49,802 nucleotides of DNA. It comes from Chthonomonadaceae bacterium. GTDB lineage: Bacteria; Armatimonadota; Chthonomonadetes; Chthonomonadales; Chthonomonadaceae. Shown here one piece after another: positions 1 to 49,802 of the stretch. The translations under genes were made by a program, and so were the position numbers. The stretch spans positions 1 to 49,802 of the forward strand of contig DAIDKH010000030.1 in assembly GCA_027450145.1 (NCBI GenBank). Reading direction: 5' to 3'. The notes beneath the pieces were generated by a model. It did no database searches. It saw nothing but the letters and a program-made list of their open reading frames with translations, and was not told the origin of the DNA. Position 1 is the stretch's first letter. The number at the start of each line of letters is the position of its first letter.

Positions 1-149
1 TGCTCAACGCCGTCCTGCACCATCTCCCATTGAAAGGCGTAGGCGCCCGGTGTGCTCGGTGCGGATGTGCTTTCGCGATGTCGCATGCATGCAGTAGCGC
101 TCTGCGGTTGCGCGTCGGAGGTAGAGTCAGGTTGTGCTGCGGTTGTCAT
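1..149 (-). CDS. Partial gene (N-terminus only): NBR1-like Ig domain fragment
   Basis: A reading frame on the minus strand opens with ATG at 149-147, eight bases after a GAGG, and runs off the left edge. An in-frame TAG lies at 155-153. About 49 residues are visible. The last 20 or so (PSTPGAYAFQWEMVQDGVE) match the final strands of the Ig-like 'next to BRCA1' domain that is common in bacterial extracellular proteins, where the family pattern is roughly PxxPGxYxFQWRMVQDGVxWFG. The strands that should come before it are missing; a Ser/Thr/Gln/Ala-rich stretch stands there instead, and no signal peptide is visible. It may be a true short N-terminus, or the remnant of a truncated or frameshifted larger protein. 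The motif is convincing; the start and the integrity of the gene are not. Confidence 0.42.
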   Translation of the reverse strand, partial: MTTAAQPDSTSDAQPQSATACMRHRESTSAPSTPGAYAFQWEMVQDGVE

Positions 150-527
150 AGCCTATGCCTCGTGACGGTGGCTGATGCGTTGCTAACCGAAACCGGCGAA
201 ATGAACGGTGCGCTCTTGATACATCTTAACACAGTTTTGCCGGCTGCGCGATGTGCCAGCAAAGATTAAATTTCGAGGGACATTGGTGGCGTTCGTGAGA
301 GTTATACGCTGTTGATGATTAGGCTATCGGCGGTACAGACGCGCTTTGTAAGCACGTCAAAACTAACTAACACGACTACCAAGCTAGGCGATTACTCACT
401 CAAACTTAATACGGGTACTCGGTCGTTTATTTCGAGACCCACAATCGAGCACTGTTACAACTATTTAGGAGGCAACGCACAAATGTAGGGGCACATGCCG
501 TTAGAAGTAACGCTACGATGGTGACTG
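150..527. other. Intergenic stretch, no gene seen
   Basis: No frame here has a ribosome binding site with protein-like content. The short Cys-rich plus-strand frame at 30-269 overlaps the NBR1-like fragment on the other strand and looks like its shadow. I see no strong hairpin or consensus promoter. Confidence 0.5.
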
Positions 528-1190
528 CTAAACACCCTTTTCGATGACAGCCTCGTCAGATAGCTTCTCAGAAAGTGTAAGGCTGGAGGCCGGAAGGGTG
601 TCTATTCGCTCAGCAAGTGAGGATATAACGTCGTTAAGTTCAGTGATGACCTTTAGATTCCCTACCTGCCCGCTACGCCGCCATTCAATCTCTTGCAAGC
701 GTACATAGACCTCGACATCGTGATATTTTTGCAATGCTTTGCACAACTCCGGGGTAAGAATATTGAGCAGGTAAGACGCATTGTTACATGCGATTATGAA
801 CTTACGGCTAAAATTGGGATCACTGATTTCGAAGGTGACAGCATCGCGGCGAGTTTGCGCCTCCTCTAGCAGACTTTTACGGCGCAATCCCAATATAAAT
901 GCTGCCCGATTGCGTAGCGGTAGCGCGCCACGCGTGTGGAAGTAAGGCGCATCGTCCTCGTGGCTTACAGCGGTCTCTAGAAGGTAGGGTCTGCCGTTTA
1001 ATGTGCCAGCAATCATAGCAGGTGAAAATGTGTCGCGCGCTTTGCATTCACCGCAAAGCTGCGTAGCAAGCAGGCGCCAATTACGTAATGCTGCTTGGCG
1101 CCAGATTGTGTATGCTGCACCTACTGCAACCGCTGCTACAAGGGCTGCTACAAGCCATGTCCAGATGTTAGGAAATGCGACCATAGCCAA
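528..1190 (-). CDS. Membrane-anchored hypothetical protein
   Basis: About 220 residues. One hydrophobic segment near the N-terminus (about residues 9-28, WTWLVAALVAAVAVGAAYTI) anchors a soluble domain. The part from about residue 60 (NGRPYLLET, then SDPNFSRKFIIACNN, then TPELCKAL) resembles a widespread group of uncharacterised membrane-anchored proteins with a pattern like GDPxFDxxFxVxxxxxxxxxxLLxxE; I cannot assign a function. The frame starts with TTG at 1190, with an ATG two codons later at 1184; a GAGG at 5 or 11 bases suits either. It begins 20 bases after the phosphoglycerate mutase gene on the same strand and is probably the last gene of that operon. Confidence 0.7.
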   Translation of the reverse strand: MAMVAFPNIWTWLVAALVAAVAVGAAYTIWRQAALRNWRLLATQLCGECKARDTFSPAMIAGTLNGRPYLLETAVSHEDDAPYFHTRGALPLRNRAAFILGLRRKSLLEEAQTRRDAVTFEISDPNFSRKFIIACNNASYLLNILTPELCKALQKYHDVEVYVRLQEIEWRRSGQVGNLKVITELNDVISSLAERIDTLPASSLTLSEKLSDEAVIEKGV

Positions 1191-1210
1191 TTACACCTCA
1201 GGTTGGTGCA

Positions 1211-1822
1211 CTAGAGCTCGGATTTTGAGATGGGATTACCCTTGGAGTCGCAATCGTACACAATTGGAACTCCATTGGGAACGTTTAGCTCTATTACCTG
1301 CTCCTCTGTTAGCTGATCGAGATACATGATGATGGCTCGCAGGCTATTACCGTGAGCGGAAATGATGACATTCTTCCCGGCCTGCAGTGCGGGCACGATG
1401 TGCTTCTTGAAGTAGGGCAGGGTACGGGCAGCAGTATCTTCTAGACTTTCGCCCCCTGGAGGTCGCACAGCGTAGCTTCGACGCCAGATCTTCACTTGGT
1501 CTGCTCCAAATTTCTGGGCGGTTTCGTCTTTGTTGAGCCCTTGCAGATCGCCGTAGTGGCGCTCGTTAAGTGCCTGATCGTAGCTAACGGGTACGTTTTG
1601 CTGCCCACATGAATGCAGGCACAAAGTGAGCGTATCGATCGCGCGTTTCAGCACACTTGTGAACGCCTCGTCTATGTGTATATTGGCCACCTTAAGCTTC
1701 TCGCCTGCTTCGCGCGCTTCAGCCATGCCTTGCGGTGTAAGGTCTATATCAATCCAGCCAGTGAATCTGTTTTCCAGGTTCCAGGCAGACTGACCATGAC
1801 GCAGCAGTATAAGTTTCGACAT
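1211..1822 (-). CDS. gpmA: 2,3-bisphosphoglycerate-dependent phosphoglycerate mutase
   Basis: Interconverts 3- and 2-phosphoglycerate in glycolysis and gluconeogenesis through a phosphohistidine. The catalytic LLRHGQSAWN lies at residues 6-15 with His9 as the phospho-acceptor; NERHYGDLQGLNK carries the acid Glu87, and SAHGNSLRA carries the second active-site His157. At 203 residues it is shorter than the 250-residue E. coli enzyme, mainly because the loop before PPGGESLEDT is short. The open frame reaches an ATG at 1828, but GAGGAG lies only 2 bases from it and 8 bases from the ATG at 1822, so 1822 is preferred. It follows the AAA ATPase gene after 39 bases and precedes a membrane-anchored unknown. 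Housekeeping enzyme; assignment secure. Confidence 0.95.
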   Translation of the reverse strand: MSKLILLRHGQSAWNLENRFTGWIDIDLTPQGMAEAREAGEKLKVANIHIDEAFTSVLKRAIDTLTLCLHSCGQQNVPVSYDQALNERHYGDLQGLNKDETAQKFGADQVKIWRRSYAVRPPGGESLEDTAARTLPYFKKHIVPALQAGKNVIISAHGNSLRAIIMYLDQLTEEQVIELNVPNGVPIVYDCDSKGNPISKSEL

Positions 1823-1861
1823 CCTCATCTCTCCTCAGTAAATATCTATTGGGCCAAAGGT

Positions 1862-3133
1862 TTAGCCAAGATTTTCCAATGCGCCGTCAAAATCCTCCAT
1901 CAACAGGCTGCGCCCACAGCTCTCGCCAAGATCTGCAATCCGAATAAGCGCTAACATTCCTGCTTCATTAACCAGGGCCTTGATGTCCGCACCGCTATAT
2001 CCTTCAGTGCGCATAGCCAGTGCTTCAAGGTCAACGTCATCGTCGAGCGATGCTGTGCGCGTGCAGATTCGAAAGAGTTGTAGACGCGCTTCCTGATCGG
2101 GGAGCGGGATCTCGACCTCACGGGATAATCTGCCCCCACGCCGCACAGCAGGATCAAGCATGTCCGGTCGGTTCGTAGCGCCAATTACAAATACCCGTGA
2201 ATTGTGGGTGAGTCCATCCATCTCCTGGAGGAATTGGTTAACTACTTTATCAGAGTGTATTGCCACGCCGCCTTGTCTAATCGGGAGCAGCGCGTCAATT
2301 TCATCAATAAAAATAATGGACGGAGGATTAGCGCGAGCCCGTTCAAACAGCTCCTTCACACGCTTTTCGCTCTCGCCAACATACATCTGCTGGATATCTG
2401 CTGGTGTTATAGCGAAAAAACTGCATTTTGCCTGATGGGCGAGTATGCGGGCGATGGTAGTCTTGCCAGTGCCTGGGGGCCCCTTGAGCAATATTCCCGT
2501 GGGTGGCTGTACCCCTAGGTCACTCGCTAAATCAGGCTTCTCAAGCATCAGCTGCATCTGCCGTAGTTCGCGTTTAGTACGAGGGTTTAGTACCAGGTCA
2601 TCCCAGGTTTGTGGGGCATTGGGACTGTGTTCAACAGCAGGTATCGAAAGCGATCCATGGTCTATCGTTTTTACCATGGAATTGTAGGCTTCGTTTTCGG
2701 GATCAAGTTTGGCCGCCATGCGTGCAGCCTCTTCTGCCTCGGTTCTCATATCCAGCGCCTGTAATGTCTTTGAGAGGTAGAAATAGGCGCGTGCGCTCTT
2801 GGGTTCACGATCGATAACAGAATTAAGGTAGAAGACTGCGTCTTTAAGCAGTAATCTGTTCCCCTGTAGGCGCTTTCGTCCATCGCGTGCTGCCTGATCA
2901 AGGCCAAGCATCTGCGCACCGTAAACCACGGCGAGGTCGGTAAGGGTTGGCCGTTCGCTGTCGGCCTGGTTCCACAGAGCCCAACCCAACCGAAATCGTG
3001 CTTCAGTAGACTCTGGTTCCAGTGCGACAGCGCGGCGATAGGCATCGACTGCAGCCGACCACTGGTATGCGCGCGCCCTCTGCATTCCTCGGTGCATGAT
3101 ATCGTCGAAGGTGATTGTTGGTGGTTCTGTCAT
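1862..3133 (-). CDS. TPR-AAA+ ATPase (Cdc48/FtsH-like AAA module)
   Basis: 423 residues. The first 150 or so form TPR-like helical repeats (for example AVDAYRRAVALEPES, and a pair around residues 93-150 ending KLDPENEAY). A single AAA+ module follows: Walker A GPPGTGKT at 218-225, Walker B IIFIDEID at 273-280, sensor 1 IGATNRPD, an arginine-finger region RRGGRLSREVEIPLP, and a helical lid with GYSGADIKALVNEA. The AAA part is of the Cdc48/FtsH/spastin type, but there is no protease domain and no membrane segment. An N-terminal TPR suggests it recruits protein partners for remodelling or unfolding; the substrate is unknown. No clear ribosome binding site is seen before the ATG at 3133. It is first of three co-directional genes, followed by gpmA. 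Confidence 0.88.
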   Translation of the reverse strand: MTEPPTITFDDIMHRGMQRARAYQWSAAVDAYRRAVALEPESTEARFRLGWALWNQADSERPTLTDLAVVYGAQMLGLDQAARDGRKRLQGNRLLLKDAVFYLNSVIDREPKSARAYFYLSKTLQALDMRTEAEEAARMAAKLDPENEAYNSMVKTIDHGSLSIPAVEHSPNAPQTWDDLVLNPRTKRELRQMQLMLEKPDLASDLGVQPPTGILLKGPPGTGKTTIARILAHQAKCSFFAITPADIQQMYVGESEKRVKELFERARANPPSIIFIDEIDALLPIRQGGVAIHSDKVVNQFLQEMDGLTHNSRVFVIGATNRPDMLDPAVRRGGRLSREVEIPLPDQEARLQLFRICTRTASLDDDVDLEALAMRTEGYSGADIKALVNEAGMLALIRIADLGESCGRSLLMEDFDGALENLG

Positions 3134-3261
3134 GGCTGATGTCGGTTATCGTTGCCCTGTTCACGGTAAAATGGACGCAATTTCTTATCCGCCATATTGT
3201 ACCTTAATGCAGTTTAGGCTTGCGCGGTAACGTTGTTCAACTATGCGCCCTCAAATGCTCA

Positions 3262-3294
3262 GCGTCCCCAGGGGCTAGTAGACCCTGGGGACGC
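3262..3294 (-). terminator. Hairpin terminator of first flagellin gene
   Basis: A perfect 12-base inverted repeat (3262-3273 and 3283-3294, GCGTCCCCAGGG arm, 9-base loop) lies 34 bases past the flagellin stop. There is no clean T-run on the minus strand, so it may work as a bidirectional or processing hairpin. Confidence 0.7.
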
Positions 3295-3327
3295 CTTATT
3301 AGTGAACCTATTGCTCTGTAGCGGAGG

Positions 3328-4821
3328 CTACGGAATGAGTTTCAGGACGTTCTGCGGCTCGGAGTTCGCCTGTGCGAGTACGGAGGTTGCAGCCTGCTCA
3401 ATGATCTGTGACTTGGTAAGGTCTACCACGGTCGCTGCCACATTGGTGTCGGCAATCTGGCTCTGCGATGCCGACAGGTTCTCAGCACCTATGCCTAAGT
3501 ACTGGATCGTTGGGTTGAGCGTTTCTGCCTCGAATGCGCCAAGTCCTGCACGAAGCTGGGATACCTGCTGTATCGCGTTATCAGTTACCAGGATGGCGTT
3601 GCTCGCTCCTGCGGCGGTAGTGACGTCGATATTCGAAAGGTTCAAACCAGCAACCGCTGTTGTTCCTAGTTGCGACGTTCGGATGTTGCCAAGGCTTGCG
3701 CTTACTGTTTGACCAGAATTAGCGCCAACTTGGAATTGCAGGCTGCCCGAAGTAACGTTGGCAACGGCAACGGTGCTTCCTGTAGCATCGGTTAGGGCAC
3801 CCTCTGTTAGCAGCAGGCTGTTACCTAGAGCATCCGAGACCAGCAGTCCGCTGTCAGTGCTAGATCGGCCACCGGTGAAGGTGGAGATCGTCGTGGTTAC
3901 TGCGCCGTTTAGTAGAGCATAAGCGGTGACGGTTACAGTTGCGTTAAGGCCAGCAACCAGCGTTCCTGTGGTACCCGCGATAAGATTTGAACTCTCGTTC
4001 TCACTAATCTTGAAGTTCGCACCATAGGTTTGCTGAGAGAGGACGATTACACCAGATCCATTACCGCTACTGAATTGCGCGGAGACGCCTGTGCTACCAG
4101 AGAGGTTGTTGATGTCGTTAAGTACTGTCTGAACAGAGTCGGAAGCGGAGACCTTAATCGATTGACCGTTGATTACAATCGTGCCCCCGTTGTTATTGGC
4201 CAGCGTTCCGCCCGCTGTTGCAAGGCTCGCATTCACCGTGGCGTAAGTTACGTTACCAATGGATACTGCACGAGTGGCGACGTTGTTCACCTGAATGCTA
4301 AGCGTACCACTCTGAGTTGACAGATTGTTGAATTGGCTGCCAAGGTTGATACCGGCGACGTCCTTTGGAGTGACGATCGATGCAGTAATACCGGAGGTAC
4401 CGTCGAGAAGGTGCTTTGAGCCGAACTGCGTGTTCTCAGCGATTCGTTCAATAGAACCAACCGCTGCTGTAATTTGCTGTTGATCTGCCTGCACTGCAAC
4501 TTGGTCGTTAACACCAGTGTTGGCGGCGTGCACAGCGAGCTGTCGAATAGTATCCAGTAGACCGCTTACGGACGATAGGGCGCCATCCGCCGTTTTGATA
4601 AGGTTGTTGGCGTCCTGGCTGTTAGCAACTGCCTGGTTAAGACCGTTGATTTGAGCTTTCAGGTTCTCCGAAATGATTAAGCCAGAAGGGTTGTCGGCTG
4701 CCGAGTTAATCGCTAGCCCGCTCGAAAGTTTCTGGATGTCGCCAGCAACAGTACCACTTATGTTACCCAGGTTCCGCAACGCATCCATTGCCGTAACGTT
4801 GGTGTTGATATACAGTCCCAT
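3328..4821 (-). CDS. fliC: Flagellin, copy 1
   Basis: Structural subunit of the flagellar filament, secreted by the flagellar export apparatus. The 497-residue product opens with GLYINTNVTAMDALRNLG and SGLAINSAADNPSGLIIS (D0/D1 signature: SSGLxINxAxDxxxG) and ends with the matching C-terminal helix (DLTKSQIIEQAATSVLAQAN, then NVLKLIP). The middle, about residues 150-400, is Thr/Ser/Gly/Asn-rich and would form the exposed domains. The open frame extends 33 codons upstream to 4920, but that part is leader RNA: GGAGGAA sits 13 bases before the ATG at 4821, and the second copy starts at the same methionine. By my count it differs from copy 2 at about 17 of 497 residues, while many third-codon positions differ. 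It forms its own transcription unit with leader and terminator. Confidence 0.95.
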   Translation of the reverse strand: MGLYINTNVTAMDALRNLGNISGTVAGDIQKLSSGLAINSAADNPSGLIISENLKAQINGLNQAVANSQDANNLIKTADGALSSVSGLLDTIRQLAVHAANTGVNDQVAVQADQQQITAAVGSIERIAENTQFGSKHLLDGTSGITASIVTPKDVAGINLGSQFNNLSTQSGTLSIQVNNVATRAVSIGNVTYATVNASLATAGGTLANNNGGTIVINGQSIKVSASDSVQTVLNDINNLSGSTGVSAQFSSGNGSGVIVLSQQTYGANFKISENESSNLIAGTTGTLVAGLNATVTVTAYALLNGAVTTTISTFTGGRSSTDSGLLVSDALGNSLLLTEGALTDATGSTVAVANVTSGSLQFQVGANSGQTVSASLGNIRTSQLGTTAVAGLNLSNIDVTTAAGASNAILVTDNAIQQVSQLRAGLGAFEAETLNPTIQYLGIGAENLSASQSQIADTNVAATVVDLTKSQIIEQAATSVLAQANSEPQNVLKLIP

Positions 4822-4832
4822 AATACTTGTAG

Positions 4833-4941
4833 TTCCTCCGTGAAGGTGTAAGCTGCGACGTCCTGCCACAGCCCAGGAGTAGTCCGAAGCTCGAACTGCT
4901 TGCCTGTTACCTGGAGCCACTTAAGACTTTACTATGGCTCC
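4833..4941 (-). promoter_or_regulatory. Structured leader RNA of flagellin copy 1
   Basis: Reading 5' to 3' on the minus strand: hairpin A, arms GGAGCCA (4941-4935) and TGGCTCC (4919-4913); a region bounded by CAGG and CCTGGG that can enclose a small hairpin (GTTCGA with TCGGAC, one G-U); hairpin C, 4872-4852, GCTGTG and CGCAGC around the loop GCAGGACGT; then CACGGAGGAA, the Shine-Dalgarno, 13 bases before ATG. The same order of elements precedes copy 2, with compensatory changes in the stem of hairpin C. The exposed GGA in loop C and the ACGGA over the Shine-Dalgarno resemble CsrA/RsmA binding sites. That reading is inference. Confidence 0.55.
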
Positions 4942-5008
4942 CCTCACATATCAGTTATTCCATGCATCCAGGTAAATTTAACATGTTCCTTGGTTTTTTT
5001 ATAACTTT

Positions 5009-5016
5009 TTATCGGC
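5009..5016 (-). promoter_or_regulatory. Possible sigma-28 -10 element of flagellin copy 1
   Basis: The minus strand reads GCCGATAA, identical to the classic flagellar sigma-28 (FliA/SigD) -10 element, and would start transcription some 180 bases before the flagellin ATG. No TAAA lies at the usual 15-base distance, and copy 2 has only a degenerate match (AATCATAA) in the equivalent place. Tentative. Confidence 0.3.
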
Positions 5017-5254
5017 AAGTTTACCAGTATTGGGATTTGCAGTAAATTGGTGAGTAACTATCTGCCAATTCGGGCTCGTTGTGCTAATAATCTAAGCGCT
5101 CAATAAATCGTAGTCCGTGTCAAGGATTAACTGACCAGATAATCCGGTGCGAGGTCTGCTGGCGAACAGGAGATCTCAGCTGGGTCGTGATTTATTCATG
5201 AATTATCAAGGTTGATTGCAGTAATTGCGGTTTACGCATGATGCCAATAACAAT

Positions 5255-5281
5255 GCCCCCTGGTTTTAATAACCTGGGGGC
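5255..5281 (-). terminator. Hairpin terminator of second flagellin gene
   Basis: Arms GCCCCCTGGTT (5255-5265) and AACCTGGGGGC (5271-5281) pair with one mismatch; on the minus strand the stem is followed by ATTGTTATTGG. It lies 34 bases past the stop, the same distance as in copy 1, although the stem sequence differs. Confidence 0.72.
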
Positions 5282-5315
5282 GTTTGATTTCCGTACAAGT
5301 CGACGGTTAGAGACC

Positions 5316-6809
5316 TTACGGTATGAGCTTCAGGACGTTCTGCGGCTCTGCGTTGGCCTGTGCCAGCACGGAGGTTGCAGCCTGCTCAATGATCTGCGAC
5401 TTGGTAAGGTCTACCACGGTCGCTGCAACGTTGGTGTCGGCGATCTGGCTTTGTGACGCCGACAAGTTCTCTGCGCCTATGCCTAAATACTGGATGGTAG
5501 GGTTGAGGGTTTCTGCCTCAAAGGCGCCAAGTCCTGCACGAAGCTGAGACACTTGCTGAATAGCGTTATCAGTGACCAGGATGGCGTTGCTCGCACCGCT
5601 GGCTGTTGTAACGTCGATATTGGACAGGTTCAAACCTGCCACAGCCGTAGTTCCCAATTGGGAGGTACGTATGTTGCCAAGGCTTGCACTCACCGTTTGT
5701 CCTGCGTTGGCTCCTACCTGGAACTGCAGGCTTCCTGAAGTTACATTGGCAACCGCAACAGTGCTGCCTGTAGCATCGGTTAGGGCACCCTCGGTTAGCA
5801 GCAGGCTGTTACCCAGAGTGTCGGAGACCAACAGACCGCTGTCGGTGCTGGATCGGCCACCGGTGAACGTTGAGACGGTAGTTGTTACCGCGCCGTTTAG
5901 CAACGCATAAGCGGTGACGGTGACGGTTGCATTAAGGCCTGCAACCAGCGTTCCTGTGGTGCCCGCGATAAGATTTGAACTTTCATTCTCACTAATCTTA
6001 AAGTTGGCGCCGTAAGTCTGCTGAGACAGAACGATCACGCCGGATCCATTGCCGCTGCTGAACTGAGCGGATACACCGGTACTTGCCGACAGGTTGTTAA
6101 TGTCGTTAAGGACTGTCTGCACGGAATCAGATGCTGAAACCTTGATTGACTGACCATTAATAACAATTGTGCCGCCGTTGTTATTGACAAGCGTACCGCC
6201 AGCGGTTGCGAGCGTCGAGTTAACGGTAGCGTAGGTAACTGTGCCAACTGCAAGTGCACGAGTAGCGACGTTGTTTACCTGGATGCTTAGCGTACCACTC
6301 TGTGTAGAGAGGTTGTTAAACTGACTGCCCAGGTTGATGCCAGCAACGTCCTTTGTGTCCATGATTGATGCTGTGATACCAGAGGTGCCATCGAGCAGAT
6401 GCTTAGATCCGAACTGCGTGTTCTCCGCAATTCGCTCTATGGATCCAACGGCTGCTGTAATCTGCTGTTGGTCTGCTTGCACCGCAACCTGGTCGTTTAC
6501 ACCGGTGTTGGCGGCATGCACCGCAAGCTGTCGAATTGTATCCAAAAGACCACTTACTGACGAAAGGGCGCCGTCGGCAGTTTTGATGAGGTTGTTGGCG
6601 TCCTGGCTGTTTGCAACTGCCTGGTTAAGACCGTTGATCTGAGCCTTCAAACTTTCGGAGATAATCAAACCAGACGGGTTGTCGGCGGCTGAGTTAATAG
6701 CCAAACCGCTCGAAAGTTTCTGGATGTCGCCGGCTACCGTTCCACTGATGTTACCCAGGTTCCGCAACGCATCCATTGCCGTAACGTTGGTGTTGATGTA
6801 CAGTCCCAT
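5316..6809 (-). CDS. fliC: Flagellin, copy 2
   Basis: Second filament subunit, 497 residues, collinear with copy 1 without any length change. The D0/D1 ends are the same except for single substitutions (ISESLK against ISENLK; ANAEPQ against ANSEPQ). Differences cluster near residues 149-153 and 188-203 (RALAVGTVTY against RAVSIGNVTY) at the edge of the exposed domain. GGAGGAAAC precedes the ATG at 6809 by 13 bases. It sits about 0.5 kb upstream of copy 1 in tandem, with its own leader RNA and terminator, so the two are probably transcribed separately. High protein identity with scattered silent changes points to purifying selection or gene conversion after an older duplication. No other structural flagellar gene lies in the window. 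Confidence 0.95.
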   Translation of the reverse strand: MGLYINTNVTAMDALRNLGNISGTVAGDIQKLSSGLAINSAADNPSGLIISESLKAQINGLNQAVANSQDANNLIKTADGALSSVSGLLDTIRQLAVHAANTGVNDQVAVQADQQQITAAVGSIERIAENTQFGSKHLLDGTSGITASIMDTKDVAGINLGSQFNNLSTQSGTLSIQVNNVATRALAVGTVTYATVNSTLATAGGTLVNNNGGTIVINGQSIKVSASDSVQTVLNDINNLSASTGVSAQFSSGNGSGVIVLSQQTYGANFKISENESSNLIAGTTGTLVAGLNATVTVTAYALLNGAVTTTVSTFTGGRSSTDSGLLVSDTLGNSLLLTEGALTDATGSTVAVANVTSGSLQFQVGANAGQTVSASLGNIRTSQLGTTAVAGLNLSNIDVTTASGASNAILVTDNAIQQVSQLRAGLGAFEAETLNPTIQYLGIGAENLSASQSQIADTNVAATVVDLTKSQIIEQAATSVLAQANAEPQNVLKLIP

Positions 6810-6820
6810 ATGTCTTCTGT

Positions 6821-6929
6821 TTCCTCCGTGAGGGGTTTTGATGCAACTTCCTGCTGCATCCCAGGTGAGTGACAGTATTGTCTAGAATTACCTGATCCCC
6901 GGAGCAACGGCAGATTTTCCGTTGGCTCC
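6821..6929 (-). promoter_or_regulatory. Structured leader RNA of flagellin copy 2
   Basis: Same layout as in copy 1: hairpin A (6929-6901, GGAGCCAACGG pairing with CCGTTGCTCC, one bulged C); CAGGT and ACCTG bracketing an inner GACA-ATAC-TGTC hairpin; hairpin C (6860-6840), a perfect 6-base stem GATGCA/TGCATC around the loop GCAGGAAGT; then CACGGAGGAA over the Shine-Dalgarno. The stem of hairpin C differs from copy 1 at both sides while the loop is almost unchanged, which is covariation. Confidence 0.55.
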
Positions 6930-7100
6930 ATTCACACAGTATTATTTCCATTTATTCAGGCATAAATAACATCCAGTTTAATCTTTTTTATGATTTGCAG
7001 GCCCTATAAGGTTAATATGGTTAAAAATCTTTTGGTTTAGGCACTTTAAGCATGTTTGTGGTCCCGCGTTGATCGTTGAGGAACACTTACAGGCAAAATA

Positions 7101-7129
7101 AGAATGCCAGCAGCGGTTGCTGGCATTCT
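7101..7129 (-). terminator. Rho-independent terminator of msrA
   Basis: Perfect 12-base stem (7101-7112 with 7118-7129, AGAATGCCAGCA arm) with loop GCGGT; on the minus strand it runs into TATTTTGCC. It lies 34 bases past the msrA stop. Confidence 0.88.
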
Positions 7130-7162
7130 GAATTAAAGACCATGGAGATTACACGGTCACAG

Positions 7163-7633
7163 TTAGATATGACAGGACTTAAGCCCCCGCTTTTCCAGAT
7201 ACTGCTGATGGTAATCTTCGGCCCTATAAAACTCCGGAGCATCTTTAATTGTCGTGACAATGGGGCGCTTATACCTGCCACTGGCTTGCCGTTCCGTAAG
7301 TGAAGCCTCTGCCAACCGATGCTGTTCCTCATCGAATGTGAATATGACCGATCGATATTGCGTGCCGATATCTGGCCCCTGGCGGTTAAGCTGGGTGGGG
7401 TCATGATTATCCCAGAATGTCGAAAGCAGCTCATCGTAGGATACCAACTGAGGATCATAGTGAACCAGCACAACCTCGGCATGCCCCGTTAAATCGGTGC
7501 AAACTTCGCGATATGTCGGGTTGGGTTTCGTACCGCCAGCATACCCAACTTCCGTAGCAGTAACGCCGGGTACTTCACGGAATGCAGCCTCCACACCCCA
7601 GAAGCAACCTGCACCAAACATTGCTTTCTGCAT
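7163..7633 (-). CDS. msrA: Peptide methionine sulfoxide reductase MsrA
   Basis: Reduces methionine-S-sulfoxide in proteins and peptides. The 156-residue product begins MQKAMFGAGCFWGVEAAF; Cys10 in GCFWG is the catalytic cysteine. The family stretches GYAGG, YREVCTDLTGHAE, YDP and DIGTQYRS follow, and a C-terminal Cys (LKSCHI) can serve as resolving residue. Without a signal peptide it should act in the cytoplasm. The ATG directly abuts the TGA of the chloride-channel gene (TGA-ATG), so it is probably translationally coupled to it; a strong terminator follows. Confidence 0.96.
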   Translation of the reverse strand: MQKAMFGAGCFWGVEAAFREVPGVTATEVGYAGGTKPNPTYREVCTDLTGHAEVVLVHYDPQLVSYDELLSTFWDNHDPTQLNRQGPDIGTQYRSVIFTFDEEQHRLAEASLTERQASGRYKRPIVTTIKDAPEFYRAEDYHQQYLEKRGLKSCHI

Positions 7634-9235
7634 TCAATCGCCCTCCGGTAAATTTCCTTCTGAATCGATGTTGCTATTAACTTTATTACTATCTACCGAG
7701 GGATGATGTTCCAATGGACGCTGAGCATTTCGCGACTTCCCACCAGTACGGGCTCCAAAGCGTTCCACTACGTGGCCGCTAACAACCCGCACGGACCCTC
7801 GATCGATGTGCCCCATGGGTACGTCCAGAGTTGGGAGTAGACCGGCCGCCTTAGAGTAGCCTAGGCGCTGCCCTGCAAACACAGACCTATGGCCCACGAT
7901 AAGATATGCCGTGCAAGCACAGAGAGCGCAATAGACGCCTATGGGCCCACCAAGGATTTCCAGCCCCATAACGACAGCAGCAATAGGAGTATTGGCAGCT
8001 GCGGCTACGAGTGCGATAAAACCGAACCTAGCGAATAGCTGGGCCGGTAAATGAAGAATTGTGGCAAATGCCGCTCCGGAAGTAGCGCCAATGAAGAATA
8101 GCGGGGTAACTATGCCACCAACACCTCCTGTTTTAAGGGTAATTGCCGTCGCCACGATCTTCACAAGACAAGCCGCGAGTGCGAGTCCCACTAAACTATG
8201 TAGCAGAGCGTGGGGGTCACTGCTCAGGTGCCCATGCAAGGCACCCATAATTACGGGATAGCTTAGTGCTGCATACTGTGGACCAAATAGGCCGTACAGT
8301 GCAACCAGAGCAACTCCGCCTCCTGCTGCTACCCAATACGGATGCCTAATGTACTTACTCAGAAATAGATCGACCTGCCGCATGGTTTCGATTAGTAGAA
8401 GTGCCATAAGACCAAAGAACAGGCCACTTATAAGTGACAATACAGTAAGGTCAGTTGGGGTTAATTGCCCGAAAACCTGAGCAGGATGGAGCATTGCCGT
8501 TACAGGCGGAGGTGCTCCGCAGGTGAGCTGAGCGACCACACCAGCGACGATGCACGGTAACAGAACCGGATACTCAATGCGACCCAGGTAGAGTACCTCC
8601 ACACCAAAGAGTGCACCCGAAATAGGAGTTCCGAATACCGCCGCAAATCCTGCGGCAACGCCGGTAATTACCAAACGCCTACGATCCTCATCCGATAGGT
8701 GCAGGATGTCGGCAAGCGGGCTGCTAACGCCCGCGCCTATTTGAGCAGCCGGCCCTTCTTTTCCTGTGGAACCGCCAAATGTCAAAGTAATCAAGTTAAG
8801 AAGCAATCGCAGAGGAATGGCGGTCCACTGAAACCGACCGCTTTCCTCGTGAATTGCATTGATCACCTGATCAGTACCCTCTTCTGCCACGTATTCACCA
8901 TCGGCATTGTGGGGTGAAAGGGTTCTAGCAATGAGAGTTAGCAGTGGCAGAATAATTGGGAGCATTAAAAACGTGTAGAAGCCTAGCGAGGCGGCATGAT
9001 TGCTGAACCCAATGAGGCTATTCAGGAGGTACAGGTAGAGTTTAACTCCAAGACCTGTAAAGAAGCCAACTACGGCGCCAAGCGTTGACCATTTGAAAGT
9101 ACTAAGCAGCAGTACGGCCTGCTCAGTGTACCAACGTGCGGCCGCATGCAATTCAGGTGGGGCATCAGGTGGAAGCGGACTATAGGTTTCGACTCCGGAT
9201 ACTTCAGGGCGGCCCGGTACGTCGCTGTTCGACAA
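7634..9235 (-). CDS. ClC-family chloride channel/transporter
   Basis: Integral membrane anion channel or exchanger, 533 residues with about ten hydrophobic segments, plus a hydrophilic C-terminal tail of some 70 residues without CBS domains. The filter region reads GSTGKEGPAAQIGAG, with the gating glutamate in GKEGP. The segment GTPISGALFGVEVLYLG places Val where proton-coupled exchangers such as E. coli ClcA have the inner proton glutamate (FIIEEM), which by family knowledge favours channel behaviour; the alignment is mine. The usual GSGIP serine motif is replaced by EEGTDQVI. The start is TTG at 9235, with AAGGAG seven bases upstream inside the end of the preceding gene; the out-of-frame ATG at 9240 is not used. 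Coupled upstream to a pilin-like gene and downstream to msrA. Confidence 0.9.
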   Translation of the reverse strand: MSNSDVPGRPEVSGVETYSPLPPDAPPELHAAARWYTEQAVLLLSTFKWSTLGAVVGFFTGLGVKLYLYLLNSLIGFSNHAASLGFYTFLMLPIILPLLTLIARTLSPHNADGEYVAEEGTDQVINAIHEESGRFQWTAIPLRLLLNLITLTFGGSTGKEGPAAQIGAGVSSPLADILHLSDEDRRRLVITGVAAGFAAVFGTPISGALFGVEVLYLGRIEYPVLLPCIVAGVVAQLTCGAPPPVTAMLHPAQVFGQLTPTDLTVLSLISGLFFGLMALLLIETMRQVDLFLSKYIRHPYWVAAGGGVALVALYGLFGPQYAALSYPVIMGALHGHLSSDPHALLHSLVGLALAACLVKIVATAITLKTGGVGGIVTPLFFIGATSGAAFATILHLPAQLFARFGFIALVAAAANTPIAAVVMGLEILGGPIGVYCALCACTAYLIVGHRSVFAGQRLGYSKAAGLLPTLDVPMGHIDRGSVRVVSGHVVERFGARTGGKSRNAQRPLEHHPSVDSNKVNSNIDSEGNLPEGD

Positions 9236-9236
9236 G

Positions 9237-9779
9237 TCATTTCTCCTTAATCTGGGCGTTGCTCATGGCAACTGCCGCTTGAAATTTCTTAGCGCTTAAG
9301 CGCGCTACAGTACCATCAGCGAATATCACGAGCGGCGTTTGGCGCCCATGCAATCCTGCGGCATCTCGAAAGGATCCTACGCTGTTCAAGACATTGCTTG
9401 TGGATTCATAGGCGAAGATCAATCGGTTAGGCGCGGGCAATTTATGCAACGAGACCCTTGCGGCATTGGCGTTCATGGCAAAGCCGGCGCCATCGTGAAA
9501 TGGAGCGCTCGGAATCTTCAACGGAGGATTGCCCGCCAAACCCGCAAGGTTCGTCTCCCAATTACTTTTAGGTGGCAATGTCTCGTGATTCTCGGAAAGG
9601 TAAAGCGAAAGTGCGGCTCCCAGGGTGTGAGCAGTTACTAGCTCTGCGTCCTTGTGCATATCAACCTGCCGATGATACCACTGCACCGCGGATGCCATGA
9701 GCAACACCACGGTGATGGGCATCGTAAACATCCAGGGCCGAAGTCGCCTGCGTCTTTTAGGGGTGTCTAAATTATCCAC
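9237..9779 (-). CDS. Signal-anchored pilin-like protein (DUF1559-related)
   Basis: 180 residues: a basic start (KRRRRLRPW), a hydrophobic helix at about residues 18-33 (MFTMPITVVLLMASAVQWY) and an extracytoplasmic domain with the helix TAHTLGAALSLYLSENHETLPP. The end, FAYESTSN then GLHGRQTPLVIFADGTVARLS, recalls the C-terminal HxxxxNVLFADGHV element of DUF1559 prepilin-like proteins, but the GFTLIE processing site is lacking. It is therefore a probable membrane-anchored relative with unknown role. Its last codons (ATTAAGGAGAAATGA) hold the ribosome binding site of the chloride-channel gene, a one-base gap away, so the two are coupled. Confidence 0.6.
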   Translation of the reverse strand: MDNLDTPKRRRRLRPWMFTMPITVVLLMASAVQWYHRQVDMHKDAELVTAHTLGAALSLYLSENHETLPPKSNWETNLAGLAGNPPLKIPSAPFHDGAGFAMNANAARVSLHKLPAPNRLIFAYESTSNVLNSVGSFRDAAGLHGRQTPLVIFADGTVARLSAKKFQAAVAMSNAQIKEK

Positions 9780-9975
9780 ATTACAGAATTATTGCACATT
9801 TGTTGTCATACGTGAAGCGTGTACAGCTGAATGCCTTTGCTACATTAGCAGGTCTAATTATGGTTGCAATAAAGTTTCATTTCGCTGTAGTTGTCTCTAT
9901 GCTAATATAATCGTAGTGCGATTATGAATCTCGTAACGGGCGCTCAATTGTGCCTGCATAGACTGGATATTGCTT

Positions 9976-11793
9976 ATGGAGAGTTTTGAAACTTTCGAGT
10001 ATGACGTTCTGGTTATAGGCTCCGGTGGGGCAGGTCTACGTGCTGTGATTGCCGCGCGAGAAGCTGGTTGCACTGTTGGTGTGGTATGTAAATCGCTTCT
10101 TGGCAAGGCCCACACAGTAATGGCGGAGGGTGGCGTGGCCGCCGCGCTCGGCAATATGACCAACCCCGATGGCACCAAAGAGAACGACAGTTGGAAAGTT
10201 CACTTTGTTGACACGATGAAGGGCGGCGCCTTCCTAAACAACTGGCGCACCGTCGAGATTTTCACAAAAGAGGCTCCTGAGCGGGTTTTGGAACTGGAGC
10301 AGTACGGGGCAGTGTTTGATCGCACCCCCGAGGGTCTCATTGCAGAACGTCCATTTGGCGGGCATAAATACAGACGGTTGAACCACGTGGGAGACCGCAC
10401 TGGCCTCGAAATCATCCGTACTCTGCAGGACAAAGCGGTTGGTGTCGGTATGACGGTTCACATGGAGACTACCTGCACGCGGCTACTTACGGAAAACGGA
10501 CGGGTAACCGGGGCTTTCGGTTACTATCGAGATACCGGTAACTACGTGGTGTTCAAAGCAAAATCTGTCATCCTTGCTACGGGTGGCTGGGGGCGAATGT
10601 ACAAATTCACCTCGAACTCGTGGGAAGGTACTGGCGACGGGCTCATGATGGCCTATGAGGCTGGCGCAGAGCTACTCGACCTCGAGATGATACAATTTCA
10701 CCCCACTGGCATGATTTGGCCCCCTGGCATGCGCGGCATTCTTGTAACCGAGGGCGTTCGCGGTGAAGGCGGCATTTTGCGCAACAGCAAGGGCGAGCGA
10801 TTCATGTTCAATCCTAAGTACATGCCGGATTTGTACAAGGGGCAGTTTGCCGAAACGGAAGAGGAAGCATCGCGATGGCTGGAAGACAAACAGAACAACC
10901 GTCGACCACCAGAACTTCTTCCCCGCGACGTCGTAGCCCGTGCAATTTACCGTGAGGTTCAGGATGGCAACGGCTGTGAGCATGGCGGAGTTCACCTCGA
11001 CGTCACTCATCGCGGTGAGGCGTACATCAAACGCAAGCTTCCCAGTATGTACGAACAGTTCCACGCCATGGGAGGGGTAGATATTACAAAGGAGCCCATG
11101 GAGGTCTATCCGACGGTTCACTACACTATGGGTGGCCTATATGTCCATCCGGAAACCTGCGAAACCAGCATACCTGGTCTGTTTGCAGCTGGTGAGGTTG
11201 CCGCTGGCCTGCACGGGGCGAATCGTCTGGGGGGTAACTCGCTCTCCGATATTATCGTGTTTGGCAAACGGGCTGGGGAACATGCGGCAGCGTTTGCAGC
11301 AGACCACGCCTTCGGTGCGATAAACGATGAACAGATAGCTGAGGAGCAGGATTACCTAACGGAACCTCTCCGTGCCTCTTCCGGTGAAAGCCCCTACGTA
11401 ATCCACCAGGAGCTGCAGGAGACCATGCAGACGAATGCGATGATCGCGAAGACTGAACAGACGCTCCTCACCGCTCTGACGAAAATTCAGGAGCTTCAGC
11501 AACGGGCCAAGAACATCAAGGTTGCCGGCGATCGCTATTTCAATCCTGGCTGGCATGCAGCGCGCGATGTCCGCTTCATGCTGCGTACCTCAGAAATCAT
11601 TGTGCGCTGCGCTCTGGAGCGTCAGGAGAGCCGCGGCGCCCAGTGGCGACTAGATTATCCCAACCGTGAAGACGCAACATGGGGCAAAGTGAACCTTATT
11701 GCCTGTAAGAATGGCGACGAGGTGAAAATCGTGCGGCGTCCGCTGCCAGAGATGCCTGCCGAATTAAAGGCTCTGTTCGAGGAGGGCAAATAG
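9976..11793 (+). CDS. sdhA: Succinate dehydrogenase/fumarate reductase flavoprotein subunit
   Basis: Oxidises succinate to fumarate, or the reverse, in the TCA cycle and respiratory chain at the inner face of the membrane. The Rossmann FAD site DVLVIGSGGAGLRA is at the N-terminus; HTVMAEGGVAAALGN holds the histidine that binds FAD covalently; FHPTG and GVRGEGGILRN belong to the substrate site, and YTMGGLYV and AAGEVAAGLHGANRLGGNS are family blocks. Length about 605 residues, as usual. The frame can begin at TTG 9970, but ATG at 9976 suits the family start; no strong ribosome binding site is visible. The iron-sulfur subunit gene follows after one base. No membrane-anchor gene (sdhC/D) accompanies the pair. 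Confidence 0.95.
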   Translation: MESFETFEYDVLVIGSGGAGLRAVIAAREAGCTVGVVCKSLLGKAHTVMAEGGVAAALGNMTNPDGTKENDSWKVHFVDTMKGGAFLNNWRTVEIFTKEAPERVLELEQYGAVFDRTPEGLIAERPFGGHKYRRLNHVGDRTGLEIIRTLQDKAVGVGMTVHMETTCTRLLTENGRVTGAFGYYRDTGNYVVFKAKSVILATGGWGRMYKFTSNSWEGTGDGLMMAYEAGAELLDLEMIQFHPTGMIWPPGMRGILVTEGVRGEGGILRNSKGERFMFNPKYMPDLYKGQFAETEEEASRWLEDKQNNRRPPELLPRDVVARAIYREVQDGNGCEHGGVHLDVTHRGEAYIKRKLPSMYEQFHAMGGVDITKEPMEVYPTVHYTMGGLYVHPETCETSIPGLFAAGEVAAGLHGANRLGGNSLSDIIVFGKRAGEHAAAFAADHAFGAINDEQIAEEQDYLTEPLRASSGESPYVIHQELQETMQTNAMIAKTEQTLLTALTKIQELQQRAKNIKVAGDRYFNPGWHAARDVRFMLRTSEIIVRCALERQESRGAQWRLDYPNREDATWGKVNLIACKNGDEVKIVRRPLPEMPAELKALFEEGK

Positions 11794-11794
11794 T

Positions 11795-12616
11795 TTGGAA
11801 AAAGTAACCTTGCGCGTTTTTCGAGGTGACAAAACTGGCGGTGAGATGGTGACCTATGAGGTTCCCAAAGTTCCGGGAATGGTGGTATTGGACGCGATTC
11901 ACCAAATACAGAAAGAGCAGGATACCACGCTCGCATGCCGTTGGAACTGCAAGGCGGCCAAATGTGGCTCGTGCAGCGCTGAAATAGACGGCAAGCCCAG
12001 GCTGATGTGCAAGACATCGGTGGATGAATTTAACGGTCAGCCGATTACTGTCGGGCCGATGAGGGCTTTTCCTTTGCTCCGCGACCTCGTTACAGACGTT
12101 TCCTGGAACTTCAAGATGGCTGCTAAGATTCCCCCATTGCAAGTTCTACCCGAAATGGAAGGCAAACCGTTTGTGCTTCAGCAAGTGGATGTCGATCGCG
12201 TTCAAGAGTATCGCAAGTGTATCGAGTGCTTTCTGTGCCAGGACGTTTGTCACGTCATAAGGGAACACAATCGGAAGGACGCGTTTTTTGGACCCCGGCA
12301 AATGGTAAGGATTGCAGGTCTTGAAATGCATCCTGCCGACCGAATTAATCGCCGTGAACAGTTGAAGGCAGAGGCAGGCGTTGGGATGTGCAATATCACC
12401 AAATGTTGCACCGAGGTTTGTCCGGAGCACATTAGAATAACCGACAACGCGATTATCCCTCTAAAGGAACGGGTCGCAGATGACTATTACGATCCAGTCG
12501 CGGGCCTACTTAGATCAATAGGCGTACTACCGAGAGAAAAAAAAGCGCCATTTAACTCTGTGCCGAATGAGCAGACTAAAATTGCTGCTCAGGGCACGGG
12601 AAAGAAAGGCGGCTAG
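11795..12616 (+). CDS. sdhB: Succinate dehydrogenase/fumarate reductase iron-sulfur subunit
   Basis: Passes electrons from the flavoprotein to the quinone site. The plant-type [2Fe-2S] ligands are in CRWNCKAAKCGSCSAE followed by MC; KCIECFLCQDVCHV and CNITKCCTEVCPEHI hold the ligands of the [4Fe-4S] and [3Fe-4S] centres. It has 273 residues, somewhat long, with a basic polar tail (ending KKAPFNSVPNEQTKIAAQGTGKKGG in two parts) beyond the usual end. The start is TTG at 11795, nine bases after GAGGAGG in the end of sdhA. Transcription ends at the hairpin 12635-12676. Confidence 0.94.
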   Translation: MEKVTLRVFRGDKTGGEMVTYEVPKVPGMVVLDAIHQIQKEQDTTLACRWNCKAAKCGSCSAEIDGKPRLMCKTSVDEFNGQPITVGPMRAFPLLRDLVTDVSWNFKMAAKIPPLQVLPEMEGKPFVLQQVDVDRVQEYRKCIECFLCQDVCHVIREHNRKDAFFGPRQMVRIAGLEMHPADRINRREQLKAEAGVGMCNITKCCTEVCPEHIRITDNAIIPLKERVADDYYDPVAGLLRSIGVLPREKKAPFNSVPNEQTKIAAQGTGKKGG

Positions 12617-12634
12617 CGGCTGGTTCGCTATATT

Positions 12635-12676
12635 AAGCAAGGGGAGTCACTCATGAGAGTGGCTCCCTATTTGCTT
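12635..12676. terminator. Bidirectional terminator between sdhB and the anti-sigma gene
   Basis: GGGAGTCACTC pairs with GAGTGGCTCCC (one G-U) around ATGA, extended outward by AAGCAA/TTTGCTT. It separates two convergent genes and overlaps the anti-sigma stop codon. Confidence 0.78.
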
Positions 12677-13716
12677 GGGACGTAGAAGATACGTACTAGC
12701 GCCATCTCCTTACCGTGAGTGCGTGGCGTCTTCGTCGATGGGCTGCTGGTCACCACGGCTGTCTTTACGCCCTGCCTGGTTTTAGGAGACCGCAGCATAA
12801 CAGGATAGGCGACCTTTCTAATGGCTGCCTTACTGGGGTGTGCTGATGCGGCAGTTGGTGCCTCGGAGTCTACCGGTGTTAAGCCAGCATCCATACGCCT
12901 TAAACCATGGGCAAGCATAGCTAGCGATCTTATAGGTACCCGAAGCAATAGACTGTTTGCCTCCGAACCGTGCAATATGCCATGCTCTTGAACAGTTATC
13001 TCTGCGCCACCTAATTGGGTAATATATTTGTTTAGTAAATGTAGGCTCGTAGCTGTTTGCGGTATTGCCATAGCGACCTGAATAGTGGAACTTGTTGTGC
13101 TATGCCGCTTTTGTACGCTGTTCGTACTTGCGAACAGTAGAGACTTGCCCGCCTCGCTTTTGAAAAATTCACTTGTTAGCCGATCTGCCTCTAAGCTTGT
13201 GGGATCCGGTGGTATTTTGATGACCTGTCGCTGCGCGATGGACGCACCTTCCTGCACGGTTGGAGCCTTACTTGGCGGTGGTGACGAAGAGACAAAGCGG
13301 CTCATGTTCGTAGAGTGCGGAACTGAGGATGCGGTAGTGACCCGGGAGCCATCAACATGAGCGAACCTTGCCAATACCAGCGCGCCTGCGGCAGAGGCCA
13401 ATACCATTGCACCGGCTAAAGTGGGTTTCAATGCCGTTGGTTTAGACCTGGAAGCCGACACCTGTTCGAAGTTTACAACCCGTAATATTCTGGACGTAAG
13501 GTTAGCTGGAGGACGCACTGGGTTGAGCGATCTAAACTTCATAGATACCATGGAAAATTCGCCAAGTGAGGATCTACAATCCTCGCACTTCTTGATATGG
13601 CGCCTTACCATTGAACTTCGAACCACTCCAAGTTCACCATCCAAATATGCTTTTAGTTCGCGTTGCAGGGGGTTCTGGCACGACGTATGTCTGTCGATTT
13701 CAGTTCTATCATTCAT
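12667..13716 (-). CDS. Anti-sigma factor with zinc-finger domain, membrane-anchored
   Basis: 349 residues. The N-terminal region (LKAYLDGELGVVRSSMVRRHIKKCEDCR) is a zinc-binding anti-sigma domain with the H-x3-C-x2-C signature at HIKKCEDC. A transmembrane helix follows at about residues 101-120 (LAGAMVLASAAGALVLARF), then a long Ser/Thr/Pro-rich extracytoplasmic part with a small folded piece (LHLLNKYITQLGGAEITVQ, then LLLRVPIRSLAML). It should hold the partner ECF sigma factor at the membrane and release it on an envelope signal. Its ATG overlaps the sigma stop in ATGA, which supports the pairing. Confidence 0.87.
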   Translation of the reverse strand: MNDRTEIDRHTSCQNPLQRELKAYLDGELGVVRSSMVRRHIKKCEDCRSSLGEFSMVSMKFRSLNPVRPPANLTSRILRVVNFEQVSASRSKPTALKPTLAGAMVLASAAGALVLARFAHVDGSRVTTASSVPHSTNMSRFVSSSPPPSKAPTVQEGASIAQRQVIKIPPDPTSLEADRLTSEFFKSEAGKSLLFASTNSVQKRHSTTSSTIQVAMAIPQTATSLHLLNKYITQLGGAEITVQEHGILHGSEANSLLLRVPIRSLAMLAHGLRRMDAGLTPVDSEAPTAASAHPSKAAIRKVAYPVMLRSPKTRQGVKTAVVTSSPSTKTPRTHGKEMALVRIFYVPSK

Positions 13717-14384
13717 CGTGTATTTTCCTCACCCACATAGTCTCGCAGGAGATCCTTCATTTTGTGCATCGCGTTGAACAGCCTGGATTTTACAGTGCCC
13801 TGTGGTATTCCTAGTGCATCAGCGATTTCACTATAAGTTAGTTCCTCAAGTTCATGCAGCACAACTACCTGCCTGTGGTCATATGACAGACCAAGTAACG
13901 CATTTTGAACGGCATCCTTTGCGCAGGCCTGCTCAGCCGATCGATGAGGATCGTTCATTGGTGCAGCTTGCAAAATAACTGTTTCATCCTGTAAAGGCAC
14001 AATCTCGGGCCGGTGTCGCCTTGTGTGTTCAAGGCAGTGGTTCATGGCAATTCGGTAGACCCAGGTTGATAGCTTACTAGCTCCACGAAACTTTGCCAAA
14101 CTACTGTGAATACCAAGAAATGTTTCCTGCGTAATGTCCTCGGCATCTTCACGCGAGCCAGTCATTCTGAATGCCATACCGAAAACTCTAGTCTCATAGA
14201 GTTTCAATAGGTGTGCGAATGCCTGTTCGTCGCCCTGTTTAAGTTTACGCACAAGCACGCGTTCAGAAATACCTTCAGTCACAAGCGCGCAGGTTACCTT
14301 CCCACGCAGAGCAACTCTGCGTTCCGCAACTATGATTGAACTATTATGCATGATGGCCACGGTGGTCTGGTCGCTCTCGGGCAA
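13713..14384 (-). CDS. RNA polymerase ECF sigma factor
   Basis: Region 2 reads LLKLYETRVFGMAFRMTGSREDAEDITQETF in sequence (split: YETRVFGMAFRMTG, SREDAEDITQETF) with the -10-binding WVYRIAMNHCLEH; region 4 is LSYDHRQVVVLHELEELTY then EIADALGIPQGTVKSRL, a helix-turn-helix for the -35 element. The start is unclear: the frame opens at TTG 14384, other choices are ATG 14351 and a GTG near 14282, none with a strong ribosome binding site; the sigma domain proper begins near ISERVLVRKLKQGDEQAF, so a shorter product is possible. It is overlapped by its anti-sigma gene and may well control its own operon. Confidence 0.9.
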   Translation of the reverse strand: MPESDQTTVAIMHNSSIIVAERRVALRGKVTCALVTEGISERVLVRKLKQGDEQAFAHLLKLYETRVFGMAFRMTGSREDAEDITQETFLGIHSSLAKFRGASKLSTWVYRIAMNHCLEHTRRHRPEIVPLQDETVILQAAPMNDPHRSAEQACAKDAVQNALLGLSYDHRQVVVLHELEELTYSEIADALGIPQGTVKSRLFNAMHKMKDLLRDYVGEENTR

Positions 14385-14582
14385 ATATAGGTTGGCTAAT
14401 TATGCGCGGTCTTTCATTGTATGTTGCATCACCAACAGTAAAGGTTCAGCCCGTTCGCGGTATGCAAGGTACGAATCACTACTTTAGCTGTCTTGTTTGC
14501 GTCATAATATTAGACCTTAGGCTAACCACTGGCAGATAAAGTCGTAAGTCTATTTGCCTAACAGCACCACTGGAGGTGTGAC

Positions 14583-15095
14583 GTGCGCAAAAGTTCTATT
14601 GTTTTGCTAGGGATTTGCGCTGTTATTGTTCTGGGGCTTCTTGCTGCCTACTACTCACAACTCCATTCATCTCATGAGCTTACCACCGCACGAGCCACCG
14701 CAAAGATCCACCTGCTGGAGGTAGCAGTACGTAACAAGGATATCGGCTACATTATGAGCCAGGTGGATGATTCACCTAATGTGAGAATAGCGCATATGCG
14801 CCCGGACAAACTACGCCAGGTTTTGGCTAGCGCTTTTGCCGCTATGCACTCACCTCAGGCCGATGTGCACAATATTTCCGTAGTTAACAACGGCGCAACT
14901 GTGGTTGTCTCTGGTGATTTGGTTGTAAAGGATGGCGGACCGGACTTTAGCAGCGCTGTGAGCAGCGGGCACCTAACGCTCTACTACCATCGCATCAACA
15001 CACCGGTGCTGTTTGGCCTATTTCATCAGCCTCATTGGCGTATTTTTAGTGCCGATTGGAATGGAGATAATCCCAATGATTATGGTTCGTACTGA
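14583..15095 (+). CDS. Signal-anchored NTF2/SnoaL-like protein
   Basis: 170 residues with an N-terminal hydrophobic helix (about residues 5-24, SIVLLGICAVIVLGLLAAYY) and an exported domain. The helical start (TAKIHLLEVAVRNKDIGYIMSQV), then alternating strands (ISVVNNGATVVVSGDLVVKDGG, in two parts) and the ending HWRIFSADW suggest the cone-like NTF2/SnoaL fold used for small-ligand binding; the assignment is by pattern only. GTG start at 14583, six bases after GGAGG. The PHP phosphatase gene follows after 15 bases. Confidence 0.65.
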   Translation: MRKSSIVLLGICAVIVLGLLAAYYSQLHSSHELTTARATAKIHLLEVAVRNKDIGYIMSQVDDSPNVRIAHMRPDKLRQVLASAFAAMHSPQADVHNISVVNNGATVVVSGDLVVKDGGPDFSSAVSSGHLTLYYHRINTPVLFGLFHQPHWRIFSADWNGDNPNDYGSY

Positions 15096-15110
15096 GAATA
15101 GAGGACGAAG

Positions 15111-15932
15111 TTGACCAACGAGGAGAAGCTCTACTCGGTAGATTACCAAGTTCATTCGTATTGTTCGCATGACGGGCGGTCGTCAATTCATGAGCAGTGT
15201 CTACGTGCGGTACGGATTGGCCTAGATGAAATTGGCTTCACAGAACACAAAGATTTTGATCCATTTGATCCTGAGGTTGACTATTTTGATTACGATAGAT
15301 ACAGAAAAGAGATTGATGACGCACGCAATGTATTTGGTAGTGCTCTAAAAATCCGCGCCGGAATTGAAATCGATTATCAGATCTGGTTTGAAGACAGGAT
15401 CGCGACCTACCTTGATCGACATCCGTTCGATTTTGTTCTCGGTAGTGTGCACTACGTGAACCGGAAGATGCTGATGACGGACGACTACAACCGCGGTCGC
15501 ACTCGTGACTCTGCCTATCGCGACTACTTTTCCGCTGTGAAGGATTCAGTAAAGACCGGCATGTTCGACGTCCTTGCTCATCTGGAATACGCGAATCGTC
15601 GTGGGGTATCAGCATGGGGACCTTATGACCCGCATCATTTTGAGGCTGAACTGCTGGATCTATTTGCCTGTATGTCTGGCACGCCTATGGCCTTAGAGAT
15701 TAACACTGCCGGGCTGCATCAGGGATTGGGCATTACGTATCCTCACCTATACACAGTCCAACTGTTTGCGCGAGCAGGTGGGAACAGGATTAGCATAGGC
15801 TCGGATGCTCACCACCCAGACCAATTGGGGCATGCTTACGGCCACGCCGCGGATATGGCTCGTTCTTGCGGCTTTGATCGGGTGTGTACCTGGAACGAGC
15901 GCCAGCTAACTGAGGTGCCAATAAGCGCGTGA
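15111..15932 (+). CDS. PHP-domain phosphoesterase (HisK/histidinol-phosphatase family)
   Basis: 273 residues of the metal-dependent PHP hydrolase fold. Metal ligands lie in VHSYCSHDG (HxH-type), GFTEHKDF, RAGIEIDY, LGSVHYV, LAHLEYANR and the terminal SDAHHPDQLG. The family includes histidinol-phosphate phosphatase, but many members have other sugar- or nucleotide-phosphate substrates; with no his genes nearby and a glycosyltransferase next door, the substrate is open. Start is TTG at 15111 after a GAGG. Its stop overlaps the GTG of the next gene (GTGA), so the two proteins are made together. Confidence 0.82.
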   Translation: MTNEEKLYSVDYQVHSYCSHDGRSSIHEQCLRAVRIGLDEIGFTEHKDFDPFDPEVDYFDYDRYRKEIDDARNVFGSALKIRAGIEIDYQIWFEDRIATYLDRHPFDFVLGSVHYVNRKMLMTDDYNRGRTRDSAYRDYFSAVKDSVKTGMFDVLAHLEYANRRGVSAWGPYDPHHFEAELLDLFACMSGTPMALEINTAGLHQGLGITYPHLYTVQLFARAGGNRISIGSDAHHPDQLGHAYGHAADMARSCGFDRVCTWNERQLTEVPISA

Positions 15933-17065
15933 AGGTTGCAATGCTTACCACGATAGGCAGCGATTGTGGCATAGCTGCGTATACCAGGGCACTCACGGAC
16001 AGTTTGGTATCTTCGTGCGGCATTGAGGTGGTTACGGTGCCCATAACGCCTGGTAAGCAGCCGCTGACGCACTATGAAGAACAAGCAGCGATACTGAACG
16101 CTCCCGACATTGACGTTATTCACGTGCAGCACGAATACAGCTTTTGGGGCGGCGTATTGCCACGAAGCTCGTCATTCTGGCAGATGCGCTATTTACTTAC
16201 CAGGCCGTTAGTGATGACCGCTCACACCACTTACAGTGCAGCTGAAATGTTACGTCTGCCAACGGAGAAGCGATGGCCCCAACGCTTTGTGAAGCGTGCA
16301 TTGCTGCTGAACCGCCCATGGGTTCAGAGCGTGGAAATCGCTCCCTTTGTTACGGCGGTTACAATCGTGCATACCAAGGCCGCACGGGAGGCAATGATCA
16401 TGCGTGGAGCAAAACCCTCTTACATTGAGGTGGTTCCAACAGGCATACCTGCGGCCCTTGCAGCGAATTATCACGGCGCCGAGTTCATCAGCAGGTATGG
16501 GCTAAAGGGCAAGCGCGTAATTTCGCTATTTGGCTTTATCGCGCCTAACAAGGGCTATGAATTAACGCTTGAACTGTTGCGAGCATTGCCAGCAGACATA
16601 ACCCTCGTGATTGCTGGAGGACCAAGAAACTCTGCAATGGAACCCTATGCCGATGAGTTGCGCCGTGAAATTGCTGCCAGAGGGGTTGGTGACCGCGTCG
16701 TCATCACGGGCTATTTGAGTGATGAGGAGGCGGCTGAAGCTATGGCTGCGTCGCTGCTCGTGGTTACTCCGCACACTCAGGCAACTGGTTCCTATTCTGT
16801 GGCGTTGCCACTGGCGCACGGCAAGCCGATTGTGGCATCTGACCAAGACTGCTTCAAGGAGATTGTCGAACGAAAGCCATGTCTGGAGCTATTCAAATCA
16901 GGTGATACGGCTGATTACCTTCGCGCGGTCACGTTACTGTTAAATGATGAAGAACGTAGAAACAGGTTAAGCCGGCAAGCTGCAGAATACGCTGAGGCAA
17001 CCTCATGGCCTAAGGTTGCCGAGCGCACCGCAGCGATCTACAGGCGGGCAGTACAGCTATGGTAG
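15929..17065 (+). CDS. Glycosyltransferase, GT4 family (GT-B fold)
   Basis: 378 residues. The N-terminal half opens with KVAMLTTIGSDCGIAAYTRAL and holds IDVIHVQHEYSFWGG; the C-terminal half carries the GT4 donor domain: ISLFGFIAPNKGYELTL, VIAGGPRN, VITGYLSDEEAAEAM and the late SVALPLAHGKPIVASDQDCFKE in place of the common EPxGxxxxEA motif. It probably adds a sugar from a nucleotide-sugar donor to a glycan or lipid acceptor at the cytoplasmic membrane face; donor and acceptor cannot be read. Start GTG overlaps the PHP gene stop. Confidence 0.85.
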   Translation: MKVAMLTTIGSDCGIAAYTRALTDSLVSSCGIEVVTVPITPGKQPLTHYEEQAAILNAPDIDVIHVQHEYSFWGGVLPRSSSFWQMRYLLTRPLVMTAHTTYSAAEMLRLPTEKRWPQRFVKRALLLNRPWVQSVEIAPFVTAVTIVHTKAAREAMIMRGAKPSYIEVVPTGIPAALAANYHGAEFISRYGLKGKRVISLFGFIAPNKGYELTLELLRALPADITLVIAGGPRNSAMEPYADELRREIAARGVGDRVVITGYLSDEEAAEAMAASLLVVTPHTQATGSYSVALPLAHGKPIVASDQDCFKEIVERKPCLELFKSGDTADYLRAVTLLLNDEERRNRLSRQAAEYAEATSWPKVAERTAAIYRRAVQLW

Positions 17066-17067
17066 AG

Positions 17068-17105
17068 TGCCCGGGTTATCCCGATTATCCGTGAGAACCC
17101 GGGCA
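17068..17105. terminator. Inverted repeat between convergent genes
   Basis: TGCCCGGGTT (17068-17077) pairs perfectly with AACCCGGGCA (17096-17105). It lies just past the glycosyltransferase stop and just past the GH2 stop on the other strand. No T-run on either side, so termination is inferred from position. Confidence 0.6.
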
Positions 17106-17113
17106 AGAGTGAG

Positions 17114-18919
17114 CTAGCGCTTTTCGATTGCAGCGGGACGCTCTTGTATGGCGCGAAGTCGCGCCGAGTCGAATTTACTGCGTCGATCGAATGTATAGAT
17201 GCCATTGAGCTCGGGGTATACATCCGTCAATTGTGTGTAGCAGTAGCCAAACATATCCACGTTGTCTAGGAGAATATCGCAGACTGCCTTAAATCTGTCA
17301 TAGAAATCCTCAAGAGTTGAAGGATCGGAGCCGTATCCCCAGGTTCCGCTGCTACTATCTCTTTGAGCCTCAGGAACCCATCGGAAGCCGCCAAATTCAC
17401 TTACCCAGTAGGCCTGACCACGGTAGGGCACGGAAATTGCGTGTCCGCTCTCATCGTTGATGAATGGCTTGCCCTCTGCTAAATCCTGGTGCCTTGCGCG
17501 AAATTCTTCCAAGCCCTTTGGCCAGTCGGGATTAGTGATATAGTCGTGGGAGTCGTAGACGTCGGCAAACGGTACACGGTGAGAATATCCGGAGGAATCC
17601 AGAACCGGACGGCTGGTATCCATAGCTTTGGTTGCAAGGTACATACCTACCGTAACGTCGTCCAGTTCTACTATTTCGTCCTCCAGGCGTTGCCAGGTCT
17701 CATTAAGCGGGCACCAACCTATAATGGATGGGTGCGAATAGTCACGCTCAATCGCTTCCAACCATTGCGTAATGTAGGTGGCCGTGGGTTTCTGGTGGTT
17801 ATGGTTTGGTCCAAAGCCCCCGCATCCCCAGTCGCCAAATTCGCCCCACACAAGATAGCCTAGTCTATCGGCATGGTAGAGAAATCTCTCCTCGAAGACC
17901 TTCTGGTGAAGGCGCGCGCCATTGAATCCAGCCTCCATCGACGACCGGATATCGGATTCTAGCGCTGCGTCGCTTGGCGCAGTCATCACTCCATCAGGGT
18001 AATAGCCCTGATCAAGCACAAGGCGCTGAAACACGGGTTCACCGTTCAACAAAATTGCCTTGCCGTCAATCGTCACGCTTCGCAGGCCAGCATAGGTGGT
18101 GCAGGTATCAACTATATGCCCGCTCTTGTCGCGCAAATTAAGGGTAATGTCATACAGGAACGGGCTGCCGGGTTCCCACAACCTCACATGTTCGTCGGGA
18201 ACTGATAGAATTAGCCTAGAGGCAAAGTCGACACCTGCCTCTGTGCGGGCTTGACCAATCACCGTGTCGCCAATGCGAATCACAGCTTCTACACTGCAAT
18301 CACGACCGGTGCCGGTCAAGGGAATTTCCAGGTGAAATCGCTTGCCCGCAAGATCAGGCGTTATGCGCGGTCGCTTAAAGGATGTAGAAGGAACCGGCTC
18401 TAGCCAAACTGTCTGCCAAATTCCGGTTGTACGCGTGTACACACATCCGTGGGGTGCGTACCTACCAGATTGCTTGCCCTTGGCCTTTGGTTGCCGCCAG
18501 TCGTCTCTTGCACGAACGACAACGGTAAATTCCTCCCCGGGCATCACCTTGTCAACGGGCACCGAAAATGGCGTAAATCCGCCGCGATGCCGTCCTGCTT
18601 CTACTCCATTTACCCACACAGTTGCGTCGTAGTCAACGGCTCCAAAGTGCAGCCACAACGCCCCGTAATTCCAGTCTTGCGGTACGGTCACCGTCTTGCG
18701 GTACCAAACCGCCAGCATGAAGTCCTCGTGCTTCACATTGGAAAGTGATGACTCTGGGCAGAAAGGAACGGTAATGGTCTGCGAGTATGGCGCATTTAGA
18801 AAATCGCGCTGAATTCCGCTATCACCGGCATCAATTTCAAACTGCCATGGGCCGTTGAGGCAAAGCCATGCCGATCGAACGAATTGCGGCCTCGGGTATT
18901 CTGGCCTGGGAAGGGACAT
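17114..18919 (-). CDS. Glycoside hydrolase family 2 (beta-galactosidase/glucuronidase-like)
   Basis: 601 residues with the GH2 order: N-terminal jelly-roll sugar-binding domain (LNGPWQFEID, then VDYDATVWVNGVEAGRHRGGF), an immunoglobulin-like middle domain, and a TIM barrel. The acid/base glutamate is in PLNETWQ (Glu407) and the nucleophile in YWVSEFGGFR (Glu508). No signal peptide is seen, so it should act in the cytoplasm on imported oligosaccharides. The exact sugar is not readable. AAGGAG lies five bases before the ATG. It is last of three co-directional glycosidase genes, 36 bases after the GH127 gene. Confidence 0.9.
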   Translation of the reverse strand: MSLPRPEYPRPQFVRSAWLCLNGPWQFEIDAGDSGIQRDFLNAPYSQTITVPFCPESSLSNVKHEDFMLAVWYRKTVTVPQDWNYGALWLHFGAVDYDATVWVNGVEAGRHRGGFTPFSVPVDKVMPGEEFTVVVRARDDWRQPKAKGKQSGRYAPHGCVYTRTTGIWQTVWLEPVPSTSFKRPRITPDLAGKRFHLEIPLTGTGRDCSVEAVIRIGDTVIGQARTEAGVDFASRLILSVPDEHVRLWEPGSPFLYDITLNLRDKSGHIVDTCTTYAGLRSVTIDGKAILLNGEPVFQRLVLDQGYYPDGVMTAPSDAALESDIRSSMEAGFNGARLHQKVFEERFLYHADRLGYLVWGEFGDWGCGGFGPNHNHQKPTATYITQWLEAIERDYSHPSIIGWCPLNETWQRLEDEIVELDDVTVGMYLATKAMDTSRPVLDSSGYSHRVPFADVYDSHDYITNPDWPKGLEEFRARHQDLAEGKPFINDESGHAISVPYRGQAYWVSEFGGFRWVPEAQRDSSSGTWGYGSDPSTLEDFYDRFKAVCDILLDNVDMFGYCYTQLTDVYPELNGIYTFDRRSKFDSARLRAIQERPAAIEKR

Positions 18920-18955
18920 TTTATCTCCTTAATGACATAGTAATCCAAATGGGAT

Positions 18956-21001
18956 TTATTTATTCGCCACCCACGGGAAAGCGGTTATTCTAAGACGTGC
19001 AGCTCCCATCGGTATCAATGATATCGCCTTTGTGTGGCCGGTCGTGGCCGCAGGGCTTGGGACTAGCGGATCAACAACGTCGTCTGGATCTGCTTTCCAC
19101 TCAGGCGCGCGTTGGGCCAATGCAGTGAACTGAATTGGGCAGTTTGCACGTGTAAATGGATTTGCGTGGGGCTTAATTGAGCGGTGGTGAACGCGAACGT
19201 CGACGGCATCACCTGCGTCATTCGTCACGAGCGCGTAATTCCATGGTGATGTCGGCAGCACACTAAACCGAGGCCACTGTGCAGTTCCTGCATACTGCTT
19301 CCAGTCTTCGCCGATGAGGAGACTTAGGGTAAGCGGCCCATAGTTCACCGAAAGACTATCCTTGTTGCCCTTCCAGTGATGGTTTGTGATGTGCATAGGA
19401 AGCGTGAGAACTACTTTGTCACCATTGTGCCATGTGCGTACAATTCGCATGTACCCGGCCTGGGATTGAACAGCCACAGCGTGGCCATTGACCCTAATGG
19501 ATGCTGAGCTGCACCAGCGGGGAATGCGAAGTAGTAAGGGGAAATTTGTTGGGCGCGGTAGCTTAACGGCAAAGTTGACCAGAGTGTTGAAGGGGTATGA
19601 GGTATTTTCTGTTATCGTGGTAGCAACCCGGTTACCCACCATGGCATGAACGACGTTCGCTGCGTAGAGTGAGGCGCACAAGCCGTGATCGGGTGTTGCT
19701 AACCACAAGTTTTCAGCGTAGTAGGGCCAGCCCATGCCGTAATTATGTATGCAGCATCGATAGGTACCACAAGAGGCAGCGTATTCCTGCATTGGCATTG
19801 ACCCGTCGTCAAATTCACCCAGTGTTCGACCGCCTTCAGGGAGGGCAATGGAATTTGCTGCGGTAATGTAGTGTAGCCCGTTTTGATCTGCAGTCATTGC
19901 CGCGGGCAGGGAGTTGAATGCGACGTCCTCACACCTGTCGGCCCAAGCGGGCTCTCCGCTGTAAGTTGTGAGCATTTCAAAGCTGCGCATAAGCTCGACG
20001 AGGCCACAGGTTTCTATGCCCTGACGTGGATCTGTATACTGCGGCCTAATGTTCTCATCTCCCGCGAAACCGCCGCCAGGAAACTGGCCGTATTTGCTTC
20101 GTATCTCGCGATAGTCTCGTACAGTAGCCGCCATGTAGCGGTCATCTCCGTTCAACAGGCCGTACTCTGCAGGCTCCCTAAAGCCCTGCGCCAGGTTAAC
20201 GTTATGCATGGTGGGAAGGCCATCGACATAATCTGCTGAGTTTCGCTGAATCTTTTCGACTAGGGGTAATAGAAACTTGTCGCCAGTTCGGTTGTATAGC
20301 CAGTAGATGCTCGCGATGTCGTCTCCCCAACGCACGGAACCCCAACCAAGGCTAAATGTTTTCGGCGGCGCAGCGGCTTGAAACTTGAAGTACCGGGTAA
20401 GAAACCGTATGATTCTAGGATCATGGTTGTATTCGTAATCCGTGCGTAACGCTTCAAGTATGAGCATATGCGGCCACATGTCCGGTAATCCACTTTGGGC
20501 GGTACGCAAATTCGCAGGGCCAAACCATCCATCGGGATCCTGGTCATTGATGATTCCGTTAATCCAGTGCTGAGCGTTGTGAAGAATCGTTTGGTCATGT
20601 AGCACAATGCCTAATGCGATATAGCCTCGAAGCCAATACCCCAACTCTTCCCAGCCATTTGTCGCCCCAGGTGTGACCCAACCGTTCCCTTTGTACTTCA
20701 GGTACGGCGATATCTCCTCCAGATGCCCAGTCATGCCATTTGCCTCATTTTGCAGCTGAATCTTCAACCAGCCGTGAGGAGCGATGGTACCAGGTGGAAG
20801 CTTTAGAAACGCATCTGGTTGCAGCGGCGCCCTATTGTTAATGTATAGCCCACCGGCCTCGCGAGGGGCCGCAGCAAAGAATGTGGTGGACATCTTCTCA
20901 TTGGACGCATTCGCTTTGTTTGCAGGCATAACTATGGCAGCGCAACAAACAGCTGCGGATATTGCAGCCATTAGTTTGCGATTGTGACGCAGATGTTGCA
21001 T
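18956..21001 (-). CDS. GH127/DUF1680 beta-L-arabinofuranosidase-like enzyme, exported
   Basis: 681 residues with a signal peptide (basic start, then MAAISAAVCCAAIVMPANKANA). The barrel domain has DGWFG, the pair Glu330/Cys332 in IETCGLVELM and the adjacent Cys416/Cys417 in TYRCCIHNYG. These match the layout of the zinc-bound E-x-C and C-C residues of the characterised GH127 enzyme HypBA1, whose second-to-last cysteine acts as nucleophile; a beta-sandwich follows. It would release beta-L-arabinofuranose from plant glycans or glycoproteins in the periplasm or outside. The 71-base gap to the GH78 gene contains an imperfect hairpin (GAGCCC/GGGCTC, 21019-21061) that could attenuate. Confidence 0.9.
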   Translation of the reverse strand: MQHLRHNRKLMAAISAAVCCAAIVMPANKANASNEKMSTTFFAAAPREAGGLYINNRAPLQPDAFLKLPPGTIAPHGWLKIQLQNEANGMTGHLEEISPYLKYKGNGWVTPGATNGWEELGYWLRGYIALGIVLHDQTILHNAQHWINGIINDQDPDGWFGPANLRTAQSGLPDMWPHMLILEALRTDYEYNHDPRIIRFLTRYFKFQAAAPPKTFSLGWGSVRWGDDIASIYWLYNRTGDKFLLPLVEKIQRNSADYVDGLPTMHNVNLAQGFREPAEYGLLNGDDRYMAATVRDYREIRSKYGQFPGGGFAGDENIRPQYTDPRQGIETCGLVELMRSFEMLTTYSGEPAWADRCEDVAFNSLPAAMTADQNGLHYITAANSIALPEGGRTLGEFDDGSMPMQEYAASCGTYRCCIHNYGMGWPYYAENLWLATPDHGLCASLYAANVVHAMVGNRVATTITENTSYPFNTLVNFAVKLPRPTNFPLLLRIPRWCSSASIRVNGHAVAVQSQAGYMRIVRTWHNGDKVVLTLPMHITNHHWKGNKDSLSVNYGPLTLSLLIGEDWKQYAGTAQWPRFSVLPTSPWNYALVTNDAGDAVDVRVHHRSIKPHANPFTRANCPIQFTALAQRAPEWKADPDDVVDPLVPSPAATTGHTKAISLIPMGAARLRITAFPWVANK

Positions 21002-21072
21002 AGATCCTTATCCTTGTTGAGCCCACGGATTGTTAGATTTGGATATTGAACCCGCGGGCTCTTTTCAGTAAC

Positions 21073-23319
21073 TTACTTAAGCTGGTACGTTCCGCTATGT
21101 GAGAGGTAGTGCTCAGCTCCATTTAATTCGACAGTAGCATGAATGCCGCCAGGTAGAACGATCGTTGCGTTTAAACGCCCGTCCTGCATATTCTTCCTCA
21201 CATTAACGCGCAGGATACCGTGTGGTGTGGGCACCTGTGCATCGGCGAACGTGAGGTAACCCAGATTAGGCGCAATAGTAACTGTGCTGTAGCCGGCACC
21301 TGTGGGGCGTATTCCTGCAACGCGTTCTGTTAGCCACGCAGTCACCCCAGATGACCATCCATGACACAGGCTAACAAAATACCCGAAACCATTGTCTGCT
21401 CCTAGGTGAAGGTGCGGGTGAACTTTTGGCCACGACAAATCATAACCTTCCCAGAAGGTTGTCGCGCCCTCCTTGATCATGCCTCCCCAGTAGTCGCGGG
21501 CGAACTTAAGTGCCGCGCCCGTGTGTCCAGCGTCGCTCATTGCAAACAGGACATAGTTGTTGTAGTATGGTGTCGCTATCTGGTTCCATGCCGGGCTGCC
21601 CGGGGCAAACACCTTATGATAAATTGCTTCCGTCTCCACCGGGGTGGTTGCTCCGGCGAAGATTGCCATGGCGTTGTCTTGTCGCCGATCACTGAACGTG
21701 TTATCACTCAGCAGCAGATGAGTTTGCGCCGCCTGCTGTAGTGTGCTAGCTAGTTGAAGACAGTGCTGTTGTTCCGCCTTGTTATGCAAAACACCAAACA
21801 AAAATGCCGCATCTTTAAACGCCCTAATGTAATACATTTGGGTTGCGGTTCGGGCTAGCGGAGTATCACCATTGAAACCAGGAGACCAATCAACATAACC
21901 CCATTCATGTGTTAAATCAGCATAGAGGTTCTCTTTGTTCAGGTCAGTAAGCATGAAAGCAACCATTGAGGCAAGTAACTTGCTCTGCTTCGCGATATAG
22001 CGAGTGTCGCCGACGCGCTTCTCAAAATCCGCAAGCCCAACAATCCAGGCGGCTGAATAGCCAGGAATTCCATTCACGTGCGAGTGGGGTAGGGCCGAGG
22101 GATTCTCGCTGCCTTGCGCGTCGTCGCGCAGTCTCTGCATGGTCTGTTCCATCAGAAACTTGTCGGCGAAAACGTCGTCAATCACTCTTCCGGAGACCTG
22201 TAAGTCGCCCATCCACCTCGCACGGTCACGCTTCGGTGCGTCCCAGATATCTTCCTGCATACAGAGGTGGGCTGTGTAGGCGCCCGTATACCAAATCTTA
22301 TTGAGAAGGGGATCGGAGCAGCGGAACGCCCCCTTGTAAGTAACGGGATAGTATTTATCCTGCAGCATTACACGAACAAGGACTGGTTTGGCGCCTGGCG
22401 TTTTTGTGAAAATTAAGTGCGCATACCGGAAAGCAGACCAAGGTGTGCTGGCAGGTTCCTTCCCCTGCCCAACGAGGCGCGCATAACCGTGCCACGGTCC
22501 ATGAAGCGCTTCGCCCAATGACTCGCCCGTGCCTACAGACACGGAAGTGCCGACGGGGGCCTCAACCCGAATGCGACCAGCCATCTCCTGCCCGAAGTCG
22601 ACGACCAGTTCCGGTTTGGAGTCGGCCGCTACCTTTACGTCGAAGGTGCCTTTAGCTGGAAGAATATTGGTAAAGGCGGATGCAAATTGAGTTCGTGGAT
22701 GGATGGCTCTGGGCACCACGTCAAACGTGTGCAGATAGGTGGCACGTGTGCCTGGCCAGCCTTCGAGACTGGCGCCCCCCCACGGGCCGCCGCCTACTTT
22801 GGCTTCAAACGTTGCACGGGGCCAACGTGAGGAAACGTCTGATTCTGTTCTCCATGACGCGTTTTCAATCGCCCCATCATGGGTGTGCCATCTAGTATTA
22901 GAACCAACGAGCGTTTTGAGCCCGGAAGTAATCGCCATGAGCATTCCGGCCGCGCCCCCGGAATTTACAGCCTGAACAGCAATGATGTTATGCCCCGGCC
23001 GAAGATAACGAGAGACCGTATCGACATGCACGTTCTGCCATGGGTTCCCTTGTCCATCCGTTTTGGGTGCACTTGTGACGGGTATTCCATTGATGAATAG
23101 TTGAAAATAATCGTCTGCCGTGATTCGGCAAATTGCGTTGGAAGGAACTCTGGAAAGGTTCAGCGAGGTCACAAACAGCACAGTTTGATTGTTGGCAGTT
23201 TTGTCAGCCCAAATCCAATCGGCATTTGGTTGCAGCCCGGCCTTACGACCATGGTGTGGAATGGCCCAACCATACGTTGGGTCAAGGGTAGGTGGTTTGT
23301 GTTGATAGATGGCATGCAT
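21073..23319 (-). CDS. GH78 alpha-L-rhamnosidase
   Basis: 748 residues. N-terminal beta-sandwich domains (DDYFQLFINGIPV; VNSGGAAGMLMAI) precede the (alpha/alpha)6 barrel, in which EDIWDAPKRDRARWMGDL (356-373) carries the family's catalytic acid region. A short beta-sandwich closes the protein (YSTVTIAPNLGYLTFADAQV). It would cleave terminal alpha-L-rhamnose from plant polysaccharides or glycosides. No signal peptide is seen at the ATG 23319. It heads the GH78-GH127-GH2 series; together the three could strip rhamnose- and arabinose-decorated pectin (rhamnogalacturonan-type) side chains. Confidence 0.9.
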   Translation of the reverse strand: MHAIYQHKPPTLDPTYGWAIPHHGRKAGLQPNADWIWADKTANNQTVLFVTSLNLSRVPSNAICRITADDYFQLFINGIPVTSAPKTDGQGNPWQNVHVDTVSRYLRPGHNIIAVQAVNSGGAAGMLMAITSGLKTLVGSNTRWHTHDGAIENASWRTESDVSSRWPRATFEAKVGGGPWGGASLEGWPGTRATYLHTFDVVPRAIHPRTQFASAFTNILPAKGTFDVKVAADSKPELVVDFGQEMAGRIRVEAPVGTSVSVGTGESLGEALHGPWHGYARLVGQGKEPASTPWSAFRYAHLIFTKTPGAKPVLVRVMLQDKYYPVTYKGAFRCSDPLLNKIWYTGAYTAHLCMQEDIWDAPKRDRARWMGDLQVSGRVIDDVFADKFLMEQTMQRLRDDAQGSENPSALPHSHVNGIPGYSAAWIVGLADFEKRVGDTRYIAKQSKLLASMVAFMLTDLNKENLYADLTHEWGYVDWSPGFNGDTPLARTATQMYYIRAFKDAAFLFGVLHNKAEQQHCLQLASTLQQAAQTHLLLSDNTFSDRRQDNAMAIFAGATTPVETEAIYHKVFAPGSPAWNQIATPYYNNYVLFAMSDAGHTGAALKFARDYWGGMIKEGATTFWEGYDLSWPKVHPHLHLGADNGFGYFVSLCHGWSSGVTAWLTERVAGIRPTGAGYSTVTIAPNLGYLTFADAQVPTPHGILRVNVRKNMQDGRLNATIVLPGGIHATVELNGAEHYLSHSGTYQLK

Positions 23320-23558
23320 GGCTGAGTGACTCCGTGGGGTGCATATGGCTACCGTTTGTTCGGCAGTATTTAATCACAGAATTTTAGCATAAATCGGCGA
23401 GTAAACCCATAGAGTTTTCACTGAAATAGGCAAGCCCTCGAGCAGTTGTTTTTCTGCCCAAGGACTGTAGTTCTGCCCGCTTTTGGTTGTATGGATGAAG
23501 TATTACGGGCAACGAGAAATGGTGTGCACATCGTGATGCCACCGTATGGTTGCGCTGG

Positions 23559-23909
23559 TTATGGTCGCAGCATGTGGAGTCGTATTGCAACTATCACCAG
23601 AATGCCGCCCAGCAGCAACAAAAACACTGCAGCTAGAATGCGTGTCATTTTAGCAATATTGTTATTGTCGTCCCTTGGTGCTGGCAGTACACGAATAACG
23701 TCCATTACTTTGCGATCCAGATGCACAGGCGGCTCAGCGTTGGACGCTATGAGCGATCTGCCGGTAGACCATGCAGTCTCCAAAGCATTCATTGCCGCCT
23801 GGCAATGCTTGCAAGAGCGTAAATGCCGCCGAATCATGGTTGTGATCGAGGACGGCAGCTCACCGCATCGATAAGGCAGCAGCCTATTTTGTATCCAAAG
23901 GCACATCAT
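23559..23909 (-). CDS. Zinc-finger anti-sigma factor, membrane-anchored
   Basis: About 116 residues. The zinc-binding motif HLRSCKHCQ (H-x3-C-x2-C) sits in the N-terminal half and one membrane helix near the C-terminus (about TRILAAVFLLLLGGILVIVAI in two parts). The longer frame would begin at TTG 23939, but GGAGGTAAG precedes the ATG at 23909, which I take as start, ten bases after the sigma stop. It lacks any large outer domain, so signal sensing must rest on another protein or on the cytosolic zinc site. Confidence 0.84.
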   Translation of the reverse strand: MMCLWIQNRLLPYRCGELPSSITTMIRRHLRSCKHCQAAMNALETAWSTGRSLIASNAEPPVHLDRKVMDVIRVLPAPRDDNNNIAKMTRILAAVFLLLLGGILVIVAIRLHMLRP

Positions 23910-23919
23910 GATTATTTGC

Positions 23920-24480
23920 TTACCTCCGAATCTCTTCAACTGTCAATACCTTTTCAAGTTGCAGCAGAGCACGCCTTACCCGTGTTGCAGCTGTTGTAAG
24001 CGGTACCCCAAGTACTTGTCCAAGTTCTTTGAACGTGATCTGCTCCTGAAGCCACACAACAAGAGCAGTGCGTAATGTTGGCGACAGACTTTGCATCGCC
24101 TGCTGGGCTTTGGCAATGTCGTCGTTCTTTATCGAACACGCTTCCGGTCCATCGGCCAGACTAACCAAATCTTCTGTAAGGGCGCCTTGGTGAACATGAC
24201 GTTGTTGTGAGTCCCGCTTCTTTGCAAGGTTGATGCATGTGTTTGTAATCACCCTGTAGAACCACGGTGAGAATGGACGATCTCCAGAGTACTTGCCCAA
24301 TTGTTGGTAGGCACGTACAAAACACTCCTGCGTCCAATCTTCGGCGTCTTCTCTGTTCCCGGCGGTTCGCAGGCATATTCGATAAACAGACGACTTGTAG
24401 CGTTGTAATAGGACCTCAAAACTCGCGCAGTCGCCGTTTGCTGCCCGTTCTGCGAGCATTTCATCAGATGGCAGGGCCAA
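23920..24480 (-). CDS. RNA polymerase ECF sigma factor
   Basis: 186 residues. Region 2: LLQRYKSSVYRICLRTAGN then REDAEDWTQECFVRAYQQL and FSPWFYRVITNTCINLAKK; region 4: LSPTLRTALVVWLQEQITF then ELGQVLGVPLTTAATRVRR. Start is TTG at 24480, eight bases after GGAGG. The adjacent anti-sigma gene is its partner. It is divergent from the exported Cys/Met-rich protein gene (24641), with a shared 160-base promoter region, so that gene is a candidate target. Confidence 0.92.
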   Translation of the reverse strand: MALPSDEMLAERAANGDCASFEVLLQRYKSSVYRICLRTAGNREDAEDWTQECFVRAYQQLGKYSGDRPFSPWFYRVITNTCINLAKKRDSQQRHVHQGALTEDLVSLADGPEACSIKNDDIAKAQQAMQSLSPTLRTALVVWLQEQITFKELGQVLGVPLTTAATRVRRALLQLEKVLTVEEIRR

Positions 24481-24586
24481 CTCAATAACCTCCGACGTGT
24501 TTGCTTCTCAATGATGAATACATAGCAATATTCGGCATTTGTACATTGATGCAGAAATAATTGCACAGGGCTTGTAAAAACAATCG

Positions 24587-24608
24587 GAAGACATGGTTCC
24601 GTGTCTTC
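24587..24608 (+). promoter_or_regulatory. Leader hairpin before the Cys/Met-rich protein gene
   Basis: GAAGACA (24587-24593) and TGTCTTC (24602-24608) form a perfect stem just ahead of the ribosome binding site of the gene at 24641. It may protect or regulate the transcript; it could also be an operator-like dyad in the divergent promoter region. Confidence 0.4.
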
Positions 24609-24640
24609 AAATCTACACACAAGGTTCAGGGAGACTGAAA

Positions 24641-25030
24641 ATGAAGCGTTTGGTAGCTCTTGTATGTGCCATTTGCGTTTTGACGCTTGCTGGCTGGTCG
24701 CTAAGCCGTGCACACGCACAAGGTGGAATGATGATGCCGAAGGTACCCAAGGCTGTAAAGAGTGTGCAGAAGCAGATCATGGCCATTAAGGCTAAAGCAA
24801 TGAAGGCAGGTAAATACAACTGCTGCCTTAAACACTCCTGCAACGATTGCGCAGTGATGATGGGCATGTGCCCATGCGGTAAGATGGCCTCTATGGGCAA
24901 ACCAGTTTGCAATGAGTGCAAGGGCGGTTGGTATGCAGGTGACGGCCAAATCCCCGGCCTAACTGCCAATGACATCAAGACAATGCCACGGGGCATGAAG
25001 ATGATGGGGAATATGCACGGCAAGATGTAG
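24641..25030 (+). CDS. Exported Cys/Met-rich putative metal-binding protein
   Basis: 129 residues from ATG 24641; GGGAG lies seven bases upstream. A longer frame from 24593 is not favoured, as it would put 16 residues before the signal peptide (KRLVALVCAICVLTLAG, cleavage after AHA). The mature protein is very rich in Met and Lys, and holds eight cysteines in a compact block: CC, HSCNDC, MCPCG, VCNEC, followed by KGGWYAGDGQIPG, then a Met/Gly/His tail. Such spacing suggests soft-metal (copper or similar) binding in the periplasm. I know no named family. It diverges from an ECF sigma gene that may control it. Confidence 0.72.
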   Translation: MKRLVALVCAICVLTLAGWSLSRAHAQGGMMMPKVPKAVKSVQKQIMAIKAKAMKAGKYNCCLKHSCNDCAVMMGMCPCGKMASMGKPVCNECKGGWYAGDGQIPGLTANDIKTMPRGMKMMGNMHGKM

Positions 25031-25057
25031 TAATCTACTCGATACTACGTACCTTAA

Positions 25058-25088
25058 AGCGCCGGCTCCAGCAGTTGGGACCGGCGCT
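25058..25088. terminator. Bidirectional terminator
   Basis: AGCGCCGG and CCGGCGCT pair perfectly around an 18-base loop, followed by TTATT on the plus strand, between the Cys/Met-rich gene and the convergent esterase gene. Confidence 0.75.
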
Positions 25089-25978
25089 TATTGGTTGAGG
25101 TGCTCATCGAAGAATTTAGCCGCCATAGCTTCAAAGATACCGGGATGATTTCCGTCTAAAAATCCGTGAGGAGCGGCCATAACTTCCAGCATGGTGGCGT
25201 CATTCAACTTGTGTGCATTTAGACCGCTTGCCAATCTCACCGACTGGCTCACCGGTATCAACTCATCCGCGGACCCATGAATAATTAGAAACGGGGCGGC
25301 ATTTGCCGAAACATACGTGATCGGTGAGCTGGATTTGTAAACATCGGGAATACTGGTTCTGCTCCCGTGTAAAAACATGCTCAATAGGGACAATCCACCT
25401 TGGGCTATACCCCCATCGCTAGGTGTTGCCATAAAATCTGTTGGGCCATAGAAGTCCACTACGGCCTGCACCCGGCTGCTGAATTTGGATAGCGGCATCG
25501 CCTTGTCACGCGTACCGCATAGAACCAGCATTGCAACGAGATAACCTCCCGCCGAATCGCCTAATGCCCCGAACCTGGCAGGATCAATGTCATAGCCTGC
25601 TGCATTTGCTCTCAAATACCTCACGGCTAGCTGTGCGTCATCAAGTTCTGCAGGATAATGCCACTTGGGAAGCATGCGATAGTTAATCGAGGCGGCCACA
25701 TAACCGTGGCTCGCGAGCTGACGTGCAAATCCTGTGTAAAACGCCTTGTTACCGGATATCCATGCGCCTCCATGGATCAAAACAATGCAGGCGTGTTTAA
25801 CCGCGCCGTTAGTTGGTGAGTAGATGTCCATGGTCTCTTTAACGCCACCTAAATTGCCATAGACAATGTTTGAGAAGGTTTTGATGGCAGCCTGGCGTTG
25901 GGGTGGCTGGGCATTTATTCCTGTTGACAGTATTTGCAGGCACATTAGAGTTAAACTAACAAGTCTGATCTTTTTCAT
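25088..25978 (-). CDS. Exported alpha/beta-hydrolase (esterase), paralog 1
   Basis: 296 residues with a signal peptide ending near GINA. The fold is that of BD-FAE/acetyl-esterase-like hydrolases: oxyanion motif HGGAW (69-73), nucleophile elbow GDSAGG (Ser142), acid Asp238 in HGSADEL, and His271 in APHGF. It probably removes acyl groups, for example acetyl, from polysaccharides or releases small esters outside the cytoplasm; the substrate is inferred only. GGAG lies seven bases before the ATG. It is a close paralog of the next gene upstream (25978 against 27017 starts), 151 bases apart. Confidence 0.85.
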   Translation of the reverse strand: MKKIRLVSLTLMCLQILSTGINAQPPQRQAAIKTFSNIVYGNLGGVKETMDIYSPTNGAVKHACIVLIHGGAWISGNKAFYTGFARQLASHGYVAASINYRMLPKWHYPAELDDAQLAVRYLRANAAGYDIDPARFGALGDSAGGYLVAMLVLCGTRDKAMPLSKFSSRVQAVVDFYGPTDFMATPSDGGIAQGGLSLLSMFLHGSRTSIPDVYKSSSPITYVSANAAPFLIIHGSADELIPVSQSVRLASGLNAHKLNDATMLEVMAAPHGFLDGNHPGIFEAMAAKFFDEHLNQ

Positions 25979-26129
25979 TTACGGTCTCCAGAGTATGGAT
26001 CAGTTCACAATCCAACAATTAGGGAGCAGTCATTGGCAGCAATGTACTACCATTTCGGCGATACCGTGGTTAGCAGTACCGGAACACGGAAGGTGCGTCC
26101 AAAGTTATTGCACTGCGTACAGTATGAAG

Positions 26130-27017
26130 CTAAGGTTTTAGATGCTCATCGAAAAATCGAGCAGCCATTGCCTCAAAGATACCCGGATGCTGGCTGTTAA
26201 GAAAGCCATGTGGTGCGCCCGCGACTGCTAGCAAGGTGACGTTATCTTTATCTGTGAAGAGTGCCTTAGCCAGCCGGACAGACTGGTCGAATGGCACCAG
26301 TTGATCCGAGGAACCATGAACTATGAGGAATGGTGCGGCATGGGGCGTGACATAAGTTATTGGTGAGCTGGATTTATAAAGCGATGGATCTTGGGTCTCA
26401 GTGGCATGTAGGAAGGCATGTACGATCGCAATTCCCTCCTTTGGGAGGCCGGGGGAGTTCGGGTTGATGGTGAAATCAGTGGGGCCATAGAGGTCGAAAA
26501 CCGCCTGCACCCTGCTGCTGAAGTTGGAAAGAGGGAGTGATTTGTCTCTTGTTCCACGTAAGCCGAGCATTGCCACTAGGTACCCACCTGCGGAGTCACC
26601 TACGGCGCCAAACTCGCGCGTATTGATGTGGTACTGCGCCGCATGTGCTCGAAGGAAACGGACTGCCAGTTGCGTGTCATCCAGTGCGGCAGGGTATGGC
26701 CACTTCGGAAGCATTCGATAGTTAATCGATGCGGCTACATACCCGTGGTTTGCTAGCTCTGTTGCGAACGTAGAATAGTACGATTTGTCGCCGAAGAACC
26801 ACCCCCCGCCATGTACTAGAACTACACAAGGATAGGATGCCGAATCTGCTTTGGGCATATAAATGTCCATTGCTTCCGACTGCCCCCCTGGTGTTCCGTA
26901 CACCACGTTCGCAAAGGTGGGTACCGTCGTTACAGGTTGCTGGGCCGATGCATATTGGCCTACGAACGGAAGCATAGCGATGGAAACAAGTCCTATGGCA
27001 ATGGTGCGTAATCTCAC
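26130..27017 (-). CDS. Exported alpha/beta-hydrolase (esterase), paralog 2
   Basis: About 295 residues from GTG 27017. The frame extends to an ATG at 27050, but GGAG stands seven bases before this GTG, as in the paralog, and the GTG start gives a clean signal peptide (RLRTIAIGLVSIAMLPFVG, cleavage after ASA). Same catalytic set: HGGGW, GDSAGG, HGSSDQL and APHGF; long shared blocks (HGYVAASINYRMLPKW, YKSSSPITYV) show a tandem duplication. The gene is divergent from the DprE2-like gene. Confidence 0.85.
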   Translation of the reverse strand: MRLRTIAIGLVSIAMLPFVGQYASAQQPVTTVPTFANVVYGTPGGQSEAMDIYMPKADSASYPCVVLVHGGGWFFGDKSYYSTFATELANHGYVAASINYRMLPKWPYPAALDDTQLAVRFLRAHAAQYHINTREFGAVGDSAGGYLVAMLGLRGTRDKSLPLSNFSSRVQAVFDLYGPTDFTINPNSPGLPKEGIAIVHAFLHATETQDPSLYKSSSPITYVTPHAAPFLIVHGSSDQLVPFDQSVRLAKALFTDKDNVTLLAVAGAPHGFLNSQHPGIFEAMAARFFDEHLKP

Positions 27018-27110
27018 GTTGGTTCTCCAGACGTTTTCAAATAAGGCCATTCAAGTTCTATGTTCTACAGTGATGCTGTCGTAACCTGCTCCAACGGTTT
27101 TTTCGTGTTT

Positions 27111-27134
27111 TTGGCAGGCTAAAATAACTGCCAA
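27111..27134. promoter_or_regulatory. Dyad in the divergent promoter region (esterase / DprE2-like)
   Basis: TTGGCAG and CTGCCAA form a perfect 7-base inverted repeat with a 10-base AT-rich spacer, midway between two divergent genes. Its geometry suits a repressor or activator site; no regulator can be named. Confidence 0.35.
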
Positions 27135-27196
27135 TTCCTGCCCTCGTACAGTCGGGTACACTAGTTATTAAAAGCCGATTAACGAGGGTCATAGGA

Positions 27197-27955
27197 ATGT
27201 CGATTAGCTGGCAGCGAGCAATTGTCGTGGGGGCTTCATCCGGCATAGGTGAATCGCTTGCCAGGAAGCTGGCGCAGGCAGGCTGCCAGGTTGCTCTGGT
27301 TGCTCGCCGTGAACAAGAGTTGCAGCGTATTAGCATGTCGATAAGCTCGTCGTCAGGTGGTACGCCCAAACCTCTTACATACGTTCACGACGTTAACGAT
27401 ACAGATGCCGCCGAACTTCTGCTGCAACAAATTGCTTACGACTTGGGTGGTCTTGATCTGTTAATTTATTCCGCCGGCGTTATGCCTATGGATGCCGAGA
27501 ACAGTTACAACACTGCTGCGGATGTCGCTGCGATTGCCGTAAACGTTAGCGGTGCCGTTGCCTGGTGCAATGCCGCCGCACAGCGGTTTGCCAAGCAGGG
27601 CGCCGGTACCATTGTGGGCATTTCTTCTGTAGCAGGTGATCGTGGTCGACGTGGGTTCCCCGTGTATTCTGCCTCGAAGGCGTTTCTTGATACCTATCTT
27701 GAGGGTATTCGTAACAAGGTTGGTCGATATGGCGTGAAGGTTGTCACGGTTAAGCCAGGCCCTGTGGATACTCCGCTAGTAAAAGATCTTAATAAAAACA
27801 AGCTTCCAATGTTAATTACGAGTGAGCAGGCCGCAGATCATATTCTGCGCGGCATCAGGCGCGACAGTGTGTTGTATGTTCCGGGACGATGGCGCCTGGT
27901 CATGTGGCTGATAAGGCATGTGCCATCGTTCCTGTTTAAAAGGTTAAATGTATGA
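27197..27955 (+). CDS. dprE2: DprE2-like SDR (decaprenylphosphoryl-2-ketoribose reductase type)
   Basis: 252 residues, short-chain dehydrogenase with NAD(P) site VVGASSGIGES, ISSVAGDRGRRG and the catalytic YSASK. The block SSVAGDRGRRGxPVYxAxKAxLDxxLEGxR followed by VKPGPVDTPL is close to DprE2, which reduces the 2-keto intermediate to decaprenyl-phospho-arabinose. The assignment rests on this plus the neighbour: its TGA overlaps the ATG of a DprE1-like oxidase (ATGA), the same functional pair as in mycobacteria. GAGGG stands eight bases before the ATG. The C-terminal WRLVMWLIRHVPSFLFKRL is a hydrophobic helix suited to membrane contact with a lipid-linked substrate. Confidence 0.78.
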   Translation: MSISWQRAIVVGASSGIGESLARKLAQAGCQVALVARREQELQRISMSISSSSGGTPKPLTYVHDVNDTDAAELLLQQIAYDLGGLDLLIYSAGVMPMDAENSYNTAADVAAIAVNVSGAVAWCNAAAQRFAKQGAGTIVGISSVAGDRGRRGFPVYSASKAFLDTYLEGIRNKVGRYGVKVVTVKPGPVDTPLVKDLNKNKLPMLITSEQAADHILRGIRRDSVLYVPGRWRLVMWLIRHVPSFLFKRLNV

Positions 27956-29430
27956 ACAGTCAAAATGGTTTAAAGTTACCACTCAGCAGACTCGAAAAGG
28001 TTCAGTCATGGGGTATGAACCGCGAGGTACTTGGGTACGTGTACCGCCCATCCACAGTAGCAGGATTACAGGAGGTTATTGCAACCGCAAGAAATGCCGG
28101 TCGCAGTGTCGGGATACGCGGCGGAGGATGCAGCTACGGCGACGCGTCCCTGAACTCAGAAAATGTTGTACTCGATATTACGCGAATGAACCGGATCCTC
28201 GCGTGGGATCCTGCGACCGGCATTATTGAAATTGAACCCGGGGTAACCTTGCAACGCCTTTGGCAGTACGTCATTGGAGATGGTTGGTGGCCTCCGGTCG
28301 TATCTGGCACCATGTTCGTCACAATGGGAGGTGCGGTGGGCATGAACTACCACGGGAAGAACAACTACAAAATGGGCCCCGTGGGCGAGCACGTGCTGGA
28401 GTTCGATCTGCTTCTTGCGGACGGAACGGTAATCAATTGTTCGCGCGAGCATCGACCAGATATATTCTTTGCAGCAATAGGCGGATTTGGAATGCTCGGA
28501 TGTTTTACGCGCATCGTAATGAAGATGAAGCGCGTTTACAGCGGCCTATTAGAGGTGGATGCATTTGCAACAAGGTCGTTTGCCGAAATTGCGCGAGTAT
28601 TTGAAGAGCGTATGGCTGACGATGACTACCTTGTCGGTTGGATCGACTGCATGGCCGGAAGCCAAAATAGTGGTCGCGGGCTTGTACACGCTGCCCGGTA
28701 CCTGCGTGCGGACGAGGACCCCAATGCTCCTCAGACTCTGCAGGTGGCCTATCAGGGTCTCCCTGAGACAATGTTCGGGTTGATACCCAAGTCCATTATG
28801 TGGCGGTTTCTTAAACCGTTCTCTAACGATCCTGGTATGCGCCTAATCAACTGGGCCAGGTTCTTATTGGGGTCCACGCTTGGTAACTATAAAACTGTAA
28901 GGCAGTCGCATGCTGCGTTTGCGTTCCTGCTGGACTATGTGCCTAACTGGAAATTGGTATACCGGCCAGGGGGATTGATCCAGTATCAGAGCTTTATACC
29001 TGCGGAACATGCTGCGGCCTGTTTCGATGAACAGATGGCGATTTGCCGTAAGTTTCGAGTGTATCCCTGGTTGGGCGTTTTTAAGCGCCATCGCACGGAT
29101 AATTTTCTGATGACCCATGCAGTGGACGGGTATTCTCTTGCCCTCGATTTTCCTGTTCGAAAACGTTATGAAAGTCGTCTGAATCAGGCGGTTGAGGAGA
29201 TGAACAGAGTTGTACTTGAAAGTGGCGGGCGTTTCTATTTCGCCAAGGACAGCACTCTAACACGTCAGGATGCTCTCACATACCTGGGAAGTGATGCAGT
29301 ATTGAAGTTCCAGCGGCTAAAGGCGGAACTGGATCCTAACAACCTTTGGCAAACAGATCTCTCCCGAAGGCTATTTGGCGACTGGGACATTAACACTCCC
29401 CACCCAAGGCCCCTTCAGGAGGCTCGATGA
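27952..29430 (+). CDS. dprE1: DprE1-like FAD oxidase (polyprenylphosphoryl-ribose 2'-oxidase type)
   Basis: 492 residues. N-terminal FAD-binding domain: IRGGGCSYGDASLN (55-68), then GTMFVTMGGAVGMNYHGKN with His134 and Lys136 equivalent by my alignment to active-site His132 and Lys134 of M. tuberculosis DprE1. The C-terminal part aligns well: GLIQYQSFIP, WLGVFK, FYFAKDST (Lys432, equivalent to Lys418), DPNNLWQTDLSRRL. The cysteine attacked by benzothiazinones (Cys387) falls on Ala397 (GYSLALDF). Together with the DprE2-like gene it would turn polyprenyl-phospho-ribose into the arabinose epimer. It overlaps genes on both sides by four bases. A related sugar-lactone oxidase is the alternative, but less likely in this context. 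Confidence 0.82.
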   Translation: MNSQNGLKLPLSRLEKVQSWGMNREVLGYVYRPSTVAGLQEVIATARNAGRSVGIRGGGCSYGDASLNSENVVLDITRMNRILAWDPATGIIEIEPGVTLQRLWQYVIGDGWWPPVVSGTMFVTMGGAVGMNYHGKNNYKMGPVGEHVLEFDLLLADGTVINCSREHRPDIFFAAIGGFGMLGCFTRIVMKMKRVYSGLLEVDAFATRSFAEIARVFEERMADDDYLVGWIDCMAGSQNSGRGLVHAARYLRADEDPNAPQTLQVAYQGLPETMFGLIPKSIMWRFLKPFSNDPGMRLINWARFLLGSTLGNYKTVRQSHAAFAFLLDYVPNWKLVYRPGGLIQYQSFIPAEHAAACFDEQMAICRKFRVYPWLGVFKRHRTDNFLMTHAVDGYSLALDFPVRKRYESRLNQAVEEMNRVVLESGGRFYFAKDSTLTRQDALTYLGSDAVLKFQRLKAELDPNNLWQTDLSRRLFGDWDINTPHPRPLQEAR

Positions 29431-30314
29431 GGCTGGCAGCGGCTCTTATTGAGGCTATGCGCCCGCGGCAGGTCACGAAGAATCTCTTTGTACTGGCAGC
29501 CCTTCTCTTCGCGGATCGGTTCCTGCACGTTAATGACTTGTTGAGGGCAGCATCTGCATTCATCCTATTTTGCGCTGCAAGTAGCGCGATCTACATGCTT
29601 AACGACATTCTCGATGCAGACAACGACAGAATGCATCCAACTAAGTGCCGTAGGCCAATTGCATCCGGAAGGCTTTCAGTAGCGGCAGCCTCCGCTGCCT
29701 CGTTTCTTCTCGGTTTAGTTTCAGTGGGTGGGGCATTCATGCTAGGGAACGGGTTTGCAGCATGTGTGGTAACTTACCTTGCCTTACAAGCCTTCTATTG
29801 CCTTAAATTGAAGCACATTGTGCTGATTGATGTGTTCACAATTGCTGCTGGATTTGTCCTTCGCACGGTTGGCGGGGCAGTTGCCATTAACGTTCCCTTC
29901 TCGCATTGGCTAATTCTCTGCTCATTGCTGCTTGCGTTATTTTTGGGCTTTGGCAAGCGGCGGCAGGAAATTGCGATGCTTGGAACCGACGCAGTGCAGC
30001 ATCGTGGTACGTTGGAAGACTACAGCATTCAATTTCTCGATCAGCTGATCCTTGTGTTGGTTACTTCAACGTTGGTGTGTTACGCGGTTTACACGATTCA
30101 GTCGCAAACGGCCAGACTGCATCCAGCCCTGTGGGTTACCGTTCCTGTTGTACTGTTTGGGCTATTTCGATACCTATACCTGGTGTATCAAAAGGGCTGG
30201 GGTGGAGCTCCTGAGGAAGCGATCATAAAAGACCGTGCTTTGCAGGTAGTGTTGTTGACGTGGGTACTGGTGGTGATATGCGCCTTTCGAATAACAGGTC
30301 TCGCACATCATTAG
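29427..30314 (+). CDS. UbiA-family prenyltransferase, polyprenyl-phosphate phosphoribosyltransferase type
   Basis: 295 residues, about eight or nine membrane helices. The first Asp-rich motif NDILDADNDRMHPTK (59-73) followed by RRPIASG, and the second region YCLKLKHIVLIDVFTIAAG with FVLRTVGGA, are as in Rv3806c, which joins decaprenyl phosphate to phosphoribose from PRPP. This is the entry step of the pathway whose later steps are the DprE1- and DprE2-like proteins, and its ATG overlaps the DprE1 stop (ATGA). The intermediate phosphatase (Rv3807c type) is not in the window. It is the last gene of the coupled trio. Confidence 0.82.
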   Translation: MRLAAALIEAMRPRQVTKNLFVLAALLFADRFLHVNDLLRAASAFILFCAASSAIYMLNDILDADNDRMHPTKCRRPIASGRLSVAAASAASFLLGLVSVGGAFMLGNGFAACVVTYLALQAFYCLKLKHIVLIDVFTIAAGFVLRTVGGAVAINVPFSHWLILCSLLLALFLGFGKRRQEIAMLGTDAVQHRGTLEDYSIQFLDQLILVLVTSTLVCYAVYTIQSQTARLHPALWVTVPVVLFGLFRYLYLVYQKGWGGAPEEAIIKDRALQVVLLTWVLVVICAFRITGLAHH

Positions 30315-30475
30315 GCCGTACTCTAAGGTACAATTACAAATATGTTGCGGGTACACATTGTAGCAATTCCTGTCATTTACTGTTAAGGTTCTCAAGCACT
30401 TTGCCATAATGTTGTTAGAATGACATTTAGAGTACGAAAGATGCCCATTCTGGGTGCGTAACCTAAGGAGAATGC

Positions 30476-31726
30476 ATGGCGACCGGTAATCTCGCTGTTT
30501 CAATTAAAGGCGTTGGTAAGTCCTACCGAATTGCCCACAATCAGGTAAGCCACTTCACCCTCGCGGAAGCTGTTGTTCATAGAATTCTGCATCCGCGCAG
30601 CAACGTGTCGCGTGAGACATTTTGGGCACTACGCGATGTTAGCTTCGATGTAAGCGAGGGCGAGGTTGTGGGTATTGTCGGTCGCAACGGCGCTGGAAAA
30701 TCCACCCTCCTTAAGGTACTTAGCCGCATCACTCCGCCTTCAGAGGGTGAAGTTAAGCTTTACGGGCATGTTGGTAGTTTGCTGGAAGTGGGCACAGGCT
30801 TTCATCCGGAGTTAACCGGCCGTGAAAATATCTTCCTGAACGGCGCGATTCTAGGTATGCGCCGTGCGGAGATCCAGAAACAGTTCGATGCAATTGTGGA
30901 TTTTGCCGGTGTCGAGAAGTTTATCGACACGCCATGCAAACGATACTCTAGCGGCATGTATGTACGGCTTGCCTTTGCGGTGGCCGCACATCTACGAAGC
31001 GAAATTATGATCGTAGATGAAGTCCTGGCCGTTGGCGACGCAGAATTCCAGAAGAAGTGCCTTGGCAAGATGCATGACGTTGCGAGCAGTGGGCGCACGG
31101 TCCTATTTGTGAGCCACCATATGCAGGCAGTTAGACTTCTGTGCACACGAGGTGTTGTACTCCGGCGTGGCGGTATAACCTACGATGGCGAGGTACAGGG
31201 CGCCATTAACGCCTACCTTGCTAGTTTTGCCTCTGAAGAGATCGCGGATATCAATCCCGACCTTCGTCCTGGTTCAGGCGAATTCCGCTTTGCTCGTGTC
31301 TGGTGTGACCAAGGCGTGTATGGACCGGCAGATGAAAAGGTGATTCGCTTTACGATCAAGCACAAGAAGAACCGTATTGGCCGAATGTTTATTCGCGCGC
31401 ACATTTTTGACGAAATGGGGTTTGAGGTTGTGCGCTGTGACGGTCGGTTGACTGGCGGATGGTTTGAAGACAGTGAGGAGATAGATGGCGCCCTTATTTT
31501 GCGCACACCTTGGTTGAAGCCCGGAGACTATCGAGTTGAGTTTATGCTGGGTTCTGCTGGCGTAATTGACAAGTTTGAAAACGCGACGTTTATTCATGTG
31601 TCGCCGGTTATACCGTATCCTTTCTCAGCACCGGAGAACGAGGCGATTGGCGGCGTTACATTCGCAGATTTTGAATGGGATGCGTCGACGCTGGTTGATC
31701 ACGAGGGGCGGGCAGTAGCGGTTTAA
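30476..31726 (+). CDS. ABC transporter ATPase of polysaccharide/teichoic acid export (Wzt/TagH type)
   Basis: 416 residues. ATPase domain: Walker A GRNGAGKST (69-77), Q-loop region GSLLEVGTGFHPELTGREN, signature YSSGMYVRLAFAVAAH, Walker B IMIVDEVLAVGD and the switch SHHM. From about residue 260 an added beta-sandwich domain (RFARVWCDQG to FIHVSPVIPYPF) resembles the glycan-binding C-terminal domain of Wzt, which reads the end of the polymer to be exported. The partner permease (Wzm/TagG type) is not in the window. AAGGAG lies seven bases before the ATG. A 161-base gap separates it from the UbiA-type gene, so it may have its own promoter. Confidence 0.9.
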   Translation: MATGNLAVSIKGVGKSYRIAHNQVSHFTLAEAVVHRILHPRSNVSRETFWALRDVSFDVSEGEVVGIVGRNGAGKSTLLKVLSRITPPSEGEVKLYGHVGSLLEVGTGFHPELTGRENIFLNGAILGMRRAEIQKQFDAIVDFAGVEKFIDTPCKRYSSGMYVRLAFAVAAHLRSEIMIVDEVLAVGDAEFQKKCLGKMHDVASSGRTVLFVSHHMQAVRLLCTRGVVLRRGGITYDGEVQGAINAYLASFASEEIADINPDLRPGSGEFRFARVWCDQGVYGPADEKVIRFTIKHKKNRIGRMFIRAHIFDEMGFEVVRCDGRLTGGWFEDSEEIDGALILRTPWLKPGDYRVEFMLGSAGVIDKFENATFIHVSPVIPYPFSAPENEAIGGVTFADFEWDASTLVDHEGRAVAV

Positions 31727-31790
31727 TCTAATCTACGCCGCAATTAATCCGTAGATGGGTGGCACCTCGGTTGTATATGGAGGATCGAGC

Positions 31791-32864
31791 TTGACTCTAC
31801 GAACCGCAGTTACCTGTGGTACGAACTTTGGTGGCGGCGGCTTAGGCCAGCATCTTAAGCTTGTGGTTGAAAACGAGGATCGGGCCAATCCTGGCAACGT
31901 AACGTGTTATTGCTCCCGTAGCAATGGTGACGCACGTTGTATCGAGGTCCACGATAAGTCGCGTTTTTGGCAACAAGCAGGCAAAGTGGCACGGTATTCT
32001 GCAGGGTGGCGGAGCTTCTTGGCATGTGATCGCTTCGACAGAGTAACATCGCTCGAAATAGGAAAGTTCAATCGAGTCATAGGCTTTGTCGGCCAATGCG
32101 AGCAAACTTTAACAAGAGCGCGGCAACTAGGCGCCTCCCATCTAGCGCTTCACGCCGTGAATAGTCACGTCGACAATGTTCGGCATCTTCATTCTCTTGC
32201 TCGAAAACGTACACCCTTGGAAAGTCCCTGGCTGAACGCGGCCCAAGCTGCGAAAACCCGGAATGAGTACCGGTGCGCCGACGAGATTGTAGTTGCCTCA
32301 GAGTATACACGCCAGACGTTTTTGGAACGCGGTTTTAACCCAGATTGCCTCAGTCGGATCTGGTTGATACCTGACTCGCGTTTTACTTCCACTGCAGAGA
32401 CTACCACACGATCTACGTTCAACATAGTGTACGTAGGCGCTGTTACGGTTGCAAAGGGTGTGCCTGTGTTAATTGAGGCGTTCGCTAATTTGCCCAACCC
32501 AGATTTTCGCCTCACACTCGTTGGTGGCTATACGTCACCGGGAATGCGCCGTTTCATTGCCGAGCATTTGGCAAAGGACAGTCGCATTTCATTAGCCCCA
32601 GGCGACCCACTTCCACATCTTTTGGAAGCCGACGTGTATGTTCATCCTAGTTGGGAAGATGGATGGGCGTATGCGGCCGCCGAGGCTCTAGCATGCAGCG
32701 TACCAGGAATAGTGACCGAAGATACAGGTATGAAAGAGCTTATTGAGGAAGGTGTTAACGGCTATGTAGTTCCAACTGGTCAGTGGCAACCCATAGTAGA
32801 TCGATTGAAATATATCGCCAATAATCCTCTGCGGGGCTTTACTCCTCCGCAGTATCCCGAATAA
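31791..32864 (+). CDS. Glycosyltransferase, GT4 family
   Basis: About 357 residues from TTG 31791, seven bases after GGAGG; the frame also offers an ATG at 31755, without a ribosome binding site. The donor-binding half is clear: IVYVGAVTVAKGVPVLIEAF, RLTLVGGYTSPGM, and YVHPSWEDGWAYAAAEALAC, the GT4 family's E-x7-E area. The front half contains FGGGGLGQHL and ASEYTRQTFLERGF. It follows the Wzt-like gene after 64 bases and probably helps to build the exported glycan. The sugar is unknown. Confidence 0.85.
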   Translation: MTLRTAVTCGTNFGGGGLGQHLKLVVENEDRANPGNVTCYCSRSNGDARCIEVHDKSRFWQQAGKVARYSAGWRSFLACDRFDRVTSLEIGKFNRVIGFVGQCEQTLTRARQLGASHLALHAVNSHVDNVRHLHSLARKRTPLESPWLNAAQAAKTRNEYRCADEIVVASEYTRQTFLERGFNPDCLSRIWLIPDSRFTSTAETTTRSTFNIVYVGAVTVAKGVPVLIEAFANLPNPDFRLTLVGGYTSPGMRRFIAEHLAKDSRISLAPGDPLPHLLEADVYVHPSWEDGWAYAAAEALACSVPGIVTEDTGMKELIEEGVNGYVVPTGQWQPIVDRLKYIANNPLRGFTPPQYPE

Positions 32865-33442
32865 CACACAGTAATTGAATGCTTGAGTGACGTAGCAGTG
32901 TTTAGATTTCCGAAGTGTGAGACGGATGAGATCAGACGAAATCTACCAGATAACTTTTGGTTAGTCCACGGCCTATTACCGAAAATTGGGTAGTCAGGCT
33001 TAGTTTTTAATAGTAATTGTAAACGTTAAAAGCGGATGTGCTATCCTACACAACGCCTTATTCACTCTACGGTGCCCACTTCACCGACGGTTGTTATTCA
33101 CCCGCCGTGGGAGAGTCCGTTACCGGATTCACCGTGACCGAAACTTCTCCGATGCGGTGTCGCAGATTTCATGAGACACGCTGTGTCCGAGGTCTCGTGC
33201 GCTCAGCGCGAGATATTAGTGCTCACAATACGTCACTATGTATAATGTGTAGCAGTTGCCGGATAAATCTCGATCATTACACGACTAGTTGGACCCTGCG
33301 GATTCTTTCGCGCAAATGGCACTGCGCCCCGCGAGGCTGAACTCATCGTACATAAGGGTCACAATCACTTACCCTCGTGGTGATTTTCCTGGTAATGGGC
33401 GACTACGTCAGGCGCATTGGGAGGTGCGAACGCTACCTGCAC
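32865..33442. other. Long intergenic stretch, no gene seen
   Basis: Nothing here has both a ribosome binding site and protein-like content; the 100-residue frame at 33038-33340 is Cys/Ser/Arg-rich with no recognisable motif. A TATAAT occurs at 33241-33246 without a fitting -35. I see no tRNA, riboswitch consensus or strong terminator after the glycosyltransferase gene. Confidence 0.5.
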
Positions 33443-33471
33443 TTGCCAAAATGATGCCATTCGGCTATAAT
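33443..33471 (+). promoter_or_regulatory. Sigma-70-type promoter
   Basis: TTGCCA (33443-33448), 17 bases, TATAAT (33466-33471). One mismatch to consensus in the -35 and none in the -10; it points at the gene starting at 33521, with a leader of about 45 bases. Confidence 0.75.
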
Positions 33472-33490
33472 CAAGCCTAAATTTCGGCTA

Positions 33491-33509
33491 AAGAGCCAGG
33501 TTGGCTCTT
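33491..33509 (+). promoter_or_regulatory. Leader hairpin next to the ribosome binding site
   Basis: AAGAGCCA and TGGCTCTT pair perfectly around GGT. The stem ends just before GAAGGGA, so it may modulate access of ribosomes or stabilise the short leader. Confidence 0.5.
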
Positions 33510-33520
33510 GAAGGGAACGT

Positions 33521-34726
33521 GTGCGAATGTTTTGTACCGCATGTGGCACTCAGAACGGTGATGATGGCAGGTTTTGCAAACAGTGTGGAAAGCCGTTGGA
33601 GCGACCAGCGGATACAGTAAGTGAGGAGACAAATCCGATCTTGCTGGAGCGAGCTTATCAGGCACGGCGTGATGGTAATCTCGATAGAAGTCTTACAATA
33701 TGTCGTCTTGCAGTTGATCGTAACGGAAATGACACCTCTGCGTGGTCGCTACTAGGACAAATCTACGAAGAGATGGGCAACATTGAGGAAGCGTTACGAG
33801 CTTATGAAAAGGTAGTCGCTCTTAACCCCGGCTCGATTGCAGATCGAATTAAGCTAGACGAACTTCGTGGTGAGGCACCACCAGCTAACGAGCGTCCACA
33901 TGTGATGCTCGCTGCTCCACAGGTAAATTCGGCAGCCCAACCTAGTACCTCTCGCTACATTGCTGCATCGCTCGTGTTCCTCGGCCTGGCAATTGTGGGT
34001 AGTGCCATCTATATTGCACGGCGGCCAATTGTGGTGAACACTCCCACCGCAGCCACTAGTCGTGCTCTTAACAGCCCGGTACCTTCGTCAGCTACTCAGC
34101 AGCGGGAGATTGCTTCAGCACCAACATCTACCGCGCCCGCGGATCCAAGGCAGTACGGAATTAACTCGCTTCTCCCTCCAACGGTTATTTACGAACAACC
34201 GCCTAGCCAAACAAGCATTCCAGAGCAGGTCTATTCCTCTCCTCTACCTAGCATCAAGCCAGCGCCCAAAACCAATTCATCCCGCCCGAAGTCCGTCGAC
34301 GGACACAGCAAGATCGTTATCGATGTTGGGAAACATGAACCTACGACTGCAGACTCATCTCCAGGTGAAAAGATTGAACTTCAGGTTGGCGCTAGTCCAA
34401 ATGCCAATTCGGTTCCGTCGCATCCCAATGAGAATGCGCGATCGTACATGGCAGTCGCACAGGCTGAGCAGGTAAACGGTGATTATCAAAAAGCGATCTC
34501 TGCTTACACTGGTGCGCTGCCTACTGCCGCCGACGACCAGGCCTCAATACTCCAGCAAATTGCGTTGTGCTACCAGCATTTGCACGATTACCAGAATGCA
34601 ATATCGAACTATCAACAGGCAATTCGGGCGTACAATGCGCTTGTTGCAGCTGGAAAGCGAACTGTTGAATCTAAGTTTGGCATACAGGCTTGCAAGGCAG
34701 GAATAAAAACATGCAGCTTACAGTAA
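33521..34726 (+). CDS. Zinc-ribbon/TPR membrane protein
   Basis: 401 residues. An N-terminal zinc ribbon (MFCTACGTQNGDDGRFCKQCGKP, in parts CTAC and CKQC) is followed by TPR repeats (LLERAYQARRDGNLDRSL; IYEEMGNIEEALRAYEKVVALNP), a membrane helix at about residues 147-167 (ASLVFLGLAIVGSAIYIA), a Pro/Ser/Thr-rich linker and a second TPR-like part (QAEQVNGDYQKAISAYTGAL; CYQHLHDYQNAISNYQQAI). The first TPR part would be cytoplasmic and the second outside, so it may connect the two sides; no function is known. Start GTG 33521 or ATG 33527. Its end overlaps the next gene by 16 bases. Confidence 0.78.
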   Translation: MRMFCTACGTQNGDDGRFCKQCGKPLERPADTVSEETNPILLERAYQARRDGNLDRSLTICRLAVDRNGNDTSAWSLLGQIYEEMGNIEEALRAYEKVVALNPGSIADRIKLDELRGEAPPANERPHVMLAAPQVNSAAQPSTSRYIAASLVFLGLAIVGSAIYIARRPIVVNTPTAATSRALNSPVPSSATQQREIASAPTSTAPADPRQYGINSLLPPTVIYEQPPSQTSIPEQVYSSPLPSIKPAPKTNSSRPKSVDGHSKIVIDVGKHEPTTADSSPGEKIELQVGASPNANSVPSHPNENARSYMAVAQAEQVNGDYQKAISAYTGALPTAADDQASILQQIALCYQHLHDYQNAISNYQQAIRAYNALVAAGKRTVESKFGIQACKAGIKTCSLQ

Positions 34727-36522
34727 ACAGGTGGCAAACCCAAACAGTAATCGGTTCAATGGCACTGCTTTGTATATCGCCCACACTTAGCGCAGCACAG
34801 TCTAGTAACTCCTCCGATACCCGTGTGCCTACCATTTTGCTGTTCGTCAAGCGACCCGCTGGCATGCGCCTGAAGATCGGCGACCCCATTCTAGAAATGT
34901 CGGATCTATTGCTTACTGGCATTGAGCAAACAGGAAAATACAAAGTTAAGTTGTTTGATCCCAATGAGCCGTCGATTACACAGGCAGTTTCATCAGGACG
35001 GATCCCGGCGGGTCTACTGCAGCAACCAATCACCTTAAGTGCCTTGGAAACGGCCGCGTCGGCTTTGAATCTAGGCCATGCATTGCTCGTATCTCCATCA
35101 TTTTCCCGATCCGGAATGACCGTCAATGCCCAATTCGGAGTGTTGAATGGCCCGAGTATTTGGACGACGGCCATGTCGAATGGCTTTAATCTCCAGGATC
35201 TCGCAGCCCTAAGGGGCTTAAGTGGTCAAAAGCGGCAAGATGCAATAATATCGCTCGCAGTTGACGACATCACCGCGCAGATTGGAGCTCCGACGCATTT
35301 TGCTGGTGCTATAAAGTTAAGCGAGGTCAAAAAAACCAACCTTATCGCCATGCCGGGGCAAAAGCCTCAACCGTCTTCTGGCCAAACTGTTCAGCCGGCC
35401 AAAGTTGCACCTAACGTTAATGGCACGTCGCCTGCCACAGGCAGCGGCACCTCTGACGGTTCGCTCACCAGAATGCCAACGGCTGCCTCAGGCCAAACCG
35501 AGGACTTTGAGCGCCAAGCTGAACTGTATGCCAACAACGGTGATGTAACATCTGAGGTGGTCATGCTGAGGCGCGCGATTAACCAACACCCAGACCAGGG
35601 CAAACTGCGTGTGAGGCTTATCACTGCCTACCAGCAGCTAGGGTTGGGGAGTCTTGCGATGCAAGAGGCTTCGCGCGCTATATTACTGGATCCTGGAAAT
35701 GTGGATCTAAAACTGATGTATGGTACCTCCTTGCTTAATGCAGGTAACCTCAAAGCTGCTATGCAGGTCTTAAGCGGCTTGGCAACAGCCGCACCTAAAA
35801 ATGCAAAGGTGCTGTTGGCATACGGTGACGGCCTTATGGCTGATGGACATTTTAATGAGGCAGTAACGGCCTATCATTCCGCAGAAGCGTTACCAAATGG
35901 AGGAAATGCACCTCACTGGCGTCTAGCAATTGCCTACGCCACACAGGCTGACGGTGACACGGAGTTCTACAATCGCAGCCTGGCACAGCTTGCAAAAACT
36001 GCAGACGCATCTGGTGGTATGCCCGTTGGGTATCACAAGGTGTGGGTTACACTGCTAGCGCAGATGGACAGTAGAATAAGGGATATGTCGGACGTCGTTA
36101 GAAACTTGTACACGCAGGCCACCAACGGAAGCGCCGATCCCAATGCCCTTCAAGCGACAGTCACCGGGCTGACTACGCGAACCGCAGCGTTAAGCACTTA
36201 CCTTAATCAACTTCCTCATCCACCTGGAACGGCTGATATTTCCGCACACTTTGACCAGGCGGCGGCATTGTTAAGCCAATCGGCTGCAATCCTGCAGGAT
36301 GCCATGAAACATCCCGAAAATGCTATTACGGAGATTCGTGGCTCGTTGTTGCTGGCGCGTGTAAATACGTTTCAGGCGCTCGCGAGTGGTGAGAAGCAGA
36401 TCCAAGGGGGCGCATCCTCCTCCGCGACGGATGGTAGTAGTACAGACTCATCTAGTAGTTCTGATTCTCCGTCTCAACAGGGAGGCAAAACGGGTGACGC
36501 CTTTAATAGCGACGGCGATTAG
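34711..36522 (+). CDS. Exported TPR-repeat protein
   Basis: 603 residues from ATG 34711 (AGGAATAAAAAC before it; the frame could begin at 34690). Signal peptide at about residues 10-30 (TVIGSMALLCISPTLSAAQ). A first domain of about 170 residues (VPTILLFVKRPAGMRLKIGD onward) is followed by a Pro/Thr linker and several TPR units: YANNGDVTSEVVMLRRAINQHP, YQQLGLGSLAMQEASRAILLDP, ALLNAGNLKAAMQVLSGL-like and DGHFNEAVTAYHSAEAL. The tail is almost all Ser/Asp/Gly. Probably a periplasmic scaffold for protein contacts. It overlaps both neighbours and belongs to one operon with them. Confidence 0.78.
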   Translation: MQLTVNRWQTQTVIGSMALLCISPTLSAAQSSNSSDTRVPTILLFVKRPAGMRLKIGDPILEMSDLLLTGIEQTGKYKVKLFDPNEPSITQAVSSGRIPAGLLQQPITLSALETAASALNLGHALLVSPSFSRSGMTVNAQFGVLNGPSIWTTAMSNGFNLQDLAALRGLSGQKRQDAIISLAVDDITAQIGAPTHFAGAIKLSEVKKTNLIAMPGQKPQPSSGQTVQPAKVAPNVNGTSPATGSGTSDGSLTRMPTAASGQTEDFERQAELYANNGDVTSEVVMLRRAINQHPDQGKLRVRLITAYQQLGLGSLAMQEASRAILLDPGNVDLKLMYGTSLLNAGNLKAAMQVLSGLATAAPKNAKVLLAYGDGLMADGHFNEAVTAYHSAEALPNGGNAPHWRLAIAYATQADGDTEFYNRSLAQLAKTADASGGMPVGYHKVWVTLLAQMDSRIRDMSDVVRNLYTQATNGSADPNALQATVTGLTTRTAALSTYLNQLPHPPGTADISAHFDQAAALLSQSAAILQDAMKHPENAITEIRGSLLLARVNTFQALASGEKQIQGGASSSATDGSSTDSSSSSDSPSQQGGKTGDAFNSDGD

Positions 36523-37351
36523 TGTAGTTTTATTCTGGACACTGTTGGTTGGCGGCCTATTACTTTCGCTGGGTGGCTCCTGGCAATCGCTGATCCGGTA
36601 TCGCGATTGGAAGCGTGCCGGAACGCTCGTCGGGTGCGAATCAGTACGAGCGGATCAGACCGTGCAGGTTGGAATGACCGGCACAGTAGCTTTTGCGGGT
36701 GCAACTAGAGCGAGTTCAGTGGAATGTTTAGTTAGCGCATGCAGTCGCTCGATTCTCACTCTGCGTCTTGATGGCTGGGAGGCCGGTATGCCGTCCTCCG
36801 CGCTTGGCGCTGGCCGCGTGGTTGATGTAATGCTTCGGTCTCCCCATGGGGTTCTAGAGTTCACTACTAACATTCGGAATTTAAGCGCTGTAGCAGGCGA
36901 CAGCCCTTCAGTATTTGTAAGCCTTCCGTTTTGGATAAGTCGTCGGCAAAGGCGGGGAGCCTACCGGCAGAAGCTGCTGATGCCTGTGACCATTCTCAAC
37001 GAACCCTGGCACACAACCAAAACCGGCGGCTTTTGTAGAAGCGGCATGGTAGACAACCTTTCTGCAAGTGGTTGCTGCATCGAACTTGAGGGCACTGGGT
37101 CACCGGCGCAGGCGCGGGCCACACTGGACATGCTTCTCACAGATACGGTTATTCTAGTGAAGCTACCAATTCCCGCTATATCGCGCGAACTTAATGCGCG
37201 TATAGTGGCGAGCGAACTGATTTCCGTGCGCGGAGGAAATGGTGTGCGAATCCGATGCAGTTTTTTCGATATGAAACCGTTTGAACAGGAGTTACTGGTA
37301 AGTGCTGTTTTCGCTGCCCAACGCAATAGCCTGAAGGCACGTACTGCATAA
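36494..37351 (+). CDS. Membrane-anchored YcgR-like PilZ domain protein (c-di-GMP receptor)
   Basis: 285 residues from GTG 36494, eight bases after GGAGG; the frame reaches back to 36386, but that part lies within the TPR gene in another frame. Membrane helix at about residues 9-27, then a YcgR-type front domain (TVQVGMTGTVAFAG through FTTNIRNL, LPFWISRRQRR) and a PilZ domain. The c-di-GMP motifs are intact: R154-x3-R158 in RGAYR, and N188-x-S-x-x-G193 in DNLSASGCC. Proteins of this build bind c-di-GMP and act on flagella or on polysaccharide export. It overlaps the TPR gene end by 29 bases. Confidence 0.85.
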   Translation: MTPLIATAISVVLFWTLLVGGLLLSLGGSWQSLIRYRDWKRAGTLVGCESVRADQTVQVGMTGTVAFAGATRASSVECLVSACSRSILTLRLDGWEAGMPSSALGAGRVVDVMLRSPHGVLEFTTNIRNLSAVAGDSPSVFVSLPFWISRRQRRGAYRQKLLMPVTILNEPWHTTKTGGFCRSGMVDNLSASGCCIELEGTGSPAQARATLDMLLTDTVILVKLPIPAISRELNARIVASELISVRGGNGVRIRCSFFDMKPFEQELLVSAVFAAQRNSLKARTA

Positions 37352-37377
37352 CTAACGTACTAAGTAAAAATGTGAAC

Positions 37378-37427
37378 GCTCCAATTCCGACAGGCCGCCC
37401 GGGTGGACGACTAATCTGAATTGGAGC
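37378..37427. terminator. Bidirectional terminator between PilZ and SDR genes
   Basis: GCTCCAATTC (37378-37387) pairs perfectly with GAATTGGAGC (37418-37427), lying between two convergent genes. The long loop can hold a smaller GC-rich hairpin. Confidence 0.7.
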
Positions 37428-37437
37428 AAAGACGCGC

Positions 37438-38205
37438 TCAGTACTTTGTGACCTGTTGCACAAGCCCGCCATCGATGTAGTAGGTACTACCGGTGACGTA
37501 CACTGCTTCATCACTTGCAAGAAACACTGCAACGGATGCCACATCCTCAGGCTTTCCGAACCGGCCCCATGGTATCTCACTAACTGCGTTTGCAGAGGCG
37601 ACAGGATCATTCAGTACTGCCTGGTTTATGGGTGTTGCAATTGCGCCCGGTGCGATATTATTCACGTTAATGCCCTTACTGGCGAGTTCAAGAGCCATAT
37701 TCCGCATTAACATGCGCATTCCACCCTTTGACGTGCAATATGGTGCGTATCCCGGAAACGGCACATCCTCATGCACAGAAGATATATTGATCACCTTGCC
37801 ACCGCTCCCCTGCTTTAACATTTCACGAACAGCAGTCTGTGCTACGAGGAACGCACCTGTAAGGTTGACTCCAAGTACGAAGGCCCAATCCTCGTCAGTA
37901 ATTTCCACGAATGGTTTTTTTACTTCCACACCGGCGTTGTTTACTACAATGTCAATTTTTCCAAATTTCGCGAGAATCGAGTTCAACATCGCTTCGACTT
38001 CACCACGCTTACTAACATCGGCAGGCACACCTATGCCTTCTGTTGCAAGTGAGGCGACCGTATCTCTAGCGGCCTCATCGCGGTTGCCGCCAGCGAGATA
38101 GTTCACAGCAACATGTGCGCCCTCCACCGCAAAACGCTTTGCAATGGCCTGGCCAATACCAGAATTTGCACCAGTAACCAAAGCAACTTTTCCGTTCAAC
38201 CGCAT
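37438..38205 (-). CDS. Short-chain dehydrogenase/reductase (glucose 1-dehydrogenase/FabG-like)
   Basis: 255 residues. NAD(P)-binding TGANSGIG near the N-terminus, NNAGVEVKKPF, the serine in INISSVHED and the catalytic YCTSKGG. The ending FLASDEAVYVTGSTYYIDGG is typical of classical SDRs annotated as glucose 1-dehydrogenase or 3-oxoacyl-ACP reductase. The substrate cannot be read from the sequence. The open frame runs to 38355, but GGAGGTGAACAG stands directly before the ATG at 38205. It is a single gene between convergent and divergent neighbours. Confidence 0.9.
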   Translation of the reverse strand: MRLNGKVALVTGANSGIGQAIAKRFAVEGAHVAVNYLAGGNRDEAARDTVASLATEGIGVPADVSKRGEVEAMLNSILAKFGKIDIVVNNAGVEVKKPFVEITDEDWAFVLGVNLTGAFLVAQTAVREMLKQGSGGKVINISSVHEDVPFPGYAPYCTSKGGMRMLMRNMALELASKGINVNNIAPGAIATPINQAVLNDPVASANAVSEIPWGRFGKPEDVASVAVFLASDEAVYVTGSTYYIDGGLVQQVTKY

Positions 38206-38648
38206 CTGTTCACCTCCCGTAGTTCCTACACTCATAATACCGACCAATTCACTATACGGTTTCAACGCTGTGCGCTTGCATTCCTGCCTACAATGCTTGC
38301 TGCTGTAGCCACTGCACCAACTTTCATAAATCGGATCTGGTCTGTGGGCATTCATATTGCCGCAGGTGTGGTTACATTTAACGGGATATGGGCGGACGTG
38401 GCAGGCGGGCTTGATGTGGCTTTACAGAATAATTTCGGCCTAGACGGTAATTATTGGCACGTGAACTTGGATAAAAGGTTCATATTAATTGACTAATAGC
38501 GATTTATTAAATGAACAACTGCGCCTGCGGAACGTCTTGATACCGTGCGGTAAGCACCCTGCAGCCGGAACTGCAGGGAACCACATGCTCTACCACCCTA
38601 ATTAAGAGGTTGATCTTTGGCTAGTAACCCCGGTTAAGGAGTACGCGC
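38206..38648. other. Intergenic region with one strong hairpin
   Basis: The 443 bases hold no convincing gene. A perfect stem CCCTGCAG/CTGCAGGG (38558-38565 and 38571-38578, loop CCGGAA) lies about 70 bases before the DUF1800 start and is probably part of its leader. A plus-strand frame at 38113-38496 begins inside the SDR gene on the other strand and has no ribosome binding site. Confidence 0.5.
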
Positions 38649-40019
38649 ATGAGCGTAGATGTTCACTCGAAAGAATACCAGCAGATGGCGCACCTGCTAC
38701 GGCGTGCCGGCTTCGGAGCAGATCATGAGACGATACAGCGGTATGTTCGCGACGGTATTCGCGCGACGGTCGATCGCTTGGTAAACTTTAATCCTGGCGA
38801 TGATCTGGTAGACGATGTTCAGGACACGTTGCAGTATGATGTTGGCTCAACTAGGGACCTAAATGAACTGCAGCTTTGGTGGTTGAACCGGATGATGCAC
38901 ACGCCTAATCCGCTGCAGGAAAAGATGGTTCTGTTCTGGCACGGACATTTCGTTTCAGCTTACCAAAAGGTGACAGATACGTCTCTTCTATTCCGCCAGA
39001 ACCAGCTTTTCCGGCGGATGGGAATGGGCAATTTCCGGGACCTTACCCAGGCAGTATCAAAAGATCCTGCGATGATACTTTATCTTGACAACCAGACGAA
39101 CCGGAAGGGCCATGCAAACGAGAATTATGGCCGTGAATTAATGGAACTGTTCACTTTGGGAATTGGGCATTACACGGAGGAGGACGTTCGGCAGGGCGCT
39201 CGAGCGTTTACTGGCTGGAGTCTCAATAGGGCGACTAAGGAATACATGTTTATTCCCTCCCAGCATGATTTCGGCACGAAAACATTCCTGGGCGAAACCG
39301 GTAATTTTAATGGCAACGATGTTGTTGACATTATTGTGAAGCAGCCTGCTTGCGCTCCCTTTATATGCTCAAAGTTATACAAATTCTTCATTCATGATAA
39401 CCCTACCCCTGCCGACGTTAAGCCATTTGCAGAGTTGTTCGTCAAACACAATCTAGACATCAAACCTGTGCTCACCGCAATGTTTACGTCTCCTGTGTTT
39501 TACAGCGATAAGGTGATGTGGCAAAAGTTCAAGAGCCCTGCAGAGTTCGTGGTTGACTCTTTGCGAACGACTGGATCAGAGATTCCTCTGCGTGGGGCAC
39601 CATATTCCATGCGAGCAATGGGGCAGGAGCTCTTTAACGCACCGAGCGTGAAAGGTTGGGACGGTGGAACAACTTGGATCAATACCACCACACTTTTTGC
39701 GCGCTTCAATTACTGTGTGCTGCTGTCCCGAATGAATGCAGCTAATAGTACCCTCCTGGACCAGATAGATCAGACGCTTGCTTCTGGCACGCTTCAATCG
39801 GATGGCGCTGTTGTAGATTACTACGCTGCACACATTCTTCATCGGCCCCTCTCACCAAACGCGAGGGAGGTGATGGTCAACTATCTTAACACAGGACGTG
39901 ATGGCAATCCTGAGCCGTTTGAAATACCCGACGGCGGCCGCGTAAAGCCAGAAACACGGCTGAAAGTCCACGGATTAGTGCACATGATCATGCTGGCGCC
40001 AGAGTTTCAACTGGTCTAA
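38649..40019 (+). CDS. DUF1800 family protein
   Basis: 456 residues of a family widespread in planctomycetes, armatimonads, acidobacteria and proteobacteria, nearly always paired with DUF1501. Typical blocks: HLLRRAGFGAD at the start, MVLFWHGHFVSA, NQTNRKGHANENYGRELMEL, FTLGIGHYTEEDVRQGARAFTGW (in two parts) and VKGWDGGTTWINT. The biochemical role is unknown; a part in exporting or handling outer surface proteins has been suggested for the pair. AAGGAG stands seven bases before the ATG. The DUF1501 gene follows after 42 bases. Confidence 0.92.
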   Translation: MSVDVHSKEYQQMAHLLRRAGFGADHETIQRYVRDGIRATVDRLVNFNPGDDLVDDVQDTLQYDVGSTRDLNELQLWWLNRMMHTPNPLQEKMVLFWHGHFVSAYQKVTDTSLLFRQNQLFRRMGMGNFRDLTQAVSKDPAMILYLDNQTNRKGHANENYGRELMELFTLGIGHYTEEDVRQGARAFTGWSLNRATKEYMFIPSQHDFGTKTFLGETGNFNGNDVVDIIVKQPACAPFICSKLYKFFIHDNPTPADVKPFAELFVKHNLDIKPVLTAMFTSPVFYSDKVMWQKFKSPAEFVVDSLRTTGSEIPLRGAPYSMRAMGQELFNAPSVKGWDGGTTWINTTTLFARFNYCVLLSRMNAANSTLLDQIDQTLASGTLQSDGAVVDYYAAHILHRPLSPNAREVMVNYLNTGRDGNPEPFEIPDGGRVKPETRLKVHGLVHMIMLAPEFQLV

Positions 40020-40061
40020 GGTCCGTGTTGGTCAACAAAGATTGTGAATAGGAGTAATTCC

Positions 40062-41363
40062 ATGTCATCTTCGCGACGTGTATTCATAAAAAATGGGCTT
40101 ACATTTGTTTCCATGGGTATGGCGGCTCCAGCAATGATTGCCAGGGCAGCCGCTGATGCTGCCTCATCTTCTGTGAACCCTGCCAAAAAGGGAAATATCC
40201 TGGTAGTTCTCCAGATGTTTGGTGGGAATGACGGTCTGAATACCGTGATTCCATATGCCGATCCGCTGTATTACAAAAATCGTCCAACAATTGGCATAAA
40301 GCAGGGGGATGTGGTGCAATTGGGGCCGAAGGTCGGCCTACATCCGGGCATGGCATCAATGAAAAGTCTCTTTGAAAAGGGGGTTCTCGGCGTCGTCCAG
40401 GGTGTCGGATACCCACAGCCTAACTTATCGCATTTTCGCAGTGCGGAGATATGGGAAACAGCTGATCCAACCTCCACAGTAGTTACGGAGGGGTGGCTTG
40501 GCCGATATTTTGACGATGATGGGCACCTGCGCGACAATCCACTAGCGGGTATCAACTTTGGTGCCGAACTTCCTAAAACGCTCTACTCCGACTACGGTTC
40601 TGTAGTGTCGATGCAGAGCCCGCAGACATATGGAATGACTACCCTCTCGCCGGTAGATGCACGCCCGGAGGTTGAGGCATTCACAAAGCTTTACACAACC
40701 GGAACGATGGCTGCAAACTACGACGATCTTGTAAAGAAAATAGGGGACGATGCGTATACTACCAGCGAGCAGATTAAACATGCCCTTCAGCTTGATGGTA
40801 AGCAGGAGCAAGAAGCGGCGTTAGGCTCCCCGTCACCCAGATCACTTGCCGCGCCAGCCTACCCAGTAGCTGCTCGGGGTGGTATGTCTCCGCTTGCGAA
40901 GAACCTCAAGATGGTCGCTCAGCTGATGGCTGCCGATTTGGGCACCCGCGTGTTCTATGTATCTCAAGGAGGGTTCGATACGCACGCGAACCAGGTACCA
41001 ACCCAAGCAGCTTTGCTGAAAGACCTTGCCGACAGCCTCACAGCATTCTACACAGATATTGAGCAACGAGGGCTTGCAGATCGCGTTACACTCGTCACGT
41101 TCTCTGAGTTTGGTCGTAGAGTGCAGGAAAATGCTTCGTTGGGCACCGACCATGGAACGGCGAGTTGCCAGTTCATAATCGGCGGCAAGGTAAAGGGTGG
41201 TTTGTACGGTACGTATCCTTCCTTGGAGGACCTGGACATGGGTAACCTTAAGTTCACAACTGACTTCAGGCAGGTATATGCGTCGCTATTGGATGATTGG
41301 CTCGGCGTGTCCTCGCAAAAGGTTCTGAACGGTACCTTCCAACCTCTGCAGTTTCTTTCTTAG
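40062..41363 (+). CDS. DUF1501 family protein with Tat signal
   Basis: 434 residues from ATG 40062 (AGGAG 8 bases before; the frame starts at GTG 40044). A twin-arginine signal, SRRVFIKNGLTFVSMGMAAP, predicts export of a folded protein. The rest has the alkaline-phosphatase-like DUF1501 layout: VLQMFGGNDGLNTVIPY, LHPGMASM, SHFRSAEIWETADP, SQGGFDTHANQ, VTLVTFSEFGRRVQENASLG and DHGTAS, with Asp/His residues suited to metal binding. The function is unknown. It works as a pair with the DUF1800 gene before it, and a strong terminator follows. Confidence 0.93.
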   Translation: MSSSRRVFIKNGLTFVSMGMAAPAMIARAAADAASSSVNPAKKGNILVVLQMFGGNDGLNTVIPYADPLYYKNRPTIGIKQGDVVQLGPKVGLHPGMASMKSLFEKGVLGVVQGVGYPQPNLSHFRSAEIWETADPTSTVVTEGWLGRYFDDDGHLRDNPLAGINFGAELPKTLYSDYGSVVSMQSPQTYGMTTLSPVDARPEVEAFTKLYTTGTMAANYDDLVKKIGDDAYTTSEQIKHALQLDGKQEQEAALGSPSPRSLAAPAYPVAARGGMSPLAKNLKMVAQLMAADLGTRVFYVSQGGFDTHANQVPTQAALLKDLADSLTAFYTDIEQRGLADRVTLVTFSEFGRRVQENASLGTDHGTASCQFIIGGKVKGGLYGTYPSLEDLDMGNLKFTTDFRQVYASLLDDWLGVSSQKVLNGTFQPLQFLS

Positions 41364-41381
41364 ACAATATGCCAATGAAGA

Positions 41382-41421
41382 AAAGAACCCTCCGTAGCAG
41401 AGCTAAGACGGAGGGTTCTTT
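41382..41421. terminator. Strong bidirectional terminator
   Basis: GAACCCTCCGT and ACGGAGGGTTC pair perfectly (about 41384-41394 and 41408-41418), followed by TTTCCTTT on the plus strand and by TTTTCTTC on the minus strand, between convergent genes. Confidence 0.9.
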
Positions 41422-41458
41422 CCTTTGGAAAGGTATGAGATGTATATCGGCTGCGATC

Positions 41459-42991
41459 TTAACGATGAACTTGCAGAGCACCTATAGATATTCCGTTTTG
41501 TGGCAGCGGCGTCCCAATAAGGTCTCGACCGCCATTATTGGGTAGTGTCAGCCCTGTGTGAGCCGCGGGTGAGTTGGCTCTAAGCTGGAATGCCCTTGCG
41601 AAATCTCTGCCCTCGCCAACCGCAATTGGGCCCACAAAGAGAGGGTCCGAAAACAGTGCGTGAGAGTCCGAAGGCAAGCCAATCTGTTTACCAAAGTACA
41701 GATTATTGTCGAATCGAGTGTCGATGGACTTACCAAGATGATACGCAACAGAGCCTGTGCTGTAGATAATGTTGTTTTGAAACAGAGTATCCTTAGAGTA
41801 ACCACCCCAGCTGTTTGACCGAAGGAAGCTGATGTCATTGCTATCCGATGGCTTCGGGCCAATTATGATTGTATTATTGTAAATTCGAGTGCCAATGCAA
41901 GGACCTGCAATATGAATGGTTGGAGAGAAGTTTCCTGGGCGATAACCGTCATCAACGCTCAAATTATAGCGAATAATAGGACTGACGTTACCGGCATTGA
42001 ACGACGGTGCAGAGCCACCATCGTCGCATACCAGTAGAAACCCACCCTCATTATCGTGGCTGTAGTTGTATTGAATGATGGTGTTCTTGCAGTCCCAATC
42101 AGCGTCAAAACCTTGCGCGTCACCTGTGATGCCATGCTGGCCGCTCACTTCGTTGTATTGAACGATTGTGTTGTCGCACCCCCATGGCCAAATTCCGGCC
42201 GCGTATTCGCGTAGCGGCAAATGCAGACCGGAGTCGCGAACTACATTGTATTCGACCAGGCATCCATCACATGCGATGGGAACAATTCCGTCGCCACCGG
42301 TATCAATGAGCGTATTATTCCGGATCACTACGTGGAGACTGGGATACCAGTTACTGCGTGAGGTGTACCCGCCACCAACGATCCCATTTCTGTCACACCG
42401 TTGCAGTACGCAGCCGCGTATGGTAAGGCCGTCAAAGCGAGAATGAACTGCACCTGTGCAGGTCCAGGCAATACCGGCACCGCCACCGGCGGATTTCACG
42501 AGCGATCCATTGACGTCATGGATATGGAGATTTCGTAGTACTATGTCATGACATGTGGTTCCGTCTGAGGCAAGCAAACTAACTCCCATCCGTCTGGGTT
42601 CTCTAGTAGGACCAAGGTTGGAGATTGCGAGGTCTTCCATGGTAAGATACGAGCAGTTGGTGATCTTTACAGTATTGTCAATTCCACCGCCAGCCAGCTC
42701 AGGATCTGCGCCATTACCATAGCGACCTATCACAATGCGTGAATGTGGAGTACCCTGGACATTAACTGCAAGATGCCCATTGAACGTCTCGCCCGCCCTA
42801 AATAGAAGCCTATCACCTGGCTTCAACGGTGCGTTGCTCGCCTTCTCTAGTGTCTTCCATGCGCTCGCCGGCGACGTGCCCGCGGCAGCATCGTTACCAC
42901 GTACGGAATCGACGTAGAACGAGGAGGCAAAGCAACAGGAAATGGATGAAATTGCTGCAAGAAATAGAGCAGCGAATCTGGTTTTGTACAT
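41459..42991 (-). CDS. Exported right-handed beta-helix protein
   Basis: 510 residues from ATG 42991; the frame can begin six codons earlier, but GGAG lies upstream of the later ATG (spacing 12). Signal peptide YKTRFAALFLAAISSISCCF, then SFYVDSVRGNDAAAGTSPASAW, a common opening of polysaccharide lyase-like beta-helix proteins. Repeating coils follow (VIRNNTLIDTGGDGIVPIAC; VEYNVVRDSG; VQYNEVSGQHGI; IQYNYSHDNEGGFLLVCDDG), ending with a PQNGISIGALQ type close. It may be a lyase or hydrolase of acidic polysaccharides, or only bind them. It stands between a terminator and the GH16 gene. Confidence 0.85.
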   Translation of the reverse strand: MYKTRFAALFLAAISSISCCFASSFYVDSVRGNDAAAGTSPASAWKTLEKASNAPLKPGDRLLFRAGETFNGHLAVNVQGTPHSRIVIGRYGNGADPELAGGGIDNTVKITNCSYLTMEDLAISNLGPTREPRRMGVSLLASDGTTCHDIVLRNLHIHDVNGSLVKSAGGGAGIAWTCTGAVHSRFDGLTIRGCVLQRCDRNGIVGGGYTSRSNWYPSLHVVIRNNTLIDTGGDGIVPIACDGCLVEYNVVRDSGLHLPLREYAAGIWPWGCDNTIVQYNEVSGQHGITGDAQGFDADWDCKNTIIQYNYSHDNEGGFLLVCDDGGSAPSFNAGNVSPIIRYNLSVDDGYRPGNFSPTIHIAGPCIGTRIYNNTIIIGPKPSDSNDISFLRSNSWGGYSKDTLFQNNIIYSTGSVAYHLGKSIDTRFDNNLYFGKQIGLPSDSHALFSDPLFVGPIAVGEGRDFARAFQLRANSPAAHTGLTLPNNGGRDLIGTPLPQNGISIGALQVHR

Positions 42992-43249
42992 GAACTCACG
43001 TTTCTCCAAATGGCCAAAGTATACTGGTTTGGCCCAAATAGTTTACCGTTGGCCCCTGATGGCAGTGCCGAGGCCCGCAATACGAACAATGACTACGACG
43101 GGTTACACGATCAACACGCCAGCAGGAAGCTAATTGCACATGCGCCACCAAAGGATAACTATGATTCTGTGATTGCTATGCAGGGGAATAGGTAGATAGA
43201 ATCTATACTGCCTGATGACGTGGGAACTTAACTAGCAGAACGAACGGGC

Positions 43250-43281
43250 GAGGCATCTACAGCTAATGCTGTAGATGCCTC
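43250..43281 (-). terminator. Terminator of the GH16 gene
   Basis: Perfect 14-base stem (GAGGCATCTACAGC arm, 43250-43263; 43268-43281) with loop TAAT, 8 bases past the stop. The T-run is weak (CCCGTTCGTTCTGC). Confidence 0.78.
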
Positions 43282-43288
43282 CAAAATT

Positions 43289-45112
43289 CTACGGAATTGA
43301 AATGCGCGCACCTATTCCTTCCAGTCCGTTAGATGAGCGCATGTGCATGACTACAACAGCACTCGTTTTAGATGCGGCGGGAGGGAAAACTAGTGTCAAG
43401 TTGGATGTCTGACCCACTGCAATCGTGTATGGCCCTGTAGGTGAAATCGACACGACTGGTTGTGTGTTGAGGGCTGCGCTAATAACTTTTAGATCCTGAG
43501 CAGTCGCTGTGCCCACATTCTTGAGGGAAACAACGACCTGAATGTCATTGTTACCCAGCCGCGATACACTCGTGCCAGTGACCTCTACGCGTGGTAGGTT
43601 GGGCCACTGTGTACTGAATGTGTGGTCGCCGCTGCTTATTTTCTCCCCGTACATGTCGGTGGAAACAACGCGGTAGTGGTATTCGGTGCCCGGTTTGAGG
43701 TTCGTTAGTGTCAGCGAATGATTCTGCAGTGTTGTGGGATCAGTAACCTGGTTAGAGTAATTCGCAGTCGTACCATAATCAATCTCAGAGGTTGAAGGGT
43801 ACGAGCTGGTCCAGCTAATTGTCGCTGCAGAGTCGGTTACACTTGTACTGGTTATGGTTTTGAGTGTCATGGTTCCAAGTGGTGGATCAAGCAGCCACAG
43901 TTGGTTGGAGCCACCCCAATAGTCCCAGAGATCAACTTTACCAATATTGTAATTTACCTCAACTGCCTTCTGTGTAGCAAATTTTGGCGCAAGCCGCCAG
44001 TTTCCGTTGCCTTCGTCGGTAAGGTAATAGCGTTGATTGGCACCTGTACCGCCGGTCCATATATCCATTGCTGTTCCGTTTGCCGTTTGCCAACCAGGAA
44101 CGTCTAGAAGCAAGTTATCCCAGTTCCAGTCAGGATAGGCCCTAATGTTGTACGATCCGTCGTTCTGACGCTCCAGTTTGAAAATCTGGTTCTCAGAGTA
44201 GTCAGCATGGTAGATATCTAGTGAAGTGCCAGGTTTTTGACTGTAGCCATTCACGTCCAAAGACTTTCCCATGTCACTGGTCGGGGCAAGTCGATATTCG
44301 CCGCTGGGTGGCCCGCCAATTTGCCAAACCTTAACCCACTGGCATTTTAACTGCTGTGGATAATCACTCGCTACTGGATCTGGTGCCCAACCGCCTACCT
44401 GCAGGTCGATTAGAAAGTACATATTGTTCATCTGCGCAATGTCGGTAGGATCGTAGAAGCTTTTTATAAGGCTGTCGTCTACATAATAGTTGAGGTGGTT
44501 AGGCGTCCACTCAAATGCGTAGTTGTGCCAGCCTTTGCTCAAGTCAACATTAGACAGATAATCGGAGCCAAACGACAGGGGACCGGAAGGTCCGGAGTAG
44601 TGGTAAGTGTAGTGATCGTCGGTGCGGCTGCCTGCGAGTTCGAAAATGTCTAGCTCTGGTGGCCATCCGCCATCCTGCAGCATCCAGAACGCGGGCCATG
44701 TTGAGGTTGCAGACGGCATTTTGAACCGCCCCTCAAAGTAACCATAGTGCCAGGATTCTTTACCATCAGTATTGATGGTGCCACTGGTGTAGTCGAGGGG
44801 AATGTACTTATTGAATGTGTTGCTCCAGAAGCCCCACGGATTCCAGATTGACCGCTTGTTCTCTGCCTGCAGTGTCAGTCCGTTATTTACGAACACTTCC
44901 GCGGGACTCATATTAGCCTCGGCGTTATGGTATGTTCCCCACGGGTAGTTGTAGTTCCACCAGCTCGTGTTGAGTGTGGTACCTGTGAACTCATCGTCGA
45001 AAACGGGAACATATCCTTTGCCAGGCGGGGGCGAGGCAATTGCTCTAGTGGTTACTACTCCGGCGCCAACCGCAACCAGGGCGATTAGCGTGCCTATCGT
45101 GCTTACCTTCAT
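43289..45112 (-). CDS. GH16 beta-glucanase with ricin-type, FN3 and CARDB-like domains, exported
   Basis: 607 residues. Signal peptide (TLIALVAVGAGVVTTRAIA), then a GH16 domain to about residue 270 with the catalytic ELDIFE (Glu153, Asp155, Glu158) and WPAFWML. A ricin-type beta-trefoil, about 272-415, follows (YRLAPTSDMGKSLDVNGYS; NLLLDVPGWQTANGTAMDIW; NQLWLLDP), then an FN3-like domain (SAATISWTSSYPSTSEIDYG, GTEYHYRVVS) and a CARDB-like end (VSLKNVGTATAQDLKV). It should cut laminarin- or lichenan-type beta-glucans outside the cell, holding on to polysaccharide with the trefoil. AGGAG stands before the ATG. It may belong to the LacI-controlled group upstream, 167 bases away. Confidence 0.92.
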   Translation of the reverse strand: MKVSTIGTLIALVAVGAGVVTTRAIASPPPGKGYVPVFDDEFTGTTLNTSWWNYNYPWGTYHNAEANMSPAEVFVNNGLTLQAENKRSIWNPWGFWSNTFNKYIPLDYTSGTINTDGKESWHYGYFEGRFKMPSATSTWPAFWMLQDGGWPPELDIFELAGSRTDDHYTYHYSGPSGPLSFGSDYLSNVDLSKGWHNYAFEWTPNHLNYYVDDSLIKSFYDPTDIAQMNNMYFLIDLQVGGWAPDPVASDYPQQLKCQWVKVWQIGGPPSGEYRLAPTSDMGKSLDVNGYSQKPGTSLDIYHADYSENQIFKLERQNDGSYNIRAYPDWNWDNLLLDVPGWQTANGTAMDIWTGGTGANQRYYLTDEGNGNWRLAPKFATQKAVEVNYNIGKVDLWDYWGGSNQLWLLDPPLGTMTLKTITSTSVTDSAATISWTSSYPSTSEIDYGTTANYSNQVTDPTTLQNHSLTLTNLKPGTEYHYRVVSTDMYGEKISSGDHTFSTQWPNLPRVEVTGTSVSRLGNNDIQVVVSLKNVGTATAQDLKVISAALNTQPVVSISPTGPYTIAVGQTSNLTLVFPPAASKTSAVVVMHMRSSNGLEGIGARISIP

Positions 45113-45235
45113 ATGTTTCTCCTGCTACAGTGGTGGAAAAAGGAGTTTCACGGTTGGTCAGATCGAGCCAAGCGGGGGCTGTTAACGTGTCTGAAGTACC
45201 GTCATGGGTGCAGCGAAGCATTGAGGAAGATAACG

Positions 45236-45261
45236 GTGGCAACATTCTGCATTGTTGCCAC
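45236..45261 (-). terminator. Hairpin after the small lipoprotein gene
   Basis: GTGGCAACA and TGTTGCCAC pair around TTCTGCAT, and on the minus strand the stem runs into CGTTATCTTCC. It lies 19 bases past the lipoprotein stop and could end or reduce transcription before the GH16 gene. Confidence 0.6.
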
Positions 45262-45279
45262 GGTACTACATCAGCGCTG

Positions 45280-45573
45280 CTACTGCTGTGGTGGACCTGC
45301 TGGCGGTCCCTTTTGAGGACTGCGTCCAAAATTGCCGAGCATCATGCGAGCGTTTTCCTCGCTTCCGCCGCCTGGACCGTTAATTAGCCATTGTTTGTCC
45401 GCTGCGGACACCTTGTTCCAGTCGCCACCAGACTCTTTCGCAATCTGTTGAAATCTACTTAGAGTTTGCTGTTGAGCCGGAGTATACTCACTGTGGTGGC
45501 TGCAACCGAAAAGTGCAGATCCCATCGCAAGTACAGCAACAACGGAGGCTGCGAGGTGCACTGTGCTTCTCAT
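45280..45573 (-). CDS. Small lipoprotein, unknown function
   Basis: 97 residues from ATG 45573 with AGGAG ten bases before it; a longer frame to 45708 runs back through the prepilin gene. N-terminal RSTVHLAASVVAVLAMGSALFGC gives a lipobox-like LFGC, so Cys23 or so should be lipid-modified. The mature part has one helical domain (SRFQQIAKESGGDWNKVSAAD, then KQWLINGPGGG) and a Pro/Gly/Gln tail. I cannot name a family. It directly follows the DUF1559 prepilin gene, a linkage I regard as meaningful for pseudopilin-related functions. Confidence 0.72.
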   Translation of the reverse strand: MRSTVHLAASVVAVLAMGSALFGCSHHSEYTPAQQQTLSRFQQIAKESGGDWNKVSAADKQWLINGPGGGSEENARMMLGNFGRSPQKGPPAGPPQQ

Positions 45574-45590
45574 ATCCTTACTCCTATTAG

Positions 45591-45625
45591 GGGTGCGAGG
45601 CATGCAACATTGATGCCTCGCACCC
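45591..45625 (-). terminator. Strong hairpin between prepilin and lipoprotein genes
   Basis: Perfect 13-base stem (GGGTGCGAGGCAT arm, 45591-45603; 45613-45625) with a 9-base loop, 8 bases past the prepilin stop and right before the lipoprotein ribosome binding site. No T-run, so it may set the ratio of two proteins through attenuation or RNA stability. Confidence 0.62.
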
Positions 45626-45632
45626 GGGTTTA

Positions 45633-46448
45633 TTACGGTGCGTTGACAATCCAGTTCTGAGCAATAGGCGTGAGATTTGGACCAAGCATCGCACTTGGGC
45701 GAATCCACTTAACGTGCGTGTCGGCATAAAGGACGTTGGAACCGCCGCCATGCTTTCTCCACGCCGTAAGAAGTGAAGGCGATTTCCACCACGTGAAGGC
45801 GTCTATCTGCCATTCCTGGGTAATGCCTCCATGGAATTGGCCCCAGTTGTAGCACCAGTCGACCTCGTTGTTAAGCCATGGTGCGCATCCCCACCAGTTA
45901 CCGTACCATTGCCGATATCCCTCGAGCAGTGCAAATAGACTTGATGGGTATGCAATCGAGGCCTGAGTTACGCTGGCCTCACGTCCGCCGTTATACCCGC
46001 CGTAGGAAAACAGGCCCTGCGGGTTAGAGACGCCGAACATGCCGTACTCTGGTGCAATTGCATTTGGCAGATATGAAAGTCCCACGGGTGGGCGGGTTGA
46101 TGGCAGATGGAACTGCTGGTAGGTTTGATGCACAAACTGATCGTCTGGGCACTGGTATACCTGGGTGCTCTTTAGGTATGGCTGAATGCACAGCGCACTC
46201 GACCAGAGGTACCAACCAGAACGTGCCGTAAAGTTTGCCTCTGGATATGTCTCGTCATAGTCCTGCGTATACATCATGAGCGCAAGACCTATCTGTTTCA
46301 GGTTTGAGCCGCAGGTGGCCTGTCGAGCCTTTTCTCTTGCTTGAGCAAACACAGGGAATAGAATTGCAGCAAGTATTGCTATAATTGCGATAACTACCAA
46401 CAGCTCGATGAGCGTAAAACCCTTGGTGGGTTTCGTTGTCACGGTCAT
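45633..46448 (-). CDS. DUF1559 type II secretion/prepilin-like protein
   Basis: 271 residues from ATG 46448, nine bases after AAAGGAG. The N-terminus, [21 protein letters not shown], is a prepilin peptidase site followed by the hydrophobic assembly helix; cleavage after Gly10 and N-methylation of Phe11 are expected. Next come [32 protein letters not shown] and, near the end, [17 protein letters not shown], the H-x9-D element of the family. Such proteins occur in dozens of copies in planctomycetes and armatimonads, often next to sugar-related regulators, and may belong to pseudopili. Here it follows a LacI regulator after 54 bases. Confidence 0.94.
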
Positions 46449-46502
46449 CAATGAGTTCTCCTTTAATCCTGCCAGATCAATTAATGGTTGCACCAGCACG
46501 AC

Positions 46503-47507
46503 CTATGCAGTTAAGCCCTGCACAAACTCGACTGGTATGGTTGTTATATCCGGTATTTCCGCACCACGCACCCGTTGGATTAGTAACGGTACGGAAGCAC
46601 GCACAACATCTACCCACGGCGCCCGTATCGTCGTGAGATCCCAGTGCCCTGGAATGCCGGTCGGTAGGCCGTCGAAGCCCGTTATGGCAATGTCCTCGGG
46701 TACTCTAATCCCAACATTTCTACAGTATTCGACTAGATGATAAGCAGTGAGATCGTTCCAACACACGGCAACAGTCGCTCGCTGTGTACGCGGCTGCCGC
46801 AGCCATTCAAGTTCGCCGCTTGTGGGTTGTTGATGGGAGTGCGGGCGATCACTTACTTCTACCTGCATACCCAGACGCTCAGCTTCTACCTTGAAGGCAG
46901 CGAGTCGTGCAGTTGCGGAGGCCAATTCATATGCCGGCATTCTAAACCAGACATGTCGGTGGCCCTTCGTCCACAGATAGTTTGCGAGTTGGTGCATGCC
47001 ATCTGCGTCGTCAACAACTACCGAAGGTAGACCTTCCACAGCGTCGACGATAGCCACAACCGGTAGAGTGGTCTTTTTAAGCTTTTCAGCGAGAGGGTCA
47101 TCAGCTGCAGTGTAGAGGATTAGGCCATCTATTTGTCCGTCTACCAGTTCAGAAACGACAGTTTCTACAGGACGATCTGCATGAAAGCTATGCAGGAGCA
47201 GGTCCTGCCCATTTTCATCGCATCCCTTGTGCAATCCACCCACTATTTGAGCAGTAAACGAAATGTGTGGATTAAGGTAGCCGTGGCTCGTGTAAAGCCC
47301 AATAATATTTGTTCGTTTGCTTCGCAGCGACCGTGCGATACTATTGGGTCGATAATTGAGGTCTTTAGCTGCCTGTTTTATTCGCTCTCGCGTCGCCGTG
47401 GAGACACGGATGGTTCCAGCAGGATTTTTGCCGAGCACAGCAGAAACTGTGGCCGTGCTGACACCAACTTTCGCCGCTATGTCTTTTATCGTGGAACTTC
47501 GCGCCAT
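46503..47507 (-). CDS. LacI-family transcriptional regulator
   Basis: 334 residues. N-terminal helix-turn-helix with hinge: TIKDIAAKVGVSTATVSAVL, NYRPNSIARSLRSKRTNIIG. The sugar-binding part (GLYTSHGYLNPHISFTAQIV, GQIDGLILYTA, NYLWTKGHRHVWF, VAVCWNDLTAYHLVEYCR, EDIAITGFDG) is of the periplasmic-binding type. It probably responds to a sugar from beta-glucan or other polysaccharide breakdown and controls itself and the following prepilin, lipoprotein and GH16 genes. AGGAATTACAA stands before the ATG. A consensus promoter and a dyad right at the expected start point lie upstream. Confidence 0.93.
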   Translation of the reverse strand: MARSSTIKDIAAKVGVSTATVSAVLGKNPAGTIRVSTATRERIKQAAKDLNYRPNSIARSLRSKRTNIIGLYTSHGYLNPHISFTAQIVGGLHKGCDENGQDLLLHSFHADRPVETVVSELVDGQIDGLILYTAADDPLAEKLKKTTLPVVAIVDAVEGLPSVVVDDADGMHQLANYLWTKGHRHVWFRMPAYELASATARLAAFKVEAERLGMQVEVSDRPHSHQQPTSGELEWLRQPRTQRATVAVCWNDLTAYHLVEYCRNVGIRVPEDIAITGFDGLPTGIPGHWDLTTIRAPWVDVVRASVPLLIQRVRGAEIPDITTIPVEFVQGLTA

Positions 47508-47539
47508 TTGTAATTCCTAAGATTGCACTGCACTTGAGC

Positions 47540-47555
47540 TTAATTATACGATTAA
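47540..47555. promoter_or_regulatory. Operator-like dyad 2 (LacI leader)
   Basis: TTAAT-TATACG-ATTAA, an inverted repeat with the same 6-base spacer as dyad 1, centred 24 bases downstream of it in the transcribed leader. Weaker than dyad 1. Confidence 0.4.
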
Positions 47556-47562
47556 TCACACT

Positions 47563-47580
47563 AGATTAAACGTGTAATCT
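47563..47580. promoter_or_regulatory. Operator-like dyad 1 at the LacI promoter
   Basis: AGATTA-AACGTG-TAATCT, a perfect 6+6 inverted repeat with CG near its centre, as in many LacI-family operators. It covers the expected transcription start of the promoter at 47588-47615, a position that blocks transcription when a repressor binds. Autoregulation is inferred. Confidence 0.55.
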
Positions 47581-47587
47581 AATCGTT

Positions 47588-47615
47588 ATTATACATGATT
47601 TGCGCGTATTGTCAA
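47588..47615 (-). promoter_or_regulatory. Consensus sigma-70 promoter of the LacI gene
   Basis: On the minus strand TTGACA (47615-47610), 16 bases, TATAAT (47593-47588): no mismatch in either hexamer. It faces the LacI gene with a leader of about 75 bases. Confidence 0.82.
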
Positions 47616-48017
47616 GAGTACTATCAAGTAATCGCGATAACTTGGTACCAGTTTTTAGTTAATGTCGACTTAGCGAAATATTAATAAGTTTTAATAGAGT
47701 CATTATGCAGGGCAATTGTATTGGTTATGTGTAAAAAATCGGCTGCAGTCATCTCTAAATAGTGTAACCGATTTCAATTGGACGGAGATTGCGACGTTGC
47801 TAATCGACACTTAAACCACTCGTACGCCCGGGTATCCAGGCAATCTCGCAAGATGAATGCAGGGATCGTCATGGTTAACGTTGTGACAACCACACGCACT
47901 GCGTGCAGGCAGTGATTAAACGGGTGGGGTTATATCTAAGTAATGACTAAGGGCTCAAGCTCGACCCGAGGTGTTTTTGCCAAGAAGTGCTGAAGCCTGA
48001 ATAGACTTGGAGCTTAC
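47616..48017. other. AT-rich intergenic region
   Basis: Between the LacI promoter and the end of smc I see no gene, no clear hairpin terminator for smc and no repeat. The part next to the promoter (47620-47770) is markedly AT-rich, which may act as an UP-like or bending region. Confidence 0.45.
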
Positions 48018-49802
48018 CTACTGTCGGTCTAGTACCAACGCACGGTCTTCCGCACTCATCAGGCTCTCCGATGGTACTCGGTAACTTACAATATGACTGA
48101 CACCTGCGACTTTCATAGAGACGCCGTACCAGGTGGGCGCAGCCTCCATTGTGGCGGGGTTATGCGTAATGACCAACACCTGAGTTTGTGAACTGAAATC
48201 TTGAAGAAGTCCAATGAACCTCTCCACGTTCGCTCCATCCAGCGGAGCGTCTACCTCGTCAAGAAGAACAAAAGGGGATGGCCGTACCCTTAGGAATGCG
48301 AAAAGCAGTGCGGCTGCCGTGAGCGCACGCTCCCCACCCGACAGCAGCGCCAGACTCTGCGGCTTTTTACCAGGGGGATGAACCATCACATCAATGCCTG
48401 TTTCGAGTATGTTTTCGGGCTGAGTTAAGATCAGGTTGGTGGTACCGCCACCAAATAGTTTGTTGAAGAGTAGTTGAAACTCCCGTTGCACTGCGTGAAA
48501 GGTCACAAGAAATACGTCGTGTGTATTGGTATCAATCTCGTGAATTGTGTCTAGTAACCCGCTACGCCCCTGCTCGAGGTCTGCCTGTTGTTCCTCCAGG
48601 AAAGTCAGTCGCTCTGTCAGCCTGTCAAATTCTTCACCAGCGCCAATGTTAACATCACCCATAAGTCGGATCTCGCGCCGAAGGCGGGTAACTTCTGTGG
48701 TAGCTTGTTTTTCTGGGGGAGCGTCATCCGGCATTTTCAGTGCCTGATCCTGGCCGATACCGTACTCGGATGAAAGCCGTTCCGATGCCTGAGTTAGGGC
48801 CATTTCAAGCCGTGCCAGTCGCATTTCCGTGGCGTGCAGGTCATTGTTAATCTTCTCTCTGCGAGTTTGAACTTCTCGAGCCAATCGGTTATTGGCTGCT
48901 GACTCCTCCGCCACCGTGGCTCGATATGTACGTGCGCTGGATTCCTGTGCGTCGGCACTGCTGCATGCCGCCATTGCCTGCGAAATGGCCACGTGAACGC
49001 GCTCGAGCTCTGCCGCAGCATCTGCACCCGTTGTGCCGAGTCCCGCCAATGCAGCCTCTTTGTTCGATAGACGGAGGCGAATTGAAGACAGATTGTCTCG
49101 CTCGGTTTTAAGAGAGTGCTCCAAGCCTCGCACCTTTGCCTGGAGTTGACCTGCCTGAACTTCGAGTGCAACTGTCTCCGCGCGAGACTCATCCCGCCGC
49201 GCCGCCTGTTTTACACTAAGGGTTTGCAGGTCCGTTAATATACTGTCCACTTCGTCGTTATCTACTTGTGCATCCAATTGAGTGCGATCAAGCCGCCGAA
49301 GCTGTTCGTCGCATTCTTTTTGCTTGGCAGCAATCGCCTCGAGCTTGTGTAACGTCTGTTGCTTCTGTCGCGATACCCTTTGTAGATCTGAGGTGACGGA
49401 ATCTAACTGACTGGTAAGGATAGCTTCCTGCTTTTCCAGCTCCGCGCCCGCCTTGTTTAAATGCGCAAGTGAATCCTCAAGTTGAACGGCCAATAGTCGG
49501 TGGGCACCTTCGCGGTCCTGGGCCTCGCGCAGCTTCGCAGTGAGCGAAGGCAATCGCTCCTGTAGGTCATCTATCTCACCTTTGCGACCAAGCAAATGAC
49601 TGCCCCGACCTTGTAAGGACCCACCAGTTAGCGCGCCGCCCGGGGTAATAACTTCGCCCTCGACTGTCACCAGGCGCGACCACCCTGACAGACGTTTAGA
49701 CGCTTCAATGGCTGCGTCTAGAGTATTTGCGATGATTGTTCGGCCAAGTAGTAGCGCCGCCGCTGGATAATAACGCTCATCAAAGGCAACGAGGTCCAGT
49801 GC
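48018..49802 (-). CDS. smc: Chromosome segregation protein SMC (C-terminal half, partial)
   Basis: The frame is open to the right edge, so the N-terminal ATPase half and first coiled coil lie outside. The visible 594 residues begin in the hinge (ALDLVAFDERYYPAAALLLG, then EGEVITPGGALTGGS), followed by about 370 residues of coiled coil rich in Gln/Glu/Arg/Leu, and the C-terminal ATPase lobe with signature LLSGGERAL, Walker B region PSPFVLLDEVDAPLD and the D-loop, then VITHNPATMEAA. With ScpA/ScpB it compacts and separates chromosomes. The usual end is reached, so the C-terminus is intact. Confidence 0.97.
   Translation of the reverse strand, partial: ALDLVAFDERYYPAAALLLGRTIIANTLDAAIEASKRLSGWSRLVTVEGEVITPGGALTGGSLQGRGSHLLGRKGEIDDLQERLPSLTAKLREAQDREGAHRLLAVQLEDSLAHLNKAGAELEKQEAILTSQLDSVTSDLQRVSRQKQQTLHKLEAIAAKQKECDEQLRRLDRTQLDAQVDNDEVDSILTDLQTLSVKQAARRDESRAETVALEVQAGQLQAKVRGLEHSLKTERDNLSSIRLRLSNKEAALAGLGTTGADAAAELERVHVAISQAMAACSSADAQESSARTYRATVAEESAANNRLAREVQTRREKINNDLHATEMRLARLEMALTQASERLSSEYGIGQDQALKMPDDAPPEKQATTEVTRLRREIRLMGDVNIGAGEEFDRLTERLTFLEEQQADLEQGRSGLLDTIHEIDTNTHDVFLVTFHAVQREFQLLFNKLFGGGTTNLILTQPENILETGIDVMVHPPGKKPQSLALLSGGERALTAAALLFAFLRVRPSPFVLLDEVDAPLDGANVERFIGLLQDFSSQTQVLVITHNPATMEAAPTWYGVSMKVAGVSHIVSYRVPSESLMSAEDRALVLDRQ

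Follow-up and report, generated by a model that had tools for sequence, protein, structure and literature searches.

In Bacillus subtilis, CsrA bound to the leader of the flagellin gene hag, at an upstream site and at a site over the Shine-Dalgarno (SD) sequence, blocks the ribosome, and CsrA is removed by FliW (PMC7652899, PMC6529632, PMC8523840). The two sites have been located at A51-A55 (BS1) and C75-G82 (BS2), one of them over the SD (PMC8523840). A single-stranded GGA in a hairpin loop is a known determinant of CsrA recognition, the repeat of the CsrB RNA reads CAGGA(U/A/C)G, and CsrA dimers bridge sites lying 10-63 nt apart (PMC7652899). Five-nucleotide loops of the form A-GGA-X bind the CsrA homologue RsmE, with a lower affinity for loops lacking the N of the optimal ANGGAN hexaloop (PMC4005645). 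A literature search returned no paper on CsrA-FliW control of flagellin in Armatimonadota.

The window (the whole stretch of DNA analysed here, 49,802 nucleotides) belongs to a 4.14-Mb Armatimonadota genome (G000) with three flagellin genes, each preceded by a separate leader. The closest relatives of this genome that carry a name are Chthonomonadaceae/Chthonomonadales MAGs. Two of these genes lie in the window, on the minus strand, with ATG codons at 6809 and 4821. Leader 1 (6820-6942, minus strand) is located upstream of the flagellin gene at 6809..5316, with a Pfam Flagellin_N match directly 3' of the leader, and leader 2 (4833-4950, minus strand) is located upstream of the flagellin gene at 4821..3328. 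Both contain hairpins A, B and C, followed by UCACGGAGGA and the ATG, in this order. The features are as follows:

6942..6970, minus strand: putative flagellar-type promoter of flagellin gene 1, TTAT...TGGAAATAA, of a kind that relatives also have 5' of this leader type
6901..6929, minus strand: hairpin A of leader 1, GGAGC...GCUCC, a predicted fold whose pairs are kept, apart from single exceptions, across the genus's five leaders
6897..6900, minus strand: 5' strand of the P1 junction helix of leader 1, GGGG, with its partner at 6832-6835 in the RNAalifold consensus
6862..6894, minus strand: hairpin B of leader 1, CAGGU...ACCUG, kept within the genus, not outside it
6840..6860, minus strand: hairpin C of leader 1, GAUGCAGC-AGGAA-GUUGCAUC, proposed CsrA site 1, with covariation and a score of 25.1 bits
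6832..6835, minus strand: 3' strand of the P1 junction helix of leader 1, CCCC
6822..6831, minus strand: SD of leader 1 with the overlapping ACGGA, UCACGGAGGA, proposed CsrA site 2
5316..6809, minus strand: flagellin gene 1, 497 aa, Pfam Flagellin_N at 109 bits
4955..4982, minus strand: putative flagellar-type promoter of flagellin gene 2, TAAA-N14-TGGAATAA, of a kind that relatives also have 5' of this leader type
4913..4941, minus strand: hairpin A of leader 2, GGAGCCA...UGGCUCC, a predicted fold
4909..4912, minus strand: 5' strand of the P1 junction helix of leader 2, AGGU, with its partner at 4844-4847 (ACCU)
4874..4906, minus strand: hairpin B of leader 2, CAGG...CCUG, a predicted fold
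4852..4872, minus strand: hairpin C of leader 2, GCUGUGGC-AGGAC-GUCGCAGC, proposed CsrA site 1, with covariation and a score of 22.9 bits
4844..4847, minus strand: 3' strand of the P1 junction helix of leader 2, ACCU
4834..4843, minus strand: SD of leader 2 with the overlapping ACGGA, UCACGGAGGA, proposed CsrA site 2
3328..4821, minus strand: flagellin gene 2, ATG at 4821, 97% identical to gene 1

The identity between the two genes falls from 97% for the proteins to 84% for the coding DNA and 62% for the leaders. One leader of the sister species G023 matches leader 1 (6942-6810) at 95% identity, and a different G023 leader matches leader 2 (4950-4822) at 77%, indicating that the two leaders diverged earlier than the species and have remained distinct. 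The longest open reading frame of flagellin gene 2 (3328-4920, 530 aa), with a GTG start at 4920 inside the leader, is an over-extension, through which automatic annotation could wrongly add 33 residues to flagellin 2 and mask the leader. GC-rich inverted repeats with a terminator-like look are present within 5250-5290 (CGCCCCCAGG...CCAGGGGGC), 3' of flagellin gene 1, and within 7100-7130 (GAATGCCAGCAACCGCTGCTGGCATTC), between this gene and the next gene upstream. For the putative promoters of the window's leader type, the upstream sequences of relatives yielded the consensus TAAA-N14-TGGAAYAA. Two promoter types precede flagellin leaders in the family, a sigma-28-like TAAA-N15-GCCGAAAAT and the variant found in the window, and they accompany different leader layouts.

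According to the original prediction, the stem of hairpin C changes on both sides between the two leaders, around a fixed loop. Two pairs do differ on both sides (A-U to C-G and A-U to G-C) and one differs on one side, with a loop of AGGAA in leader 1 and AGGAC in leader 2. The regions upstream of flagellin genes in 18 genomes of the order, together with those from other orders of the phylum, contained two persistent features: a hairpin whose loop reads C-NGGAN-G (in almost every case C-AGGA[A/U/C]-G) and an SD site of the form UCA[C/U/A]GGAGGA, the latter in nearly all leaders of the order. Among the 26 distinct hairpins of the order, 85.7% of cells were paired and 39 cells were double changes, against 15.3 in shuffles (0/500 as high); the covariation score was 0.554, versus 0.218 for shuffles and 0.07-0.17 with the partners slid, and sliding the partners by 1-3 columns reduced the paired cells to 28-50%. 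The change on both sides of the stem was thus borne out by covariation over 26 leaders, and the homologous leaders with compensatory changes sought in related genomes were found. Of the 32 leaders of the order, 26 contained an NGGAN pentaloop hairpin of at least 5 bp, against an expectation of 0.54 derived from dinucleotide shuffles; in two of these 26 (G022_2 and G020_2), the longest such hairpin was not hairpin C. One leader of the order (G021_1) had no recognisable hairpin C, and the pentaloop hairpin was found in none of the seven leaders of a divergent second flagellin type from the same genomes. Outside the order, a Watson-Crick version of at least 4 bp was detected in seven of nine leaders of family f6 (0.11 expected) and a version with a loop of 5 or 6 nt in five of ten leaders of family f14 (0.22 expected); several other families had no such hairpin. 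These observations confirm a real, conserved and covarying leader RNA. A divergent flagellin-like gene (MDFSLLNNLNAM...), represented at G000:C60:18240-18660 (L099) and in relatives, is without the CsrA hairpin and often without a GGAGGA SD.

A covariance model based on 27 leaders of the order (R1) was used to search 251 genomes of the phylum. The 22 top-ranking matches (E < 1e-6) were leaders of the order, nearly all of them training leaders and therefore mostly not independent. Independent support was provided by a flagellin outside the training set (G019:C1:1459686) and, beyond the order, by four matches directly 5' of flagellin genes (L221, L230, L232 and L233); several other weak matches were not 5' of flagellins. 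With a second model, built without the window's genus (R2), the three flagellin leaders of the genome scored 42.8, 25.1 (leader 1) and 22.9 bits (leader 2), the values for the two window leaders coming from a separate search, as the genome-wide search pre-filters candidates and missed both. The next best match reached 10.9 bits in the window, so the predicted leader RNA stands out from background, and 21.0 bits in the genome. This last match (G000:C3:71131), the only non-flagellin match near the flagellin scores, was considered as a candidate for a wider CsrA regulon and rejected, its hairpin having no GGA loop.

The paired sites are almost exclusive to flagellin. The pattern GCAGGANGY-N8-38-TCAHGGAGG had three matches in the 4.14 Mb of the genome, exactly 5' of its three flagellins, and the reversed pattern, used as a control, had none. 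Three matches each were obtained in G022 and G023, all 5' of flagellins, and further ones in G014, G019 and G025 preceded flagellin starts that had not contributed training leaders, in some cases at contig ends. In flagellin-less genomes, the matches mostly had no gene start at the right distance and resembled chance occurrences within coding sequence. The two GGA sites are about 25 nt apart in the window leaders, the second overlapping the SD and falling within the bridging range (10-63 nt). Hairpin C and the GGAGG of the SD are separated by 12 nt in each of the window leaders, and by 12-18 or 32-55 nt in the order as a whole. The long spacers themselves form a hairpin, so that the unpaired distance is again 11-18 nt for most of them. 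This pattern hints that the effective distance between the sites has been maintained but does not prove it, because a gap of 55 nt could itself be bridged. A CCCGGC-AGGAA-GCCGGG hairpin followed by AGGAGGA was also observed before a gene for a probably exported non-flagellin protein (L224, G223:C2:212051-212090), a possible CsrA target.

The presence of csrA and fliW had been proposed as a check, and profile searches found both in the genome: csrA (75 aa, 89 bits) at G000:C108:6834 and fliW (131 bits) at G000:C112:6462, adjoining flgL. The two genes lie on different contigs here, and they are neighbours in many relatives. Within the order, csrA was detected in 18 of 18 flagellin-bearing and 4 of 13 flagellin-less genomes (Fisher p 3.5e-5), and fliW in 16 of 18 and 1 of 13, respectively (Fisher p 7.6e-6), p-values that are optimistic because the relatives share ancestry. 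No fliW match was obtained in G022 (94% complete). Two well-complete genomes of the family (G017 and G018) have csrA, with no fliW and no flagellin by the search used. In an alignment with solved CsrA/RsmE chains, residues L4, T5, R6 and V42-H43-R44 of CsrA, known RNA-contacting positions, were conserved, and the best solved match of the genome's own CsrA was chain 5dmb_D, a CsrA solved with FliW.

The loop, the two sites, the presence of csrA and fliW and their co-occurrence with flagellin, the near-exclusive placement before flagellin genes and the layouts in phyla with the known mechanism (see below) all support the CsrA-type target put forward in the original prediction. We consider it highly probable that the leader is a two-site CsrA target within a Bacillus-like CsrA-FliW-flagellin feedback, with binding, repression and release by FliW as the steps that we infer. 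One CsrA dimer would contact both the loop GGA of hairpin C (site 1) and the SD-overlapping GGA (site 2); with the dimer on both sites, the ribosome could not bind and flagellin translation would be repressed. CsrA would be removed by FliW, a protein that unexported flagellin sequesters, and the net outcome would be the production of flagellin only during its export. On this reading, the leader adds an instance to an established type of control rather than representing a novel class of RNA switch.

Both leaders fold stably, with minimum free energies of -47.0 (leader 1) and -46.5 kcal/mol (leader 2), z-scores of -4.02 and -2.84, respectively, and 0/200 shuffles as stable. The genus has five leaders of the window's type, each spanning 114-115 nt from UGUGA to GGAGGA, for which RNAalifold predicted hairpin A and a short P1 enclosing hairpins B and C, with the SD just 3'; two pairs of P1 change on both sides among these five leaders. 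Outside the genus, hairpins A and B are missing or replaced by other hairpins, and hairpin C and the SD site remain. The prediction of three elements in a fixed order thus holds within the genus, but beyond it only hairpin C and the SD site persist. Pairing of the GUGA at the 5' end of the leader with the UCAC of the SD site appeared in the genus folds and was rejected, as it was no better than chance over 11 leaders (mean z -0.29), rendering the outer architecture uncertain. P1 was supported in ten family leaders of another layout (GCCCG/CGGGC type; z -0.8 to -3.4), and was unsupported as a general feature in three leaders tested from other families. This other layout, found in relatives and before the genome's third flagellin (L068, L073, L077, L083 and L093), is a three-way junction in which the CsrA hairpin and a spacer hairpin that varies freely lie within P1 (GCCCG/CGGGC, with ACCCG/CGGGU as a variant), followed by the SD.

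Hairpins A and B and P1 probably serve as a scaffold, contribute to mRNA stability and keep site 1 near site 2. It is conceivable, but rather unlikely, that an active part in setting how far apart and how exposed the two sites are, or in binding FliW as well, falls to P1 with A and B or to the inserted spacer hairpin, in which case the leader would be a lineage-specific composite protein-sensing RNA scaffold. A ligand-sensing riboswitch, responding for example to a nucleotide second messenger, with hairpins switching the SD between free and hidden, would fit the stable multi-branched fold and the double changes of P1. However, no unpaired core is conserved apart from the GGA loop and the SD; between genera, hairpins A and B vary freely, and the near-invariant letters are only those expected of CsrA sites. 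Rfam gave no match at the gathering score over the whole window and, at a loose threshold on both leaders, only chance matches (E up to 5). The leader matches no Rfam family and bears no sign of a ligand-binding riboswitch, in line with the earlier failure to match it to any known riboswitch consensus, and we hold this explanation to be very improbable. There is similarly little to recommend a model in which CsrA binds and affects chiefly the decay or localisation of the mRNA, not the access of the ribosome: CsrA also lowers the hag transcript level in B. subtilis (PMC6529632), and the Campylobacter CsrA-FliW network controls flagellin mRNA localisation (PMC4894983), but in nearly all leaders site 2 sits right over the SD, an arrangement that speaks for exclusion of the ribosome. 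Finally, the hairpins are most unlikely to be mRNA-stabilising or spacing elements only, with the conserved UCACGGAGGA merely a strong SD, for although the outer hairpins vary in sequence as plain stabilisers would, a stabiliser would not require an AGGAN loop that stays constant as the stem varies, and the paired sites go together with flagellin and with genomes bearing csrA and fliW.

If the two-site CsrA target reading is correct, the predicted range of CsrA-FliW control of flagellin comes to include the phylum Armatimonadota. In these genomes the paired-site signature is all but confined to flagellin, in keeping with a possible role of CsrA as a dedicated flagellin regulator in FliW-bearing bacteria. 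The leaders also provide a test set, with dozens of cases of a fixed AGGAN loop of 5 nt, whereas the textbook optimum is six; if the CsrA of this lineage does prefer 5-nt loops, the loop-size specificity of CsrA becomes testable.

The loop is AGGAN, of 5 nt, throughout the order, rather than the ANGGAN hexaloop, a form that high-affinity sites prefer but that does not define a CsrA target. In other phyla, flagellin leaders (from the Firmicutes Sporolactobacillus and Peptococcaceae, and from Calditrichaeota and Hydrogenedentota) carry the classical form, an NNGGAN hexaloop hairpin 12-25 nt 5' of the SD, such as CCAC-ACGGAC-GUGG in Sporolactobacillus and CCAC-AUGGAU-GUGG in Peptococcaceae; the 5-nt-loop form of Chthonomonadales is a variant of this 6-nt ANGGAN layout. 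The loop of site 1, C-AGGAN-G, has the same letters as the CsrB repeat, and SL3 and SL4 of RsmZ likewise have 5-nt A-GGA-X loops (PMC7652899, PMC4005645), but CsrB and RsmZ are sequestering small RNAs, whereas the element described here is a cis-acting mRNA leader. In Campylobacter, the flaA leader is similarly the main CsrA target, in a genome with FliW and without sponge RNAs (PMC4894983). B. subtilis hag shares with this locus the flagellin gene, the two GGA sites, one upstream and one over the SD, and the presence of csrA and fliW in the genome. The leaders of the window differ from it in having a loop of 5 rather than 6 nt, a longer stem (8-9 bp) and the additional hairpins A and B and junction helix P1, and the system differs in the spacer hairpin between the sites in many relatives, the three flagellin copies with separate leaders and the location of fliW and csrA on different contigs.
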